DNA of 64,000 nucleotides from Frigoriglobus tundricola (GTDB taxonomy: Bacteria; Planctomycetota; Planctomycetia; Gemmatales; Gemmataceae). The notes beneath the pieces are model-generated. The model ran no database searches and was not told the DNA's origin. It was given only the letters and a program-made list of their open reading frames with translations. The stretch is from positions 9,300,001 through 9,364,000 of the forward strand of contig NZ_CP053452.2 of the NCBI RefSeq assembly GCF_013128195.2, given 5' to 3'. The position numbers were made by a program, and so were the translations under genes. This document shows, piece by piece, positions 1-64,000 of this stretch; the stretch's first letter is position 1, and each line of letters starts with the position of its first letter.

Positions 1-202
1 CGTGCGGGGCGTCGGACGAAGGGGGCTTGGACGAGTTGGTGGAGTTCTGGTTGAGACGGGCCTCGAGTTCCGCGACGCGGGTGGTGAGCCCGGTGACCTG
101 GGCGGTGAGTTCGGCAATCGTGGCCTCAAGAATGCGGATATACGCCACGACCTGTGGGGGCAGGTCGCTCGGGAGTTCCGGCGGTTGAGGGACAGGCGTC
201 AT
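1..202 (-). CDS. IS66-family transposase, N-terminal part (runs off the left edge)
   Basis: On the minus strand an open frame starts with ATG at 202 and stays open to base 1, giving 67 codons. The peptide begins MTPVPQPPELPSDLPPQVV, continues with a leucine/valine heptad stretch (IRILEATIAELTAQVTGL), and then reads LEARLNQNSTNSSKPPSSD. A coiled-coil lead-in followed by LNQNSxNSSKPPSSD is the hallmark of the N-terminus of IS66/TnpC-type DDE transposases. The catalytic domain and stop codon lie outside the window. Whether the element is intact cannot be judged here. Confidence 0.85.
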   Translation of the reverse strand, partial: MTPVPQPPELPSDLPPQVVAYIRILEATIAELTAQVTGLTTRVAELEARLNQNSTNSSKPPSSDAPH

Positions 203-735
203 CGCGTCCGTTCAATTACGGAAGACGGGTATGTGAGGCAACCACTCACGGACCTCATGCAAAAAGCCCTGAAAAACGCAGGGCCAGTCTCCTGTGAACG
301 GTTACAGGTGAAGAATAAAGAATGCACGAGAGGGACTCAAACGCGGTGTCTGCGAGTATTCGACACTTCTCCCTTCAACACAGAATCGGGCGTCTGGTGT
401 TGGTGAAAGTTGATGGCACTGCCAACTTCTCAAAAAAATGTTTCCGGAAATGAGCACGCCGGTGGGGAACGTCCCGCACCGGCGCCAGCCGGGGAGTCTC
501 ACGTTCTCCACGGCCTCGGTGGTCAATCGCTCCTGCCGGCCTGAAACGGATAAATCGGTCTGCTTTTGACACGGTGGCAGCAGTGCATCGATTGGGTTGG
601 CCGAGCGGCGCCCGCACGGAGGAGTTGGGGCAAACTTGGCCCGCACGTTGGTTGCTGCGTTCCTCGTGGGGCTCACGCCCCCCCTCCCCGGGGTCCGTTA
701 CGCGCCCGCTGACCTCCCAGGAAGACACGAACGCA
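203..735. other. Region without a convincing gene (IS flank)
   Basis: Overlapping open frames on both strands here have no recognisable domain, no good ribosome binding site and arginine/proline-rich translations typical of shadow frames in GC-rich DNA. Apart from the hairpin at 260-284 and the imperfect palindrome at 291-308, nothing was recognised. Confidence 0.5.
260..284 (-). terminator. Hairpin plus T-run on the minus strand, upstream of the transposase
   Basis: Read on the minus strand this is GCCCTG, a 7-nt loop CGTTTTT, CAGGGC and then TTTTT, the form of a Rho-independent terminator. It lies about 60 nt upstream of the transposase start and points into it, so it could block read-in transcription from outside the element. 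An 18-bp imperfect palindrome at 291-308 may mark the end of the element, but I cannot prove that. Confidence 0.5.
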
Positions 736-996
736 TCACCGGGTCCGGGTATCAGGACAAATGCTCAGAGCAGCGCGCCCCACCGTCGGAGTGGGATCTG
801 TGGAAATGGGGAGCGCACGAGTCGCGCTGTCCCGCGCGTCACGGGTGGTGGGAGTGAACAGCCGGGGCCAGGACCGTTCGTGCCGGCTCTGGCGCCCGCG
901 CACGACCAGGAAGCCGTGTGTCACCAGCGCGGCTAACAGCACCATCGCACTCATGGCGGTGCCGATCAGGATTGCAAGAGACATCAATTCGCGCAT
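736..996 (-). CDS. Small hypothetical membrane protein
   Basis: An 86-aa frame starts at ATG 996. A good Shine-Dalgarno (GGGAGG) lies about 6 nt upstream, and this decides the start against the longer upstream frame. Residues about 4-28 (LMSLAILIGTAMSAMVLLAA and on) form one hydrophobic helix. The rest is a basic, low-complexity tail with many Arg, Thr and Ser. The family is not recognised. It could be a real single-pass protein or a fortuitous frame; the SD and the helix argue for real. Confidence 0.45.
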   Translation of the reverse strand: MRELMSLAILIGTAMSAMVLLAALVTHGFLVVRGRQSRHERSWPRLFTPTTRDARDSATRALPISTDPTPTVGRAALSICPDTRTR

Positions 997-1422
997 CGCT
1001 GCCTCCCGTGAGACCAGAGTGGCGTACTGAGACTCTGTCGCTCCGCCAAGCGGACCCGACCCGCCACCGCTCGTCTCTTCACACGGGCGAGTACAGGTCC
1101 AAGGGCCGGTCGCGCCTGCACGCATTCTACCAGATCGCGATCCGGTTTACACAGCGGGGCATCCGAGTTCCGTGGGCCGGCTCCACAGAAAACAAGAACT
1201 CCGTATCGCCCGCGCAGGCACCCCGGACAAAAAATCGCGTTCGCCCGTTGACAACACGCACTAATCAAGTACGATTTCCCTATGCTTGTTGAGATTTAAT
1301 CTCATCAAGTACCCAGCGAGTCGCTCAGCCTCCGCAGGCTATTGGTTCGGACCCCGAACCCACCCACGTTCAGCGACGCGTCTCGCGGCCATCCCACTCA
1401 CTCCCGAGGAGGGTGCCGCGCC
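997..1422. other. Intergenic region upstream of the first DUF1559 gene
   Basis: No gene is supported. An imperfect palindrome at about 1283-1306 (TTGTTGAGAT-TTA-ATCTCATCAA, one mismatch) and locally lower GC around 1255-1310 mark the likely promoter region of the gene at 1423. Confidence 0.4.
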
Positions 1423-2373
1423 ATGCGCCGCATACCCAAGCCCCGTCGCGCCTTTACCCTGATCGAGCTGCTGGTGGTGATCGCGATCATCGCGATCCTC
1501 ATCGGGCTCCTGCTCCCCGCCGTCCAGAAGGTCCGGGGCGCCGCCGCCCGGATCAAGTGCAGCAACAACCTGAAGCAGATCGGCCTCGCCTGCCACAACT
1601 ACGAGGGGTCCATCGGCAAGTTCCCCTACGCGGTGATGGACTACCAGCCGGGACAGACGACCAGCTCCTTCGTCAGCGGGTGGGTCATCCTCCTGCCGTA
1701 CCTGGAGCAGGACAACATCGCCCGCGAGTACAACGTCAACCTGCCGCGGAACAGTACCGTCACCAACGCCGACGGGTACTCGAACTCCGCGCTGGAGCGG
1801 CTGCCGGTCCCGACGTACACGTGCCCGGCGATGGTCCCGCCCAGCGCCACGAACGGCGGTTCGCTCGGAACGGCTCCCGAAGTGCGTGCGCCGTCGAGCT
1901 ACGTGTTCTCGGCCGGCACCCCGACCGGGTTCCAGGCCCGGTACGGTTCCTACGCCGCGGCGCCGTGTGACGGCGTCATCCTCCCGATCCGCAACGCGGC
2001 GTATTCGGCCACGAACACCCTTCAGGCCGACAAGGCGGGCAACGCTCCGGTGCGGATTCTCGACATCAGCGACGGCACGTCCAACACGCTCCTGGCCGGG
2101 GAGAACGACTTCATGCCGGCCGGCGTGCCCTCGACCGAGGGGCCGGTGTGGGCGTACGGGTACCTCTACAACTGGACCGGCACCTCCTATGGCATCAACA
2201 AGCGGGACGGGAGCAGCGACGCCAACTTCGGGGCGTTCCGCAGCCAGCACACCGGCGGGGCCAACTTCGTGATGGCCGACGGGTCGGTGCAGTTCATCCG
2301 CGACTCGATCGACGCGGCCACGTTCACCGGACTCGGCACCCGCAACAGCGGCGAGGTCGTGGCGCTCCCGTGA
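1423..2373 (+). CDS. DUF1559 protein with prepilin-type N-terminus
   Basis: 316 aa. The start at 1423 follows GAGGAGGG about 10 nt upstream and gives a short basic leader, [17 protein letters not shown], with the [20 protein letters not shown] type IV prepilin cleavage/methylation helix. After the helix comes [20 protein letters not shown], typical of DUF1559. Near the C-terminus [17 protein letters not shown] is the family's H-x-G-G-x-N-x-x-x-x-D-G-S-V motif. Such proteins are present in dozens of copies per planctomycete genome and are exported, pseudopilin-like proteins of unknown function. A second copy lies at 10556. Confidence 0.93.
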
Positions 2374-2590
2374 CGGTCCCGCGGGCGCTCATTGGCGGCG
2401 GTCCCGTAGGTGACCGCCGTTGCTCCAACAACGATAATGGCCCGGAGCGGGGTCCGCCCGCTCCGCGAGCGGTGCGACGCGGCACGCGTCGCACCAGAAC
2501 ACCCGCGCCGCATCAGCCGGGGTGTCACAAGCACTCGCGGAGCGCGCGGCCCCCGCTCCGGGCCACCACCCAATAGCAAAGGAGTCCACC

Positions 2591-3610
2591 GTGTTCACCC
2601 GGTTCGTTTGTTTCGCGCTCGTCGCACTGCCCGCTGCGACCCGCGCCGCGGAGCCGGCAGCCGCGAAAACGCCCGAATTGCCCGTACTTCCGAAGGCCGT
2701 CACCAGTTTCGGCGCGGTGGCGTGCGACGGCTACTTGTACGTCTACGGCGGCCACGCCGGCAAGACGCACAACTACGACACCGCCACCGTCCTGGGCACG
2801 TTCCACCGGCTGAAGCTCGACGGCGGCATCAAGTGGGAGGAGCTGCCCGGCGGCCCGAGCGCCCAGGGCCTGAACCTCGTCGCCCACGGCGGCAAGGTGT
2901 ACCGCGTCGGCGGGATGCAGCCGCGGAACAAACCCGGCGACCCGTCCGACAACCACTCGCTCGCCGAGTGCGCCCGGTTCGATCCGAAGACCAACAAGTG
3001 GGAGGACCTGCCCGCGCTGCCGGCCGGGCGCTCGTCGCACGACGCGGTCGTCGCGGGCAACAAGCTCGTCGTCGTGGGCGGGTGGCAGATGAGGGGTAAG
3101 GGGGAGAAGCCGGCGTGGTCCGAAACGGTCCTGATCCTCGACCTCGCCGCGAAGGACCTGAAGTGGGAGTCCGTGCCCCAGCCGTACCAGCGCCGCGCGC
3201 TCACCGCGACGGCGGTCGGTTCGAAGGTGTACGTGATCGGCGGGCTCGGCGCAGAGGGGAAGCCGACCGACGTGTACGACGTGGACGCAAAGGCGTGGAG
3301 CACGGTCCCGGCACTGCCCGGCGACGACAAGAAGTCGATGGCGTTCTCGCCGTCGGCCGCCACGGTCGGCGGGCGCGTGGTCGTGAACGTGGCGGCCGGC
3401 CCGGTCTATCGACTGAACGAAGCGGGCGACGGATGGGAGAAGGTGGGCGCGGCCGCCACCCCGCGGGTCGTGGCCCGGATGATCCCGCTCGGCCCCTCGA
3501 CGGTAGCCCTGGTCGGCGGCACGGCCCCCGGTGCGGGCACCCTCGCGACGATCGAGGTCGTGAAACTCGCCGAGAAGGGCGAACCGGCCGCACCGGCCAA
3601 GCAACCCTGA
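2591..3610 (+). CDS. Secreted kelch-repeat protein
   Basis: 339 aa. The GTG start at 2591 is chosen because AAAGGAG lies 7 nt upstream and the frame then opens with a signal peptide (FTRFVCFALVALPAATRAAE). Kelch blades are visible as hydrophobic-GG units: YLYVYGGHAG, KVYRVGGMQP, KLVVVGGWQM, KVYVIGGLGA, VALVGGTAPG, each followed by a W-x-x-(V/L)-P-x-L type strand. The expected fold is a periplasmic beta-propeller. No catalytic motif is apparent. A strong hairpin follows it at 3666-3698. Confidence 0.88.
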   Translation: MFTRFVCFALVALPAATRAAEPAAAKTPELPVLPKAVTSFGAVACDGYLYVYGGHAGKTHNYDTATVLGTFHRLKLDGGIKWEELPGGPSAQGLNLVAHGGKVYRVGGMQPRNKPGDPSDNHSLAECARFDPKTNKWEDLPALPAGRSSHDAVVAGNKLVVVGGWQMRGKGEKPAWSETVLILDLAAKDLKWESVPQPYQRRALTATAVGSKVYVIGGLGAEGKPTDVYDVDAKAWSTVPALPGDDKKSMAFSPSAATVGGRVVVNVAAGPVYRLNEAGDGWEKVGAAATPRVVARMIPLGPSTVALVGGTAPGAGTLATIEVVKLAEKGEPAAPAKQP

Positions 3611-3665
3611 TCCGGACCGAGGGCCGTTCGGGTCCCCGCATTCCGGCGGCGCGGGTCGCCGGAAC

Positions 3666-3698
3666 GGCCGGGCGGGTAGACCGTCTGCCCGCCCGGCC
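3666..3698 (+). terminator. GC-rich hairpin between the kelch and DUF4198 genes
   Basis: The arms GGCCGGGCGGGTAGA (3666-3680) and TCTGCCCGCCCGGCC (3684-3698) pair over 15 bp with one G-T pair and a 3-nt loop. There is no immediate long T-run, so this could be an intrinsic terminator of low efficiency or an mRNA-stabilising hairpin. Confidence 0.55.
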
Positions 3699-3732
3699 CC
3701 GCACACTCTTCACAACAATTTTGAGGCAAGTC

Positions 3733-4413
3733 ATGCTCCGTACCACCGGCGCGGCGGCCCTGTTGGCCGCCGCCGCTCTGACCGCGCACGCGCACTTCGT
3801 GTTCGTCGTGCCCGACTCGAAGGACCCGGCCAGGGCCGTGGTCGTGTTCAGCGAAGACCTCGAGGTCGATGAGAACGTGTCGATGGACAAGGTGAGCGGG
3901 CTGAAGCTCACGTGCCGCGACGGCGCGGGCAAGGACACCGCCGTCGGCCACAAGACGGGCAAGCACGAGCTGACCGCCACGGTCCCCGGGACCGGTCCGC
4001 GTGTGGTGTTCGGGTCGGTCCACTACGGCGTGCTGCAAAAGGGCGACGCGAAACCGTACCTGCTGGCGTACCACCCGAAGGCGATCATCGGGGCCGTTCC
4101 CGCCGACAAGGTCGTCATCGGTGACAAGGTGCTACCGGTCGAACTGGTTCCGGTCGCATCCGGTTCGGACGTGCGGTTCCGGTTCCTCGCGGCGGGCAAG
4201 CCGGTCGCCGACGCCGAGGTCACGGTGCTCAAACCGGACGGCGGGAAGACGAAGACCAAAACCAACACGGACGGGCTCACCGAGGCGTTCGCGGAGAAGG
4301 GGCGGTACGGGGCGTGGGCCAGGACCGTGGTCGCCGGGGCGGGCGAACTCGGCGGCAAAAAGTACGACGAGACCCGGCACTACGCGACCCTGGTGACAGA
4401 GTACCAGAAGTAA
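3733..4413 (+). CDS. DUF4198-type secreted protein
   Basis: 226 aa. A signal peptide (MLRTTGAAALLAAAALTAHA) is followed immediately by HFVFVVPDS. An N-terminal His right after cleavage (AHAHFVF) is typical of DUF4198 proteins, which resemble periplasmic components of metal-uptake systems. The C-terminal half has a CarboxypepD_reg/Ig-like pattern (GKPVADAEVTVLKPDGGK). GAGGCAAGTC precedes ATG 3733. Metal handling is inferred from the family, not shown here. It is followed at 14 nt by a small ORF and a TPR gene on the same strand. Confidence 0.85.
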   Translation: MLRTTGAAALLAAAALTAHAHFVFVVPDSKDPARAVVVFSEDLEVDENVSMDKVSGLKLTCRDGAGKDTAVGHKTGKHELTATVPGTGPRVVFGSVHYGVLQKGDAKPYLLAYHPKAIIGAVPADKVVIGDKVLPVELVPVASGSDVRFRFLAAGKPVADAEVTVLKPDGGKTKTKTNTDGLTEAFAEKGRYGAWARTVVAGAGELGGKKYDETRHYATLVTEYQK

Positions 4414-4427
4414 AGGGAGGGCGCACC

Positions 4428-4640
4428 GTGACCGCGTCGGACCCCGCCCGCGGCGACAACCCGCGCTGGCTGGCGGCCCTTGTGACCGCCCTGCCGGTGG
4501 CCCTCGCCGCTCTGTTCGTCATCGGTTCGTCCGCCCCCGACACCCGACGTCCGCCCGCGGCGGTGTCTCGGTACCGGCCTTCGCCCGCGCACTCCGCACC
4601 GCCACCCGATCCGAACACGACTCTTGTGAGGGCTCCATGA
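4428..4640 (+). CDS. Small single-pass membrane protein
   Basis: 70 aa from GTG 4428. AAAGGGAGG lies about 7 nt upstream and is placed to serve exactly this start. One hydrophobic helix (WLAALVTALPVALAALFVIG) is followed by a Pro/Arg-rich tail. The stop TGA overlaps the ATG of the next gene (ATGA at 4637-4640), so translation is probably coupled. The family is not recognised. Confidence 0.6.
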   Translation: MTASDPARGDNPRWLAALVTALPVALAALFVIGSSAPDTRRPPAAVSRYRPSPAHSAPPPDPNTTLVRAP

Positions 4641-5395
4641 CCGCCGCCGACTGCATCTGCCGCGCCGCGACCGAGAAGCTCGACGACGACGACTTCGCCG
4701 GCGCGCTCGCACTGGCCCGCGCCGGGCTCGTGAAGCACGAACACCACGCGGGCCTGCACCAGGTGTACGGGCTCGCCGCGTACCACCTGGGCGACGCGCG
4801 GGAGGCCCTCGGTGGACTCGAGGGCGCGAGCGCCCTCGCCCCGCTGGCGCCGGTATCGCAACTGGCCCTGGCCGATCTGTACATGGGGGCCGGGAAGCGG
4901 AAGAGTGCCGCGGCCGGGCTGTCGTTCCTCACCGAGCCGGGCCGGTGCCCCACCGCGCTGCTGCCGGACCTGGCGCGGCTGCTGGGAAAATTCGGCGCGT
5001 ACCGGTCGGCGTTCAAGGTGTGCCGTCGACTCGTCTGGGTCCGCTCGTGGTACCACCCGGCCCATTACGGAATGGCCCACTACCTCGCGAAGTTGAACGC
5101 GCCGCCCGCGCGGGTGATCCGGCACCTGCGTACGGCGGTCGCGCTGGCGCCCGGCGCGGTTCCCTACCGGCTCGCGCTGGCCGGGGCGCTGGCAACGGCC
5201 CGGCGCCCGGCCGAGGCGTGTGCGGTGGTCCGCTCCGTACCGGCCGGGGCCGTGAGCTGCCCGGCGTGTCTGAAGCGCCTCCTGAGCGCGGCCGAAGCGG
5301 CGAACGACGGCGAGCTGGTGCAGCGGTTCCGGGACCGGCTCCGCGACGTGGTCCAGCACCGGTGCGACGCCGCAGACGACTGCTTCGATGTGTGA
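4637..5395 (+). CDS. TPR-repeat protein
   Basis: 252 aa. Helical repeats are clear: DFAGALALARAGLVKHEHHA, GLAAYHLGDAREALGGLEGA, HLRTAVALAPGAVPYRLALA. The pattern of A-x-x-(A/L)-x-x-A positions fits TPR. There is no signal peptide, so it is likely cytosolic. Cysteines are frequent and end in CPACLK and CDAADDCF. It overlaps the preceding small membrane protein by 4 nt, suggesting the two work together, perhaps as a membrane tether and a scaffold. Confidence 0.75.
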   Translation: MTAADCICRAATEKLDDDDFAGALALARAGLVKHEHHAGLHQVYGLAAYHLGDAREALGGLEGASALAPLAPVSQLALADLYMGAGKRKSAAAGLSFLTEPGRCPTALLPDLARLLGKFGAYRSAFKVCRRLVWVRSWYHPAHYGMAHYLAKLNAPPARVIRHLRTAVALAPGAVPYRLALAGALATARRPAEACAVVRSVPAGAVSCPACLKRLLSAAEAANDGELVQRFRDRLRDVVQHRCDAADDCFDV

Positions 5396-5457
5396 GCGCG
5401 CGCTCGGCACTCGGAGTCGCGCGGCCAGGGCGAACGACGCGGGTCGTGACCCGCGCG

Positions 5458-6402
5458 TCAGAAATAGAGGCGGAACTCCGCCCGGAAGATGTCTCGGTAC
5501 ATGCTCTGGGTGGTCAGGCAGCGGCCGTACCCGACATAGAGGTCTCCGAAGTCGCGGACCTTGAAGCGCGTGCCGAGCTTCAGGTTGACGACCGTGTCCC
5601 CGGCGGCGCTCACGTCCGCGCCGGCGTTGCCGAACGGGTTCACCGTTTTCTGGCCGTTCAGAAACACCCAGCCGACGAGTTCGGCGACCGGCGAGATCAC
5701 GAACCGGCCGGACTGGTAGGCGTCGTACCCCAGGCCCAACCCGAAGCGAAATACGGTGCTGGCGAAGTCGGACGAACCGCCCGAGACCGCCCCCGGAACG
5801 CCGGGGGTCTGCGTAATGGGAACGAACAGGCGGAGTTCGCCTTCGGTCCGGAGCCGGTCGGTGATGCGCGAGTACCCCAACAGCGCCGGTTCGAGGCTGG
5901 GGTGGCTGGTGCCCAAACCGAGGTTACCGTTCCCGGTCGGCGCGTAGGTGCGGAGCTGGAAGCTGAGCAGGTGGTCGTCGTCCCGATAGAACGCCCACTT
6001 GAACCCGGCGTTCATGTCGCCCAGACCGTTCGCGTTCTGGTCGACCGTGGGGTTGATGAAGCGGTACGGTGCCTCGACAAACAGGGAGAAGCGGTCGGTC
6101 ACGGTCTTCTCGGCATAGACCGAGAACTCCTGGTAATCGACCTTGGTCTCCGCTTTGTCGGTGGGCAAGCTGGGCGAACGGGCGTAGAAGAACTCGCCGC
6201 GGCTCGGCACGACGTTGTTGAACGCGGCGTCGAAGCGAAAGCGTACGACATCGACGGGGACCGAGCTGTCGATGTACCCGACGGTGCTGTTCCCGACCAC
6301 GGGGCCGCCGCCCCCGAACTGCGCGAGAGCCGGCCCCCCGGTGAGGAGCCACCCCGTCACGATGACAAGCAGCCGGGACGGGTGACGAAGACCGACACGC
6401 AT
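5458..6402 (-). CDS. Outer-membrane beta-barrel-like protein (Phenol_MetA_deg type)
   Basis: 314 aa. ATG 6402 gives a clear signal peptide, MRVGLRHPSRLLVIVTGWLL ending at ALAQ; the longer upstream frame has none. The mature part is rich in alternating aromatic strands (RFSLFVEAPYRFINP, GFKWAFYRDDDHLLSFQLRT, RFGLGLGYDAYQSGRFVISP). It ends in EFRLYF, a C-terminal aromatic of the kind used by outer-membrane barrel proteins. The closest remembered family is the MetA-pathway putative porin family (PF13557). Substrate unknown. Confidence 0.72.
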   Translation of the reverse strand: MRVGLRHPSRLLVIVTGWLLTGGPALAQFGGGGPVVGNSTVGYIDSSVPVDVVRFRFDAAFNNVVPSRGEFFYARSPSLPTDKAETKVDYQEFSVYAEKTVTDRFSLFVEAPYRFINPTVDQNANGLGDMNAGFKWAFYRDDDHLLSFQLRTYAPTGNGNLGLGTSHPSLEPALLGYSRITDRLRTEGELRLFVPITQTPGVPGAVSGGSSDFASTVFRFGLGLGYDAYQSGRFVISPVAELVGWVFLNGQKTVNPFGNAGADVSAAGDTVVNLKLGTRFKVRDFGDLYVGYGRCLTTQSMYRDIFRAEFRLYF

Positions 6403-6541
6403 GGAATCCGTCCGTGAGCGAGAGAAACACGCCTCCTGCATGGCACTATCGGTACAGTTCGGCCGCGCGACGGGAGAACTTGAGGAGGCGCGACCGGCCG
6501 GGTAAAGGTGATAAGCGCTGCGAGCCGTGGAACCGGCACAG

Positions 6542-9454
6542 TCAGGGGGCAACGGGTCCGCCGCCCCACCGCTCGCGGACCTGAGCGAATTCGGGGCGGC
6601 TGCGGAGATCGGCGAACGCCGCGTCGCTGCCCAGATCGGTCATAAAAAATGGGTCGGCTTTGGGGGAAAAGCGCTTCGGATCGGCGATCCGCAACAGCTC
6701 CACAGCGCGCGCGGCGTACCGGCACCGGCAGGCCTCGTCTTCCGTCAGGGCGAGGCCACGGGCGTAAGACCGGGCGGCGCCGTAGCACTCCTGATCGGAG
6801 GCGGTTTGCGTCTTCAGGAACCGCTCGGTCGCCCCGGCCGCGGCGGCGTGATCGCCCAGCCGGAGACAGGCTTCGGCCAGATTGCCGAGGACGAGGGCCT
6901 GAGTTCCCCGCGTGCTCGAGTCCCCGCCGCCCCGGGCCGCGGGGTGGTCCAGATGCCGAACGGCACGTTCGAGGCAGTCTCGCGCTTGCTCCGTGCGGCC
7001 CCGCTTCCACAGCACGCCCGCGAGGTTGCCGAGAGCCGGACTGGCCAGCTCCGCCGGTCCCGGTCGCCACAGGAGCAGCCAGCCGAGATTGCCGAGTGCC
7101 TGACTGGCGCCGAGGTGACAATCGGCAAGGTCCGGCTTCCGCTCGGCGAGCGACTCGAACCGCCGGGCCGACTCGCGCCAGGCGTCCTCCGCCCCCGCCG
7201 GGTCGCTGCCGCAAAGGGCGGCCCCGAGCCCGTTGTCCGTTCGCGCCAACTGTCGTGCGTAGGCCAGGCGCGCGGGGTTCAGTTCGAGCACGGCCGTCAG
7301 CAGCGCACGCGACTCCCGGTACGCGGCGACGGCCCGGTTCTCGCGGTCGCCGGATGCAATCAAGGTGTTGCCCTGGTCGAACAGGCTCACGGCCAGTTCG
7401 TAGCGGTAATCGGGGTTCGCGAAGCGCTGGGCCAGGGGCCGCTGCAAGTCGATCGCGAGTTGAAAATCCTTCAGGGCCTCCGCCGGCTGCCCCTTTTCGA
7501 GCAGTACGACCGCCCGGTTCAGGTACACGCGGGCCAGCTCTTGCGCGTAGGTCGGTTCGTTCGGGAGCGCAGCGGCTACCGGTTTGAGCAGCTCCGCGGC
7601 GCGACCGAACCCCGCCAGGGCGTCTTCTCTTCGGGCCAGTTGGTTCAGCGCCAGGGCGCGGTTCGATTCGGTGCGGGCCAGTTCCTTGCGGTACTCGGGG
7701 GCGGCGGAGGCGGCCACGAGGTCCTGCTGAAGCTCCGAGGCGCGGCCGTACCACGACAGCGCTTCTTCGGGCCGCTTGGTCTCCCGCAGCAGCTCCCCGA
7801 GGAAGTTGAAGCTGTTCGCCAGGTCCTGTCGGTACACGAGTTCCCCCGTGTCCTGGAGGCTCAACGCCTCCTGGATGCGAATCGCTCCCTGGTACGCCTT
7901 TTCGGCGTCGCCGAACTGTCCGAGGCGGCGGTAAATTTGCCCGCACCGGAACTGCGCCCGCGCCGTCGCCCGGCGCAGGGGCGGATCGGCGCGCTCGTCT
8001 TCGGCTAGCACCGAGTAGATGCGCAAGATCTTTTCGAGTGACTCCCGTTGGAGCGCGTCCTGGCCCGGTTCCGCGTCGAGCGATTTGTCGATGAGCTGAT
8101 CGCCGATATCGGCGGCATCGCGGGCCAGTTCGGTCCGCTTCCGGACCTCCCTTTCTTTGACCCAGAGCTGACCGGCTAACACGAACGCACCGGCCAGGGT
8201 ACTCAGTGCGAGAAGCACCAGAGCGGCCGTCGTCGGGCGCCGACGGACCCACTTCCAGATCCACTCCGCGGTGCCGACCGGCCGGGCCATCACGGGTTCG
8301 CCTCGCAGAAACCGGTTGAGGTCGTCCGACAGTTCGAGGGCGCTGGCGTAGCGCTCCTCCGGTGCCTTGTTCAGGCACTTCAGGCAGATCGTCTCGAGGT
8401 CGCGCGGGATGCGCTCCCGGATGCGGGAGGGAGGCACGACGTCCTGGTGGCACACCTGGAGGAGCGTCGCCAGCGGCGTTTCGGCGGCGAACGGCGGTCG
8501 GCCGGTCAGGGCGACGTAAAGGATGCCGCCCAGGGCGTAGATATCGGCGGCCGGGCCGACCCCCGCGAGGCTCCCGGCGGCCTGCTCGGGCGCCATGAAG
8601 CTGGGCGTGCCGAGAACCTCGCCGCTGATCGTCTGCCGCGAGTCGGTGTCCAGACCGCGGGCCAGCCCGAAGTCGGCGATCTTGGGAACCCCGTCGGCGG
8701 TGAGCAGCACGTTGGCCGGCTTGAGGTCGCGGTGGACGACGTTCCGGGCGTGCGCGGCGTGAACGGCCGCGGCGAGGGTCGCCAGCAGGCTCGCGACCTC
8801 GCGCGGGGGAAGCGGATGGCGTTTGAGGCGGGCGGCCAGGGTGCCCCCGTCCACGAACTCCATCGCCAGAAATGGCAAGCCGCCGGCCTCGCCGACCTCG
8901 TGGACCTGCACGATGTTCGGGTGCGTCAGCCGGGCGACCAGTTCCGCCTCCGACCGCAGCCGGGCCTGGACCTGTGGGGACGAGCAGTGCCCGCCGAGGA
9001 TCATCTTGAGGGCGACGTCGCGCCCGAGGGCCACCTGTCGGGCCTTGTACACCACGCCCATTCCGCCCCGGCCGAGTTCGCCGACGATCTCGTAGCCCGG
9101 CACGCCGGGCCGCGTGGGGGCCGCCGCGACCGGACGGGCGACGGTCCGACCCGAGTCGTCCGCCGATCGCAAACGCTGGCACAACCGACCGATGAACGAG
9201 TCCGGCAGGACGACGCTCGCCGCCGCGGCGCCCGTGGCCCGCGCCGGGTGCCGGGTGTCGCCCGTTCCGCCCCCGTGGGTGTTCGGGACGATGGTGAGGC
9301 CGTTCGGGGTTCCCCCCTCGTCGAGGACCGCCTCGAGCGCGCACTGGCAGGCGTGACACCCCTCGACGTGGACCGCGAGGTCGGTCTCGGGCGGGCCGAA
9401 GGGCTCGTCCGTGAGCAACCGGCGGAGGCGATCGAGGTCGAAGCACGGCGTCAC
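6542..9454 (-). CDS. Ser/Thr protein kinase with N-terminal zinc finger and TPR region
   Basis: 970 aa. It starts at GTG 9454, overlapping the stop of the sigma-factor gene (GTGA). Residues 29-37 contain H-x-x-x-C-x-x-C, as in anti-sigma zf-HC2 domains. The kinase domain covers about 121-390: GRGGMG (128-133), catalytic Lys150 (VALK), HRDLKPAN (241-248), DFG (261-263) and APEQ (288-291), so it looks active. A transmembrane helix follows at about 408-428 (TTAALVLLALSTLAGAFVLA). Several hundred residues of TPR-like helices make up the extracytoplasmic C-terminus. The architecture suggests an envelope-sensing kinase working with the co-encoded sigma factor. Confidence 0.93.
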   Translation of the reverse strand: MTPCFDLDRLRRLLTDEPFGPPETDLAVHVEGCHACQCALEAVLDEGGTPNGLTIVPNTHGGGTGDTRHPARATGAAAASVVLPDSFIGRLCQRLRSADDSGRTVARPVAAAPTRPGVPGYEIVGELGRGGMGVVYKARQVALGRDVALKMILGGHCSSPQVQARLRSEAELVARLTHPNIVQVHEVGEAGGLPFLAMEFVDGGTLAARLKRHPLPPREVASLLATLAAAVHAAHARNVVHRDLKPANVLLTADGVPKIADFGLARGLDTDSRQTISGEVLGTPSFMAPEQAAGSLAGVGPAADIYALGGILYVALTGRPPFAAETPLATLLQVCHQDVVPPSRIRERIPRDLETICLKCLNKAPEERYASALELSDDLNRFLRGEPVMARPVGTAEWIWKWVRRRPTTAALVLLALSTLAGAFVLAGQLWVKEREVRKRTELARDAADIGDQLIDKSLDAEPGQDALQRESLEKILRIYSVLAEDERADPPLRRATARAQFRCGQIYRRLGQFGDAEKAYQGAIRIQEALSLQDTGELVYRQDLANSFNFLGELLRETKRPEEALSWYGRASELQQDLVAASAAPEYRKELARTESNRALALNQLARREDALAGFGRAAELLKPVAAALPNEPTYAQELARVYLNRAVVLLEKGQPAEALKDFQLAIDLQRPLAQRFANPDYRYELAVSLFDQGNTLIASGDRENRAVAAYRESRALLTAVLELNPARLAYARQLARTDNGLGAALCGSDPAGAEDAWRESARRFESLAERKPDLADCHLGASQALGNLGWLLLWRPGPAELASPALGNLAGVLWKRGRTEQARDCLERAVRHLDHPAARGGGDSSTRGTQALVLGNLAEACLRLGDHAAAAGATERFLKTQTASDQECYGAARSYARGLALTEDEACRCRYAARAVELLRIADPKRFSPKADPFFMTDLGSDAAFADLRSRPEFAQVRERWGGGPVAP

Positions 9455-10056
9455 GTTTCGACACCCTCCAGTTTGCGCAGCTCCTCCTGAATCATCTTCT
9501 GAACCCGGCTCCGGGCCTTGAAGATCGCCGTCACCGGCATGTTGAGGTGCCCGGCGGCTTCCGCCCCGGACCGCCCCTCCAGGGCCGTCAAGCGGAACGC
9601 GTCCCAGCTCGGCGGGGTCACGCGGAGCCGGACCCGGCCCATTGCCTCTTCGAGAAGCTCCTTGTCGAACTGCTCTTCCAGCCGCGAAGCGAGTTCTTCC
9701 TGTGCCTCGGCCGAGTCGAGCAGGAACTGCACCCCGCTGTCGCCGCTGCCCCGGTCCGGCCGCTCGCGGGACCGCACGAAGTCACTCAGCGCGTTGCGGG
9801 TCAGGGTCCGCAGCCACCCGCGGAAACTGCCGCTCTGGTCGTAGACGAAGGTGCGGAGCCGCTGCGTCAGGCGGACGAGCACGATCTGGGCGACGTCGTC
9901 CACGTCCGCCTCTTGCAGCTTCCACCGCCGCGCCCAGTCGTAGATCAACCGGCCGTACCGGGTGACGAACTCCTGCCAGGCCGCCTCGTCGGACGGGTCC
10001 GCCCGCAATTTGCCCAGCAGACTCGAGCTGGTGACCGGCCCGATCGAGTCGTCCAT
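9451..10056 (-). CDS. ECF-type RNA polymerase sigma factor
   Basis: 201 aa from ATG 10056 (MDDSIGPVTSSSLLGKLRAD), with GCGGAG about 9 nt upstream; longer starts lack a ribosome site. Region 2 reads WARRWKLQEADVDDVAQIVL and SGSFRGWLRTLTRNALSDFV. Region 4 reads WDAFRLTALEGRSGAEAAGH and a helix-turn-helix AIFKARSRVQKMIQEEL. It overlaps the kinase gene by 4 nt. Planctomycete ECF groups linked to Ser/Thr kinases are known. Control by phosphorylation or by the kinase's zinc finger is an inference. Confidence 0.93.
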   Translation of the reverse strand: MDDSIGPVTSSSLLGKLRADPSDEAAWQEFVTRYGRLIYDWARRWKLQEADVDDVAQIVLVRLTQRLRTFVYDQSGSFRGWLRTLTRNALSDFVRSRERPDRGSGDSGVQFLLDSAEAQEELASRLEEQFDKELLEEAMGRVRLRVTPPSWDAFRLTALEGRSGAEAAGHLNMPVTAIFKARSRVQKMIQEELRKLEGVET

Positions 10057-10555
10057 GAGTGCGTACTCCGCGGCGGCGAGAAACTTGACGCGGTGGTGAC
10101 ACAGGGTGGAAGACATTTTAGAGGGAACACCGGTCGGGTGGGACAACCGAACCGTGAACCCGCTCGGCTTTCCCGCGCACCGGCCGACCGACCGGCACGT
10201 GCGACCGCAACCGGTCACCCATCGGACGCGCGCGAACGCTATCCGCACTCCCTGACGTGCTCAACACGCCATCGCCGCGCCGGTTACACCGGTACGGGGC
10301 GGGTGTCCCGCACCCCAACCCCGGTTCCGCCCGGACCGCTATCGATCCGGGACCCGCCGCCGCACGCGTCACGGCCCTCCCGAAAAATTTCTGATCGGCG
10401 AGTCAGGTTTGAACGCGACCGCAAGTAAGGGGTGGTGAAGACGAGCGGCGCCCTCCGGAACCTGTCCGAAGGAGAGTGCCAGTCGAGGACCGGGAGCACC
10501 GGTTTCGACGGCCCTCGGAGCCGCCCGCTCTCCCTCACAATCAGGAGGCACGCCG
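10057..10555. other. Intergenic region between divergent sigma-factor and DUF1559 genes
   Basis: A 499-nt divergent spacer. Open frames here are arginine-rich shadows. It should hold the promoters of both the sigma/kinase operon (leftwards) and the DUF1559 gene (rightwards). No sigma-70-like boxes stand out in this GC-rich stretch. Confidence 0.45.
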
Positions 10556-11464
10556 ATGCCCTTCGTTCCTCACCCCGCCACCCGCTCGCCCCGGAAAAAG
10601 GCCGCGACCCGTGGCCACACCCCGCGGCGCGGGTTCACGCTCATCGAGTTACTCGTCGTCATCGCGATCATCGCGATCCTGATCGGCCTGCTGCTGCCGG
10701 CCGTCCAGAAGGTGCGCGAGAGCGCCGCCCGTGTGAAGTGCCAAAACAACATGAAGCAGATCGCACTGGCGTGCCACAGCTACGAATCGGCCTACGGGAA
10801 CCTGCCGCCCGGCCGCAACCCGGCCGTGCCCACGGAGTTCACTGGCGCCGGCGGGTGGACGTACCAGCTCCTCCCCCACGTGGAGCAGCAACCGCTGTAC
10901 AACGCGTGCCAGCAGAACTTCCACGCCAACGTCGGTAACCCGGTCCCGCTCTACTACTGCCCGTCCGACGGCCGCGGCGACGTCACCGGGAGCGGCGGGA
11001 CCACCCTGGGCCAGACGAGCGCCGGCCTCACGTGGTACGTCGGGGTGGTCGGCTCCACGTACAACTCGGACGGGACCGTTCCCTCCGGTCAGGGCGGGAT
11101 CTTCCAGCCGGGGACCAAGGTGCGGGTCACGGACGTCACCGACGGGACGAGCAACACGCTGATGATCGGCGAACGACCGCCGGCGGCGGACCTCGCCTTC
11201 GGGTGGTGGAGCTACTCCGACTTCGACAACCTGCTGGGCACCCAGAACTACCTCTCGTTCTACCCGAACTGTACGCTGCCCGGTCTCTTTTCCCCCGGAA
11301 GCACGGCCGCGAACTGCTCGGCCACGAAGTTCTACAGCCTGCACTCGGGCGGCGGGAACTGGGCGTTCGGGGACGGATCGGTCCGGTTCCTGACCTACAA
11401 CTCGCAGGCCGTCACGGTCCCGCTGGCCACCCGCTCCGGCGGGGAAGTGGTCGCGGACTACTAA
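10556..11464 (+). CDS. DUF1559 protein with prepilin-type N-terminus (second copy)
   Basis: 302 aa, with a strong ribosome site (AGGAGG, 8 nt before ATG). A basic leader of about 26 residues precedes [20 protein letters not shown], then VQKVRESAARVKCQNNMKQI. The C-terminal motif HSGGGNWAFGDGSVRFL matches the family. A lipoprotein gene follows 29 nt later, a pairing common in planctomycetes. It is a paralogue of the gene at 1423, diverged outside the motifs. Confidence 0.93.
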   Translation: MPFVPHPATRSPRKKAATRGHTPRRGFTLIELLVVIAIIAILIGLLLPAVQKVRESAARVKCQNNMKQIALACHSYESAYGNLPPGRNPAVPTEFTGAGGWTYQLLPHVEQQPLYNACQQNFHANVGNPVPLYYCPSDGRGDVTGSGGTTLGQTSAGLTWYVGVVGSTYNSDGTVPSGQGGIFQPGTKVRVTDVTDGTSNTLMIGERPPAADLAFGWWSYSDFDNLLGTQNYLSFYPNCTLPGLFSPGSTAANCSATKFYSLHSGGGNWAFGDGSVRFLTYNSQAVTVPLATRSGGEVVADY

Positions 11465-11493
11465 CCCTCCACCCCCCAACGGAAAGACCCGCC

Positions 11494-11937
11494 ATGTGGA
11501 CGCGCCGAACGAAACAGACTCTGACCGTAGCCGTGATTGCCTTCTTGAGTGGCTGTGGGGGCTCGGGCGACCTGACCGGAACGGTGCGCTACCGCGACCA
11601 GCCGCTCTCGTCCGGAACCGTCCAGGTGCGTGGGGCCGACGGGATCGTTCGGTCGGCCCCGATCGAGTCGGACGGAACGTACACGATACCGAATCTGCCC
11701 ACCGGAGCGGTCGCCGTCAGCGTGACCTGCCGCGACCCGCGAGAAGTTGAGTACAGCCGGGCGAAGGCCGCGGGCGGGCGGGGCGGACCTCCGACATCAG
11801 CGGCAAAAGCGGGCGGAAAGGTGGCCAGTCAGGAGGGCTTCTCGCTCATCCCCGCGGCGTACTCGGAGCTGGAGCGGTCCGGCCTGGGCACCACCCTCCG
11901 ATCCGGTCCGAATCGCTACGACATCGATCTGAAGTAA
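11494..11937 (+). CDS. Lipoprotein with carboxypeptidase-regulatory-like domain
   Basis: 147 aa. Signal and lipobox: LTVAVIAFLSGCGGSGDLTG, with Cys as the probable lipidated residue. The body is a single beta-sandwich of the type G-x-V-x-Y-R-D-Q-P-L-x-x-G-T-V, then DGTYTIPNLPTGAVAVSVTC, the pattern of transthyretin-like or carboxypeptidase regulatory domains. It follows the DUF1559 gene with GGAAAG upstream and is probably co-transcribed. Likely an envelope-anchored partner of the pseudopilin-like protein; no function is established. Confidence 0.8.
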   Translation: MWTRRTKQTLTVAVIAFLSGCGGSGDLTGTVRYRDQPLSSGTVQVRGADGIVRSAPIESDGTYTIPNLPTGAVAVSVTCRDPREVEYSRAKAAGGRGGPPTSAAKAGGKVASQEGFSLIPAAYSELERSGLGTTLRSGPNRYDIDLK

Positions 11938-12101
11938 CCGCCCGCCCGTTCGCCCCGATCTGAAACGGATTCCTTCAACAGGTTCCCGACGAATCGACCC
12001 ACGAACCGCCCCGCCGGGGTGGTTGGGGACTGCACGCACCCGCGGGCAGACAACTGCTTCTTGGTTTTGAATCGGTTTACTTTCTTAACTGGAGACTGAT
12101 C

Positions 12102-14846
12102 ATGTGGTTGGAACAACTGCGCCGTAGCCTGGGCCTCACCTCACGCCGTCCGGTCGCGCTCCGGGCCGCGAAAACCCGAACGACCCGCTCCCGACTGGGC
12201 ATGGAGTCGCTCGAAGCACGCGAGGTCCCGGCGGTCATCAACGTCATCAGCACCCTGGATAACAACGATGCCGTTGGCACCGCCGGCCACGCCGGCACCG
12301 CGGCCGACCCGTTCCTGGCCTCCAGCCTGCGCTCGGCCATCTCGTACGCGAACGCCCACTCGGGCGGGAACACCATCAACCTGACCGTTGCCGGTGACTA
12401 CAAGATCACCCTGGCCGGTACCGCGAACGAAACCGACAACCTCGCCGGCGAGTTCGACATATACAACACGGGCGGCGATCTGACCATTCAGAACACCAGT
12501 GGCGGCGCGGTGGCCGTGGACGCCAACCACATGAACCGCGTGTTCGACATCAACCCGAATCTCACAACGACCGGGTTCCTGGTGACGATGCAGGGCTTCA
12601 CCATCGAGAACGGCGTCGCGTCGGACCTGAACAACCTGGACGGCATCACCTCTTCTGGCGGCGGCGTCCTGGTCAACGGCCACGCCAGCTTGACCCTGAA
12701 CAACGTGGTCGTCGCCAACAACACCGCGAACGCGAACGGCGGCGGCGTGGACTTCGGGAACACCGTTGACGCGCCCTGGGTGTTCTCGACCACCAACACC
12801 ACGTTCAGCAACAACCACGCGGGCGACGCCGGGGGCGGCCTGAACGCGGACGGTTCCGGGACGATCACCATCGGTGCCGGCTCGGTGTTCAGTAACAACA
12901 CGTGCGTCAACCAGGGCGCCGGCATCTGGCTGAACGGCCTCCAGGAGGGCACGACCGCCACGTTCGACACCGCCAACCTGACGGTCACCTCGGCCCTGTT
13001 CATCGGCAACTCGGCCCAGACGCAGTTGGGCGGCGGGATCGGCAACTCGGGCAACGGGGCGGTGACCGTCACCGGCAGCACGTTCGAGAACAACACCGCC
13101 GGCACGACCGGGGGCGCGTTCAGCGACATGACGGGTCAGACCGCGGGATCGTCGCTAACCGTCACGAACAGTCTGTTTCTGAACAACTACGCGTTCATGA
13201 ACGGCGGGGCCATCGCCTCCGGCGCGCCGACCACCACGATCACCGACACCGAAATCAAAGGGAACTCCAGTGGCGCCTCGGGCGGGGGCGTCTTCGCCTA
13301 CGGCACCACGTTGACCCTACTGAGCGACACCCTGGCCGATAACACCTCGACCAACAGCGGCGGCGGCATCCTACTTGAAACGACCGGCACCGGTCAGGCC
13401 GCCTCCTCGATCACCAACACCACCATCTCTGGCAACGGCGCGGTCAACACCAACGACGCCAATTCCAACGGCGGCGGCATCGACGTGGGCGGGAGCAGTC
13501 TGGTCCTCCAGAACTCCACCATCAGCGGCAACTACGCGTTCATCGGCGGCGGCATCTTCTCGGACGGGGCCACCGGCAGCACGTTCAGCATCCAGAGCAC
13601 GATCGTGGCCGGGAACCGCGTGACCGACAACGGGACGGACATCGACAATTTAGGCACCGTCCCCATCACAGACCTCGGCAACAATCTGATCGGCGTCCTG
13701 CCCGCGGTGCAGAACACGAGCGAGGGCTTCCCCGTCGCCACCGACCAGATCGGGGGGCTCGGCAACCCGGTCAACCCGCTCCTGGGGGCGCTGACCAACA
13801 ACGGCGGCCCGACGGTCGGGACCGCGGGCGCCTCAATGACCCTGGAGACTCAGGCCCTGCTCAGCGGCAGCACGGCCATCGACGCGGGCAGCAACCCGGC
13901 AACCCTGACCACCGACGCGCGCGGCTTTACGCGGACAGTGGGCCAGGGCACGGACATCGGCGCCTTCGAGGTGCAACCGGCTCTGACGCTGACGCCGTCC
14001 AGCATCCCCGCACTTCAGTTCGGTCAGGGGTACAGCCAGACCGTCACCGCCACCGGCGGCACCGGAACGGTCACCCTGACCTACACCATCACCGGCACAC
14101 TCCCGCCGGGGGTGACGGTCCGGCTGGCGTCGCCGACCTCGGTCACCATCAGCGGCACGCCCACGGGGTCCGGTTTTGCGACGATCACCGTGACCGCTTC
14201 CGACCAAGGGAACGACCGGGTTTCGACCAGCTACACCCTGGCGGTCACGGCCCCGCCCGTCGTTCACACCGCGTCCGTGAGTGCGGCCTTCGGCCCGAAC
14301 GGCGAGGTGCTCGAGGTGGTCGGCACCGACGGCGTCTTGACCCAGTACGACTCCACCGGAGCACACAAGCTGATCGGCGGGGTGCGGGACGTGAGCGTGG
14401 CCTTCGGCCCGCGGGGCGAGGTGTTCGAGGTGGTCGGCACCGACGGCGTTCTGACCCAGTACGATTCGGCCGGTGCCCATGTTCTGGCCGACAACGTCCT
14501 GAGCGCGAACGTGGCGTTCGGTCCCAACGGGGAGGTCATTGAGGTGGTGGGGACGAACAACGTCCTGACCCAATACGACTCGACCGGGATGCACGCCCTG
14601 CTCGGAGGGGTGGTGAGCGTGAGCGTCGCTTACGGCCCGAGTGGGGCGGTGTACACGGTCGTCGGCACGGACGGCACCCTGTCCCGGTACGATTCCACGG
14701 GCGTTCACGTCCTGGCCAACAACGCCCTGAGCGCCAGCGTCGCTATAGACCCGAACGGCCACCAGGTGATCGACTACATCACCACCGGCGGCCTCCTGAT
14801 TCAGATCGACGGAGCCGGTCAACACAACCTGATCCAGGTCTTCTAA
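12102..14846 (+). CDS. Large secreted beta-helix protein with C-terminal repeats
   Basis: 914 aa. The N-terminus carries a basic segment and then RLGMESLEAREVPAVINVI, a planctomycete export/anchoring signature (LExLExRxxPA). Residues about 45-620 form Asn/Gly/Thr-rich right-handed beta-helix repeats (GGGVDFGNT, NNTANANGGG, STISGNYAFIGGGIFSDG). About 630-715 resembles a putative Ig (He_PIG) domain (GTLPPGVTVRLASPTSVTIS). About 720-914 holds five repeats of 39-40 aa with the core AFGPxGEVxEVVGTDGVLTQ followed by YDSTGxHxL. The same repeat ends the protein at 17488. Probably cell-surface; ligand unknown. Confidence 0.85.
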   Translation: MWLEQLRRSLGLTSRRPVALRAAKTRTTRSRLGMESLEAREVPAVINVISTLDNNDAVGTAGHAGTAADPFLASSLRSAISYANAHSGGNTINLTVAGDYKITLAGTANETDNLAGEFDIYNTGGDLTIQNTSGGAVAVDANHMNRVFDINPNLTTTGFLVTMQGFTIENGVASDLNNLDGITSSGGGVLVNGHASLTLNNVVVANNTANANGGGVDFGNTVDAPWVFSTTNTTFSNNHAGDAGGGLNADGSGTITIGAGSVFSNNTCVNQGAGIWLNGLQEGTTATFDTANLTVTSALFIGNSAQTQLGGGIGNSGNGAVTVTGSTFENNTAGTTGGAFSDMTGQTAGSSLTVTNSLFLNNYAFMNGGAIASGAPTTTITDTEIKGNSSGASGGGVFAYGTTLTLLSDTLADNTSTNSGGGILLETTGTGQAASSITNTTISGNGAVNTNDANSNGGGIDVGGSSLVLQNSTISGNYAFIGGGIFSDGATGSTFSIQSTIVAGNRVTDNGTDIDNLGTVPITDLGNNLIGVLPAVQNTSEGFPVATDQIGGLGNPVNPLLGALTNNGGPTVGTAGASMTLETQALLSGSTAIDAGSNPATLTTDARGFTRTVGQGTDIGAFEVQPALTLTPSSIPALQFGQGYSQTVTATGGTGTVTLTYTITGTLPPGVTVRLASPTSVTISGTPTGSGFATITVTASDQGNDRVSTSYTLAVTAPPVVHTASVSAAFGPNGEVLEVVGTDGVLTQYDSTGAHKLIGGVRDVSVAFGPRGEVFEVVGTDGVLTQYDSAGAHVLADNVLSANVAFGPNGEVIEVVGTNNVLTQYDSTGMHALLGGVVSVSVAYGPSGAVYTVVGTDGTLSRYDSTGVHVLANNALSASVAIDPNGHQVIDYITTGGLLIQIDGAGQHNLIQVF

Positions 14847-14978
14847 CGCGGCGGCACCGCCCAAAGCTGCCAAGGAAGGCGGGCCGGGCTTCCTCGACCG
14901 GCTCTCACGGCCGCGTGGTCGAGATTCCATAGTTGCAGCAGAAGAGCGGGCCGCCGATCGGTGGCTCGTTCTGCTTAC

Positions 14979-15455
14979 TCAGTCCGGCGACGTGCCACCG
15001 GGGTTCATCGGAACGCGGTACACGTCGGGCTTGTGGACGTGCATGTAACCGGCGGGATCGGCGGGGGGCTCGAACCCGAACTTCGCGTACAACGCGTGGG
15101 CGTCCCTGGTGACCAGCACGAAGCGGCGGAGCCCCTGCAAGTCCGGGTGCGCGACCACGCACTCCATCAGCCACTTCGACAGGCCCCGGCCCCGGTACTC
15201 GGGCAGTATGAACACGTCGCACAAGTAAGCGAACGTCGCCCGATCGGTCACCACGCGGGCGAACCCGACCTGCCGGTCGGCCCCGTACACGCCGAAGCAC
15301 ACCGAGGCGGCGACCGCCTTGAGCAGTGTGTCGCGCGGGATTCCGGCCGCCCAGTACGTCTCGCGCGACAGATATCTGTGAATCATGTCAATGTCGAGCC
15401 GTGCCGGGTCGGTCGAGACGGCGAAACCGTCTCGCTCGTGCGTGGGCTGGACCAC
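14979..15455 (-). CDS. GNAT-family N-acetyltransferase
   Basis: 158 aa from GTG 15455, with GGAG 8 nt upstream; ATG 15386 inside IDMIHRYL is an alternative but would cut into the conserved start (STDPARLDIDMIHRYLSRET). The acetyl-CoA motif is DVFILPEYRGRGLSKWLME, and the fold continues with FVLVTRDAHALYAKFGFEP. Members of this subgroup begin with DPxRLDxxxIHxxLxxxxYW. Substrate unknown. The gene is convergent with the beta-helix protein gene and divergent from the DUF885 gene. Confidence 0.85.
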   Translation of the reverse strand: MVQPTHERDGFAVSTDPARLDIDMIHRYLSRETYWAAGIPRDTLLKAVAASVCFGVYGADRQVGFARVVTDRATFAYLCDVFILPEYRGRGLSKWLMECVVAHPDLQGLRRFVLVTRDAHALYAKFGFEPPADPAGYMHVHKPDVYRVPMNPGGTSPD

Positions 15456-15572
15456 CGTTTCATCTCCATCGAAATGCAGGCCCGGCCGAGCAATATTCGT
15501 TGCCGTTCCCGGCCGGTCAGCCGTATTCTCACAGTTCTCCTCTCCCTCCGACACCCCCGCGAGGAACAACCC

Positions 15573-17321
15573 GTGACCCGACTCCGCTGGCCGGCCCTCG
15601 CCGGTCTGGTTCTGATCGCGCTCGGCGCGGCACCGAGCACCCACCCGGCCGCGGCCGACGCGCCCGCACCGGGCTCGTTCGCCACTTTGGTGGACGAGTA
15701 CTACGCCGCACTCTTCGCGTGGGACCCGAACCAGGCCACCTATGCCGGCATCCACGACTACGACGACAAGCTGGCGGACCTGTCGGAAGCGAACTACACC
15801 CGCCGCGCCGCGACCCTCCGGAAACAGCACGAACGGCTGAGGGACCTGCGTACCGGCAAGTTGACCGAAGCCGAGGCCATCGACGGCGAAGCCCTCGACC
15901 ACGCGATCCGCGCCGAACTGCTGGAGATCGAATCCGTTCGTGACTGGAAGCGGAACCCGGTGATCTACCTCGGCAAGCCGGCGGAGGCCATCGACCTGTT
16001 GATGAAGCGGTCGTTCGCGCCGCCCGCGGACCGGTTGAAGGCCGTGATCGGCCGGCTCCGGGCCGCGCCGCCGGTCCTCGCGGCGATGAAAGCGAACGTC
16101 GGGGCCCCGCCCAAGGAGTTTGCCGATTTGGGGGTCATCGTTGCCAAAGGGTCCGTCGGCTTCTTCCGTACCGATTTGCCCGCGTGGGCGAAGTCCGCGG
16201 CCGGGAAAGACGAGAAGCTCCTCGCCGAGTTCACGGCCGCCAACGCGGCTGTGATCGACAGCTTCGAGTCCGCGGTCCGGTGGCTCGACAAGGACCTGCT
16301 GCCGAAGGCGAACGGGAAGTACGCCATCGGGGCGAAGGCGTTCATGAAGAAGCTGGAAGCCGAGGAGATGCTCGACATCCCGCTCGACAAGCTGCTCGCC
16401 ATCGGCGAAGCCAATCTGAAGCGCGACCAGGAGGCGTTCGTCGCCACCGCCCGGAAGATCGACCCCAAGCGGACCCCGGCCGAGGTGCTGGCGACCCTCA
16501 ACGAAGACCACCCGAAGCCGGAAGACCTCGTCGGCGCGACGCGCGGGACGATCGAGCGGACCCGCAAGTTCCTGATCGACAAGAAGATCGTGACACTTCC
16601 CTCGGAGGTGCGGCCGACGATCGCGGAAACGCCCGCGTTCATGCGCACCGGCGGGTTCGCCTCAATGGACACGCCGGGGGCTTACGAGACCAAGGCGACG
16701 GAGGCCTTCTACTACGTCACCCCGCCGGAGAAGGAATGGGAGGCGCGGCGGAAGAACGAACACATGCGGCAGTTCAACCGAACGGGCATGGACATCATCA
16801 CCATCCACGAGGCGTTCCCCGGGCACTACCTCCAGTTCCTGTACGCCAAGCAGTACCCGACGAAGGTGCGGAAGCTCTACTTCTGCGGCACCAACGCCGA
16901 GGGCTGGGCGCACTACGCCGAGCAAATGGCCGTGGAGGAGGGGTACGGGGACGGCGACCCCAAGGTGCGGCTGGCCCAACTGAACGAGGCCCTGCTCCGC
17001 GACTGCCGGTACGTCGTGGGCATCAAGCTCCACACCGAGGGGTGGACCGTGGAGCAGGGAAAGCGGTTCTTCGTCGAGCAGGGGTACATCGAGCCCGAGA
17101 CCGCGTTTCAGGAAGCGCGGCGGGGAACGTACAACCCCACGTACCTGTACTATACTCTCGGCAAGCTCCAGATCTACAAGCTCCGCGGCGACGTCCAGAA
17201 GGCGAAGGGCGCGGCGTTCAACTTGCAGGCGTTCCACGACCAGTTCGTGCGCCAGGGCGCGCTGCCCATCAAGTTGATCCGCCGCATCATGCTGCCCGGT
17301 GACACCGGACCGACACTCTGA
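15573..17321 (+). CDS. DUF885-family exported metallopeptidase-like protein
   Basis: 582 aa from GTG 15573, with AGGA upstream and a signal peptide (ALAGLVLIALGAAPSTHPAA). Diagnostic motifs are MDIITIHEAFPGHYLQFLYA, with His and Glu in HEAFPGH at about residues 412-418, and CGTNAEGWAHYAEQMAVEEG. These are the zinc-ligand and catalytic segments of DUF885, a M1/M3-like zinc peptidase fold family. The protein has the usual length. It is likely a periplasmic peptidase; the substrate is not known. Confidence 0.9.
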   Translation: MTRLRWPALAGLVLIALGAAPSTHPAAADAPAPGSFATLVDEYYAALFAWDPNQATYAGIHDYDDKLADLSEANYTRRAATLRKQHERLRDLRTGKLTEAEAIDGEALDHAIRAELLEIESVRDWKRNPVIYLGKPAEAIDLLMKRSFAPPADRLKAVIGRLRAAPPVLAAMKANVGAPPKEFADLGVIVAKGSVGFFRTDLPAWAKSAAGKDEKLLAEFTAANAAVIDSFESAVRWLDKDLLPKANGKYAIGAKAFMKKLEAEEMLDIPLDKLLAIGEANLKRDQEAFVATARKIDPKRTPAEVLATLNEDHPKPEDLVGATRGTIERTRKFLIDKKIVTLPSEVRPTIAETPAFMRTGGFASMDTPGAYETKATEAFYYVTPPEKEWEARRKNEHMRQFNRTGMDIITIHEAFPGHYLQFLYAKQYPTKVRKLYFCGTNAEGWAHYAEQMAVEEGYGDGDPKVRLAQLNEALLRDCRYVVGIKLHTEGWTVEQGKRFFVEQGYIEPETAFQEARRGTYNPTYLYYTLGKLQIYKLRGDVQKAKGAAFNLQAFHDQFVRQGALPIKLIRRIMLPGDTGPTL

Positions 17322-17487
17322 GTGCGGAACGGTGACGTACCGCGGGAAGGTCGCCCAATGCAGTCCGGGGGTGGGAGACGGAGCCTCCCACCGCGGCCGT
17401 CACAACCCGTTTCCGACTCGACCGTTGCGGGGACGAGGCTCGGGCCGTACATTTCTTTTTATTCCTCATAATTCTCCGAGGTTCGAA

Positions 17488-19842
17488 ATGACCACCCCGA
17501 CGCACCGCTCGAACCGGCCCACCACACCCGCACGCCGATTCCGGCCGACCTTGGAGGTCCTCGACGATCGCACCGCACCGGCCGTGTTCACCGTCACGCT
17601 GACCACCGACTCCGGCCCCACCACGAGCGCCGTCACCCCGCTCGGACCGGGTACGGCCGGCGACTTGCGGAACGCGATCTACCAAGCCGACCAGACGCCG
17701 GGCACGCAAAACGTCATCGACCTGACCCACGTGAGCGGCACCATCACCCTGGAAGCCATGCTGCCGCCCATTTTCACCACGGGCAGCGGCAGCCTGTTGA
17801 TCGAGGGCGCGGGCAACATCACGATCAGCGGCGCCAACACCTACCGCGACTTCTTCGTCGTGCAAGGCACCGTCGGCTTCTCCGGTCTTACCATCGCCAA
17901 CGGTCTGGCGCACGGCGGCAACGGCAGCGGCGCGGGCGGGGGTGGGGCGGGCCTGGGCGGCGGGTTGCTGATCGACGGCACCAACGCGGCCACGACTGTC
18001 ACACTCACTAATGTCACCTTCTCCGGCGACCAGGCCGTCGGCGGCTCGGGCGGCACCGGCGGCCTCGGCGGCGGCGGCGCGCCGGCGGCAACGGCGGCAC
18101 CGGGAGTGTCGCGCTGGTGGCGGCGGCGGGTTCCTCGGCACCGGCGGCAACAACGCCGGTGGCGGCGGCGGCTTCACCGGGGCCGGGGCAATCTGGGGGC
18201 CAACGGCACGGCCATCGGCGGCGGCGGCGGCGGCAACACCGGCAGCGGCGGCGGCACCGGTGTCTCGGGCGGCGGCAGTGGGTCCAGTGGAACCACAGTT
18301 GGTGGCGGCGGCGGCGGCGGGGTCAGCGTGAGCGGGTTCCCGATTTCCTCGACCGGGACCGACGGCACCACCGGCAGCGGCGGTAGCGGGGGTTCGGTGG
18401 CGGCGGCGGCGGGGGCAACGGCGGCGGCGGCGGTAACGGGGGATTACGGCGGCGGCGGCGGCAGCAGTTCGGGCAGCAGCGCCGGCGGCAGCGGCGGATT
18501 CGGTGGCGGCGGCGGGAGCAGCAACTCCGGCGGGACCGGCGGGGCCGGTGGCTTCGGCGGCGGCGGCGGCGGCGCAACCACCCCCGGCACCGGAGGAACC
18601 GATGCCGGCAACGCCGACACCAGCCACGGCGGCGGCGGGGCTGGTCTGGGCGGCGCCGTGTTCGTACGGGCCGGAACCCTGTACCTCATCGGCACCACCT
18701 TCTCCAACAACTCCGCCACCGGTGGAACCAGCGGCGGCGGAACCGCCACCGCCGGCCAGGGGGTGGGGGGCGCGGTCTTCGTCAACAGCGGGGCCACGGC
18801 CACGGCCCTCGGCGCCGCTCCGACGTATAGTGGGAACACGGCCGGCACCAGCCCCAACGTCTCGGGGACCCTGACGACAAATGGTGCCGCCACCCTGACC
18901 ACGACGACCGGCACGCCCCAGACCGCCACGATCAACCAGCCGTTCGCCACGGCCCTCGAAGCCACACTCACGACGGGTGTTAGCCCCATCGCCAACGCGG
19001 TGCTCCCGTTCACCGCCCCCACCAGCGGCGCCAGTGCCACTTTGTCGAGCCTGGGCGGCCCGACCAACTCCAGCGGGCAGGTGAGCGTCACGGCAACGGC
19101 CAACGGCACGGTCGGCACCTACAACGTCACGGCCGGCGGTACCGGCCTACAAGCCTCATTCAGTTTGCAGAACGCGTCGCCGCCGCCGCCCCCGCCTCCT
19201 CCGCCGCCCCCGGCATCGCCCCCCCCGCCGGCATCGCCCCCCCCGCCCCCGCCACCGGTCGGTTCCGTCAGCGTGGCCTACGGACCCCGGGGCGAGATCC
19301 TCGAGGTGGTCGATTCGACCGGCATCCTCACCCAGTACGACTCGTCCGGGGTGCACCCGCTCATCGGCGGCGTCGCGTCCACGAGCGTGGCGTACGGCCC
19401 GTCCGGCGCGGTGTTCCTGGTCACCTACCAGACCGGCGTCCTGGTGCTCTACGACGCCGCCGGTGCGCACTCGCTCCTCGGCGGCATCCGGGCCGCGGCC
19501 CTGGCCTTCGGGCCCTCGGGCCAGGAGGTGTTCGATATCGTCGATTCGACCGGCCTGCTGACCCAGTACGATTCGTCCGGAGCACACGCGCTCTTCGGCG
19601 GGGTCCAGAGCGTGAGCGCCGCCTTCGGTCCGTCCGGTGAGTTCATCGATGTAGTGAACACGAGCGGCGTGTTTACCCAACTCGATTCGACCGGAGTTCA
19701 CCCGCTGATCGGCAACGTCCGGGCTGCGGGGGCGACGTACGGCGGCGTCCCGCTCGCCGAGGTGGCGGCCCTGATCCTCGCGGACGGGACCCTGATCCAG
19801 TACGACGCGTCCGGCGCTCACACGCTCGGCACGGTGAAGTGA
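17488..19842 (+). CDS. Glycine-rich secreted surface protein with C-terminal repeats
   Basis: 784 aa. The N-terminus RPTLEVLDDRTAPAVFTVTL is the planctomycete LExLxxRxAPA signature. Residues about 30-200 are beta-helix-like. About 200-400 are very Gly-rich but switch abruptly to Arg/Trp-rich and Ala-rich stretches where GGC-repeat DNA is read out of the glycine frame (18081-18180 and about 18400-18445). About 480-560 is an Ig-like domain (SGQVSVTATANGTVGTYNVT). A polyproline linker (19180-19257) leads to five 39-40-aa repeats (VAYGPRGEILEVVDSTGILT and similar) shared with the protein at 12102. ATG 17488 is chosen because the upstream frame lacks a signal. Confidence 0.78.
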   Translation: MTTPTHRSNRPTTPARRFRPTLEVLDDRTAPAVFTVTLTTDSGPTTSAVTPLGPGTAGDLRNAIYQADQTPGTQNVIDLTHVSGTITLEAMLPPIFTTGSGSLLIEGAGNITISGANTYRDFFVVQGTVGFSGLTIANGLAHGGNGSGAGGGGAGLGGGLLIDGTNAATTVTLTNVTFSGDQAVGGSGGTGGLGGGGAPAATAAPGVSRWWRRRVPRHRRQQRRWRRRLHRGRGNLGANGTAIGGGGGGNTGSGGGTGVSGGGSGSSGTTVGGGGGGGVSVSGFPISSTGTDGTTGSGGSGGSVAAAAGATAAAAVTGDYGGGGGSSSGSSAGGSGGFGGGGGSSNSGGTGGAGGFGGGGGGATTPGTGGTDAGNADTSHGGGGAGLGGAVFVRAGTLYLIGTTFSNNSATGGTSGGGTATAGQGVGGAVFVNSGATATALGAAPTYSGNTAGTSPNVSGTLTTNGAATLTTTTGTPQTATINQPFATALEATLTTGVSPIANAVLPFTAPTSGASATLSSLGGPTNSSGQVSVTATANGTVGTYNVTAGGTGLQASFSLQNASPPPPPPPPPPPASPPPPASPPPPPPPVGSVSVAYGPRGEILEVVDSTGILTQYDSSGVHPLIGGVASTSVAYGPSGAVFLVTYQTGVLVLYDAAGAHSLLGGIRAAALAFGPSGQEVFDIVDSTGLLTQYDSSGAHALFGGVQSVSAAFGPSGEFIDVVNTSGVFTQLDSTGVHPLIGNVRAAGATYGGVPLAEVAALILADGTLIQYDASGAHTLGTVK

Positions 19843-19859
19843 CCCAACCGGCTTTTGAG

Positions 19860-19917
19860 TTCGTCGTGCGCTTGTTCGGGGCCGCTTCGCGGCGGCCCCG
19901 CGCAAGCGCACGACGAA
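19860..19917. terminator. Bidirectional hairpin between convergent genes
   Basis: Arms TTCGTCGTGCGCTTG (19860-19874) and CAAGCGCACGACGAA (19903-19917) pair perfectly, with an inner GGGGCCGC/GCGGCCCC stem. A second small hairpin GACCCGCT-GA-AGCGGGTC follows at about 19938-19955. It lies in the 142-nt gap between convergent stop codons, so it may end transcription from both sides. Confidence 0.65.
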
Positions 19918-19984
19918 CGCGGCCCGCTCTGCGTTCCGACCCGCTGAAGCGGGTCACTACGGGCCTTCCTCCGGGCGCCCGGGA

Positions 19985-20911
19985 TCACACCGCGAATGCC
20001 TTGCGGAGAGCCTCCAGGCTCTTCGGCACGCCGGTGCGGGGGTCCTCCTTCCCCTCGAACTCGAGCGACACGAACCCCGCGTACTTGTGCTTGCGGAGCA
20101 TGCGGGCTATCCGGTCGTTATCGAGATCGAGACTGTACCAGAGGCCGCCGCCGAAGTAGGTCTTGGCCTGCACCAGTACCGTTTTCGGGGCGAGCTTCTC
20201 CAAATTGTCGTAGGGGTCCTCCAGGAAGTTCCCCGTGTCCATCGTCACCCGCAGCCACGGCGAATCGACGGCGTCCACGATCTTGAGGACCCCTTCGGGG
20301 GTGCGGCCGAGCCCCCAGTGGTTCTCCAGGCCCATCACGACCCCGCACTTCTCCGCGGTCCTGAGGCACGCCGTCAGCGCGTCGGTCACCCACTTGAAGC
20401 CGTCCTCGTCGGTGAACCCGGGCAGGTTCGGTTCGACGCCCCGGTTCTTCATGAGGTCATCGAAGCTCTTGATCGTCCCCCAGCGCCCGGTGTTGACCCG
20501 CATGGTCGGGATGCCCATCGCGTAGCACATCTCCAGGCACTTGATGGTGTGGTCGATGTTCTTCTGGCGCTCGTCCTTGTCCTTGTAAACGAACCCCTGG
20601 TGGATCGAGAACCCGCAGAGGCCCATCCCGTTGAGGAACGCCCGCCGCTTGATCTTCTGCATCCCCGCCGCGCTCTCGTCGGTCATCTGGCGGTGCAAGA
20701 TCTCGACCGCGTCGAAGCCCATCTCCCCGGCGAGGTCGATACAGGTCTCGACGTCGCGGAGCTTGTCGTTCTTGAACTGCCAGAACGAGTAGGTCGAGAC
20801 GCCGATGTGCGTGGGGCGGGTCTTCGGCCCCTCGGCCGCGCCCGCGCGGCCGCTCGTGCCGGCGACGAGTGTGGCGGACGCGGCGAGGAACCGGCGGCGG
20901 TCCGTGAACAT
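19985..20911 (-). CDS. Exported sugar phosphate isomerase/epimerase-like protein (TIM barrel)
   Basis: 308 aa, with GGGAG upstream of ATG 20911. The twin-arginine-type leader (MFTDRRRFLAASATLVAGTS) suggests export by Tat. The xylose-isomerase-like TIM barrel shows GVSTYSFWQFKND, MGFDAVEILHRQM, VVMGLENHWGLGRTPEGVLK, LRVTMDTGNFLEDPYD and FVSLEFEGKEDPRTGV; acidic and His residues at the strand ends are the usual metal ligands. A catabolic role in polysaccharide breakdown is inferred from the family and the nearby sulfatase. A paralogue is at 58796. Confidence 0.88.
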   Translation of the reverse strand: MFTDRRRFLAASATLVAGTSGRAGAAEGPKTRPTHIGVSTYSFWQFKNDKLRDVETCIDLAGEMGFDAVEILHRQMTDESAAGMQKIKRRAFLNGMGLCGFSIHQGFVYKDKDERQKNIDHTIKCLEMCYAMGIPTMRVNTGRWGTIKSFDDLMKNRGVEPNLPGFTDEDGFKWVTDALTACLRTAEKCGVVMGLENHWGLGRTPEGVLKIVDAVDSPWLRVTMDTGNFLEDPYDNLEKLAPKTVLVQAKTYFGGGLWYSLDLDNDRIARMLRKHKYAGFVSLEFEGKEDPRTGVPKSLEALRKAFAV

Positions 20912-21329
20912 GCGAGGCTCCCAGAAAGGGCTTGGAAATCGAGGGGACCGGGCGTCCCAGTGTTCGGAATAGCGGGACTCGTTCGCGCGGCGAGCCGTTT
21001 CCGTCCGTCACTCGTCCCGCCATGCGCCGCGTGCGCGGAGCCGGACGCCGACGGGGTGGGCCGGCCGGAACACTCACACGTTTGGCGCCAACTCGGTCAT
21101 GTTGGTCACGTACGGCTACCCGGACCGGGACACGGTGCTGTCCGGCCGGTCCCGCGGCGGTGCCCTCCTCAACTGGGTAAATACCAGTAGACTACTGCCG
21201 GCGCTTCGATCTCTCTGACCAGCAACTGAAGATCAAGCGACCGGGACGCGGTCGATGAGGGGGAACGTTCACCGCGGGGGAACGTCGATCGCTCGTGTTC
21301 CGCCCAACAGGACACTGGAGCCTCGCCTC
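20912..21329. other. Divergent intergenic region
   Basis: 418 nt between the divergent isomerase-like and sulfatase genes. No gene is supported; short frames are low-complexity shadows. It probably holds two promoters. Confidence 0.45.
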
Positions 21330-23762
21330 ATGCGTTCCCGATTCTTGGTGCCGGCGGTGCTCGTTGCGGCCGGCGGGTTGCTCGGTTGGCTGACCGCGTC
21401 GGGCCGAATGGCCGACACGTCGGCCCAGGATCAGAGGCCCGTGGCCCCCGCGGCCGATGAACCGAAGGGCCGACCGACGCCCGGCGCCGACAAACTCGAC
21501 CGCACCACCCTACCGATTGCGGAACCGAACCGGGACCCGATCACGGTCCTCGACGCGCGCAACGCGAAGGCCCCCCCACGCTTCGAAGTGAAGGCCCCGA
21601 AGGGGGCGCCGAACGTGGTCGTGGTGCTCATCGACGACATGGGCTACGGGCACCCGAGCACCTTCGGCGGGGCGTGCGCGATGCCCACCCTCGACCGCAT
21701 GGCGGCCGGCGGCCTCCGCTACACCAACATGCACGTCACCGCCCTCTGTTCGCCCACACGGGCGGCGCTCCTGACCGGGCGGAACCACCACACCTGCAAC
21801 CTCGGTGCGGTCGAAGACGTCGCCACGGCCTTCCCCGGTAATACGGGCGTGCGCCCAAACTCGGTGGCGCCGCTCGCCGAGATGCTCCGCCTCAACGGCT
21901 ACAACACCGCCGCCTTCGGCAAGTGGCACCTGACGCCGCCCTGGGAGCTGAGCGTCTCGGGGCCGTTCGGCAACTGGCCGACGCAGTCCGGGTTCGAAAA
22001 GTTCTACGGCTTCCTCGGCGGCGAGACGAACCAGTGGGCGCCGCTCGTTTACGACGGCCTGACCAAGGTCGAACGGCCGAAGAAGCCGGATTACCACTTC
22101 CTGACCGACATGACCGACCGGGCCATCGCCTGGACCCGGTTCCAACAGGCAATGACGCCGGACAAGCCGTTCTTCATGTACTTCGCCCCCGGGGCCACAC
22201 ACGCGCCGCACCACTGCCCCGCGACCTGGGCGGACAAGTACAAGGGGAAGTTCGACGGCGGGTGGGACAAGTACCGTGAGGACGCGCTCGCCCGGCAGAT
22301 AAAATTAGGGATCGTGCCGCCGGGCACGAAACTCGCGCCGAAACCGAAAGACATCAAGGACTGGGACGCGCTCTCCGCCGACGAGAAGCGGCTCTTCGCG
22401 CGCCAGATGGAGGTCTTCGCCGGGTTCGCCGAATACGCGGACGCCGAAGTCGGCCGGCTGGTGAACGCGCTCGAAGAACTGGACGCGATGGAGAACACGC
22501 TGTTCCTCTACATCGCCGGCGACAACGGGGCCAGCGCCGAGGGCGGTACGGTCGGCACGTTCAACGAGCTGACGTACTTCAACGGCGTGCCGCAAACGCT
22601 CGGCGACCAGCTCAAGAACCTCGACAAGTGGGGCGGGCCGGAGACGTACCCGCACTTCGCGGCCGGCTGGGCCATTGCGGGCAACACGCCCTTCGCCTGG
22701 TCCAAGCAGGTCGCTTCCGATTTCGGCGGTACCAAGAACGGCATGGTGGTTCACTGGCCGCGGGGCATCAAGGCGAAGGGAGAGGTGCGGACCCAGTGGC
22801 ACCACGTCGTGGACATCGCCCCGACGGCGCTGGAGGCGGCGGGACTGCCGTTCCCCCAGACGGTGAACGGCACCACGCAGCGCCCGTTCGAGGGCGGCAG
22901 CTTCCTCTACTCGTTCGGCGACGCGAAAGCCAAGAGCCGGCACACCACACAGTACTTCGAGATCGCCGGCAACCGGGCGATTTACCACGACGGCTGGCTG
23001 GCGCGCACGATCCACAAGGCGCCGTGGGAGGCCCAGCCCCGCGCCGATCTCACCAGGGACGCGTGGCAGCTCTTCGACACGGCCCGCGACTTCAGCCTGG
23101 CCGACGACCGGGCCGCGCAGGAACCGGACCGGTTAAAGGACATGCAGGCGCTGTTTCTTAAGGAGGCGGTGAAGTACAACGTGCTCCCCATTGACGACCG
23201 CGGCATCGAGCGGCTCAACCCCGCGCTCGCCGGGCGGCCCGACTTGATGGCCGGGCGCACCTCCCTGACCCTTCACGAAGGGATGACCGGCATGATGGAG
23301 AACACCTTCATCAACGTGAAGAACCGGTCCCACACGATCACGGCCGAGGTGGAACTCCCCAAGGACGCGGGTAACGGGGTGATCGTGGCGCAGGGCGGCC
23401 GCTTCGGGGGGTGGAGCTTGTACCTGAAGGACGGGAAGCCGACGTATGTTTACAACTTCGTCGGTCTGGAGCGAACCGTTGTTGCAGGGCCGCAGGCCGT
23501 GCCCACGGACAAGGCAACGATTACGCTTGCATTCGCTTACGACGGCGGCGGTCTCGGTAAGGGCGGCACGGCAACCCTGTCCGTGAACGGGCAGAAGGTG
23601 GCCGAGGGCAAGATCCCGCACACGACCGCGAACCAGTTCTCAACAGATGAAGGGGCCGACGTGGGCGTGGACGAGGACACGCCGGTCTCGGAGGACTACA
23701 AGCCGGGTGAACCCAGTCGCTTCACCGGCAAGGTCCGCAAGGTCACCATCGAGCTGAAGTAA
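21330..23762 (+). CDS. Arylsulfatase
   Basis: 810 aa from ATG 21330 (MRSRFLVPAVLVAAGGLLGW), with GGAG 11 nt upstream; this start gives a clean signal peptide, unlike ATG 21255. The sulfatase signature is complete: metal site VVVVLIDDMGYG, and CSPTRAALLTGR with Cys at about residue 140, which must be oxidised to formylglycine. Further motifs are AAFGKWHLTP, GDNGASAEGG and a C-terminal beta domain (GGWSLYLKDGKPTYVYNFVG) typical of large arylsulfatases. Likely exported and active on sulfated polysaccharide. A perfect terminator hairpin follows. Confidence 0.94.
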   Translation: MRSRFLVPAVLVAAGGLLGWLTASGRMADTSAQDQRPVAPAADEPKGRPTPGADKLDRTTLPIAEPNRDPITVLDARNAKAPPRFEVKAPKGAPNVVVVLIDDMGYGHPSTFGGACAMPTLDRMAAGGLRYTNMHVTALCSPTRAALLTGRNHHTCNLGAVEDVATAFPGNTGVRPNSVAPLAEMLRLNGYNTAAFGKWHLTPPWELSVSGPFGNWPTQSGFEKFYGFLGGETNQWAPLVYDGLTKVERPKKPDYHFLTDMTDRAIAWTRFQQAMTPDKPFFMYFAPGATHAPHHCPATWADKYKGKFDGGWDKYREDALARQIKLGIVPPGTKLAPKPKDIKDWDALSADEKRLFARQMEVFAGFAEYADAEVGRLVNALEELDAMENTLFLYIAGDNGASAEGGTVGTFNELTYFNGVPQTLGDQLKNLDKWGGPETYPHFAAGWAIAGNTPFAWSKQVASDFGGTKNGMVVHWPRGIKAKGEVRTQWHHVVDIAPTALEAAGLPFPQTVNGTTQRPFEGGSFLYSFGDAKAKSRHTTQYFEIAGNRAIYHDGWLARTIHKAPWEAQPRADLTRDAWQLFDTARDFSLADDRAAQEPDRLKDMQALFLKEAVKYNVLPIDDRGIERLNPALAGRPDLMAGRTSLTLHEGMTGMMENTFINVKNRSHTITAEVELPKDAGNGVIVAQGGRFGGWSLYLKDGKPTYVYNFVGLERTVVAGPQAVPTDKATITLAFAYDGGGLGKGGTATLSVNGQKVAEGKIPHTTANQFSTDEGADVGVDEDTPVSEDYKPGEPSRFTGKVRKVTIELK

Positions 23763-23794
23763 TCGTCCGACCCGACCGAGCGAGAAGCGCCGCC

Positions 23795-23826
23795 GCACGG
23801 GGCCGGTCAAATGACCGGCCCCGTGC
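23795..23826 (+). terminator. Terminator hairpin after the sulfatase gene
   Basis: A perfect 15-bp stem GCACGGGGCCGGTCA / TGACCGGCCCCGTGC with a 2-nt loop lies 33 nt after the stop codon. A short T-run (TTTTTT) appears about 35 nt further on, near 23863. Confidence 0.7.
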
Positions 23827-24029
23827 GACTGAGCGGGGACGGGGTCGAGCGAGAAGTCACCTTTTTTCCTTGCAATCAGCGTTCGGGCACACGATAGTTA
23901 TCATCTTCTCGACACTCGCGTGCGACGATCCCGAGCCCTTCGTGGCAACGCCCCGTGCATGCCACCCTCTCCGTTCGGACCTCTCCCTCGGTCCCGTCCA
24001 CAGCCACTCATTTCATTCGGGAGTTCATC

Positions 24030-25181
24030 ATGCGCACGGCCCAGGACCGAACACCACGCACCGACCCGCACGCCAGCGACTTCAGCCGCCGGGACCTGTA
24101 CCGCCGGGCGCTTCTCGCGGCCGGGGCGGCGCTCCCGCTCTGCACCGAGGCCGTCCTCGCTCAGGACGTCAAATCGATCGCGAACATCCCGCCCGACGCC
24201 GTTCGGCTCAACGCCAACGAGAACCCGCTCGGCCCCTGTCCGGCCGCCCTCGACGCCCTCCGCAACGTCGCCGCGCAGGGGAACCGTTACCCGTTTCGGC
24301 TGACGGAAACGTTCGTCCGGGCGATGGCCGAGGCCGGCGGCGTGCCCGCGTCCCACGTTCTGCCCGCGGCCGGTTCGAGCGACCCGCTCCACCGGGTCGT
24401 GCTCGCCTTCACCTCCCCGTCGCGCCCGCTGGTCGTCGCCTCACCGGGGTACGAGGCCCCGGAACGGGCGGCCCGGTTCGTCGGGGCCAAGGTGATTTCG
24501 GTCCCGCTCCGCAAGGACTATTCGCACGACACGCGGGCGATGGTGAAGGCCGATGCGAACGCCGGGGTGATCTACATCTGCAACCCGAACAACCCCACCG
24601 GGACCGTCACCGCCAAAGCGGACATCGAGTACGTCGTCGCCAACAAGCCGAAGGGTTGCGTCGTGCTGATCGACGAGGCGTACATTCACTACGCGAAAAC
24701 CACCGGTTCGGCCGCGTCCCTGGTGGCGGCCAGCGACGTGATCGTTCTGCGGACGTTCTCCAAGATTTACGGCATGGCGGGGCTGCGGGCGGGTGCGGCG
24801 CTGGGGCGGCCCGACCTGTTGGAGAAGCTCGGCGGTTTCGCCGGGATGAACTTCCTGCCGGCGACGGGGCTCGCGGCGGCGGTCGCCAGCCTGGAGGACA
24901 AGAAGGTCGTCCCCGACCGCTGCAAGGCGGTGTCGGACGTCCGCGAGGACTTGTTCGCCTGGCTGGAGAGGAAGGGCTACGGCTTCATCCCGTCCGAAGC
25001 CAACATGGTCATGATCGACGGCAAGAAACCGGGTCGGGAACTGATGGCGGCGCTGCTGAAAGAGAAGGTCGCAGTCGGCCGGACCTGGGCCGCGCTGCCC
25101 ACCCATGTGCGCGTCACCATCGGCACGCCGGAGGAGATGACCAAGTTCAAGACGGCGTTCGAGAAGGTGATGGACTCTTAA
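24030..25181 (+). CDS. Exported PLP-dependent aminotransferase, HisC-like
   Basis: 383 aa. ATG 24030 follows GGGAG. A Tat-type leader (DFSRRDLYRRALLAAGAALP) precedes the class I/II aminotransferase fold. RLNANENPLGPCP is the histidinol-phosphate aminotransferase N-terminal motif. YICNPNNPTGTV, VVLIDEAYIHY and the PLP-lysine segment RTFSKIYGMAGLRAG are all present, so the enzyme looks active. The ending THVRVTIGTPEEM fits HisC. A Tat leader on a HisC-like enzyme makes a histidine-biosynthesis role unlikely; the real substrate is unknown. Confidence 0.88.
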   Translation: MRTAQDRTPRTDPHASDFSRRDLYRRALLAAGAALPLCTEAVLAQDVKSIANIPPDAVRLNANENPLGPCPAALDALRNVAAQGNRYPFRLTETFVRAMAEAGGVPASHVLPAAGSSDPLHRVVLAFTSPSRPLVVASPGYEAPERAARFVGAKVISVPLRKDYSHDTRAMVKADANAGVIYICNPNNPTGTVTAKADIEYVVANKPKGCVVLIDEAYIHYAKTTGSAASLVAASDVIVLRTFSKIYGMAGLRAGAALGRPDLLEKLGGFAGMNFLPATGLAAAVASLEDKKVVPDRCKAVSDVREDLFAWLERKGYGFIPSEANMVMIDGKKPGRELMAALLKEKVAVGRTWAALPTHVRVTIGTPEEMTKFKTAFEKVMDS

Positions 25182-25188
25182 GGAGAGT

Positions 25189-25354
25189 CGGTCACGCGCT
25201 CCGCGAGTGACGCCCGCCACCGACTCCGGATGGAAGGGCGCGACTCGCGGAGCGCGTCGCCTACTTTGCCGGTCGCGCTATTGTAAGTGATGGCGGCCCA
25301 CGACTCCAAATGGCAGGGCGCGACTCGCGGAGCACGTCGCCTACTTTCCCGTCA
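25189..25354. repeat. Two ~53-bp direct repeats with a nested palindrome
   Basis: Units 25222-25274 and 25302-25354 share GACTCC, ATGG, AGGGCGCGACTCGCGGAGC, CGTCGCCTACTTT and CCG with only a few substitutions. The first also pairs with the inverted stretch GCGCTCCGCGAGT at about 25196-25208. The block lies between convergent gene ends and looks like a small family of dispersed repeats. Confidence 0.7.
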
Positions 25355-25374
25355 TCGACTCGCGGCCATCTACC

Positions 25375-26505
25375 TTAAACCTTCCCAAGGACCGCCCCGC
25401 CGACCGACCCCACGCTCTCCTCGGTGCGCTCCGGTCGAGACGGTTGTGCGCCACGGGCCGCCCGCGCACGGTCGGAGTAAATCTCGATCACATTGGCCAC
25501 CGGGCCGACCACGAACAGCGCGTGGTAGAGCGAATGGACGTCCTTGAACGCCAGCCGGAAGACGGTTTCGGCCGCGGCCACGAGGACCGCGACCCCGACC
25601 TGCTTCCACCACCCCCGAACGGTCGTCTTCGGGTCGGTAATCATGAAGAAGATGTAGAGCTGGAACATCGGGTGGGTGAGCGGGGCCAGTTCCGTCTGCC
25701 ACGGGTGGCCGGTGACGGCGCTGCGGAGGAACGCGAGCGGTACGAACGCCAGAATGAAGGCGAACGGGATGTGGAAGCGACCGAGCTTGTACATGACCAT
25801 GCCGCCGAGCACCCAGATGGTCACCAGGGCCAGACCGTTGTTCCCGGCCTGCACGCTCAGGCTGGAGACGTGCTGCGGGGCCAGGAACAGCATCACCGTC
25901 ATGCCCAGGTTGGTCGGGTTCCAGATGTGCCGGTTACCGATCCGCAGCACGTACTTCGAGGTGATCGAGATCAGGCCGCACAGGAGGAACGGCCACAGGA
26001 GCGAAGACTTCACGAGGATGCCGGCGCTGATGCCGGACACGTACGCGCTCGCCGGGTGCGGCCACTTGCCCCACATGAACCGCCCGAGCGCCAGCTCGCA
26101 CAGCACCGTGGCCGCCATCGTGAGGAAGGTCGGCGAGTACTCCGTCAGTGCCCCGCCGGTCAGGTCCACCAGCCACGGCGGCGCCGGGTGGTTATCCAAC
26201 AGCCCGAACGACGCGTCGCTGAGGGCGAGGACCGCGGTCACCAGCATCGGCGCGTGGAACCGCGGGTCGCGCGCGACGACCTTCCACCAGACGGCGAGGA
26301 GCGCGAGGAGCAGGCCCGCGATCGCGATGACGCGGACCGTTACCGGATCGATCGAACCGGCGACCCAGCCTTGTAGGGAGCCCCGCAACAGGTAGAAGCC
26401 GAGGACCAGAGCCGCGGTCGCCGCGAACTGGGCCACGGGAACGAACGAGTCTGTGGCCGGTCCCGTAGCGGGACCGGTGGGGGCCGGAGCGGACGGGAGA
26501 GTCAT
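25375..26505 (-). CDS. RnfD/NqrB-like multispanning membrane protein
   Basis: 376 aa with about nine hydrophobic helices (ATAALVLGFYLLRG, VIAIAGLLLALLAVWW, SLLWPFLLCGLISITSKYVL, LALVTIWVLGGMVMYKLG, HIPFAFILAFVPLAFL). The segment KYVLRIGNRHIWNPTNLGM and the later FMITDPKTTV match RnfD/NqrB-type electron-transport subunits (RHxFNPTNFG and ITDPxTTP). I see no clear S/T-G-A-T flavinylation motif, so covalent FMN is doubtful. It is the last gene of the six-gene operon, overlapping the preceding gene by ATGA (26502-26505). Confidence 0.8.
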   Translation of the reverse strand: MTLPSAPAPTGPATGPATDSFVPVAQFAATAALVLGFYLLRGSLQGWVAGSIDPVTVRVIAIAGLLLALLAVWWKVVARDPRFHAPMLVTAVLALSDASFGLLDNHPAPPWLVDLTGGALTEYSPTFLTMAATVLCELALGRFMWGKWPHPASAYVSGISAGILVKSSLLWPFLLCGLISITSKYVLRIGNRHIWNPTNLGMTVMLFLAPQHVSSLSVQAGNNGLALVTIWVLGGMVMYKLGRFHIPFAFILAFVPLAFLRSAVTGHPWQTELAPLTHPMFQLYIFFMITDPKTTVRGWWKQVGVAVLVAAAETVFRLAFKDVHSLYHALFVVGPVANVIEIYSDRARAARGAQPSRPERTEESVGSVGGAVLGKV

Positions 26506-28355
26506 GGGGCGGGCTCCTCGACGCGATGGAGAGTGCCGGTCTTCGGCGAACGAATGGTCTGTGTGCGGCCCGACGGCCAGATGATCTCGGCCTTCTCCAC
26601 CCGGGCGTCGGTCCCGAGCCCGTAGTGGAGGCGGAACATGCTTTGCGCGGCGTACCCGTCACCGGCCGTGACGACCTGAAGCTGTTGCAGGACCGGTCCG
26701 GCGGCGCCCTGGCGCCAGGTGAGCTTCACCTGCGCTCCGATTGCGCTGCGGTTGCTCCAGGCGCCCGTCCGTCCGGGACGGGCCCCGCCGGTCAGTTCGA
26801 ACTGCACCCAGTCGCGGCCGGCGCCCACCGTGTTCTTGTAGAGGAGCAGCGGGGCGTTCTGGTTGGCAACGGCCACATCGAGTACGCCGCGGTTGAACAG
26901 GTCAGCCATTGTGACGGCCCGGCCGTCGAACGTGTCCGAAACGCCGACCGCGGTGGCCACGTCGGTGAACTCGCTGCCCCGGTTGATCCAGAGGCACTTC
27001 TGCTGGTAGCCGCTGAGGCTCTGGTCGCCCATCGGGGGCCAGTACTGGGCGTTCTCAATGAGCTTGTTCACGCCGCCGGCGATCTTGCCGTAGTCGTACC
27101 AGTAGCTCTTGTTCTTCGCCGCCGAAACGTAGCCGTTGGTCAGGTACAGATCGAGCCGGCCGTCGTTGTTGAGGTCCCCGAACCGAGCCCCCCAGCTCCA
27201 TCCCCCCTGGGCGACCTTGAGGAAGTCGGCCTGGTTCTGGTAGGCGGGCCGCCCGCTCGCCGTTTTCCCGGTCGGCACCCACAGGTTGTTCTTCTGCACG
27301 AGGTTCCCGGCCTCGGTAATGTTCGAGACGTAGATCGCGAGTTGCCCCTTGTTGAAAATGTCCCCGAGGCTCGCGTTCATCCCGCTCTTGGGCGCCTTGC
27401 CGATACCGATCTCATCGCCGATTTCGTTGAAGCTCTTGCCGCGGTTGTTGGCGAAAAATTCGGACACGCCGTAGTCGTTCGCCAGCACGATGTCTGGGTA
27501 CCCGGTGCCGCACAGATCCGCCGCGACGACGGCGAGCGTCCACCGGGTACTCTTGATACCAACCCGATCTGTCACGTCCTCGAAGGTGCCGTCGCCGCGG
27601 TTGCGTAGCAGGTACTTCCGCCCACCGTTCTTGGCGTATTCGAACGATTCGGGCATCACCTTTGGCGTTTCGAGGTGCCACAGGTCGAGGTCGTCGCGCC
27701 AGTAACCGGCGATAAACAGGTCGGGGAGCCCGTCCCGGTCGTAATCCAGCCAGCAGGCCGTGTTCGCGTTCACCCATTTGGGCAGTCCGGCGTGCTCCGT
27801 GACCCGCTCGAACCCCTTGCCGCCTTTGTTGCGGAACAGTTCGGGCCTGCCCCACTTGTAAACGAACAAGTCGGGGAATCCGTCGTTGTCGAAGTCCGCC
27901 CAGATGGCACCCATGCACACGCCGGTCCCGGGTTGGTTCAGATCGGCCACGCCGAGCTGCGCTGCCACCTCCTCAAACGTCCCGCCGCCACCTCTGCGGT
28001 CGTGGTCGCCGCGGTTGCGGTAGAGGTGGTTGGCCCCACCCTCCTTGCCGTTCACGGCGTAGATGTCGAGCCAGCCGTCGCCGTCGAAGTCGATGATCGA
28101 GACGCCCGCCCCCATCGCCGCAACCAGCGGCATGATGTGTTCGAGCTTCTGATCCAGAGTCGGCGATTCGTGCCGGAACGTGATCCCACACGGTTTAGCG
28201 GATTCGGTGAGGTAGAAGCCGTAGCGGTCCAGCGCTTCGGCGGCGGAGAGCTGGCCCTCGGAGGTGCCGTCCCCCGAGTGGTTCAGAACGACCACCGCGA
28301 CCAGCAGCCCGATGAAGAACGCGGTGACGATGATCCGCTTGATGGTGGCACTCAT
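26502..28355 (-). CDS. CRTAC1-like protein (FG-GAP repeats, ASPIC/UnbV domain)
   Basis: 617 aa from ATG 28355, overlapping the upstream gene by 4 nt. A signal anchor (IIVTAFFIGLLVAVVVLNHS) is followed by GITFRHESPT. FG-GAP/calcium loops of type D-x-D-x-D-G-x-x-D-L recur (DFDGDGWLDIYAVN, DFDNDGFPDLFVYK, DYDRDGLPDLFIAG, DLNNDGRLDLYLTN). The C-terminal ASPIC/UnbV domain reads SAIGAQVKLTWRQG, GDGYAAQSMFRLHYGLG and EIIWPSGRTQTI. A periplasmic beta-propeller. The operon position between a larger paralogue and an RnfD-like membrane protein suggests a shared complex. Confidence 0.9.
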   Translation of the reverse strand: MSATIKRIIVTAFFIGLLVAVVVLNHSGDGTSEGQLSAAEALDRYGFYLTESAKPCGITFRHESPTLDQKLEHIMPLVAAMGAGVSIIDFDGDGWLDIYAVNGKEGGANHLYRNRGDHDRRGGGGTFEEVAAQLGVADLNQPGTGVCMGAIWADFDNDGFPDLFVYKWGRPELFRNKGGKGFERVTEHAGLPKWVNANTACWLDYDRDGLPDLFIAGYWRDDLDLWHLETPKVMPESFEYAKNGGRKYLLRNRGDGTFEDVTDRVGIKSTRWTLAVVAADLCGTGYPDIVLANDYGVSEFFANNRGKSFNEIGDEIGIGKAPKSGMNASLGDIFNKGQLAIYVSNITEAGNLVQKNNLWVPTGKTASGRPAYQNQADFLKVAQGGWSWGARFGDLNNDGRLDLYLTNGYVSAAKNKSYWYDYGKIAGGVNKLIENAQYWPPMGDQSLSGYQQKCLWINRGSEFTDVATAVGVSDTFDGRAVTMADLFNRGVLDVAVANQNAPLLLYKNTVGAGRDWVQFELTGGARPGRTGAWSNRSAIGAQVKLTWRQGAAGPVLQQLQVVTAGDGYAAQSMFRLHYGLGTDARVEKAEIIWPSGRTQTIRSPKTGTLHRVEEPAP

Positions 28356-31300
28356 GGCCGATTCTCCCCACTGCGCCGGAAGGTCCGCAACCCGCGTTCG
28401 TAAGCGTCGGGCGCCACGTACCGCGTGTGGAAGGTCTGCCAGTCCTTGCGGTACCGCCGGTAGACCGGATCGTTCTCCAGACCCGTCGGCGCGACGTCGT
28501 AGCTCGCCATGTTGTGTGAGGGCAGCGGCAGCACCGTTTTGCCGAACCGCGTGTTCAGGTCGCCGTCCTTCACCCACCCGTCGCTGACCCAGACGAAGTC
28601 CCGTTTCCAGCCCGCCGGCGGGTCGGGCGGGGCCGCGAACCGGAGCACGATCTCGTCGCCCGCCGTCAGGATCGCGTACCGGTCGTCGGTCTTTTCCAAC
28701 AGCTCGCGAATGTCGCCGAACCGGGTGTGGTAGCCGATCAGGTCCCGCCACGGCTGCCGTTGGGACACGACCTGATCGTAGTGCGGCAGCTCGGGGGAAC
28801 TTTTGTTGGCTTGTGTCATAGCCACGATACCACGGAACCGGAGGTCCGCGACAGTCGGAAGCAGCTCCTTTTCGACAACTTGTGTGGCGTCGCGCTCGCT
28901 CGCGTAGTGCAGCGCGTCCCAATAAATTTCCATGTTCGTTCGGAGCCGAAATCGCCGTGCGGCCCCCGGCCCGTCCAGGCCGTCCAAGCGGAGCAGGATC
29001 GTCTTGTTCTTCCCCGCCGGGAAGCCGATCTTGTCGCGGGCCACTTTCCAGCCGCCCTTGCCGTCGGGAACTTCCAGGGTCAGGGCACGGGGCCGGGCGT
29101 TGCTCCCCTGTTCGAGCGCGAAGTTCACCGAACTGTCGGTGGGGTGAATCCACCCGTGGGCGACGAGCCAGACCGGCCCGGTCGTCGGGGCGTCCGCGCC
29201 CAGATCCACTTCGACCCAGTGGTCGTTCGTGATGCCCTGGTAGAGCCCGCGGCCGGCGCGGTCCAGATAGTCCCCGTCCACCGCGCGCACGGCGGCGGTG
29301 GCGTCGGCGCCGAGGTGGTCCCGCGCCTGCGCGACCGGGCGCGTCGGCCCCATCAATTGATACGCGGGCCGGGACGGTTCCAGCGCGAACCGCTCGTCCA
29401 CGTACAGTTCGGTCTCCGGGGGGTGATCGACCACGCGGAGCGCGAGGTGGTCGAAGTAGTGCGTCTCCCAGAGGTTCGCGTTCACCCGGATGTCGTAGTG
29501 CCCCTCGCGCGGAACGAGCTGGTCGCCGCGGACGCGCACCCACTCGGTCGTTTGGAGGAAGCCGCCCTTGTCCTGGGCGTTGATGTACATGCCCAGCGGC
29601 GTGCTCCACATGAAGTCGGTCACGAAGACGAACCGCTCGCCGTTCCAGGTGTACAGGAACGGGCACGACCCCTTGAGCCGCTGCTCGGCGAACATCGTCT
29701 GGTCGGCCTCTTTGCCGAATTCGACCTGGGAGGTGCCGTTGGGCCACGTGATGCGGAGGACGTCGCACCGGGTGCGCGTTCCGAGCCCGAAGTGAACCAC
29801 AGGCGCGGTGACCGGGCGCTTCACCACATGGGTTCCGGACCGGACCTCGATTTCACCGCCGATGCCGAACGAGTTGATCCGATTGTCGCCCTCGATGGCG
29901 CCTTGGGCCGCGCGGAAGCGAACGGTCTGGTAGTGGTAGGCCTTTTGTCCGGTGTTCCGATAGCGGACGGGGCGCCCCTCCGCGTCGAGCGCGAGCAGGT
30001 CGATCCGCCCCGTTCCGGCGAGGTCGGCTGCGGCACACGCCCGGGCGGGGACCGCGGCGGCCAGCCGCTCGAACTTGCCGCCACCCGACCCCAACCACGC
30101 CGCCCCGCTCGACGGACCCGAGACGATCAGATCGGGCACCCCGTTGTTATCGAGGTCCTCAATCAGCAAGCGGAGGGAGCCCGGCTCCGCTCCGGTCGCA
30201 TCGTCCCCGCGGGCCAGTTCGGCCACGTCCCACGCCCCGCGCTTGTTACGGTCCGAGATGCGAAGAACCGCCCCGTCGGCCCGGAGGGCGATGAGATCGA
30301 GCACCCCGTCCTCGTCCGCGTCCGATATGGCGATTGCGAGGAACGTCCCCTCCGGCGGGGAAACGGGCCAGGGTCGGAAGTTCCCCGACCGCTCGTTGGC
30401 GTAGACGTGCAGATGCCCCTTGCTATCCAGGATCACAGCATCGGGCGCGCCGTCGCGGTCCAGATCGGCCCAGGCCAGCGCCCGCGCTCCGTCGACCTCC
30501 GGGAAGATCGGCTGTGCGGTGAACGTCTTGTCGAAGTTGTTCCGCAAGAAGAGCGGCGGACCGGTTCGACTCGCGAGAATCAGGTCCAGGTCGCCGTCCA
30601 GGTCCACATCGGCCGCCAGCGCCGCCGCGTAATCCCCTTTCACGACGGCCGCGGCGAGTTTGGTCTCGGCCGTCCCGTCCCGAAAGCTACCGTCCCCGCT
30701 CTGATGGTAGAATTTCAGCCCGCCCGGTCCGACGAGGAGCAGGTCGGTTCGGTAGTCGTTGTCCCAGTCGATCGGGACGATCCCGTCGCGCGCCAGCGGG
30801 AGCGCGGTCAGGGTCTCGGCACTCCCCACCCGCCGGACAACGGCGCTGTTACCCAGGAACAGGAGCGGCGGGCCTTCGCCGGTGAGCCACACCGGGGTCG
30901 CGGCGTCCCAGCGCCCGGCAGGCGCATCTGTGATCGGTTCCGCCGTGAAGGTCAGTTCGGTGTCCGGCGCGGGCGGTTTGAACCGCAGTGGTGCGAGGCG
31001 GCGGAACACGCGGAGCGGGTTGCCGCGGTACCCGCCGTGCGGGGTCACTTCTGAGGAGTCCCGGGTGTACCCGGGTTGGGACTGATATACGTTCGCGAAA
31101 ATGTTCGCGGCACTCACGATCGCGTCCCAATCGCCCCCCTCGAACGCTTTCTCCAGCTTTGCAAACAGTTGCTGAAGCGAGTCACCCGGGTTCTCGCCCT
31201 TCTGACTTTTCCAGTTCGGGGCCTCCGCCCGCAAACGGTTCAGGATGTCGCCGAGTGCGGCGCGGTCGGACCGTTGGACCGCGGTCCTCAACCGCTCGTT

Positions 31301-31864
31301 CTGCACGTGCTTGTTGTCGGGCCGAACGGCGAGAATCTGCTCCATCAGCCGCTGGTATTCGGCGTCACTGTCCGGTTTCTGCTCCCGCTTGGTGAGTTCC
31401 GCGAGAAAAAACAGGGCTTCGACGTCCTCCGGGTCCTTCGCGGTCGCTTTGCGCAGGCTCGCGACGGCGGCGGCATATTTCCCCCGCCGGTCCTCCAACA
31501 CGGCCCGGATCTTCATGACATCGGGGTCGTCCGGGACGAGCCGCTCCGCCTCCTTCAGATCGCTGTCGGCCTCCGGAATTCGAGCGGTACGCAATTTGAG
31601 CAGCGCCCGATTCGCCCAGCCGGCCGGCTCCTTTGGGACGAGTTCGATCGAGCGATCCAGGTTTGCCCCCGCGACGTCCACCACCTCCACGTCCATCGCC
31701 GCGACGCCGAGTTCGAACGCGGCGACGTACTCTTCGTAAACCGGGTTTCCCGGTCCCGGAAGCCGGATCAGATACTTCCAAACGAAGAACGCCGCCGCGG
31801 CCAGGAGAACGACGGCGACCACGGCGAGCAACCGCGAACGGTGGCGACGGAAATAGGAGGGCAT
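28352..31864 (-). CDS. Giant TPR / FG-GAP / UnbV envelope protein
   Basis: 1170 aa from ATG 31864 (MPSYFRRHRSRLLAVVAVVL). The N-terminal anchor helix is at about residues 11-30. TPR-like helices follow at about 40-200 (LDRSIELVPKEPAGWANRAL, AVASLRKATAKDPEDVEALF). FG-GAP repeats lie in the middle (DVDLDGDLDLILAS, DLDRDGAPDAVILD, DADEDGVLDLIALR, DLDNNGVPDLIVSG). The UnbV domain follows (NRINSFGIGGEIEV, HFGLGTRTRCDVLRITWPNG). A ~400-aa C-terminal region begins CPFLYTWNGERFVFVTDFMW; such a region often follows UnbV domains and its function is unknown. It overlaps the next gene by 4 nt and is 25 nt from the flavoprotein gene. Confidence 0.88.
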   Translation of the reverse strand: MPSYFRRHRSRLLAVVAVVLLAAAAFFVWKYLIRLPGPGNPVYEEYVAAFELGVAAMDVEVVDVAGANLDRSIELVPKEPAGWANRALLKLRTARIPEADSDLKEAERLVPDDPDVMKIRAVLEDRRGKYAAAVASLRKATAKDPEDVEALFFLAELTKREQKPDSDAEYQRLMEQILAVRPDNKHVQNERLRTAVQRSDRAALGDILNRLRAEAPNWKSQKGENPGDSLQQLFAKLEKAFEGGDWDAIVSAANIFANVYQSQPGYTRDSSEVTPHGGYRGNPLRVFRRLAPLRFKPPAPDTELTFTAEPITDAPAGRWDAATPVWLTGEGPPLLFLGNSAVVRRVGSAETLTALPLARDGIVPIDWDNDYRTDLLLVGPGGLKFYHQSGDGSFRDGTAETKLAAAVVKGDYAAALAADVDLDGDLDLILASRTGPPLFLRNNFDKTFTAQPIFPEVDGARALAWADLDRDGAPDAVILDSKGHLHVYANERSGNFRPWPVSPPEGTFLAIAISDADEDGVLDLIALRADGAVLRISDRNKRGAWDVAELARGDDATGAEPGSLRLLIEDLDNNGVPDLIVSGPSSGAAWLGSGGGKFERLAAAVPARACAAADLAGTGRIDLLALDAEGRPVRYRNTGQKAYHYQTVRFRAAQGAIEGDNRINSFGIGGEIEVRSGTHVVKRPVTAPVVHFGLGTRTRCDVLRITWPNGTSQVEFGKEADQTMFAEQRLKGSCPFLYTWNGERFVFVTDFMWSTPLGMYINAQDKGGFLQTTEWVRVRGDQLVPREGHYDIRVNANLWETHYFDHLALRVVDHPPETELYVDERFALEPSRPAYQLMGPTRPVAQARDHLGADATAAVRAVDGDYLDRAGRGLYQGITNDHWVEVDLGADAPTTGPVWLVAHGWIHPTDSSVNFALEQGSNARPRALTLEVPDGKGGWKVARDKIGFPAGKNKTILLRLDGLDGPGAARRFRLRTNMEIYWDALHYASERDATQVVEKELLPTVADLRFRGIVAMTQANKSSPELPHYDQVVSQRQPWRDLIGYHTRFGDIRELLEKTDDRYAILTAGDEIVLRFAAPPDPPAGWKRDFVWVSDGWVKDGDLNTRFGKTVLPLPSHNMASYDVAPTGLENDPVYRRYRKDWQTFHTRYVAPDAYERGLRTFRRSGENRP

Positions 31865-31889
31865 GACACGTCCGTTGAACGGGTGAAAC

Positions 31890-33389
31890 TCAACGCGACC
31901 GGGAGAGGGTGCCGAGGAACGGGTGCATGTTGCGCCGGCCGGGCTCACACAGGCTGCACGAGTCGAACGGGGCGAGGCGATCGCGGACTTCGTCGGCGAA
32001 CGCCGCGGCACCCGCGACGGGCACACCGCGTGCCTTCCGGAGCAGCTCCCCCGCGACCGCGCGGTACTCCGGGTGGTCGGTCAGCAGGAACGCGTCGTCG
32101 GGGCTCCCCTGCCCCGCCCGCTCGCGCTCCTCGCAATAGATCGCGGCCACGAAATACATCATCGACACACTAACGAGAACCGGGAACCGGTCGAAGCATG
32201 CGAAGCACGTTCCGGTGATCTCGTCCACCCAGGCGAGTTCCCGGAGGACCGTCCGGCCGTACACCTCCAGCCGCCGCTCGCGCCCCGCTCCGCCTCGCTC
32301 CTCGGCCAGAATCCCCCCGAGCCGGTTGACCGCGAAGAGCGTCTGTGCGATGCCGGGGCTCAGCCACGCGTCGAGGAACCCGGCGGCGTGCGGGAGCAGC
32401 GCCCAGTCCGCGCCGGCGGCGCGGGTCAGCCGGCGCTGCAACCGACCGGTGCGCACGAACGGACGCACGGGCACGGCCCGCGCGAACTGTCGCCCGATCG
32501 ACGGGTAGGTGTTCAGTAGCCGGTGCCACTCCGCCTCCGGCGTTTCGCCGGCCCGCAGGGGATGAGCTTCGGGATCGAGCGAGAAGCCGGTACTCGTGAT
32601 GCCGTTCTCAAAGCGAAGAACCCACATCCATCCGTTGTCGATGATCTGGTGGAGCGCGGCGGCGTCGCACGGGAACGGGTGCCGGGCGGTCGCCGCCGGT
32701 CCGGACTCCGCTTCGAGAACCGAATGCCACTCCCCCACACCCGTAAAGTGCGAATAGAGGGCACGCGACCGGGCTCGGAGGGTCCCCCCCGCGACCGGTT
32801 CGATCCCGAGTGCGCCGGCGAGAACCTGTCCCGTCCCGGTCGCGTCCACGAGCAGCCCGGCGCGGACGGAAACCGCCTCCCCGGGCCGCGCGCCCTCGAG
32901 TTCCCACCCGGCGTCGGTGTGGCGTACCGTGTGGATTTCGCACTCGTCGAGGTACGGCACGCCGGCCGCAACCGCACGGTCAACGAGGTGGGCGTCGAAG
33001 TCGGCACGGAACCAGTGCGTGTCCGCGGTGGCGTCGTCGGGACTCGCCGCGACCAGAAGAGCGTTGTCGTCGTGAGGGGTGAACGGTCGCCCCTGCTCGT
33101 GGCGGAAGAAGCTGAACCCGCGCTTCAGACCGCACGGGAGATCGGGGCGAGTGGCCTTCCAGGTGCCGTACTTGGAGAACGGTCGGAGCCAGTCGAGGCC
33201 GAACCGATCGGCGAGCGCCGCGAGCTTGAAGTCGGCGAGCGGGGTCGAGGACTCACCGATGGCGAAACGCGGGTGCCGGCCCCGTTCGAGCAACGCGACG
33301 GAATAGCCGAGTTTCTGGGCGATGATGGCCAGCAGCGTGCCACCGAACCCGGAACCGAGGATCGCGAGGTCACAATCGTATCGCGTCAC
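31890..33389 (-). CDS. Tryptophan-halogenase-like FAD-dependent oxidoreductase
   Basis: 499 aa from GTG 33389, which overlaps the stop of the radical SAM gene (GTGA). The FAD-binding Rossmann motif is DCDLAILGSGFGGTLLAIIA, followed by ALLERGRHPRFAIGESSTPL, which resembles the GExxxP segment of flavin-dependent halogenases. GLLVDATGTGQVLAG is the second flavin motif. GWMWVLRFENGITSTGFSLD aligns loosely with the halogenase GWxWxIPL region but lacks the exact motif. C-terminal SCSLCEPGRRNMHP has two Cys. Oxidation or halogenation of an amino acid or peptide is inferred only from the family. Confidence 0.82.
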   Translation of the reverse strand: MTRYDCDLAILGSGFGGTLLAIIAQKLGYSVALLERGRHPRFAIGESSTPLADFKLAALADRFGLDWLRPFSKYGTWKATRPDLPCGLKRGFSFFRHEQGRPFTPHDDNALLVAASPDDATADTHWFRADFDAHLVDRAVAAGVPYLDECEIHTVRHTDAGWELEGARPGEAVSVRAGLLVDATGTGQVLAGALGIEPVAGGTLRARSRALYSHFTGVGEWHSVLEAESGPAATARHPFPCDAAALHQIIDNGWMWVLRFENGITSTGFSLDPEAHPLRAGETPEAEWHRLLNTYPSIGRQFARAVPVRPFVRTGRLQRRLTRAAGADWALLPHAAGFLDAWLSPGIAQTLFAVNRLGGILAEERGGAGRERRLEVYGRTVLRELAWVDEITGTCFACFDRFPVLVSVSMMYFVAAIYCEERERAGQGSPDDAFLLTDHPEYRAVAGELLRKARGVPVAGAAAFADEVRDRLAPFDSCSLCEPGRRNMHPFLGTLSRSR

Positions 33390-34369
33390 GACGTCGGCCC
33401 CGTGCCGGGTTCGAGTTGCTGCGACAGGTTCATCCGGGCCAAGCGGGCCACGCGCGCGGCCCGGTTCGGGGCATCGGGCGAAACCGCCCCGATGTCCCAC
33501 AGATCGAGGAACACGCGCCCGGCCCGTAGAGACAGACCGTATTCCAGTGCGGTTTCTAACGAATCGAGCGCCGGCGGGGCGTAGTGGCCCTGTCTCGCGA
33601 GTTCTTCCATTGCCCCGTTGCCGCCGCGAGTTGGTATCAGGCTACAGCACTCGACGCCGTGCGCGAAGGCAAAGTCGAGCGACCGCTTCGCCCACTCCAC
33701 GCCGTCGGCTTCCGCAAGAAACGGCGGCCGGACCATGATAAACGCCCGCACGGCGATCCCGTGCGCCCGCAACTCCGCCGCGGCACGGGCGAAATCGTCG
33801 AGCGTCATCTGCTTGTTCAGGCGCGCGAGTACGTCGGGGTGGGCGGTTTCCAGCCCCAGCGCGACTTCGAGTTGACCGGACAGCAACGACCGGAACTCGA
33901 AGCAGCGGCGGCCGACCAGCCGGGGGTGGCACTCCACGATCACCCGCTCGAACCCCGCGGCGTGGCGGGCGATTTCGGCGTAATCGCCTTCGGGGATCGC
34001 CCGCGGGTCGAAGAAGCTCCCGGCGTTGTACAGTTTCAGATGTTGCGCCGGTGGCAGGCGCTCGAGCGCCCAGCGGATCTGCTCGGGAATCTGCCCCGGG
34101 GCCACCGAGTCCGTGAGCGTGTTCTTCCACAGGTCGCACATCAGGCAGCGGAACGGGCACTCGCGGTTCGTCAGGAACAGCGTGGCTACGTCCACTAAGC
34201 GCCCGTCTGCTGCTGGTTCCGCTTCGACGATGGAGGCGTAGGGCCGGTCCGGAGCGAGCGGATTGCGCACCGGACGTAAGCCGAGAATCCACTCGTCAGT
34301 TGGTGTTGGGAACGCCGCCAACGGATTCGACTTGCATCCCTCGGCCGTTGGAAGCGGAACCGGGTTCAT
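33386..34369 (-). CDS. Radical SAM enzyme
   Basis: 327 aa. The [4Fe-4S] motif CPFRCLMC (Cys71, Cys75, Cys78: CxxxCxxC) follows VATLFLTNRE. Later strands KLYNAGSFFDPRAI, VIVECHPRLV, VALGLETAHPDVLARLNKQM and IAVRAFIMVRPPFL fit an Elp3/archaeosine-synthase (RaSEA)-like radical SAM group, judged by pattern only. Both neighbours are on the same strand: the asparagine synthase-like gene ends 55 nt upstream, and the flavoprotein gene overlaps by 4 nt. The substrate is unknown, and no precursor peptide gene is visible in the operon. Confidence 0.88.
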   Translation of the reverse strand: MNPVPLPTAEGCKSNPLAAFPTPTDEWILGLRPVRNPLAPDRPYASIVEAEPAADGRLVDVATLFLTNRECPFRCLMCDLWKNTLTDSVAPGQIPEQIRWALERLPPAQHLKLYNAGSFFDPRAIPEGDYAEIARHAAGFERVIVECHPRLVGRRCFEFRSLLSGQLEVALGLETAHPDVLARLNKQMTLDDFARAAAELRAHGIAVRAFIMVRPPFLAEADGVEWAKRSLDFAFAHGVECCSLIPTRGGNGAMEELARQGHYAPPALDSLETALEYGLSLRAGRVFLDLWDIGAVSPDAPNRAARVARLARMNLSQQLEPGTGPTS

Positions 34370-34424
34370 ACACCCTCATGCAGCGTGGAATTCCTTCGTG
34401 TTCCGCGTGGTGTTGCGAAGACTT

Positions 34425-35750
34425 TCAGCCCAGAAACACCTTCTGGTAAGCGCGGCGGTACTCGGCCTGGCGGCTCGGGAACAGGGTGCCGGGGTGGTTC
34501 GCGGCCCCGTGCTGGAAGCGGCGCTTCGGGAAGACCGGCATGTCGAGCCCGGTCACGGCCTTCACGCCCGCCGCGACCACGCGCCCCTTCAGGGCGTACA
34601 GCCGGTCGTGGTCCCAGTCGGTCAGCTCGATGAACGGAATCGACTCGGCCACGTCGATGACGGAGGGGCACACGAACGGGCTCAGCCCGGTGAACCCGGT
34701 CACCGCGACCGGCGCGTAGGTCCGGGCGTACCCGCGACTCTGCCCGCCGGAGTACGTGAGCGAGTGCTTGATCGCCTGAACGCCCCACCCCTCCTGGTAC
34801 AACATCATGTTGTTCAGGACGCTGCGGATGGTCAGTTCCGGGTTGTCTTCGATCGGGTAGTCTTTCAGGTTCTCGTCGCCGCCGTCGCCGTCGAGCAGGT
34901 ACTTCCACTCGGGGTAGCGTGCCCGGATGCCGCGGCACAGGGCCAGGGCCATCGCCCCGGATTGCACGTCCAGCGGCTTGTAGTCCTCGATCACGCGGAT
35001 GGCGTCTTCAATCGTTACGTCCGCGGACCGCACGGGGATCGGTTCGAGGAACAGTTCCAAGCCGAGGCGGGCGAGGAACGCGCGGGCCTGCTCCACGTCC
35101 GGACCACCGCCATCGACCGAGAGCGTGAACGCCTTGAGCCGGGAGGGACTGTCGCCCCGCTTGAGGAGCGCGTGGTAGGCGAGCAGGAACACCGCGCCGC
35201 TGTCGATGCCGCCGGAGAAGCAGACTCCGATCGGCTCGCGGGGCGGCACGCGATCGAGCCACCGGACGATCTCGTTGTACGCGGCCCCTATGTACCGCTC
35301 CCCGATGGCCTCCGGGTCGGCGGGCAGCGCGTTCCGCGTCGGGGTGAAGAACCGCGTGTAGGTGGGGTTCGGGTCGGGGCAGCCGACGAGTTCGATCCGG
35401 ACAACATAGTGCGCCGGCACCATGCGGGTGTACGACGGGTGGAACTGGTCCGCCAGGCCGAGCGCTTCGAGCTGCGCGCGGATGGCGTCGATCCGGTCGG
35501 CGACGATCAGAATCGGCCCGTCGGTCCACTTCGCGATGAAGTACCGCAGCAGCCGGCCGATCGTGCGGGCCAGGAAAATGTTCTTGCCGCGCTGACCGAT
35601 CAGTGCGAACTCGCCGTCGATGCCTCCGACGGCCCCGGCGTCGCCGTTGGCGATCCGGTCCCGGGCCTCCTCGACGGTCATGTTGTAGATGCGGTTCCCG
35701 GCGGGGTCGGTCAGATCGATGACCCGCGAGAGTGGGATGGAGCGGTGCAT
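34425..35750 (-). CDS. Asparagine synthase-like (PP-loop) protein
   Basis: 441 aa, first gene of the operon. The ATP pyrophosphatase PP-loop CFSGGIDSGAVFLLAYHALL is at about 178-197, with SGGIDSG intact (179-185), and later LLDGDGGDENLKDYP. The N-terminal ~150 residues resemble a glutamine-amidotransferase fold (GGIDGEFALIGQRGKNIFLA) but the start MHRSIPLSRV lacks the catalytic Cys2, so it cannot use glutamine in the usual way. It may use free ammonia or adenylate another acid, as in lasso-peptide or beta-lactam synthetases. The chemistry is inferred. Confidence 0.86.
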   Translation of the reverse strand: MHRSIPLSRVIDLTDPAGNRIYNMTVEEARDRIANGDAGAVGGIDGEFALIGQRGKNIFLARTIGRLLRYFIAKWTDGPILIVADRIDAIRAQLEALGLADQFHPSYTRMVPAHYVVRIELVGCPDPNPTYTRFFTPTRNALPADPEAIGERYIGAAYNEIVRWLDRVPPREPIGVCFSGGIDSGAVFLLAYHALLKRGDSPSRLKAFTLSVDGGGPDVEQARAFLARLGLELFLEPIPVRSADVTIEDAIRVIEDYKPLDVQSGAMALALCRGIRARYPEWKYLLDGDGGDENLKDYPIEDNPELTIRSVLNNMMLYQEGWGVQAIKHSLTYSGGQSRGYARTYAPVAVTGFTGLSPFVCPSVIDVAESIPFIELTDWDHDRLYALKGRVVAAGVKAVTGLDMPVFPKRRFQHGAANHPGTLFPSRQAEYRRAYQKVFLG

Positions 35751-36011
35751 GGGTCCGGCCTCTGAGCGCGGAGATTTGGTGCGAATGAATGGTGGTGACA
35801 GATAAATTATGCGTCGGGGTGCTGCGGGGCACCGTCATTGGGCGGAGTGCGATGACGGCCGTAAAACGCGAGTCTTACCGACCGGATCGTTTCCGATCCC
35901 TTAACACCCTCGTTTCACCAGCGCTTTTAGTATAGCGGCTTCCGCGGCTGAAATGGGGCGCGCAGAAAGAACCGGTCGAACGCTTCCCCGCAGCGCGATA
36001 CTGTATTTGAA

Positions 36012-37898
36012 ATGTCCACACGCAATCGCAAGCCCGCCCCACCCGCACGCGGGCTGCGCGTTGTCAAATGGCTGCTCGGCGCCGTGGTTCTCGTCGCCCT
36101 CGCGGTCGGCGTGGGGATGGCCCTGCGCGCGCCGACGGCGGTTCCGGCGCCCGAGCCCGAACTCCCGGTCGTCGAAGCCCGGTTCACGGACGTTACCGAC
36201 CGCGCCGGTATCCGCTTCCGGCACGCGAACGGAGCGGCGGGCCGGAAACTTCTCCCCGAAACGATGGGGGCCGGGGTCGCGGTCCTCGACTTCGATCGCG
36301 ACGGGAAGCCGGACCTGTTCTTCGTCAACAGCCGTCCCTGGCCCGGCGCCGACCGCACGGGCGCGCGCGCGACCCAAGCCCTCTACCGCAACCGCGGCGA
36401 CGGGACCTTCGAAGACGTCACCGTTGCCCTCGGTCTGGGCGTCGAGTGTTACGGCATGGGGGCCGCGGTCGCGGACTACGACAACGACGGCTGGCCCGAC
36501 ATCTTCATCACCGCCGTGGGGGGCAACCGCCTATTTCGCAATGTGGAAGGGAGGCGCTTCGAGGACGCGACCGATCGGACGGGGCTCAGTAGCACAACGT
36601 GGACGAACGACACCGCCGCGAACTTCGCGCGCCGAACGGAGCCCATGTCGTTCCCCTCGTCGGCCGTGTGGCTGGACTACGACGGCGACGGGCGGCTCGA
36701 CCTGTTCGTCTGCAACTATGTGACCTGGTCCCCGGCGCGCGATTTGGGCGTCGCGGCCGTGCTCCCCGGAGGGATTCGGGCCTACGTGCCGCCACAGCAG
36801 TTCACCGGCGCTCAGTGCCAACTGTTCCGCAACGTGGACGGTACGCGGTTCGAGGACGAGTCGGCGGCGGCGGGCGTCCTGGTGACCGATCCCGGCGAGC
36901 CCGGAGGCGCGGGGCGACCGGTCGGCAAGGCGCTGGGCGTGGTCGTGTGCGACCCGGACGGCGACGGTTGGCCCGACATCATCGTCGCGAATGACACGGT
37001 GCGTAACTTCTTCTTCCACAACCGGCCCGGCCCGAACGGCAACCGCACGTTTCAGGAAACCGGGCGGTTCTCGGGGATCGCTTACGCCGATGGTCGCCCC
37101 CGCGGCGGCATGGGAATCGATGCGGGCGAGATCGCACCGGGCACTCTGGGTGTGGTGATAGCGAACTTCACCCACGAGCCCGACTCCTTGTTCCTCCTCA
37201 AGGGAACGAGCCCGGTGCTGTTCGCGGACGCCGCGGTGGAACTCGGGCTCGCCGGCGCGAGTACGCGGGCGATGAAGTTCGGAGCGGTTCTGTTCGATTT
37301 CGATCGCGACGGCCGGCTCGACCTGTTTACCGCGAACGGGCACCTGGAACCGGACATCGCGACGACCCACACCGGTCAGACGCACGCCCAGGCGGGGCAG
37401 TTGTTCTGGAAAACGGGTCCGCCCCGCCAGGGGTTCGTCGCGGTAACGGGGCCCGGCGGCCTCGACGCGTTCCCGCTCATGGTCGGCCGCGGGTGCGCGT
37501 ACCTCGACTACGACGGCGACGGCAAACTCGATCTGGTGGTGACCGAGAACAACGGTCGCGCCCGGCTGTTTCGCAACGAAACGCCCGACGGGAACACCTG
37601 GGTGCGGTTCGCGCTCAGCGGCGAGAAGGGGCGAACCAACCGCGACGGCATCGGCGCGGAGGTCACGGTTCACGCGGGGGGCCTGGTCCAGCGCCGGTAC
37701 GTCACCGCGGCACACGGCTACCTGAGCCAGTGCGAACCGAGCGCGTACTTCGGACTGGGTTCGGCCGCCACGATCGACCGCGTCACCGTCCGCTGGCCGG
37801 GTCGCACCGGCCACACGCAGGAGTGGCAGAACGTCCCCGCCGGTACGACGTATCGCCTCATGGAAGGCGCACCGGAACCGATTCCGATGGGGCGCTAA
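36012..37898 (+). CDS. CRTAC1-like protein (FG-GAP repeats, ASPIC/UnbV domain), divergent
   Basis: 628 aa. An N-terminal anchor (VVKWLLGAVVLVALAVGVGM) is followed by FTDVTDRAGIRFRHANGAAG. FG-GAP loops: DFDRDGKPDLFFVN, DYDNDGWPDIFITA, DYDGDGRLDLFVCN, DPDGDGWPDIIVAN, DFDRDGRLDLFTAN, DYDGDGKLDLVVTE. The UnbV domain near the end reads DGIGAEVTVHAGG, AHGYLSQCEPSAYFGLG and VTVRWPG. The start has no strong Shine-Dalgarno. It is transcribed away from the six-gene operon across a 261-nt spacer and is related to two of its products, so it may be part of the same system. Confidence 0.88.
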   Translation: MSTRNRKPAPPARGLRVVKWLLGAVVLVALAVGVGMALRAPTAVPAPEPELPVVEARFTDVTDRAGIRFRHANGAAGRKLLPETMGAGVAVLDFDRDGKPDLFFVNSRPWPGADRTGARATQALYRNRGDGTFEDVTVALGLGVECYGMGAAVADYDNDGWPDIFITAVGGNRLFRNVEGRRFEDATDRTGLSSTTWTNDTAANFARRTEPMSFPSSAVWLDYDGDGRLDLFVCNYVTWSPARDLGVAAVLPGGIRAYVPPQQFTGAQCQLFRNVDGTRFEDESAAAGVLVTDPGEPGGAGRPVGKALGVVVCDPDGDGWPDIIVANDTVRNFFFHNRPGPNGNRTFQETGRFSGIAYADGRPRGGMGIDAGEIAPGTLGVVIANFTHEPDSLFLLKGTSPVLFADAAVELGLAGASTRAMKFGAVLFDFDRDGRLDLFTANGHLEPDIATTHTGQTHAQAGQLFWKTGPPRQGFVAVTGPGGLDAFPLMVGRGCAYLDYDGDGKLDLVVTENNGRARLFRNETPDGNTWVRFALSGEKGRTNRDGIGAEVTVHAGGLVQRRYVTAAHGYLSQCEPSAYFGLGSAATIDRVTVRWPGRTGHTQEWQNVPAGTTYRLMEGAPEPIPMGR

Positions 37899-37932
37899 TC
37901 GCGTACCGGTCGGCGGGCGCCGCGCGCTCCCG

Positions 37933-38367
37933 CTACCGATCCTCAGACGCCGCACGCAGTCCGACGAGGAACGTTCCGCGGCACTGCGGGCACCGCATAA
38001 TTTCCGCGACGGTCGCCCGGCGGGGCACTTCGATCTCCGCGTGGCGGCACTGCGGGCACGTCACGAGTCTCCGGCCATCCGCCAGAACGCGGACATCGGA
38101 GGTGAACCCCCTGGCGCGTTCGGTCGTTTCCAGTGGGGGTAGGCTCTCGGTCGGCGCGATCGGCGACCGCGTCGGTTTCGGCGCCGGGGGCGGGGAGCTG
38201 CCGTCCGTCGCCACGAACTCGGTGCCGCACGCGGCGCACCGGAGGCTCACCCATCCACCCGAGAGTGGCACGGACGAGACGCCCAAACAGACCGGACACG
38301 CCGACGTTCGGGACCCGTCCGCTCTGGCGACGAGGGGGGAGAGCAGGTAAGAGCCGTTAGCAGACAT
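37933..38367 (-). CDS. Small protein with zinc-ribbon motifs
   Basis: 144 aa. Cys pairs appear as CPVC (about 24-27) with CAAC (44-47), and CPQC (104-107) with CPQC (125-128), giving two likely zinc ribbons joined by a Pro-rich linker (SSPPPAPKPTRSPIAPTESL). No enzymatic motif. Likely cytosolic; perhaps a protein-interaction or nucleic-acid-binding factor. The family is not recognised beyond the metal sites. Confidence 0.7.
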   Translation of the reverse strand: MSANGSYLLSPLVARADGSRTSACPVCLGVSSVPLSGGWVSLRCAACGTEFVATDGSSPPPAPKPTRSPIAPTESLPPLETTERARGFTSDVRVLADGRRLVTCPQCRHAEIEVPRRATVAEIMRCPQCRGTFLVGLRAASEDR

Positions 38368-38591
38368 CCTGCCCGACGGGGTAAAATGAGCCGGACGTCC
38401 CGCCCACCGGGCCGGAAGCGTAGGTTTGGTACGTTATTATTCGATTCGGCGCCGAGAAAAGCAAAACCGGGACCAGTGATCCAGTTCTCGCCCGCGCGGG
38501 TGAGACCGGCACAGACCATACGGACGAGGCCGTTGGACGTGGGTGACCGGAAGAACTTGAGCGGACGGCCTCGAGTGCGATGCGAGCCCGG

Positions 38592-39542
38592 TTACGTGAC
38601 TACCCAAGTGGACATGGCGCCGGCGTCGTCTTCGCGGGCCGGCTCGCCGACCACCCGGTTCCGCCCCTCCCGTTTGGCCGCGTACAGGCGCTCATCGGCC
38701 TCGTGGAGCAAACCGGCCGTCGTGGCCCACCTGTCCCCGCACGTCGTCGCCACCCCGGCACTGATCGTCAGCGCCAGTTCCACGCCCTCGAAGCGAAACG
38801 CGTGGCAGTTCACAAGCGTCCGCACGCGCTCCGCGACCGCCAGCGCGGAGAAGTGGTCGGCCTCGACCAGCACCAGCGCGAACTCCTCACCCCCGTACCG
38901 CGCGCAGATGTCTTCACCGCGCGTCACCGCCCGGAGCAGATCGGCCACTTCGCGGATCACGTGGTCGCCGCACAGGTGCCCGTGCGAGTCGTTCACGGCT
39001 TTGAACCGGTCCAGGTCGAACAGGATCACCGACACCGGCCGGTTGTACCGCTGCGAGCGAATGAGTTCGCGCTCCAGGAACTCGTTGAGTGCCCGCCGGT
39101 TGTGGAGCCGGGTGAGGGCGTCCTGAAAAGTCCGGCGGTAGAGCTCCTCGTGGTACTCGGCTTCGACGTTGCCGCCGGCCAGAAAGCGGAACACGTAGTT
39201 GCCGATCTGCAGGTAATCGCCATCGCGGAGCGGGCGCGGGTCGCTGCCCACCGGCTGATCGTTGACGCGGGTACCGTTCGTACTGTCGAGGTCGCGAACA
39301 GAATAGATGCCATCGACCAGGTCGATACACGCGTGGCGCCGGGAGACCGCGTGTTCGTTGAGGCAGATGTCGCACCCTTCGACGCGGCCGATGAGGAGCG
39401 GCGTCCCGTCGAGGGTGTGGCGGCGTCCGGCGCCGGGGCCGGGCGGGTGGATGTGAACCAGACTGGCCGTCCCCGTCGGCCGTTTCTGAACCGCTATCGG
39501 CAGGGTGAATTCGGTATCGCAGCCGGGCTCGGATTTGGTCAC
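38592..39542 (-). CDS. FHA-GGDEF diguanylate cyclase
   Basis: 316 aa from GTG 39542. Residues about 40-115 form an FHA phosphothreonine-binding domain (PLLIGRVEGCDICLNEHAVS, then RRHACI and STNGTRVND). The GGDEF domain follows: DALTRLHNRRALNEF, FDLDRFKAVNDSHGH and ARYGGEEFAL. RGED five residues before GGEEF is a typical I-site (RxxD) for feedback inhibition by cyclic di-GMP. The signature is intact, so it is probably active. An FHA input points to control by Ser/Thr kinases, several of which are encoded in this window. Confidence 0.93.
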   Translation of the reverse strand: MTKSEPGCDTEFTLPIAVQKRPTGTASLVHIHPPGPGAGRRHTLDGTPLLIGRVEGCDICLNEHAVSRRHACIDLVDGIYSVRDLDSTNGTRVNDQPVGSDPRPLRDGDYLQIGNYVFRFLAGGNVEAEYHEELYRRTFQDALTRLHNRRALNEFLERELIRSQRYNRPVSVILFDLDRFKAVNDSHGHLCGDHVIREVADLLRAVTRGEDICARYGGEEFALVLVEADHFSALAVAERVRTLVNCHAFRFEGVELALTISAGVATTCGDRWATTAGLLHEADERLYAAKREGRNRVVGEPAREDDAGAMSTWVVT

Positions 39543-40033
39543 GGGCGGATCTCAACAATGAGGTTATGAATAAGGGTGTGTCACGAACTCGCCGGGAGCA
39601 AGCCGCCCCCCGGCAGATACTCCGAAACCCCGGACCGATGTTCCCCCTCCGCAAAATGTTTAGACGCGATTACGCCGACAACTCAAAGAGCAACCGGTTG
39701 AGACCGGGGCAGGGAACGATAAACGACCCATTTTCTCATGGCACCACCCAGGATCCGAAGTCAGGTTCGTGCTTGCGAGATCCCGGCACGGATCTCAGTT
39801 GAGCGGCCGGGGGGTACGCGACCGTGCAACTAGACAACCGGGCATCGAGCCGCCGGGAGCGTGCGGGGCCATCGTGAACCCCAGCAGCGGACATAAGACC
39901 AATTTTGGCAATCACTTAATCGCAAAGTATGAATAGCCACGGCTTGATCGGGCCTGCCTCGGCTCGGGAAGTGCAGCGATGTTAATGCTCTACGATTTTT
40001 TCCTCTCTGGCGATCCCTCTCCCATCCGTCGAG
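39543..40033. other. Intergenic region, no gene seen
   Basis: 491 nt between the divergent cyclase and receiver genes. The longest frame (39566-39802) has no ribosome site or domain. GC is lower around 39895-39990, which fits promoter DNA. Confidence 0.45.
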
Positions 40034-40459
40034 GTGGCGGATGCTTCGCGGGTGACACTCGTGACGGTCCACACCCGCCCGCGCGTCCTGTGTGTTGACG
40101 ACAACCACGATGTAGCCGATTCGGCCGCCGATCTTTTGGATTTACACGGATTCGAGACTCGCGTCTGTTATGATGGGCAGACTGCTCTCACTCTCGTCGT
40201 CAATTTCGCCCCCGATATTTGCCTCATCGACCTGAACATGCCCGGAATGGACGGGGATCAGGTGGCGGCGCAACTACGAGATGTCGGTCGGCCCGTAGTA
40301 CTCGTGGCCGTGACAGCGGCCAGCGACGATAGGGCTCGGCGCCGGATCGCAGCGGCCGGGTTCGACCTCCATCTGGTGAAACCGGTCGATCCGCGTCAAC
40401 TGCCGACCATACTCACTTCGATCTGGCCGAAAATGTCCGAAGACGCCCCCGGTTCGTGA
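40034..40459 (+). CDS. Single-domain response regulator (receiver)
   Basis: About 141 aa. The receiver fold is complete: RVLCVDDNHDVADSAADLL (acidic pair), ICLIDLNMPGMDGDQVAAQL (phospho-acceptor Asp), VAVTAASDD and the conserved Lys in DLHLVKPVDPRQL. There is no output domain. The exact start is unsure: GTG 40034, GTG 40052 and GTG 40061 are all possible. A partner histidine kinase is not in the window. Confidence 0.85.
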   Translation: MADASRVTLVTVHTRPRVLCVDDNHDVADSAADLLDLHGFETRVCYDGQTALTLVVNFAPDICLIDLNMPGMDGDQVAAQLRDVGRPVVLVAVTAASDDRARRRIAAAGFDLHLVKPVDPRQLPTILTSIWPKMSEDAPGS

Positions 40460-40588
40460 CACCGGTACGCTATCGCGCCGAGTTTCCAATCCCGTCACGC
40501 TACTTTACCCCACGCTTTACGCCTTAGATGCCGCCGGCACCTCGCGTTCGGCGTCCGTTTAGCCGGATTGCTAATTCGCGAGCATCCG

Positions 40589-41290
40589 ATGTCCACTGCC
40601 CCGCCGGAGAACCGGCTCCTAGCCGCATTGCCCCCCGCCGACCTCGCCCGCCTGCTTGCCCGAATGACCGACGTAACGTTCGGACACAAGGATCTCGTCT
40701 ACCGGACCGGTGGCCCGATCGACTTCGTGTACTTCCCGCGCGGCGGTATCATTTCCGCCGTGGTCATCATGGACGACGGGGCGAGTGCCGAGGTCGCCGC
40801 CATCGGCCTCGAGGGGATGGTCGGGGTCTCGGCGGCGCTCGGCGGAACGGCCAGCGCCGAGCAGGTGTTCTGCCAGGTGTTCCCGGCCGAGTGCCGGAAA
40901 ATGCCCGTCGCGGAATTCGTTGCGGAGTTCGCCCGCGGTGGGGCACTGCACGACATTGTCTCCCGCTACGTCCGGGCCGCTCTTATCGTCTCGGCCCGAC
41001 AGACCGCGTGCAACGCTCTCCACTCCGTGGACGAGCGGTGCGCCCGCTGGCTCCTCCAGTGCCACGACGCGTCCGGGACCGACAAGTTCCCTCTGACGCA
41101 CGAGTTCCTGGCCGTGATGCTCGGGGTGCGCCGGGCCACGGTGACGGTGACGGCCGGCCAGCTCCAGACCGCCGGCCTCATCGCGTACAAGCACGGCCGC
41201 GTAACGGTCCTTGATCGGGCGCGGTTGGAAGAAGCGACCTGCGAGTGCTACGCGGTCATCCGGTCCGCGTTCCGCGTCCCGGCGCGCTGA
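40589..41290 (+). CDS. Crp/Fnr-type transcriptional regulator (copy 1)
   Basis: 233 aa from ATG 40589. The N-terminal cyclic-nucleotide-binding fold reads LVYRTGGPIDFVYFPRGGII and GASAEVAAIGLEGMVGVSAA. The cAMP-binding arginine phosphate cassette is not recognisable, so the ligand is unknown. The C-terminal winged helix is DKFPLTHEFLAVMLGVRRAT with QLQTAGLIAYKHGRVTVLD. A paralogue with near-identical layout follows at 41773. Confidence 0.87.
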   Translation: MSTAPPENRLLAALPPADLARLLARMTDVTFGHKDLVYRTGGPIDFVYFPRGGIISAVVIMDDGASAEVAAIGLEGMVGVSAALGGTASAEQVFCQVFPAECRKMPVAEFVAEFARGGALHDIVSRYVRAALIVSARQTACNALHSVDERCARWLLQCHDASGTDKFPLTHEFLAVMLGVRRATVTVTAGQLQTAGLIAYKHGRVTVLDRARLEEATCECYAVIRSAFRVPAR

Positions 41291-41772
41291 CCCGGCGCGC
41301 CGGTCGCCCGTGATTTCGGCTGAGCCCCCGCCACGTTTTGTACGCACGCGTACAAAGCCGCCCCGCCGTTGCCACTACGATTAACGCAAAAGCTCACCCG
41401 GCCGTTCGGACGCGAACGGCCCAGATACTTCGTAGCAGGCGAGCGCGGGTGCGATCAGAGCCCCGTTGGGTGGCAACAATCGGCAGCGCACCGCGAAATC
41501 TGTCGCGCAATTCGGGTGCGGCCGGGAACCGGCACCACCCGAAGACTTCAACCCGGCCCTGACGACTACGAGCTGGGAACAGATCTCTTCTTCGAGCCAG
41601 GGTGCTCATTTCTCGTGGACGCTTTTCTTACGGCTCGAAAGTTGCAATTCTGCCGTTTCCGTGTTGGCCCGAGCGGGTCGTTCGGCGCCCAGAACCGGGT
41701 GAACCGAATTACGGGCTCTGTTTACCGAAACTAAGCGGCCGGTGAGTCGGCTTGCTGACACGCGAGCATCGG
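41291..41772. other. Intergenic region between the two Crp/Fnr genes
   Basis: 482 nt without a supported gene. It contains the palindrome at 41338-41355. The last ~20 nt before the second gene repeat those before the first (GCGAGCATC, then ATGTCCAC), so the duplication included the translation start region. Confidence 0.5.
41338..41355. promoter_or_regulatory. Perfect operator-like palindrome
   Basis: TTGTACGC-AC-GCGTACAA is a perfect 8+8 inverted repeat with a 2-nt spacer, about 48 nt after the first Crp/Fnr gene and ahead of the second. The size suits a dimeric helix-turn-helix regulator. Binding is not proven. Confidence 0.45.
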
Positions 41773-42474
41773 ATGTCCACCGTGGTGCCGGAAAACCGCA
41801 TTCTGGCCGCTTTGCCCGCGGCCGACCTGGCGCGCGTGTTGGCCCGCACGACTGAAGTATCGCTCGGGAAAGAGGAACTTCTCTATCGGGCCGGTGGTCC
41901 GATCGACTTCGTCTACTTCCCGCGTGTCGGCACCATCTCCGCGATCGTCATCATGGACGACGGCGCGAGTACCGAGGTGGCCACCACCGGGAGGGAAGGG
42001 GTCGTTGGGGGTGCGGCCGCTCTTGGCGCCAGGGTGAGTGCCGAGCAGGTGTTCTGTCAGGTGCATCCCGCCACGTGCCGGAAACTGCCCACTGCCGGGT
42101 TCGTCGCGGAGGTCGCACGCGGCGGGGCGCTACGCGATCTCGTGTACCGCTACCTGAGAGCAACCCTGACGGCTTCCGCCCGGCAGACCGCGTGCAGTGC
42201 CCTTCACTCGGTTGACGCGCGGTGTGCCCGCTGGCTGCTTCAGTGCCATGACGCTTGCGGGACCGACGAGTTTCCCCTCACGCACGAGTTTCTGGCCCTG
42301 GTACTCGGTGTGCACCGGGCGGCCGTGAACCCTCTGGCCGAACACCTCCAGAACAGCGGACTCATCCGCTACGCGCACGGTCGGATGACCATCGTGGACC
42401 GCGCGCGCCTGGAAGGGGCGGCGTGCGAGTGTTACGCGGCCATCCGAGCCGCGCTCGGGATCTCAGTGCGCTGA
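41773..42474 (+). CDS. Crp/Fnr-type transcriptional regulator (copy 2)
   Basis: 233 aa from ATG 41773, the same length as copy 1 and clearly paralogous: PENRILAALPAADLARVLAR, LLYRAGGPIDFVYFPRVGTI, RQTACSALHSVDARCARWLL. The helix-turn-helix is DEFPLTHEFLALVLGVHRAA. The recognition helix differs from copy 1 (HRAAVNPLAEHLQN against RRATVTVTAGQLQT), so the two probably bind different sites. Ligand unknown. Confidence 0.87.
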   Translation: MSTVVPENRILAALPAADLARVLARTTEVSLGKEELLYRAGGPIDFVYFPRVGTISAIVIMDDGASTEVATTGREGVVGGAAALGARVSAEQVFCQVHPATCRKLPTAGFVAEVARGGALRDLVYRYLRATLTASARQTACSALHSVDARCARWLLQCHDACGTDEFPLTHEFLALVLGVHRAAVNPLAEHLQNSGLIRYAHGRMTIVDRARLEGAACECYAAIRAALGISVR

Positions 42475-42656
42475 GCGGACTGGGGCGTCGGTAGCGAGTC
42501 GGGCTCCAAATTGTCGTGTGCAAAGTCGACGCGCCCCGGCCGCCCCGTTCAACGCGCGAACCTGAGCGTTCTCGCTGATCCGTCACCCGGTCCTCTCCAT
42601 TTTGCGTGTTCCCGAGAACCTGCCCGAACGCCGTCGCCCATAACGCCGGTCGGAGA

Positions 42657-43301
42657 GTGAACTTGAGTGCAGCCCGCTTTCTTGTCGCCGATCCGTTTCC
42701 GGTCGTTCGGGTGGGATTTCGTGCGCTCGTGGGTTCCGAGTCGGGGATAGAAGTTGCGGGCGAGGCCGCCGACGGGCCTACCGCGATCCGCCTCTGTGCT
42801 GAGCTCGACCCCGAGGTGGTCGTGACGGAGGTCGCACTTCCGGGCCTCACCGGGCCGGAGCTAGTTGCCGGGCTGCGTGAGAACCGTCCGGGCCGGAAAG
42901 TGTTCGCTCTGACCGCCTGCGAGGACCCTGTCGCGCTGGGCGCCTTCATGGAGGCCGGAGCGGCGGGGTACGTTCTCAAGCGGTCCGGGACGAACGAACT
43001 GTTGGGGGCGATCCGGACCGTACTCGCCGGCGCGATTCACCTCGACCCGGCGGTCGCAGGCGCGGGGCCGAACCCCTCCGCTCACGAGCCCCAGACGGGA
43101 CCGCCGGAGCTGTCAGCGCGCGAGAGCGAGGTGGTGCGACTGATCGCGCTGGGGTACTCGAACAAGGAGATCGCCGCTCAACTCCAAGTTTCGGTCAAGA
43201 CCGTCGAGACGTACAAGACCCGGTCGATGGAAAAGCTCGGGACCCGCAGTCGGGTGGCCATCGTCCGGTACGCGGCGGAACGCGGTTGGCTCACGAAATG
43301 A
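42657..43301 (+). CDS. LuxR/NarL-type response regulator with degenerate receiver
   Basis: 214 aa from GTG 42657; TTG 42663 is equally possible, with GGAG 7 nt upstream. The receiver domain is atypical: the acidic pair is reduced to ADPF (FLVADPFPVVRVGF), and the phospho-acceptor position is Glu in VVVTEVALPGLTGPE, where Asp is usual. The conserved Lys remains (GYVLKRSG). The LuxR HTH at the C-terminus is intact (LSARESEVVRLIALGYSNKE, VSVKTVETYKTRSMEKLG). It may act without phosphorylation; Glu can mimic phospho-Asp. Confidence 0.88.
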   Translation: MNLSAARFLVADPFPVVRVGFRALVGSESGIEVAGEAADGPTAIRLCAELDPEVVVTEVALPGLTGPELVAGLRENRPGRKVFALTACEDPVALGAFMEAGAAGYVLKRSGTNELLGAIRTVLAGAIHLDPAVAGAGPNPSAHEPQTGPPELSARESEVVRLIALGYSNKEIAAQLQVSVKTVETYKTRSMEKLGTRSRVAIVRYAAERGWLTK

Positions 43302-44167
43302 GGGGCGCCAGTCGTCACCCGCGATGAGGGCGTTCAAGTCGTTTCGCGGCGTGTGAGAGGTTATCGTGTCGAGAGCAAGGACTGAGTCCGTTGCTCGGTG
43401 CAGACGTTCTTGCCCCTTCCTTGATTTCCCAGTTTTCCAGCCCGCCCCCAGCTTGTCGCTTTGCGCCGAACCACCCAACCGCGCACTCATCGTTCACTCA
43501 TCGCCGCACCCTTACGCTTCTCCCCGCCGCTGCACGAAGCAGCGGCCGACGGGCTCGCGGCCGCGGCTGCGGCGTCAGGGACTCGATGCCACCCGTCGTT
43601 ATTTTGCTTCGCGCGCATGACGCGGGGGTACACCCCATCGCCTACCGTAACGGTGTTTTTGTAAGTCAAGAATGTGCGGTCCAGCGGTGTCGCGACAGAA
43701 CGGATGACGGTATGCGAAATGAAAAGAGACCGGCCGCTAAATTACCATACCGTCGCCCATTCAGTATGGTAACCGCGGCCGGTCCAATAGCAAATTACCG
43801 GTCGTCTTCATCACGTTCACGCGCAAAATCGGCGGAACGCCAAAGACTTTTGTCCGCGCGTCGGAGGTTCGGACACTTCGGGGCTGTGTTGTTCACGTCA
43901 GAGCCACAAAACTCGCGCCTTGAGCGAAATAGCCTGAAAGTTCTCCTGAAGTAATCGCTTCTTGTTTTGCTCTCTGGTACACCAACACTCGACCCGCCCG
44001 ATCCAATCACCTCGATGTGTCAATCGGCCCTCCCGGGCCGCTTATCCCTCAGCGATCCGCGACACCGGAGCTTGCAGAACGGGTGACCGGTTCGGAGAAT
44101 CTTCCTACATGTGAAGAGTCTGGCGCAGTTGTGCCCGAGCTGTGGGCTCTGCTGGAGTCGCTCGCCC
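43302..44167. other. 866-nt gene-poor region with one large stem-loop
   Basis: Open frames here have no domain and no good start site. AT content rises at 43660-43990. The only clear structure is the inverted repeat at 43728-43784. A small RNA or a decayed gene is possible; nothing further can be supported. Confidence 0.45.
43728..43784. repeat. Large two-part stem-loop
   Basis: Outer arms GACCGGCCGC (43728-43737) and GCGGCCGGTC (43775-43784) and inner arms TTACCATAC (43742-43750) and GTATGGTAA (43764-43772) are both perfect. The internal loop is asymmetric (4 and 2 nt) and the apical loop 13 nt. It has no T-run, so a repeat element or structured RNA is more likely than a terminator. Confidence 0.75.
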
Positions 44168-46474
44168 ATGAAGGTGTTTTTCCAGTGCGTGGCTGAGGCC
44201 GTTGCCGAGAACGGGGTCCAAGGGCTCGCCTCACTGGTCCCCGGGGCCGAGTACGCGTTCCGGATCGCGCAAGGGACGTTCCAAAGGTACCGGCAGCGCA
44301 GCAAGGACGCGGAAATCCGCGCCGAGGTCAGAGAACTCGCGGAGTCGAGTTTTGAGCAAGCACGGGTCGCCGCGGTGGAAGCCGCTCGGGGCGTCGCGGG
44401 GCGGGCGCCCATCGAAGACCGGGTGGAGCTCGAATTGTTCCTGTCACAGATCCCCGGTGCGGTCCGGCACTCTTTGAAACGCCCGGAGGACGTGAGCGGG
44501 CGGACCGTTCCGCCGAACTATGCTCTGGCCTCTCCGGAAGACGTCCTCAAAATCCTTCCGGCCCGTCCGCTCCGGTTCCGGCCCGGTGACCCGCTCCCCG
44601 CGCTCCCCGGTTGGTCGCTCGTCGAGCCGCTCGGCTCGGGCGGGTTCGGTGAAGTGTGGCTGGCCCGGCACCGGACGACCAGTGGGTTGTCCGGGGCGGT
44701 CAAGTTCTGTCACGGCGAGCACGCGCGGGCGCTGAGACACGAGAGCGCGCTGATCACACGGGTGATGCGGGCCGGAAAGCACAAAGGGATCGTGCCCCTG
44801 CTCAACGCGCACCTGGAGGGCGAAACGCCCTGGCTGCTGTTCGACTACGTCGACGGGGGCGACCTCGGCGAACTGATCCGGGCCGCGGCGAGACTGGCGC
44901 CCGCCGCGCGGGTGCAGCGCGCGACGGAGGCGCTGCGCCAACTCTGCGACGCGCTCGCCCACTGCCACCGGCAAGAGCCGGCCATCGTCCACCGGGACCT
45001 GAAGCCCTCGAACATCCTCCACGACCGCGCGGGGAAGCGGTTGATGGTCACCGATTTCGGCATCGGATCGGTGGCCGCGCGCACCGCGCTGGACGAAGAG
45101 CGCCGCGGCGCCACGACGGCCGCGGGCCGGCTGGCGAGCTACATGCGCGGGGCGCACACGCCGCTCTATTCCAGCCCCCAGCAGCGGCAGGGCGAGCCGC
45201 CCGACCCGCGCGACGACGTCCACGCGCTCGGCGTGATCGGCTATCAACTGCTGACGGCCCAGCTCGAACACGGACCGGGTCCGGACTTCGCGGAGTACCT
45301 CAAGGGGACCGGGGCCTCGGAGGCCCTCATCGGCTTGGTGGGCCGGTGCGTGGCGCACGCCCCCGAGCGGCGGCCGGTGGACGCGAGCGACTTACTGGCC
45401 CGCTTAAAGGAGCTCCCGGCGGCCGGCGGGGTACCAGCGACGCCCGCGCCGTTCCCCAGCCCCGTGTCCGATTCGCGACCCGTCGCCCGCCCGGTCGCGG
45501 TGCCGGTGCGCCCGGCCGAGTTCGCGGTCGATGCGGCGCGGTGCGTGACCCTCCTTTCTCAAACACGGGCGGTGGTGGCCCAAGCGCACGAGTACAAGCG
45601 CGACCGGTTCGTACCGGACGGGGAACCGGAGGCGGACCCGATCCCCGAAGACCTGCCGACGTGGGAAACGGTCCGGAACGTCCTTCTCGGGGTGCTGGTT
45701 CTGGGCGTCATGATGACGCTGTTCGGGGTCGCGGTCAGGCCGTTTCTTTACATCGGTACGCTCGTGGTGCTGGTGTTCAGCGGCTGGTTGTGGTTCGTGG
45801 TGCGGAACTCTCCCTACCGGCTCGAACTCGAGCGGCGCCGCCGCGCGTTCGTCGCAGCGCGGCGCGACCTGCGGACCGCCGAGGGCGCGTGGGAGTCGGT
45901 GCGCTGCGAGTTCGTGGCCCGGGACCGCGAACTCCGACAAGCGATCACCGACACCGTGGCAGAGGTCCGCGGCCTGGCCGCGAAGTACCGGGCGGACCTG
46001 GAACGGGTCCGTGAAGCAGCCGAGCGCGCCGCGTACGAGCGCCACATGCGCGGACAGGACGTGACGAGGGCCGAAATCCCCGGCATCGGGGAGAGCCGGA
46101 AACAGCTCCTTGTTGCAGCCGGGATCGCGTCCGCCCATCACGTCAGCCGGTCGGCGGTTCTCGCCGTGGACGGCTTCGGCCCCGCGCTGGCGAACGCCGT
46201 CGTGGCGTGGCGGGACGAGGTCAGTCGCCGGTTCCGGTTCGACCCGGCGCGGGACGTGCCGCTGGCGCAGCTCGACGCCCTGGCCGCGCGCTTCTCCCAA
46301 CTCCAGACCACGCTGCTCGCGCGGGCGGAGGGGCACCTCGCGGAGCTGGTGGGGCAAGAGCCGAGGGTCAAGAAAGAGCTGTCCGCACTGGTTCCCGATA
46401 TCCGTGAAGCGATTGCCGAATTCGAACTCCGGCGTGCGAACCTGCGGCTGATGGAGCGGGGTAACAGGGCGTAA
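44168..46474 (+). CDS. Ser/Thr protein kinase with membrane helix and HhH tail (YegI-like)
   Basis: 768 aa from ATG 44168, with GGAG 11 nt upstream; GTG 44111 would add 19 residues. An N-terminal helical region is followed by a kinase domain at about 150-400: LGSGGFGEVWLARH, VHRDLKPSNIL and VTDFGIGSVA. The usual VAxK lysine appears as AVKFC. A Pro-rich linker leads to a hydrophobic helix (LLGVLVLGVMMTLFGV and FLYIGTLVVLVFSGWLWFVV) and a coiled region. A helix-hairpin-helix-like tail follows (IPGIGESRKQLLVAAGI, VDGFGPALANAVVAWRDEV). This layout resembles E. coli YegI. Function unknown. Confidence 0.87.
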   Translation: MKVFFQCVAEAVAENGVQGLASLVPGAEYAFRIAQGTFQRYRQRSKDAEIRAEVRELAESSFEQARVAAVEAARGVAGRAPIEDRVELELFLSQIPGAVRHSLKRPEDVSGRTVPPNYALASPEDVLKILPARPLRFRPGDPLPALPGWSLVEPLGSGGFGEVWLARHRTTSGLSGAVKFCHGEHARALRHESALITRVMRAGKHKGIVPLLNAHLEGETPWLLFDYVDGGDLGELIRAAARLAPAARVQRATEALRQLCDALAHCHRQEPAIVHRDLKPSNILHDRAGKRLMVTDFGIGSVAARTALDEERRGATTAAGRLASYMRGAHTPLYSSPQQRQGEPPDPRDDVHALGVIGYQLLTAQLEHGPGPDFAEYLKGTGASEALIGLVGRCVAHAPERRPVDASDLLARLKELPAAGGVPATPAPFPSPVSDSRPVARPVAVPVRPAEFAVDAARCVTLLSQTRAVVAQAHEYKRDRFVPDGEPEADPIPEDLPTWETVRNVLLGVLVLGVMMTLFGVAVRPFLYIGTLVVLVFSGWLWFVVRNSPYRLELERRRRAFVAARRDLRTAEGAWESVRCEFVARDRELRQAITDTVAEVRGLAAKYRADLERVREAAERAAYERHMRGQDVTRAEIPGIGESRKQLLVAAGIASAHHVSRSAVLAVDGFGPALANAVVAWRDEVSRRFRFDPARDVPLAQLDALAARFSQLQTTLLARAEGHLAELVGQEPRVKKELSALVPDIREAIAEFELRRANLRLMERGNRA

Positions 46475-46515
46475 CCGGCTGGGTTGCCTGATCGGAGGCC
46501 CGAAGAAAAGGCGGA

Positions 46516-46633
46516 CCACCGAGACACTGAGGGCAGAAACGGCCGAGAGTAAGAGTGCTCACTTTCAACGGCATTCTCGACTTCGATCTTCCTCGGTTTT
46601 GTTCGGCTCTCGGTGCCCTCTGTGTCTCGGCGG
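46516..46633. repeat. Imperfect palindrome between convergent genes
   Basis: CCACCGAGACACTGAGGGCA (46516-46535) pairs with TGCCCTCTGTGTCTCGGCGG (46614-46633) with two mismatches, and CCGAGAG with CTCTCGG inside. It lies in the gap between the convergent kinase and pseudokinase genes and resembles repeats I recall as common in Gemmata-like genomes (ACAGAGACACAGAGGGCA type). Confidence 0.6.
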
Positions 46634-46685
46634 ACGGCACGAAACGAGAAGCAACGGCGCGACGATCGCACCGGAGCGCCGGCGG

Positions 46686-47000
46686 TCACTGGTCGGCGTC
46701 GCCTCTTTTGTTCCGCGGTTTGGTCTTGGTCTTTGGCGGATCGGTCCGCTTCTCGGTCTTCGGCTCGGCCGGAACGGGCTCAGGGGGCGAATCGAACAAC
46801 CCGATCAAGTAGGCGACAATCAGCCCGACGGCGGTCAGGTGCAGGCACAGTCCGACCACGATCCAGATCTTCGACCGGCTCTTTTCGGCGTCCGTTAACT
46901 GGCGCCGGCGCCGCTGGCCCGTGTCGGCGGTCGAGGCCGCCTGAGCGTCCGCGAACGCGTTCGCGCTGACGCCCCAGCCGTCCGGCTCCGGCGGGGGCCG
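46686..47000 (-). pseudogene. Displaced C-terminus of the pseudokinase (frameshift at a G run)
   Basis: In the frame one base over from the pseudokinase, the sequence reads PEPDGWGVSANAFADAQAAS, then a basic segment, a clear transmembrane helix (IWIVVGLCLHLTAVGLIVAY) and a Pro/Lys-rich tail ending NKRGDADQ, with a stop at 46686. Kinases of this group usually end with such a membrane anchor. The switch lies at or near the five-G run 46993-46997; one base too many there would explain it. It is either a sequencing error or a real mutation that removes the anchor. Confidence 0.75.
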
Positions 47001-48144
47001 ACTCGGCGTGTTCGACCGGCACCGCGTGCGGAACCGTGTGGGGCACCAGTTGGGGCACGACCGGCGGTTGCGGCGGCGCGGGGAGGACGCCCGGCCGGCA
47101 GAACGGGGCCAGGCCGGCACACACGTCCGACGCGGTTTGCGGGCGGTCCTCGGGGCGCCGGGCGAGCATCCCCATCACGAACGCGGCCAGGTCCGCGGGC
47201 AGGTCCGGCCGCAGCGCGCTGAGCGGGGGCACGACCGTCGTGCGCATCTTGCCCAGGACCTCATCGCTCGTGTCCCCGATGAACGGCGGCCGACCGGTCA
47301 GGAGCAGGTAGAGCGACGCACCGAGCCCGTAGATGTCGCCGCGCGGCTCACACGTGTTCCCGTCGATCCGTTCCGGCGGCAGGTAGGCCAGCGCCGCCGG
47401 TGCCGGGGGCCTCGCGCCCGCCGGCGGGCGCACCGGGACCAGTCCGGTTTCGGTCAGCTTCACGACCGCGTTCGGCGCGGGCCGGCGGCGCGTGGTTCCG
47501 TCCGGATTCGTTTTCGTGGCGATGGGGCCGACGGTCAGCACGCCCGGCCGCACCTCGCCGTGCCAGCCGCCGCGCTCGTGGATCGCGCGGAGCGCCGACG
47601 CGATCGCCCACCCGTACTCGGCCGCGAGGAAGCCGGGCATCGCCCCGCCCACCTCCTTCAGCATGGTCGCCAGGTCGGACGAGTCCGCCGGCACGTCGAG
47701 GACGGCGTACGCCTCCTCACGGAAGACGCCGGCATCGACCACCGGCAAAATGTTCGGGTGCGTGAGGGTGCCGACCGCCCGCACCCGGTCCACCACGGCG
47801 CGCACGTCGTCGGTGGGAGCGAACGAGGCCGCGTTCAGGCGCCGGAGTACGAGCGGCGTGCGCAGCACGGGGTGGAGCGCGCGATAGGCGGTGCCGTTCG
47901 GGCACGGGCCGATCACGTCAATGACGGGGTAGCCGGCGAAGCTCAGATCGTGCCCGCGCCCGTCGCGGATGGCGTCCGCCTGGAACTGCGTCAGCACGCC
48001 CCGGCCGAGCAGGTACGAACACAGCGCCGCGAGGTCGCTGTGCGGGATGTCCGGCTGGCGGATCAGTTGCTCGATCTGTTCCGGGAACAGGACCCGACTG
48101 GCTTGAGCGCGGTCGAGGAAGTCGGCGACGGAATCGGAAGGCAT
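46780..48144 (-). CDS. Planctomycete protein-kinase-like protein (pseudokinase), C-terminus frameshifted
   Basis: 454 aa as read. An N-terminal helical domain typical of planctomycete kinases (LFPEQIEQLIRQPDIPHSDL) is followed by a kinase fold: YPVIDVIGPCPNGTAYRALH, HPNILPVVDAGVFREEAYAV and LPPERIDGNTCEPRGDIYGL. The active-site elements are degenerate: the glycine loop is lost, the VAIK lysine is Arg (LVLRRL), and HRDLKPxN reads HGEVRPGV. So it is probably a pseudokinase. After VEHAESAPAG the frame turns Arg-rich and out of character, because the true C-terminus continues in another frame (see 46686-47000). Confidence 0.8.
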   Translation of the reverse strand: MPSDSVADFLDRAQASRVLFPEQIEQLIRQPDIPHSDLAALCSYLLGRGVLTQFQADAIRDGRGHDLSFAGYPVIDVIGPCPNGTAYRALHPVLRTPLVLRRLNAASFAPTDDVRAVVDRVRAVGTLTHPNILPVVDAGVFREEAYAVLDVPADSSDLATMLKEVGGAMPGFLAAEYGWAIASALRAIHERGGWHGEVRPGVLTVGPIATKTNPDGTTRRRPAPNAVVKLTETGLVPVRPPAGARPPAPAALAYLPPERIDGNTCEPRGDIYGLGASLYLLLTGRPPFIGDTSDEVLGKMRTTVVPPLSALRPDLPADLAAFVMGMLARRPEDRPQTASDVCAGLAPFCRPGVLPAPPQPPVVPQLVPHTVPHAVPVEHAESAPAGAGRLGRQRERVRGRSGGLDRRHGPAAPAPVNGRRKEPVEDLDRGRTVPAPDRRRADCRLLDRVVRFAP

Positions 48145-48210
48145 GAGATCGGGCTCGCACGAGCGGCGGGGAGATCGGGACGAGCGAACGGGATCGGGAA
48201 CGCGGGCGCC

Positions 48211-48236
48211 GGCCCCACACGAATCGCTGTGGGGCC
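48211..48236. other. Short hairpin in the divergent spacer
   Basis: GGCCCCACA (48211-48219) and TGTGGGGCC (48228-48236) form a perfect 9-bp stem with an 8-nt loop. It lies about 70 nt upstream of the pseudokinase start, in the divergent promoter region shared with the protease-like gene at 48449. Confidence 0.5.
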
Positions 48237-48448
48237 TTAAGAGTTGATTCTAGCACGCCGAATCGCCAGTTGTCAGCCGCCAAGCCCGATAGACCGTCGA
48301 ACGACGACGCCCGCCCCCGTTACTCCCGCTGCCGCCCGCGAACGCGGCCCCGGCGCTCGCCCCCGCGCCGACCCACAAACGTGTGAAACCCTTTGCGGAT
48401 CGGTCTGGTACAATGCCCTATCGTTCCTCCACCGACGGAGACTTCGCA

Positions 48449-49330
48449 ATGAGATGGCGGATGGCACTCGTTCTGACCGCCGGGCTGGGGCTGTTGCCCC
48501 CGCCGGCGGTGCGGGCCGAGGACAAGCCCAGCAATAAAGACGAAAAGAAGGCGGACAAGGCCCAGAAGGTCGAGAAGATCGAGGTGCCCTACCGGCTCAC
48601 CGATACGAAACACCTGATGGTGCGCGTCAAGATCAACGGCAAGGGGCCGTTCAACATGATCGTGGACACCGGCGCGCCGGCCGTGTTCATTACTAAGGGC
48701 GTCGCCAAGAAGGCCAAGACCACGGCCGACGAGAAGGAGTGGGTGAACTTCGATTCCTTCGAACTGGAGGGCGGGCTGAAGGTCGAGAAGGCCCGCGGCC
48801 GGGTCGAGGACCTCGTTCAGATCGACGGCATGAACAGCATGGGCCTCGCGGGCGTCGAGTTGCACGGGGTGATCGGCTACAACGTCCTCGCGAAGCACCG
48901 CGTCCAGTACGACCTGACCCGCGACAAGCTCGTCTTCGAACCGCTCGCGTTCGAGCCGCCGGGGCTCCTCCCGCTCGGCGGCAAGGGCGGCGGCGACATT
49001 CAGGCCATGGGGCCGATGGTCAAGATGATGGCCGCGCTCCTGGGCATGAAGCCGAACTTCGACGCCGTTCCGCGCGGGTTCACCGGCATCGAGTACGCGG
49101 TCGCGGACGACAAAGTGACGATCAAGGCGGTGCTGGCCGGCAGCCCGGCCGAAAAGGCGGGACTGAAGGCCGGCGACGTGATCACCAGTATCAAAACGGT
49201 GTCGATCGAGTCCGAGAAGGACCTGACCCGCGCCCTCGCGAAGGCCGGGGTCGGCAGCAAGTGGCGGTTCTATGTCACCCGCGACGGTAAGGAATCGGAG
49301 ATCGTCGTCGAACTCGGGAAGGGGCTGTAA
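48449..49330 (+). CDS. Secreted retropepsin-like aspartyl protease with PDZ domain (copy 1)
   Basis: 293 aa from ATG 48449, with GGAG 10 nt upstream and a signal peptide (MALVLTAGLGLLPPPAVRAE). The pepsin/retropepsin half shows KGPFNMIVDTGAPAVFITKG with the catalytic DTG, and a second Gly-rich strand, GVELHGVIGYNVLAKH. A C-terminal PDZ domain follows (AVLAGSPAEKAGLKAGDVIT). Likely a periplasmic, homodimeric protease. The next gene starts 3 nt after the stop and is a paralogue. Confidence 0.87.
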   Translation: MRWRMALVLTAGLGLLPPPAVRAEDKPSNKDEKKADKAQKVEKIEVPYRLTDTKHLMVRVKINGKGPFNMIVDTGAPAVFITKGVAKKAKTTADEKEWVNFDSFELEGGLKVEKARGRVEDLVQIDGMNSMGLAGVELHGVIGYNVLAKHRVQYDLTRDKLVFEPLAFEPPGLLPLGGKGGGDIQAMGPMVKMMAALLGMKPNFDAVPRGFTGIEYAVADDKVTIKAVLAGSPAEKAGLKAGDVITSIKTVSIESEKDLTRALAKAGVGSKWRFYVTRDGKESEIVVELGKGL

Positions 49331-49332
49331 CC

Positions 49333-50193
49333 ATGAAAACCTCGATCCTGTTCCTGCTCCTGACGTCGTTCGCCGCACTCCCCACGCTCGCGCTCGCCGC
49401 GCCGGAAGACAAGGAGCCGCTGAAGAAAGACGAAAAGGCGGTCGTCATACCGTTCGAGCTGCTCAAGTCGCGGCACATGGCGATTCAGGTGAAGGTGAAC
49501 GGTAAGGGACCGTACCGGGTGATCTTCGACACCGGCGCCCCGACGAACCTCGTCAACAACAAGATCGCCAAAGCCGCCGGCTTGACGGGCAAGGACGACA
49601 AGGGCGGCCTGGCCCTGTTCGGGGCCGCGCCCACGCCGAAGGTCATCAAGAAGCTGGAGATCGGCGACCTGGTTCTCGAAGGGATGCCGACGATGGTGAT
49701 GGATCACCCCACGGTCGCGGCCATTTCGGAAGCGATCGGGCCGATCGAGGGGCTGATCGGGTTCCCGTTCTTCGCCCGGTACACGATGACCATCGATTAT
49801 GAAAAGAAGGAGATGACGCTCGTCCCCAACGGTTACGTCCCCGGGGACGCGATGCAGGGGATGATGGACAAAATGATGGCCTCGACGAAGGGTAAGAAGG
49901 CGGACCCGGTCGTACTCGCGCCCGCGGGCGTCTGGGGCTTTACGGTCGATAAGGCGAAAGACGACGAGGACGCGGGGGTGAAGGTGACGGAGGTTCTGGC
50001 CAGGAGCCCCGCCGCACTCGGCGGGCTGAAGGTCGGCGACCGATTGCTCACGCTCGACAGCCGCTGGACCGACACGATTTCCGACACCTTTGTTGCTGCG
50101 GGCGCTGTGAAACCGGGTAGGGAGGTTGTTCTCGTGGTCGCGCGGGGTGGCAAGGAAGTCAAGCTGACGGTCACGCCCACCAAGGGGTTGTAA
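49333..50193 (+). CDS. Secreted retropepsin-like aspartyl protease with PDZ domain (copy 2)
   Basis: 286 aa. Signal peptide MKTSILFLLLTSFAALPTLA. Active-site strand YRVIFDTGAPTNLVNNKIA, then IEGLIGFPFFARYTMTIDYE. The PDZ-like end is VLARSPAALGGLKVGDRLLT. It is co-transcribed with copy 1 (2-nt spacing) and has the same domain order but has diverged widely outside the motifs, so the two may form a heterodimer or act on different targets. Confidence 0.87.
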   Translation: MKTSILFLLLTSFAALPTLALAAPEDKEPLKKDEKAVVIPFELLKSRHMAIQVKVNGKGPYRVIFDTGAPTNLVNNKIAKAAGLTGKDDKGGLALFGAAPTPKVIKKLEIGDLVLEGMPTMVMDHPTVAAISEAIGPIEGLIGFPFFARYTMTIDYEKKEMTLVPNGYVPGDAMQGMMDKMMASTKGKKADPVVLAPAGVWGFTVDKAKDDEDAGVKVTEVLARSPAALGGLKVGDRLLTLDSRWTDTISDTFVAAGAVKPGREVVLVVARGGKEVKLTVTPTKGL

Positions 50194-50259
50194 GCGGGGC
50201 CGCGGGGCGAACGGCTGGAGCGCCGCTCGCCACACGGTTCGCGGTGTGAGGGTTCGCCC

Positions 50260-50787
50260 ATGTTTGGACGGCTCGGGCGGTGGCTGGGGTTGGGCGGACC
50301 GACTTTCGAACGCGGGCTGCGTGAACGAGCCCGCGACAGGGAGCCGGACCAGCGCCGGCAAGCCGCCGAGGCGCTCGGCGCCGTCGGGGAACCGTGGGCG
50401 TGCGAGCAACTCCTCGCACTCTTTCAGGACGTGATTCCCGAGGTGCGTGCCGCCGCGCAAGACGCACTCCGGCGCCAGGGCGCCGCCGCCGTTACGGTGC
50501 TGGTGCGGGCTCTACAAAATGGCAATCCGACCGTCGCACTGCCGGCGGCGGAAATGCTCGGTGCGCTGAAGCACCTCGACGCGGTCCGGCCGCTTTTGAT
50601 TGTAATGAAGTTCGGATCGGTCGAAATCCGGGCCGCCGCAATTCGTGCCCTCATCCGCTATGGTGCCGCGGCGGTACCGGCACTTGAAACCGCGGCCACC
50701 GACCCCGACCCGTGGACCCGGATGCGGAGCGAAGAGATCCTGGCCGAAATCCGCGCCGCGAACCCGCCGACAAGCGGCCCTTCGTAG
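50260..50787 (+). CDS. HEAT-repeat protein
   Basis: 175 aa. Helical pairs DQRRQAAEALGAVGEPWACE, VRAAAQDALRRQGAAAVTVL, VALPAAEMLGALKHLDAVRP and IRAAAIRALIRYGAAAVPAL are classic HEAT/PBS-lyase-type repeats. There is no signal peptide. It lies 66 nt after the protease pair. Probably a protein-binding scaffold. Confidence 0.85.
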   Translation: MFGRLGRWLGLGGPTFERGLRERARDREPDQRRQAAEALGAVGEPWACEQLLALFQDVIPEVRAAAQDALRRQGAAAVTVLVRALQNGNPTVALPAAEMLGALKHLDAVRPLLIVMKFGSVEIRAAAIRALIRYGAAAVPALETAATDPDPWTRMRSEEILAEIRAANPPTSGPS

Positions 50788-50930
50788 GTCGTGGGCTCTC
50801 ATCGCTCGCTGATCGGTGCGCACATCGGCGTTCTCCGCGGGCTTTCATTTCTCAGAACTACTCCGAGCCTTTAGGGTTCGATACACTTCGGATAACCTGC
50901 CGGCGCCCTGATCGTCTTCGGAGAAGCCCC

Positions 50931-53900
50931 GTGCCGCTTCTGTTTGCTGTCACGCTGTTCGTCAGCGCGTCGCTGTTGTTCATGGTCCAGCCGATGGTCG
51001 GCAAGCTGGTGCTGCCGCTCCTGGGCGGCAGCCCGGCCGTGTGGAACGCCTGCATGGTGTTCTTCCAGGCGCTGCTGCTCCTCGGCTACCTGTACGCCGA
51101 CCGCCTCACGCGGCAGCCCGACACTCGCAAACAGTGGGCCATCCACATCGGGGTGATGGCTCTGCCCGTCGCGGCGTTCGTGCTGTCCATCCTGTTCAAC
51201 GCGCGGCACACGCCGATCGGCGTGGCCGAGAGCCTCGCCCCGAGCGACGGGTCCAGCGCCATCCTCGGTGTCCTGGCGATCCTGAGCTTGTGCATCGGCG
51301 TCCCGTTCTTCGTGGTCTCCACGTCGGCCACCCTGTTGCAGAAGTGGTTCACCTACACCGGGCACCCCTCGGCCCGCGACCCGTACTTCCTGTACGCGGC
51401 CAGTAACTTCGGCAGCCTCATCTCGCTACTCGGGTACCCGATCTTCATCGAGCCGAACATGACGCAGGGCGCGCAGACCTGGTTCTGGGCGGCCGGCTTC
51501 GTCGGGCTGTTCGCGCTCATCGCGTTCTGCGGCCGGGCGGCCGTGAACCCGCTCGGCGTGCCGCCCGGAGCGGCACCCGCCCCCGGGCTCGCGGGCGCCG
51601 GTTCGAACCTCATTGGCAAGCAGGCCGGGCGGGCGCCCGCGACCGCTCCGAAACCCGCCGCGGACAACAAAGTGGTCCCGGTGGCCCCGCCGGTCGAACC
51701 GCCGCCCACCTGGGCGCGGATGGCGAAGTGGACGGTCCTGGCGTTCGTCCCGAGCAGCCTGATGCTCGGGGTCACGTTCTACATGACCACGGACATCGCC
51801 AGCATCCCGCTCCTCTGGGTCGGGCCGCTGGCCCTGTACCTGATCACGTTCATCATCGCCTTCGGCCGCACCCCGCCGTGGTTCCGCATCCTGATCGGCA
51901 ACCTCGCCCCGGTCATGATCCTCCTGCTGGTGTTCCTGCTCATCTCCAACGTGGACCCCGGCATCGGCATCAAGCTGCTCCTCCACAACCTGACGTTCTT
52001 CGCGGCGGCGCTCATGTGCCACTACGAACTCGCCCGCGACCGGCCGGCGCCGCAGTACCTGACGACGTACTTCCTCATCATGTCGTTCGGCGGCGTGCTC
52101 GGCGGCATCTTCAACTCGCTCCTCGCGCCGCTGATCTTCCAGCACGCCTACGAGTACCCGCTGGCGCTCCTGTTCGCGTGCCTCATGGTGCCGAACCTGA
52201 ACCCGCTGACACAGGACGACAAGGACGCGAAGATGTCCCCGGAGGGCGCCCTCGCGGCCGATGCGGCGATCGCCGGGGGCACGAACCCGATCGCCTACGC
52301 GGTCCGGTGGGTCTTCCGGTTCGTGGACCGCAACAAGGAAGTGGCGCTCGCGCTGGACGTCATCATCCCCGCTCTGGTCGGCATGGCCTTCTGGCAGTTG
52401 CGCAAGCTGGGCCAGTACGAGTGGTACGACAACACGGTCACGTGGCTGTGGGACGACATCATGGCTCGAAGGATCAACCGCGACACGATCGTCATCGTCA
52501 TCACCTACGCGATGCCCGTGATGGTGTGCTTCTTCTTCGTGGACCGGCCGCTCCGGTTCGCGCTGTGCGTGGCGGCGATCCTCGGCCCGGTCACGTACAA
52601 GGAGTACGGCAGCGAGGCCCTCCACACCGAGCGCAGCTTCTTCGGGATCCTCAAGATCGAAGAACACGGCAGCGTCCAGTACAACCTCGACAAAACGAAG
52701 TTCGACGTCGTTACGGACGAGGCGCTGGCGAACATGCGGAAGGCCGTGGTGCCGGAACCGATCGTCCAGAAGCTGGCCTCGCTGAAGGACCAGGAAATGC
52801 CGCGGCACACGTTCGAGAAGGAAGTCGAGAAGCTGATCGGCGCGGACGCGTTCGCCCAGAACCGGGAGAAGATCCTGCGGGCCACGTTCAGCCGGGAGAA
52901 CCGCGGCTCCTCTGCGGTAAAGGGCGCGGACGACAAACCGATCGTACTCGGCCGCATCGATTACCACCGCCTCGTCCACGGGACGACGCTGCACGGCACG
53001 CAGGTGGCCAAGCACGAGCGCCACATCCTCGACGACTTCCAGTTCCTCACGGCGGCGAACCCGTGGGACAACCTGGCGGTCCTCGGCGCGATCCAGACCT
53101 ACGACATGCGCCAGGAGCCGCTCACGTACTACCACCGCACCGGTCCGGTCGGGGCGATGTTCGCGGAACTGAACCGTCGCGGTAAGGGCCAGGCCCACGT
53201 GGCGATGGTGGGGCTCGGGACCGGCAGCGTGTCGTGCTACGCTCACAAAGGGCAGAAGCTCACCTTCTACGAAATCGACCCGACCGTGAAGAAGCTCGTG
53301 GCCGACGACGACACGTACTTCAGCTACGTCCGCGACGCCCGCAACCGCGGGGCCGAGCTGGATTTCCGCATGGGCGACGCCCGGCTCAAGCTGAAGGCGA
53401 CCGACGACAAGTACGCGCTCTTGCTGATCGACGCGTTCAGCTCCGACTCGATCCCGGTGCACCTGCTCACCGTCGAGGCGGTCCGGCTGTACCTCGAGCG
53501 CATGGCCGACGACGGCGTCCTGGCCCTCCACATTTCCAACAAGTTCGTCCGCCTGGAACCAGTTGTTGCCGCGATCGCGGAGGAGCTGGGGCTGGTCGCC
53601 CGCGTGTGGAACGACGACTCGGAGGGGCGCGCCGGGAAGACCGCCTCGAGCTGGGTGGCCCTGGCCCGGAAGCGCGAAGACCTGGGCAGCCGCCTGTGTT
53701 CTCCGATCAGCGACATGATGGTCAAGTTCGGGGACGAGCAGATCTACGAGGTGCTCCGGTACACGTACCCCGAACTCAAGGCCCTCCTCGACAAGAACCC
53801 GGCCAAACAACAGGAAACGATTCTCCAGTGGCTGGATAAGCGGACCGACGACCCCCAGGCGAAGGAGTTCGCCGGGTGGATCCGGAAGTACGGTTCGGAG

Positions 53901-54080
53901 TACGAGTCGCTGATGACGATCCTGCAACGCGAAACCGGCTACGGCTTCCGGCCGGTCCGCGTGCTGAAGGGCGTGGACGCCTGGACCGACGACTACGCCG
54001 ACGTGATGCGGGTGATGATGATCCCCGAACTCCAGAAGGTCCGGAAGTTCTTCGGCCTGCCGACGCCGGTGGAGCGCTAA
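50931..54080 (+). CDS. Membrane-fused spermidine-synthase-like protein
   Basis: 1049 aa from GTG 50931, with GGAG 9 nt upstream. The N-terminal ~550 residues hold about a dozen membrane helices (LLFAVTLFVSASLLFMVQPM, AWNACMVFFQALLLLGYLY-like segments, ILGVLAILSLCIGVPFFVVS). The C-terminal part is a spermidine-synthase/methyltransferase Rossmann fold: HVAMVGLGTGSVSCYAHKGQ, LTFYEIDPTVKKLV and LLIDAFSSDSIPVHLL. The DAFSSDSIPxHLLT motif occurs in this fused family, whose substrate is uncertain. The following ATP-grasp gene starts 2 nt after the stop, so this gene may belong to the H4MPT operon. Confidence 0.87.
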   Translation: MPLLFAVTLFVSASLLFMVQPMVGKLVLPLLGGSPAVWNACMVFFQALLLLGYLYADRLTRQPDTRKQWAIHIGVMALPVAAFVLSILFNARHTPIGVAESLAPSDGSSAILGVLAILSLCIGVPFFVVSTSATLLQKWFTYTGHPSARDPYFLYAASNFGSLISLLGYPIFIEPNMTQGAQTWFWAAGFVGLFALIAFCGRAAVNPLGVPPGAAPAPGLAGAGSNLIGKQAGRAPATAPKPAADNKVVPVAPPVEPPPTWARMAKWTVLAFVPSSLMLGVTFYMTTDIASIPLLWVGPLALYLITFIIAFGRTPPWFRILIGNLAPVMILLLVFLLISNVDPGIGIKLLLHNLTFFAAALMCHYELARDRPAPQYLTTYFLIMSFGGVLGGIFNSLLAPLIFQHAYEYPLALLFACLMVPNLNPLTQDDKDAKMSPEGALAADAAIAGGTNPIAYAVRWVFRFVDRNKEVALALDVIIPALVGMAFWQLRKLGQYEWYDNTVTWLWDDIMARRINRDTIVIVITYAMPVMVCFFFVDRPLRFALCVAAILGPVTYKEYGSEALHTERSFFGILKIEEHGSVQYNLDKTKFDVVTDEALANMRKAVVPEPIVQKLASLKDQEMPRHTFEKEVEKLIGADAFAQNREKILRATFSRENRGSSAVKGADDKPIVLGRIDYHRLVHGTTLHGTQVAKHERHILDDFQFLTAANPWDNLAVLGAIQTYDMRQEPLTYYHRTGPVGAMFAELNRRGKGQAHVAMVGLGTGSVSCYAHKGQKLTFYEIDPTVKKLVADDDTYFSYVRDARNRGAELDFRMGDARLKLKATDDKYALLLIDAFSSDSIPVHLLTVEAVRLYLERMADDGVLALHISNKFVRLEPVVAAIAEELGLVARVWNDDSEGRAGKTASSWVALARKREDLGSRLCSPISDMMVKFGDEQIYEVLRYTYPELKALLDKNPAKQQETILQWLDKRTDDPQAKEFAGWIRKYGSEYESLMTILQRETGYGFRPVRVLKGVDAWTDDYADVMRVMMIPELQKVRKFFGLPTPVER

Positions 54081-54082
54081 GG

Positions 54083-55204
54083 GTGGTCGGCGTCGTCGGA
54101 TCGAGCGCGCGGGCGGCGGTTCAATCGCTCGCCCGTGCGGGCTTCTCCGCGTGGGCAATCGATCAGTTCGCCGACCGCGACCTGAAACGCCTCGCCGCGT
54201 GTACCGTTTGTCCCCGAGGCGCCTACCCGGGCGGGATACCGGCGCTGGCGGCGCAATTTCCGCCCGGGCCGGTTCTGTACACGGGCGGGTTGGAGAATTA
54301 CCCACAGGTCGTCGCCGAACTCGCCGTCCAGCGCGAACTGTGGGGCAACCCGCCCGAAGTGTTGACCCGCGTCCGCGACCCCTTCGCACTTTTCCCCGCT
54401 CTCTCCCAGGCGGGGTTCGCAACTCCGCGACTCGTTCCTCAGGGACAACGGTGCCCCTCCGAAGGCCGATGGTTGCGTAAACCTCTTCGGTCCGGTGGGG
54501 GCCTCGGCCTCCGGTCCGCGCAACCGGGTGAAGCGGCTTCGCACGATCACTTCTTTCAGGACTTCATCGCCGGCCAACCGATGTCGGCGCTTTTCGTGAA
54601 CGCGGATCTTTTTGGCTGTACTGAGCAACTGATTGGTGAATCCTGGCTCCACGCCCCACCGTTTGTGTACTGCGGGAACGTTGGCCGCTATCGTGTGCCT
54701 AAATCCGTAACCCACACACTTGCAGAACTCGGACGCTCACTGGCGAACGCGGCCGGACTGCGCGGCGTCTGGGGTCTCGATTTCGTTCTTCGAGAGGAAG
54801 CGCCGTACCCTCTGGAAGTGAACCCACGGTACGCCGCGAGTGCGGAGGTTCTCGAACACGCGACGGGAACCGCGCTGTTTGGCGAGGACCTACCCCCCCA
54901 GCCCCCCTCGCCCCTTGTGAGGGGCGCTGGGGGGGTTGGTCTCTGTGTTGGCAAAGCGATCTACTACACCCCCCACACCTTCCGCTTCCCGCCGAGCGGC
55001 CCGTGGGACGCGGACCTCGCGGGAACCTTCGACCCGTGGCGACTGCCGCAGTTCGCGGACATTCCCGAGGCCGCAAGTGTGATCGAGGCCGGATGGCCGG
55101 TTCTCACGCTCTTCGCAACAGGAAGCACGCCCCGGGACGTCCGTGAACGGCTACAATCACGGGCTGGGGAACTGGATCTCCTGTTCCGGGATTTACGACC
55201 ATGA
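54083..55204 (+). CDS. ATP-grasp protein of the H4MPT operon
   Basis: 373 aa from GTG 54083; the GGAG used lies in the end of the preceding gene. N-terminal VVGVVGSSARAAVQSLARAG is a Rossmann-like nucleotide fold. WLRKPLRSGGGLGLRSAQPG is the ATP-grasp lysine/glycine loop, and WGLDFVLREEAPYPLEVNPR holds the Mg/ATP acidic residues and the E-x-N-x-R motif. This resembles the ATP-grasp protein (Orf17-like) found with H4MPT genes of methylotrophs. A palindrome is embedded in frame at 54892-54936. The stop overlaps the mch start (ATGA). Confidence 0.82.
   Translation: MVGVVGSSARAAVQSLARAGFSAWAIDQFADRDLKRLAACTVCPRGAYPGGIPALAAQFPPGPVLYTGGLENYPQVVAELAVQRELWGNPPEVLTRVRDPFALFPALSQAGFATPRLVPQGQRCPSEGRWLRKPLRSGGGLGLRSAQPGEAASHDHFFQDFIAGQPMSALFVNADLFGCTEQLIGESWLHAPPFVYCGNVGRYRVPKSVTHTLAELGRSLANAAGLRGVWGLDFVLREEAPYPLEVNPRYAASAEVLEHATGTALFGEDLPPQPPSPLVRGAGGVGLCVGKAIYYTPHTFRFPPSGPWDADLAGTFDPWRLPQFADIPEAASVIEAGWPVLTLFATGSTPRDVRERLQSRAGELDLLFRDLRP
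54892..54936 (+). repeat. Palindrome inside the ATP-grasp coding sequence
   Basis: ACCCCCCCAGC (54892-54902) pairs with GCTGGGGGGGT (54926-54936), and CGCCCCT (54909-54915) with AGGGGCG (54920-54926), leaving a small bulge. It is translated as PPQPPSPLVRGAGGVG, a low-complexity insert after the E-x-N-x-R motif of an otherwise normal ATP-grasp enzyme. Confidence 0.75.
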
Positions 55205-56148
55205 CTCTCAACGAACTGGCCCATGCCGTCGCGGACGAGGTCGAGCGGAACGCTGCGCGATTACGGGTGAGCGTGTCGAAGGTGGCCGGGGCGCGGGTCA
55301 TTGACTGCGGCGGGGCCGTTCAGGGGAGCCTCGCGGCCGGTCTCTTGCTCGCCCGCGCGTGCCTCGCCGACCTCGCGGACGTTGTCTATGTGCCCTGCCC
55401 CGTCGCCCAGGTCGGCGGTCCGGCCGTTCAAGTGACGACCGACGACCCGGTCCGGGCGTGCCTGGCGTCGCAGTACGCGGGCTGGCAGGTGAGCGCCGGC
55501 AAGTTCTTCGCGATGGGGTCCGGACCCATGCGGGCGCTCGCGGCGCGCGAGGACGTGTTCCAGCACATCCCCGGGAAGGAAGAGTCCGCGGTCGCGGTCG
55601 GGGTGCTGGAAACGCACAAGCACCCCACGGAGGAGGTGATCGCGGCCATCGTCGCGAAGCTGCCGCCGGTCGCGGAACACCTCACGCTCCTCGTCGCGCC
55701 GACGATGAGTATTGCCGGCACGACCCAGATCGTCGCCCGCTCGGTAGAGACGGCGCTTCACAAGCTCCACGAACTAAAGTTCGACGTGACGCAGGTTGTG
55801 AGCGGCTACGGCGTGGCCCCGCTACCGCCCGTGGCGACCGACTTCGTGCAGGCGATCGGCCGCACGAACGACGCGATCCTTTATGGCGCGCAGGTCACGC
55901 TCTGGGTCCGCGCCGACGACGAGCTGCTCGAACACATCGGCCCGAAGGTGCCGTCCGCAGCCTCGAAGGACCACGGGGCACCGTTCGCCGAGATCTTCGG
56001 CCGCTACAACGGCGACTTCTACAAGATCGACCCCCTGCTCTTCTCACCGGCCGAAGTCGAGTTCCGCAACCTGAAGACGGGCCGCTGTCACCGGTTCGGC
56101 CGCGTGGAACCGGCCCTTTTGCAAAAGTCGTTCGGACTCACATCGTAG
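55201..56148 (+). CDS. mch: Methenyltetrahydromethanopterin cyclohydrolase
   Basis: 315 aa. Mch interconverts N5,N10-methenyl-H4MPT and N5-formyl-H4MPT in the H4MPT-linked C1 pathway of methylotrophs, planctomycetes and methanogens. Family motifs visible: RVIDCGGAVQGSLAAGLLLA, VAQVGGPAVQVTTDDPVRAC, SAGKFFAMGSGPMRAL and VVSGYGVAPLPPVATDFVQA, then RTNDAILYGAQVTLWV. The length matches known Mch. It overlaps the upstream ATP-grasp gene by 4 nt. Its stop TAG lies within the left arm of a perfect 32-bp inverted repeat. Confidence 0.95.
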   Translation: MTLNELAHAVADEVERNAARLRVSVSKVAGARVIDCGGAVQGSLAAGLLLARACLADLADVVYVPCPVAQVGGPAVQVTTDDPVRACLASQYAGWQVSAGKFFAMGSGPMRALAAREDVFQHIPGKEESAVAVGVLETHKHPTEEVIAAIVAKLPPVAEHLTLLVAPTMSIAGTTQIVARSVETALHKLHELKFDVTQVVSGYGVAPLPPVATDFVQAIGRTNDAILYGAQVTLWVRADDELLEHIGPKVPSAASKDHGAPFAEIFGRYNGDFYKIDPLLFSPAEVEFRNLKTGRCHRFGRVEPALLQKSFGLTS

Positions 56149-56246
56149 TCATCATCGCTCCGCGTGATGACCGCTGAGGTCGGACGAGACCCGCTTAACC
56201 AGATCCGCATACGCCAGCGGTCATCACGCGGAGCGATGATGACTAC
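56145..56246. repeat. Perfect 32-bp inverted repeat between mch and the next gene
   Basis: Arms 56145-56176 and 56215-56246 are exact reverse complements (left arm begins GTAGTCATCATCGCTCCGCG) with a 38-nt spacer. The left arm contains the mch stop codon, and the right arm ends 10 nt before the next start codon. In the mRNA it would form a very stable hairpin that can hide the following ribosome site. Confidence 0.9.
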
Positions 56247-56256
56247 AATTTCGGCA

Positions 56257-57117
56257 ATGCGAATCGCCATCCTCTCGGGCGGAACCGGCTGGCACGTTCA
56301 GGACGTGTTGCGGGCCGCTCACGAACTCGGCCACGAAGCGACCGCGCTCGACTTCCGCTCTCTGAGTGCGAGTGTCCACACCGCGGGGGATGTCCTTGCC
56401 GCGTTCGACACGGTCCTCGTCCGCACCATGCCGGCCGGGTCGCTCGAACAGGTTGTGTTCCGCATGGACCTGCTGCACGAGGCCGCGGCCCGCGGAACAC
56501 CGGTACTCAATCCGCCGCGGGCGGTAGAAGTGTGCGTCGATAAGTACCTCACCACGGCCCGGCTGGCGCGGGCCGGTATCGCCACTCCAGCGACGGCCGT
56601 GTGCCAGCGCAGCGACGACGCGATGGCCTCGTTCGCGGAACTCGGTGGCGACGTGGTGCTGAAGCCGCTGTTCGGCTCGGAAGGCCGCGGGATGTGTCGC
56701 ATCACGGATGCCGAAACCGCGTGGCGCACCTTCCGCGTGCTGGAGCAGACCGGCCAGGTGATCTACCTTCAGCGGTTCGTCCGGCACCCGGGCTGGGATC
56801 TGCGGGCGTTCGTGATCGGCGAGCGCGTGATCGCCGCGATGCGCCGCACCGCGGCTGCCGACTGGCGTACCAACGTCGCCCAGGGAGGCACTGCCGAGCG
56901 CGTGACGCTGAGCCCGGAGAACGAGGCACTCGCGATACGGGCGGCGGGAGCGGTAGGCTGCCCGGTCGCGGGGGTCGATCTTCTCCCCGGACCGGACGGA
57001 GAGATGTTCGTGATCGAAGTGAACGCCGTGCCCGGCTGGAAGGCGCTCGCGTCGGCGTGCGAGATCGACGTGGCGAAGGAAATGGTGCGGTTCCTGACGC
57101 GGGAGCATTCATCGTGA
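56257..57117 (+). CDS. RimK/MptN-like ATP-grasp ligase (Orf5-like) of the H4MPT operon
   Basis: 286 aa from ATG 56257 (MRIAILSGGTGWHVQDVLRA). Tandem ATGs at 56236 and 56239 inside the repeat are possible but badly spaced from GGAG. ATP-grasp motifs: GDVVLKPLFGSEGRGMCRIT, YLQRFVRHPGWDLRAFVIGE and GVDLLPGPDGEMFVIEVNAV with PGW. This is the RimK/MptN pattern; such a ligase could add glutamate to the H4MPT side chain. The order mch, ATP-grasp, CitG-like matches mch-orf5-orf7 of Methylobacterium. Confidence 0.88.
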   Translation: MRIAILSGGTGWHVQDVLRAAHELGHEATALDFRSLSASVHTAGDVLAAFDTVLVRTMPAGSLEQVVFRMDLLHEAAARGTPVLNPPRAVEVCVDKYLTTARLARAGIATPATAVCQRSDDAMASFAELGGDVVLKPLFGSEGRGMCRITDAETAWRTFRVLEQTGQVIYLQRFVRHPGWDLRAFVIGERVIAAMRRTAAADWRTNVAQGGTAERVTLSPENEALAIRAAGAVGCPVAGVDLLPGPDGEMFVIEVNAVPGWKALASACEIDVAKEMVRFLTREHSS

Positions 57118-58013
57118 CCAGGTACACGACCGCAGACATTCGGGTCGGTGACGACTTCTTGGCTGAGGTTGCTTGTATTTGGGAGGTGAGCGCGAGGAAA
57201 CTCGGTAACGTTCACCCCGGAGCACACTTCCGTGATGTCACGGCCGTCGAGTTCCTCCTCAGTGCGGCGGCGATTCGGACGGCTTTCCGCTTTCCCGGGC
57301 ACTCCTCGACCGGGCATCTCATAAAGTTGGCGGCACGGGAAACGCGTTCCGCGGTTGGTACCAACACGAATCTCGGCATCGTCATCCTTTTGGCACCACT
57401 CGTAAGCGCGATTACAACGGTAGCTCCATTCCGCGGGGCAGTCTCTCAAGCGTTAGAAAGACTCACGATTCGCGACGCGCAACTTGTATACGAAGCCATC
57501 CGCCTCGCAAACCCCGGCGGACTCGGAGACGCGCCAGAACAAGACGTGCGGTCCGAACCCACGGTCACGCTCCTCGAAGCGATGAAGCTCGCAGCCGATC
57601 GCGACATGGTCGCCCGGCAGTACGCGAACGGCTTCGCGGACGTGTTCAACTTCGGCGTTCCGGCTTTTACGGCCGCCCTCGCCCGGTTCGGCTGTGTCGA
57701 AGCCGCCATCATCGATTCGCAACTGCGGTGGCTTGCAAAATACCCCGATTCGCTCATTGCTCGGAAACGGGGGCTAGCGGTCGCAGAAGACGTGCAGCAG
57801 CGCGCCGCTGCGGTTCTCGAACTCGGCGGCATTGCTACGCCCGAAGGCCGGGCGGCCGGCGTCGCGCTCGACCGGCACCTTCGTAGCGACGGCAACACGC
57901 TGAACCCCGGCACGACGGCCGACCTGATCACCGCTTGCCTGTTCGTCGCGTTGCGGGAGAATATGGTGACTCCTTCCGCCCCGTTCCGCTGGCACGTGAG
58001 CGATTGGCTGTAA
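57114..58013 (+). CDS. CitG-like (triphosphoribosyl-dephospho-CoA synthase) protein, Orf7-like
   Basis: 299 aa from GTG 57114, overlapping the previous stop (GTGA). Family features: LGNVHPGAHFRDVTAVEFLL, TNTNLGIVILLAPLV (the TNTNLGxxLLLAPL signature) and ANPGGLGDAPEQDV. This matches the triphosphoribosyl-dephospho-CoA synthase family (CitG/MdcB). In methylotrophs the Orf7 member is tied to H4MPT synthesis, probably building the phosphoribosyl part of the cofactor. The residues PGGLG and D are kept, so it is likely active. Confidence 0.88.
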   Translation: MTRYTTADIRVGDDFLAEVACIWEVSARKLGNVHPGAHFRDVTAVEFLLSAAAIRTAFRFPGHSSTGHLIKLAARETRSAVGTNTNLGIVILLAPLVSAITTVAPFRGAVSQALERLTIRDAQLVYEAIRLANPGGLGDAPEQDVRSEPTVTLLEAMKLAADRDMVARQYANGFADVFNFGVPAFTAALARFGCVEAAIIDSQLRWLAKYPDSLIARKRGLAVAEDVQQRAAAVLELGGIATPEGRAAGVALDRHLRSDGNTLNPGTTADLITACLFVALRENMVTPSAPFRWHVSDWL

Positions 58014-58015
58014 CG

Positions 58016-58507
58016 ATGCCGACCGAGCGCTTCAAAGTTCGTGTCACCAAAGACCATCTGGTGTTCTGCTGCGGGCACTTCATCAGCTACCGCGGCCACC
58101 AGTGCGAGCGGCTCCACGGCCACAACTACCGCACCGCGGTCGAGGTCGAGGGCGTGTTGCAAGAGGACTACTACGTCTTCGACTTCATCGCCTTGAAAAA
58201 GCGCACGAAGGAAATCACCGACGAACTCGACCACCACATGCTCCTGGCGACGCGGAACCCGGTGATTGCCGTGGACGACACCCCGAAATGCGTGCGCGTG
58301 AAGTACGAGGACCGCGAGTGGCAGTTCCCGCGCGGCGACTGCATTCTCCTGCCCATCGAGAACACGACGGCCGAGCTGCTCGCCCGGTACATCGCCGGTC
58401 GGTTATGGGAATCGCTACGGACCAACGAAGGGTTCACGCCCGAAGTGCTCCGGGTGGAGGTCGAAGAGGCCCCGGGGCAGTCCGCGACGGTCGAATGGCG
58501 GGCGTGA
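58016..58507 (+). CDS. 6-pyruvoyl-tetrahydropterin synthase-like protein
   Basis: 163 aa. Zinc histidines and catalytic residues are in CCGHFISYRGHQCERLHGHN (H of GHF, then HGH; Cys before ERLHGH) and DELDHHMLLATRNP. FDFIALKKRTKEITDELDH is the PTPS/QueD core. The gene starts 2 nt after the CitG-like gene, so it is the last gene of the H4MPT operon and probably supplies or trims the pterin. A queuosine role (QueD) is the alternative, but no other queuosine gene is here. Confidence 0.88.
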   Translation: MPTERFKVRVTKDHLVFCCGHFISYRGHQCERLHGHNYRTAVEVEGVLQEDYYVFDFIALKKRTKEITDELDHHMLLATRNPVIAVDDTPKCVRVKYEDREWQFPRGDCILLPIENTTAELLARYIAGRLWESLRTNEGFTPEVLRVEVEEAPGQSATVEWRA

Positions 58508-58795
58508 CGCGGCTGCGCTGGTCTCTTCTGGCACCAACCTCTAAGTTTCTCTAACCGCCCTCTTGCGGAGCCCCCGCCCAACCGTCACAATCCGGCAACA
58601 CAAGTGGATCGCGAAGCCCCGTTCGTATGGTGACGGGCCGCGATCCACAATGGGAGTCGCCGTGAGTGCTCGCCTCACGACACCGGCTCGCACGACGGGT
58701 CAGCGCGGAGCGCTGGCCGGCTTTTCCCCTTACGACTAACGGAGTGACACGGACGGAACGGATGCCGCCGCGAACCTCGGTACGGGACCACCAAT

Positions 58796-59677
58796 ATGAA
58801 CCGTCCGCTCGGCCGCCGCGATTTTCTCCACACTACCGCCGCCGTCACGGCCGCGGCGATGACCGGATCGTCCGTCTTCGCGGCCGACGACAAGAAGAAG
58901 CCGAAGCTCAAGAAGGCCGTGAAGTACGGCATGATCCACCTCAAAGGCACGCACCAGGAGCGGCTCGAACTCGCCAAGAAGTGCGGGTTCGCGGGCGTCG
59001 AGATCGACAGCCCCGGCACGGACAAGCTCGACGACCTCGCCCGCGCGAGCAAGGAGACCGGTGTCGCGGTCCACGGGGTCATCGATTCGGTCCACTGGAA
59101 GGACACGCTCTCGAGCCCGGACGAGGCCGTTCGGGCGAAGGGCCTGGAAGCGCTCAAGGGCGCGCTCCAGGACGCCAAGACCGTGGGCGCAACCACGGTG
59201 CTCCTCGTGCCCGGCGTGGTGAACAAGGAAGTGAGCTACGAACAGTGCTGGGAGCGGTCGCGGGCCGAAGTCAAAAAGGCACTTCCGCTCGCAGAGAAGG
59301 TGAAAGTGCCCATCGCCATTGAGGTGGTGTGGAACAACTTTATCACGACTCCGTACCAGCTCATCGAGTACGTGGACAGCTTCAAGAGCGAGTACGTCGG
59401 CGCGTACTTCGACTGCTCGAACATGATCAAATACGGTGTGCCGCCCGCGGACTGGATTCGCAAGCTGGGAAAGCGGATGCTAAAGTTCGACTTCAAGGGC
59501 TACAGCAAGACGAAACAGTGGGTCAATATCGGCGAGGGCGACGAGGATTGGCCCGAGATCCTGAAGGCGCTTGGGGAAATTGGTTACCACGGCTTCGCGA
59601 CGGCCGAGGTCGGCGGCGGGGGCGAAGAGTACCTCAAGAAGCTCTCGGCAGTGATGGACAAGATTCTGGGGCTCTGA
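58796..59677 (+). CDS. Tat-exported sugar phosphate isomerase/epimerase-like protein
   Basis: 293 aa. The leader MNRPLGRRDFLHTTAAVTAA has a twin-arginine RRDFL motif. TIM-barrel strands: CGFAGVEIDSPG, HGVIDSVHWKD, TTVLLVPGVVN, VPIAIEVVWNNFIT, VGAYFDCSNMIKYG, MLKFDFKGYS and GFATAEVGGGGEEYL, with acidic/His metal sites as in the xylose isomerase-like family. It is convergent with the Gfo/Idh oxidoreductase gene at 59877, with which such proteins often cooperate in sugar catabolism. Confidence 0.88.
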   Translation: MNRPLGRRDFLHTTAAVTAAAMTGSSVFAADDKKKPKLKKAVKYGMIHLKGTHQERLELAKKCGFAGVEIDSPGTDKLDDLARASKETGVAVHGVIDSVHWKDTLSSPDEAVRAKGLEALKGALQDAKTVGATTVLLVPGVVNKEVSYEQCWERSRAEVKKALPLAEKVKVPIAIEVVWNNFITTPYQLIEYVDSFKSEYVGAYFDCSNMIKYGVPPADWIRKLGKRMLKFDFKGYSKTKQWVNIGEGDEDWPEILKALGEIGYHGFATAEVGGGGEEYLKKLSAVMDKILGL

Positions 59678-59698
59678 TACGCGATCTTGCGGACGCTT

Positions 59699-59770
59699 TT
59701 TCCCTGGGACCGCGGCGTCTCGCCCGCTCTTCACGAAGAAGCGGGCGAGACGCCCGCGGTCCCAGGGAAA
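59699..59770. repeat. REP-like hairpin A between convergent genes
   Basis: Arms 59699-59728 (starting TTTCCCTGGGACCGCGG) and 59740-59770 pair over 17 and 13 bp with a single bulged C at 59753. Translated, it gives the ETPAVPG-type peptides seen in repeat-derived spurious ORFs in several bacteria. Likely a mobile palindromic repeat that also serves as a terminator. Confidence 0.8.
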
Positions 59771-59776
59771 GTTATT

Positions 59777-59874
59777 CAGAAGTGCCGAGTGCGGAACGCC
59801 GAGCGCCGGGTGGAAGAGAAGACACATGCCTTCTCTTCCACCCGGCGCTCGGCGTTCCGCACTCGGCACTTCTG
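59777..59874. repeat. REP-like hairpin B, perfect 45-bp stem
   Basis: Arms 59777-59821 (starting CAGAAGTGCCGAGTGCGGAA) and 59830-59874 are exact reverse complements with an 8-nt loop. The right arm ends 2 nt before the stop codon of the convergent oxidoreductase gene (59877). The arm resembles the repeat within apbE (about 62552-62594). Confidence 0.9.
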
Positions 59875-59876
59875 CG

Positions 59877-61187
59877 TTACGCCCGCGGCGGGAGCTTCCA
59901 CGAGCCGGGGACCGGCGCGCGGGACGTGGTCAACTTCGTGGCCATCGTGAGGTTCTTCGGCATCGTGTCCTCCGCGGCGGCGAGCGCCGCGTCCCATTTC
60001 AGTTCGCGGCAGGCGTAAGCGGCGTTGCGGCCCAGGACGGCCGTGAACGTCGAGTCGGTCACCTGCTTCAGCTCGTTCAGCGGGAGACCGGCGCGGATGC
60101 TCTTGAGCAGATCGATGTGCTCTTGAACGTAGGCCGAGATGTCGTCTTCACCGGACGGCTTCCCGTTGATCCGGTAGCCGCCCTTCTGGGTGGTGAAGGT
60201 GCCCGTGGACCCGAACACCGTTTCGGACACGTCCTCTTCACCGGGGAGGTGGCGGCAGTAGCTGAAGAGGCGGACGCCGTTGGCGTATTCGTACTCGACG
60301 GCGAAGTGGTCCCAAATGTTCCCGACGACGTTCGGGTCGCCGGGCTTCCGGTTGGCCCGCCCGCCCATCCCGCACGCCTTCACCGGTGGCCCGCCCATCA
60401 CCCAGTTGATCACGTCCAGGTTGTGGACGTGCTGTTCGACGATGTGGTCGCCGCACACCCACATGAAGTGGTACCAGTTGTTGAGTTGGTACTCGACGTC
60501 GGTGGCGTTCGCGGCGCGGTCGTGGAACCAGATCCCCTGGCCGTTCCACGAGCAGCGGGCGGCGCGGACCTCACCGATCATGCCGTCCTGGATCTTCTTG
60601 ATCGACTCCAGGTAGCCCTTCTGGTGCCGCCGCTGCGTGCCGGCAACGATCGCGAGGTTCTTCTTCTTCGACTCCTCGACCAGCCCGTAACACTTGCGGG
60701 CGCCGGTCGCGTCCACGCACACCGGCTTCTCACAGAAGATGTTCTTCCCGGCCTTCACGGCCGCTTCGAGGTGCGTCGGGCGGAACCCGGGCGGCGTGGC
60801 GAGGATGACGAGGTTCACGTCCGTCTTGAGCAGCTTCTCGTAGGCGTCGAGCCCGTCAAAAACGGTCTCCGGCTTGATCTTGATCTGCTTGTGGTACCGG
60901 CCGTAGTGCTCGCTCTTTTCGTTGGCGAACACCTTGGCGGCGTCCTCGGCCTGCCCCTTGAACACGTCCGCGACGGCCACGATCTCGACCTTCGGGTTGG
61001 CCCCGTTGATCTTCTCCTCGGCCTCCAGAATGTCACGGACCGCGCCGCGGCCGCGGCCGCCGCAGCCGATGAGGCCCACCTTGATCGTATCGTTGCCGGC
61101 GGCGAACGCGCCGGCCGCGAGGGTGTTCGCCACCGCGACGCCGCCCACCGCGGCGGTTGTCTTCAGGAAATCACGACGGTTCGACAT
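59877..61187 (-). CDS. Tat-exported Gfo/Idh/MocA-family oxidoreductase
   Basis: 436 aa from ATG 61187, with GGAGG 8 nt upstream. Leader MSNRRDFLKTTAAVGGVAVA with RRDFL for Tat export. The NAD(P)-binding Rossmann motif is IKVGLIGCGGRGRGAVRDI. Then VILATPPGFRPTHLEAA, the catalytic-region motif KNIFCEKPVCVDATG and the C-terminal domain WYHFMWVCGDHIVEQHVHNL. Planctomycetes have large sets of such exported dehydrogenase-like proteins. The substrate is probably a sugar or inositol but is unproven. Confidence 0.92.
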   Translation of the reverse strand: MSNRRDFLKTTAAVGGVAVANTLAAGAFAAGNDTIKVGLIGCGGRGRGAVRDILEAEEKINGANPKVEIVAVADVFKGQAEDAAKVFANEKSEHYGRYHKQIKIKPETVFDGLDAYEKLLKTDVNLVILATPPGFRPTHLEAAVKAGKNIFCEKPVCVDATGARKCYGLVEESKKKNLAIVAGTQRRHQKGYLESIKKIQDGMIGEVRAARCSWNGQGIWFHDRAANATDVEYQLNNWYHFMWVCGDHIVEQHVHNLDVINWVMGGPPVKACGMGGRANRKPGDPNVVGNIWDHFAVEYEYANGVRLFSYCRHLPGEEDVSETVFGSTGTFTTQKGGYRINGKPSGEDDISAYVQEHIDLLKSIRAGLPLNELKQVTDSTFTAVLGRNAAYACRELKWDAALAAAEDTMPKNLTMATKLTTSRAPVPGSWKLPPRA

Positions 61188-61303
61188 GGGGAGAGCCTCC
61201 AGAAAGAACGCAGAGTTCGAAACCGGGAATGAACCGACCGGGCGGGAGAACGCGGGGAGCGGGTCCGGGTTGTACGATCCGAACCCGCGCCCCGTGCATC
61301 GGG

Positions 61304-62419
61304 CTACTCGCTCTTCTTCACGACCTTCGGCTTCAGCCCGACGAGGTCGGGCTGCTCGTCCTCGGCGAGCACGACGCGGAACCCGATCACGTCCATCCGG
61401 GTGAGCCACCAGATGCTCTGGGGCTCTTGCGGGTCCCACTTCATCCACGTCTTTTCGGACGCGCGCCGGGTGGCACTGCGGAGTTTTTCGGCCTTATCCG
61501 CCCAGGACCCGCCGCGGACCACGTGCGCCCACTTCTTGTCCGTCGGCACGGTCACCGGGCGGATGCTGAGCGGGTTCTTGGCGAACTTCGTGTACGCCTC
61601 GGGGTCGTACTGGTCGAGCGTCCACTCCCAGACGTTGCCGTACATATCGTACAGGCCGAACGGGTTGGGTTTCTTCGTCCCGACCTTGTGCGTGGTGCCC
61701 TTCGGGTGGTCCTCGTCGGGGGAGTTCTCCTTGTACCAGGCGTAGTCGTCGAGTTTCGCCGGGTCGCTGCCGAAGGAGTACGCCCCGTCCGTCCCGGCGC
61801 GGGCCGCGTACTCCCATTCGGCCTCGGTGGGGAGGCGGTACGCGCGGCCGGTTTTCTTGCGCAGCCACTCGCAGTACATCATGGCCGCGTGGTGGGTCAT
61901 GCAGAGCGCCGGGTGCCCCTCGCGCTCGTGCCCGTAGGTGGCGTCCACGAACGTGTTGGTCGGCCGGGTGATGGCGTCCGGACCGAACTTCTTTGCGGCC
62001 GTGTCGTCGGCCTTGAAGAACCCCTCGTCGAACCAGAACACGTCGAACTCGTCCCACGTGACCTCGTACTTGCCCATCCAGAAGCCCCCGACTTTCACCT
62101 TGTGGCGCGGACCCTCGTTGGCGTCCCGACCGGCTTCGGCGTCCGGGCTGCCCATTGAGAACTCGCCGCCGGGCACCCACACCATGTCGAACTTCGCGCC
62201 CAGATCGACCTTTCGGGTCTTCGGCGGGTCGCTGTCGGGGTCGGTCACCTCGGTCTTGAAGGCGGTCGTTTTTTCGGTGTAGTCCTTCCGCTCCAGCTTG
62301 GGGGCCGCGGGCGGATCAGCCGCCTTGTTCGCGGGTATGTCCTCGGGGTGCGCCACCGCGACCGCGCCGAGCGTGAGCAAAACAAGGAGCAAAATGCCAG
62401 TGGTGTAACGACGTGCCAT
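61304..62419 (-). CDS. SUMF1/FGE-sulfatase-fold protein without the FGE cysteine pair
   Basis: 371 aa from ATG 62419 (MARRYTTGILLLVLLTLGAV, signal peptide). The SUMF1 fold is clear: MVWVPGGEFSMGSPDAEAGR, KYEVTWDEFDVFW, YRLPTEAEWEYAARAGTDGA, PNPFGLYDMYGNVWEWTLDQ and VVRGGSWADKAEKLRSATRR. True formylglycine-generating enzymes have two active-site cysteines after the RGGS region; here that stretch has none. So it is probably not the maturation enzyme of the sulfatase at 21330. It may bind a ligand or act in signalling. Confidence 0.88.
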   Translation of the reverse strand: MARRYTTGILLLVLLTLGAVAVAHPEDIPANKAADPPAAPKLERKDYTEKTTAFKTEVTDPDSDPPKTRKVDLGAKFDMVWVPGGEFSMGSPDAEAGRDANEGPRHKVKVGGFWMGKYEVTWDEFDVFWFDEGFFKADDTAAKKFGPDAITRPTNTFVDATYGHEREGHPALCMTHHAAMMYCEWLRKKTGRAYRLPTEAEWEYAARAGTDGAYSFGSDPAKLDDYAWYKENSPDEDHPKGTTHKVGTKKPNPFGLYDMYGNVWEWTLDQYDPEAYTKFAKNPLSIRPVTVPTDKKWAHVVRGGSWADKAEKLRSATRRASEKTWMKWDPQEPQSIWWLTRMDVIGFRVVLAEDEQPDLVGLKPKVVKKSE

Positions 62420-62471
62420 GTCTGCTAGATTCTCCGAAAGAAGCGCCGCTGTCAACGGTCGGGGAGAGCAA

Positions 62472-63617
62472 ATGACCTGCTACAGCCTGCTGCTCGCCGG
62501 GTTCTGCCATCTTACGCTCACGGGGGCGCTTTCAAGACCCGCCCCCCTCAATGGAACGCGGAGTGCGGAGCGCGGAGCGCGGAATGAAGAGCGGGAACCA
62601 GAGGGTACCTTTGGTCTTCCACGCCGCGTTCCGCACCCCGCGCTCCGCGCCCCATCCGAAGGGAGGGGGGTAGGTTCTTCCCGCTTCGAGTTCGAATCGA
62701 AGCACATGGGCACGACGTTCCGCATCACCTTCTACGCGGCCGATCGACCGACCGCGAAGAAGGCCGCGGATGCCGCGTTCGTCCGGATCGCGGAACTCGA
62801 CGGCATCATGAGCGACTACAAGAAAGAGAGCGAGCTGATGCGCCTGTGCCGGGCGTTCGCGAGCGAAGTCGCCGCACCGGTCAAAGTGAGTGACGATCTC
62901 TTCTTTGTGTTGCAGAAAGCGGAAGCGCTATCCATCAAATCGGACGGCGCGTTCGATGTCACGGTCGGTCCGGTGGTCCAACTGTGGCGGCTCGCCCGCC
63001 GGACACAGGAACTGCCCGACCCCAAGGAGTTCGCCCGCGCCCGCGAGCGCGTCGGCTACAAAATGGTGAAGCTGGACCCGCAAAAAAAGACGGTGCAGCT
63101 CCTCACGCCCGGAATGCAACTCGATCTCGGTGGGATCGCCAAGGGCTACGCGGCCGATGAAGCGCTCAAGCTGCTCCGCGACACGTTCGGTATTAAACGG
63201 GCGCTCGTGGCAGCGTCCGGCGACATTCTGTGCGGCGAACCGCCACCGGGCACCGACGGATGGAAGGTGGAGATCGCACCCATCGCGAAGAGCCAGAAGC
63301 CCCGGACACTCACGCTCGCGAACGCGGCGGTCTCGACTTCGGGCGACCTTGAACAGTTCGTGGAGATCAAGGGCGTCCGGTATTCTCACGTCCTCGATCC
63401 GAAGACCGGGCTCGGTTTGACCGGTCGGCGGAGCGTGACCGTGATCGCCCCCGACGGCATCACCGCGGACAGCATGACGAAAGCGGCGAGTGTGCTGCCC
63501 CGCGAACGGGCTCTCGAATTGATTGAGGGCACCCCCGGCGCCGCGGCGTACATCGTGATACTCGACAACGACGAAAAGCCCGTAACCACATCCAGCAAAC
63601 GCTTCCCAAAAGAATGA
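62472..63617 (+). CDS. apbE: FAD:protein FMN transferase (ApbE)
   Basis: 381 aa from ATG 62472, with GGGGAG 5 nt upstream and a signal-like start (YSLLLAGFCHLTLTGAL). ApbE attaches FMN to Ser/Thr of target flavoproteins such as RnfG/RnfD in the envelope. Motifs: FESKHMGTTFRITFYA, LDGIMSDYKKESELMRLCRA, DGAFDVTVGPVVQLW, QLDLGGIAKGYAADEALKLL, and DPKTGLGLTGRRSVTVIAPD. An Arg/Glu-rich stretch between the signal and the domain is encoded by a palindromic repeat (about 62540-62672). Confidence 0.92.
   Translation: MTCYSLLLAGFCHLTLTGALSRPAPLNGTRSAERGARNEEREPEGTFGLPRRVPHPALRAPSEGRGVGSSRFEFESKHMGTTFRITFYAADRPTAKKAADAAFVRIAELDGIMSDYKKESELMRLCRAFASEVAAPVKVSDDLFFVLQKAEALSIKSDGAFDVTVGPVVQLWRLARRTQELPDPKEFARARERVGYKMVKLDPQKKTVQLLTPGMQLDLGGIAKGYAADEALKLLRDTFGIKRALVAASGDILCGEPPPGTDGWKVEIAPIAKSQKPRTLTLANAAVSTSGDLEQFVEIKGVRYSHVLDPKTGLGLTGRRSVTVIAPDGITADSMTKAASVLPRERALELIEGTPGAAAYIVILDNDEKPVTTSSKRFPKE
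62540..62672 (+). repeat. Imperfect palindrome inside the apbE coding sequence
   Basis: GC-rich inverted stretches GCGGAGTGCGGAGCGCGGAG and CCGCACCCCGCGCTCCGCGC face each other across about 45 nt, with outer CCCCCCTC/GAGGGGGG-like ends. It is translated as low-complexity RSAERGARNEEREPEG and RRVPHPALRAPSEGRG, unlike any ApbE sequence. It resembles hairpin B at 59777. Confidence 0.7.
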
Positions 63618-64000
63618 GCGGGGTGTGACCTCCGCTGGGCCACGCACGGTCCGGACTCGCGCTGGACCGTGCCGGTGAAGGCCGCGATGAGCGAACTGGA
63701 TTGGCTAAAAACGGAGGAAAATGAAAATCGCGACACTCCAAATTAAACCCTCATCACCCTCTCACTTTTTGCCGCCTAATAATACTTTTCACACAGAAAA
63801 ACTCGCCCGAGGGAACTTTCCGCGCAGCAATCGGTACTAAAGTCTGATAAGTACAACGTATCACTCCTTAGCTGTACCGGTTTTGTCGAACAACGTTCGG
63901 TCGTTGACCCGATTCATCAGCCCAAAGTTTTTTGCCACGGGTACGGCCGCAAACGGTCTGTGTGCGTGTGTTATTTACTCCGTCCAACGGATGGGTCGCC
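63618..64000. other. Gene-poor, AT-richer right end of the window
   Basis: After apbE no gene is supported. From about 63700 GC drops (AAAACGGAGGAAAATGAAAA, then AATTAAACCC and TAATAATAC). GGAGGAAAATG at 63714-63724 looks like a ribosome site and start, but the frame stops after 8 codons. This may be the promoter region of a gene beyond the window or transferred DNA. Confidence 0.4.

Follow-up and report, generated by a model that had tools for sequence, protein, structure and literature searches.

Co-inheritance of a ligase, radical SAM and halogenase-like gene module with one clade of UnbV-type proteins in Planctomycetota and other bacterial phyla

Introduction

Proteins with UnbV/ASPIC domains are abundant in the Planctomycetota and in many other bacteria, they form part of enediyne cassettes, and they have a human relative, CRTAC1. 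To our knowledge, no bacterial function has been established for them. A six-gene operon of the planctomycete Frigoriglobus tundricola, in which the genes for three enzymes precede those for two UnbV proteins and a membrane protein, raises the question of what such enzymes might contribute to an UnbV protein. The operon lies within a stretch of 64,000 nucleotides (contig NZ_CP053452.2, positions 9,300,001 to 9,364,000), which is referred to here in its full length as the window and to which the plain coordinates given below relate.

Organization and conservation of the operon

The six genes, designated A, S, H, T, U and R in the order of transcription, are located on the minus strand at positions 35750-25375 and form a single operon. 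A gap of 55 nt separates A from S and one of 25 nt separates H from T; the remaining junctions are 4-nt overlaps (GTGA at S/H, ATGA at both T/U and U/R). The genes, coordinates and junctions of the original prediction were all confirmed, and the order of the six genes is kept in the Gemmata relatives and Limnoglobus (L026-L029, L031, L042-L045, L094), so that their arrangement is not a matter of chance. Since A and S overlap in the Gemmata relatives, the genes are likely to form one transcription unit; a scan for the sigma-70 consensus found no promoter-like sites inside the operon. A role in anti-phage defence was considered and rejected, as PADLOC gave no match.

Distribution of the A-S-H module and its co-inheritance with T

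When 84,980 species were scanned with a profile, more than 575 loci with A were recovered, and the best 80 of these are found in genomes labelled as Planctomycetota, Bacteroidota, Verrucomicrobia, Gemmatimonadota, Marinimicrobia and Calditrichota, among others. Among 105 A loci that were scanned, S is located directly downstream in 75, and S together with H in 45, numbers that include contigs with early ends. The search for the same neighbourhood in other phyla, which had been proposed as a check on the operon, thus recovered a conserved A-S-(H) neighbourhood, and A-S-H often occurs as a stand-alone operon amid housekeeping genes. Within the Gemmataceae, all 10 genomes with A also have S and H, and both are absent from 6 control genomes without A; S is likewise absent from 25 checked genomes that lack A, save for two weak matches.

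The distribution of A is closely mirrored by that of a particular subfamily of T proteins. A is present in 22 of the 244 sampled Planctomycetota, and the T subfamily occurs in every one of these 22 genomes versus 4 of the 222 genomes without A (Fisher 1e-27; such Fisher values overstate the independence of the genomes). In a sample of relatives the corresponding numbers are 22/23 and 1/76, and the one A-containing genome in which T is missing, G029, has a completeness of 84%. T accompanies A irrespective of whether the two genes are linked, and A-S adjoins T in several phyla. When any UnbV protein was considered as the partner of A, the separation was much poorer (22/22 versus 144/222, p 2e-4), and this broader association was dropped because the T subfamily discriminates far better.

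Of 61 Gemmataceae, 10 contain A and the identical 10 contain R, with the two genes unlinked in 4 of them (Fisher 1e-11, without tree correction). Outside of this family, A occurs without R, and most genomes with A-S-H possess T and no R; hence, R depends on A and not the reverse. The A-S-(H) module is tied to T rather than to R, and its coupling to T is strong. The co-inheritance of T with A bears out the original idea of a functional link between the cytosolic enzymes and a periplasmic protein of the UnbV type. We found no paper in the open-licence literature that describes an association of A-S-H with T.

The T protein and its tryptophan pair

T (28352..31864, minus strand; 1170 aa) is a TPR/FG-GAP/UnbV protein with an N-terminal membrane anchor and a C-terminal domain of about 440 aa. 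The description of T and U as two UnbV proteins holds inasmuch as UnbV/ASPIC and FG-GAP domains are found in both; T is more than this, as it additionally possesses a TPR N-terminus and the large C-terminal domain. The latter has no Pfam match. Its fold is predicted with confidence (pLDDT 90), and a fold search returned no PDB match below E 1e-3, with partial jelly-roll resemblance only.

In an initial alignment, 35 T proteins in the company of A, meaning that A is either linked to T on its contig or present elsewhere in the genome, were compared with 23 outside the subfamily from genomes without A. Few positions set the two groups apart, most conspicuously Trp753 and Trp799, and 60 more T domains were subsequently read. 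While Cys734 (codon 29663..29665, minus strand) is invariant in every T protein aligned, Trp753 (29606..29608, minus strand) is present in 44/44 proteins in the company of A and in 0/74 outside, and Trp799 (29468..29470, minus strand) in 43/44, with one Tyr, and again in 0/74. The outside proteins carry Gly or Ser at position 753 and a polar residue at 799; they include second, outside-type copies in the A-containing genomes G081 and G092. Gln876, at one point taken as a further subfamily-specific residue, was abandoned when the larger alignment contradicted it.

In a phylogenetic tree of T, the A-linked proteins form a single clade, at the base of which stands the protein of G114, a genome without A whose T has Gly and Gln at the two positions. 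This topology makes a single joint gain, with strict conservation at about 36% identity ever since, more likely than many independent events, and the Trp pair could be a mark of the clade. A bimodal distribution of bit scores was discarded as a criterion for the subfamily: at the scale of the phylum, the outside group reaches 460 and the subfamily starts at 465, and because the scores nearly touch, the tree and the residues were used instead. The other three of the four genomes with a subfamily T and without A (G069, G242, G295) keep both Trp residues; they also lack S and are candidates for gene loss or for cofactor uptake.

The three enzymes

A (34425..35750, minus strand; 441 aa) matches the Asn_synthase family (PF00733, E 1e-14). 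It contains the PP-loop motif SGGIDS (SGGxDS in asparagine synthetases) in its synthetase domain. The N-terminal Cys2 of the glutaminase of asparagine synthetases is lacking, as had been noted originally, and a Cys at position 2 is found in no aligned relative of A. The protein is about 60% identical across phyla and is encoded by a single-copy gene. An asparagine-synthetase fold without a glutaminase suits a putative ligase that uses another amine. The possibility that A is the asparagine-synthase-like cyclase of a lasso peptide or another RiPP with a separate precursor was rejected, since the region upstream of A is not conserved among its relatives and contains no conserved small ORF; likewise, no recurrent small neighbour of A was detected among ORFs of at least 80 aa.

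S (33386..34369, minus strand; 327 aa; PF04055) carries the CxxxCxxC motif of radical SAM enzymes for the [4Fe-4S] cluster (34136..34159, minus strand), and the three cysteines (Cys71/75/78) are conserved among 80 relatives. With 105.2 bits against TIGR01210, the model of RaSEA, it falls below the curated cut-off of 212.15, and by this measure S is a distant relative of RaSEA and not RaSEA itself. Family searches revealed neither a SPASM nor a leader-binding region in S.

H (31890..33389, minus strand; 499 aa, GTG start) is a flavin halogenase-like protein of the CtcP/PltM type (E 3e-52 and 2e-45, respectively), with which it aligns over 400 residues. It possesses the GxGxxG flavin motif and the conserved lysine of flavin-dependent halogenases, Lys89 (codon 33123..33125, minus strand), which is invariant in 50/50 relatives and aligns with a lysine of PltM. 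This PltM residue is position 107 of the chain, which we equate with the catalytic Lys87 on the assumption of a 20-residue tag. H differs from PltM and CtcP in the WxWxIP motif of halogenases, of which WxW is kept and which reads WxW[LI]R in most relatives. H is also weakly similar to the maturases QhpG, GoxB and LodB.

The UnbV protein U and the membrane protein R

U (26502..28355, minus strand; 617 aa) is an FG-GAP/UnbV protein (PF07593, E 3e-17) with an N-terminal anchor, and its gene adjoins that for R in every R locus inspected. R (25375..26505, minus strand; 376 aa) is an UnbU-like membrane protein without a match in Pfam or NCBIfam. Its profile matches the RnfD protein of Azotobacter (E 2.6e-5), and a search with its predicted fold returned NqrB and RnfD (15 hits, E < 1e-3). 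The motif for covalent FMN attachment (S/D-G-A-T), however, is absent in 20/20 R relatives, and no other Rnf subunits are encoded in the operon. R was therefore rejected as a true Rnf subunit, and its proposed role as an electron-transport subunit finds no support, given that the motif is missing and that most A-S-H genomes have T without R.

U and R resemble the UnbV-UnbU pair of enediyne cassettes, whose components E4 and E5 we take to be UnbV and UnbU, respectively. The cassette as a whole is composed of E3/E4/E5/E/E10 (PMC5181780). Both systems combine an FG-GAP/UnbV protein with an adjoining RnfD-fold membrane protein, but the window contains no iterative PKS (KS-AT-ACP-KR-DH) with a thioesterase, R belongs to a different subfamily, and T and A-S-H are present in addition; without a PKS, the operon is not an enediyne locus. 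The earlier statement that no described pathway has this gene set accordingly needs to be qualified for U-R, while it stands for the link between A-S-H and T in the papers searched.

Members of other R-like subfamilies are also found in the absence of A, either enediyne-like beside a PKS or in further genomes that lack A. UnbV and UnbU-like genes are present in planctomycetes of the family f3 (L038:2895-12180, L039, L040, L041), and relatives of U-R adjoin an enediyne-type PKS of the KS-AT-ACP-KR-DH type in L038, L039 and L041, with a fused thioesterase in L038; L040 is a contig end without a PKS. These are possible enediyne loci outside the Actinobacteria.

Hydrazine-synthase-like neighbourhoods

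In Bacteroidota and related bacteria, A-S and T are found in operons together with cytochromes similar to the alpha and beta-gamma subunits of hydrazine synthase (HZS) and with ABC binding proteins, which makes a role of T in a redox assembly of the periplasm probable. HZS-like gene clusters that also encode CRTAC1 and ABC binding proteins have been described, in which A, S and the halogenase are not mentioned (PMC12758564). HZS alpha and beta-gamma homologues, an FG-GAP protein and binding proteins are shared between these clusters and the loci L057, L093, L103, L105 and L117, whereas the operon in the window is without HZS genes. A-S lies beside HZS-alpha-like and/or YncE-MauG cytochromes in ten loci from Bacteroidota, Calditrichota and Marinimicrobia (L057, L063, L076, L093, L100, L103, L105, L108, L117, L121), together with a propeller protein, an L-PSP/Rid protein and Peripla_BP_6 binding proteins.

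A proposed pathway dedicated to T

We suggest, with a probability of roughly 0.45, that A, S and H constitute a cytosolic pathway of three steps that is devoted to T. Its product would be needed by T, either as a bound cofactor or as a modification of the protein, with Trp753 and Trp799 and their surroundings in the C-terminal domain as its site. As its glutaminase has been lost, A would use ATP to couple a carboxylate with an amine that is not ammonia released from glutamine, and S would subject the adduct to a radical transformation, for instance a cut that leaves nitrogen behind. The model for these two steps is the archaeosine pathway, in which lysine is joined by ArcS and the adduct is then processed by RaSEA (PMC11298593). 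The likeness is one of analogy, as in both cases an amino-acid-joining enzyme has a radical SAM enzyme of the RaSEA type as its partner; A, however, is an asparagine-synthetase-type ligase and not ArcS, and S reaches only half of the RaSEA cut-off. A precedent for a radical SAM enzyme and an FAD enzyme that together serve a single exported protein is the QHNDH (qhp) system, in which a radical SAM enzyme and a flavoprotein mature a peptidyl Trp (PMC7876137). Unlike that system, the operon encodes neither a radical SAM enzyme of the QhpD type nor a QhpE protease or a small gamma subunit, and H is closer to halogenases. In the lineages that possess it, H would halogenate or oxidize an aromatic ring, and in the Gemmataceae, U and R would add a UnbV-UnbU unit in the membrane that cooperates with T. 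Two observations count against this proposal: G069, G242 and G295 keep both Trp residues without A, and H is missing from the Bacteroidota loci and from G081/G092. The former could fit an uptake of the cofactor or a recent loss of the genes.

A pathway of three enzymes tied to one UnbV clade, together with a candidate two-Trp site, would render the function of UnbV proteins biochemically testable. The coupling of A-S-H to T suggests a cofactor or protein modification that has yet to be described, and it may be relevant to the UnbV/UnbU steps in enediyne biosynthesis, which still lack an explanation, and to complexes that resemble hydrazine synthase in non-anammox bacteria. In its most far-reaching form, which we put forward only tentatively and regard as rather doubtful, the proposal would have A-S-H build a prosthetic group not known before, or a modification derived from an amino acid, that sits at Trp753/Trp799 in the new C-terminal domain of T and has a redox or binding role in respiratory-type envelope complexes of several phyla.

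By analogy with the enediyne cassettes, A-S-H might instead produce a free, perhaps halogenated, secondary metabolite, with T, U and R serving in transport, late biosynthetic steps or self-protection. The UnbV-UnbU relatives that flank the enediyne-type PKS in L038 and the resemblance of H, with its aligned lysine, to the small-molecule halogenases CtcP and PltM speak for such a role, but the operon is accompanied by no PKS, carrier protein or tailoring cluster, the high conservation of the single-copy A across phyla sets it apart from most of specialised metabolism, most A-S-H genomes have no R, and the residue changes track T. We therefore consider a free metabolite unlikely.

The Trp residues could also be the substrate themselves. 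H and S might halogenate, hydroxylate or cross-link Trp753/Trp799 of T, perhaps with Cys734, so as to generate a protein-derived cofactor akin to CTQ/TTQ. The invariance of Cys734, the A-specific Trp pair, the weak similarity of H to QhpG, GoxB and LodB, and the MauG-like cytochromes of the Bacteroidota operons would all be compatible with this. However, the Trp pair is conserved where H is absent, a direct modification leaves no clear role for the ligase A, S is without a SPASM or leader-binding region, and peptidyl Trp halogenases exist but are rare (PMC12715798), all of which makes this route improbable in our view. Finally, that A-S-H acts on another substrate, such as tRNA, and co-occurs with T merely through shared ancestry or transfer might be surmised from the RaSEA-like S and the frequent stand-alone operons, but is quite improbable given that the co-occurrence persists where the genes are unlinked and patchy within family and genus, and that A-S adjoins T in several phyla.

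Surroundings of the operon

A divergent UnbV protein is encoded next to the operon, and outside of it, on the plus strand (36012..37898), and another UnbV gene lies nearby at G000:C1:9294162-9296222; in total, 5 of the 10 UnbV domains of the genome are located within about 45 kb. The binding protein of an NMT1-type ABC importer is a recurrent neighbour of T-U-R or A-S-H among Gemmataceae and their relatives (L027, L032, L034, L035, L045, L046, L094). In G091 (L036:2639-5283), T-U-R is directly preceded by genes for a 4Fe-4S-like membrane protein and for two small proteins of the envelope type.
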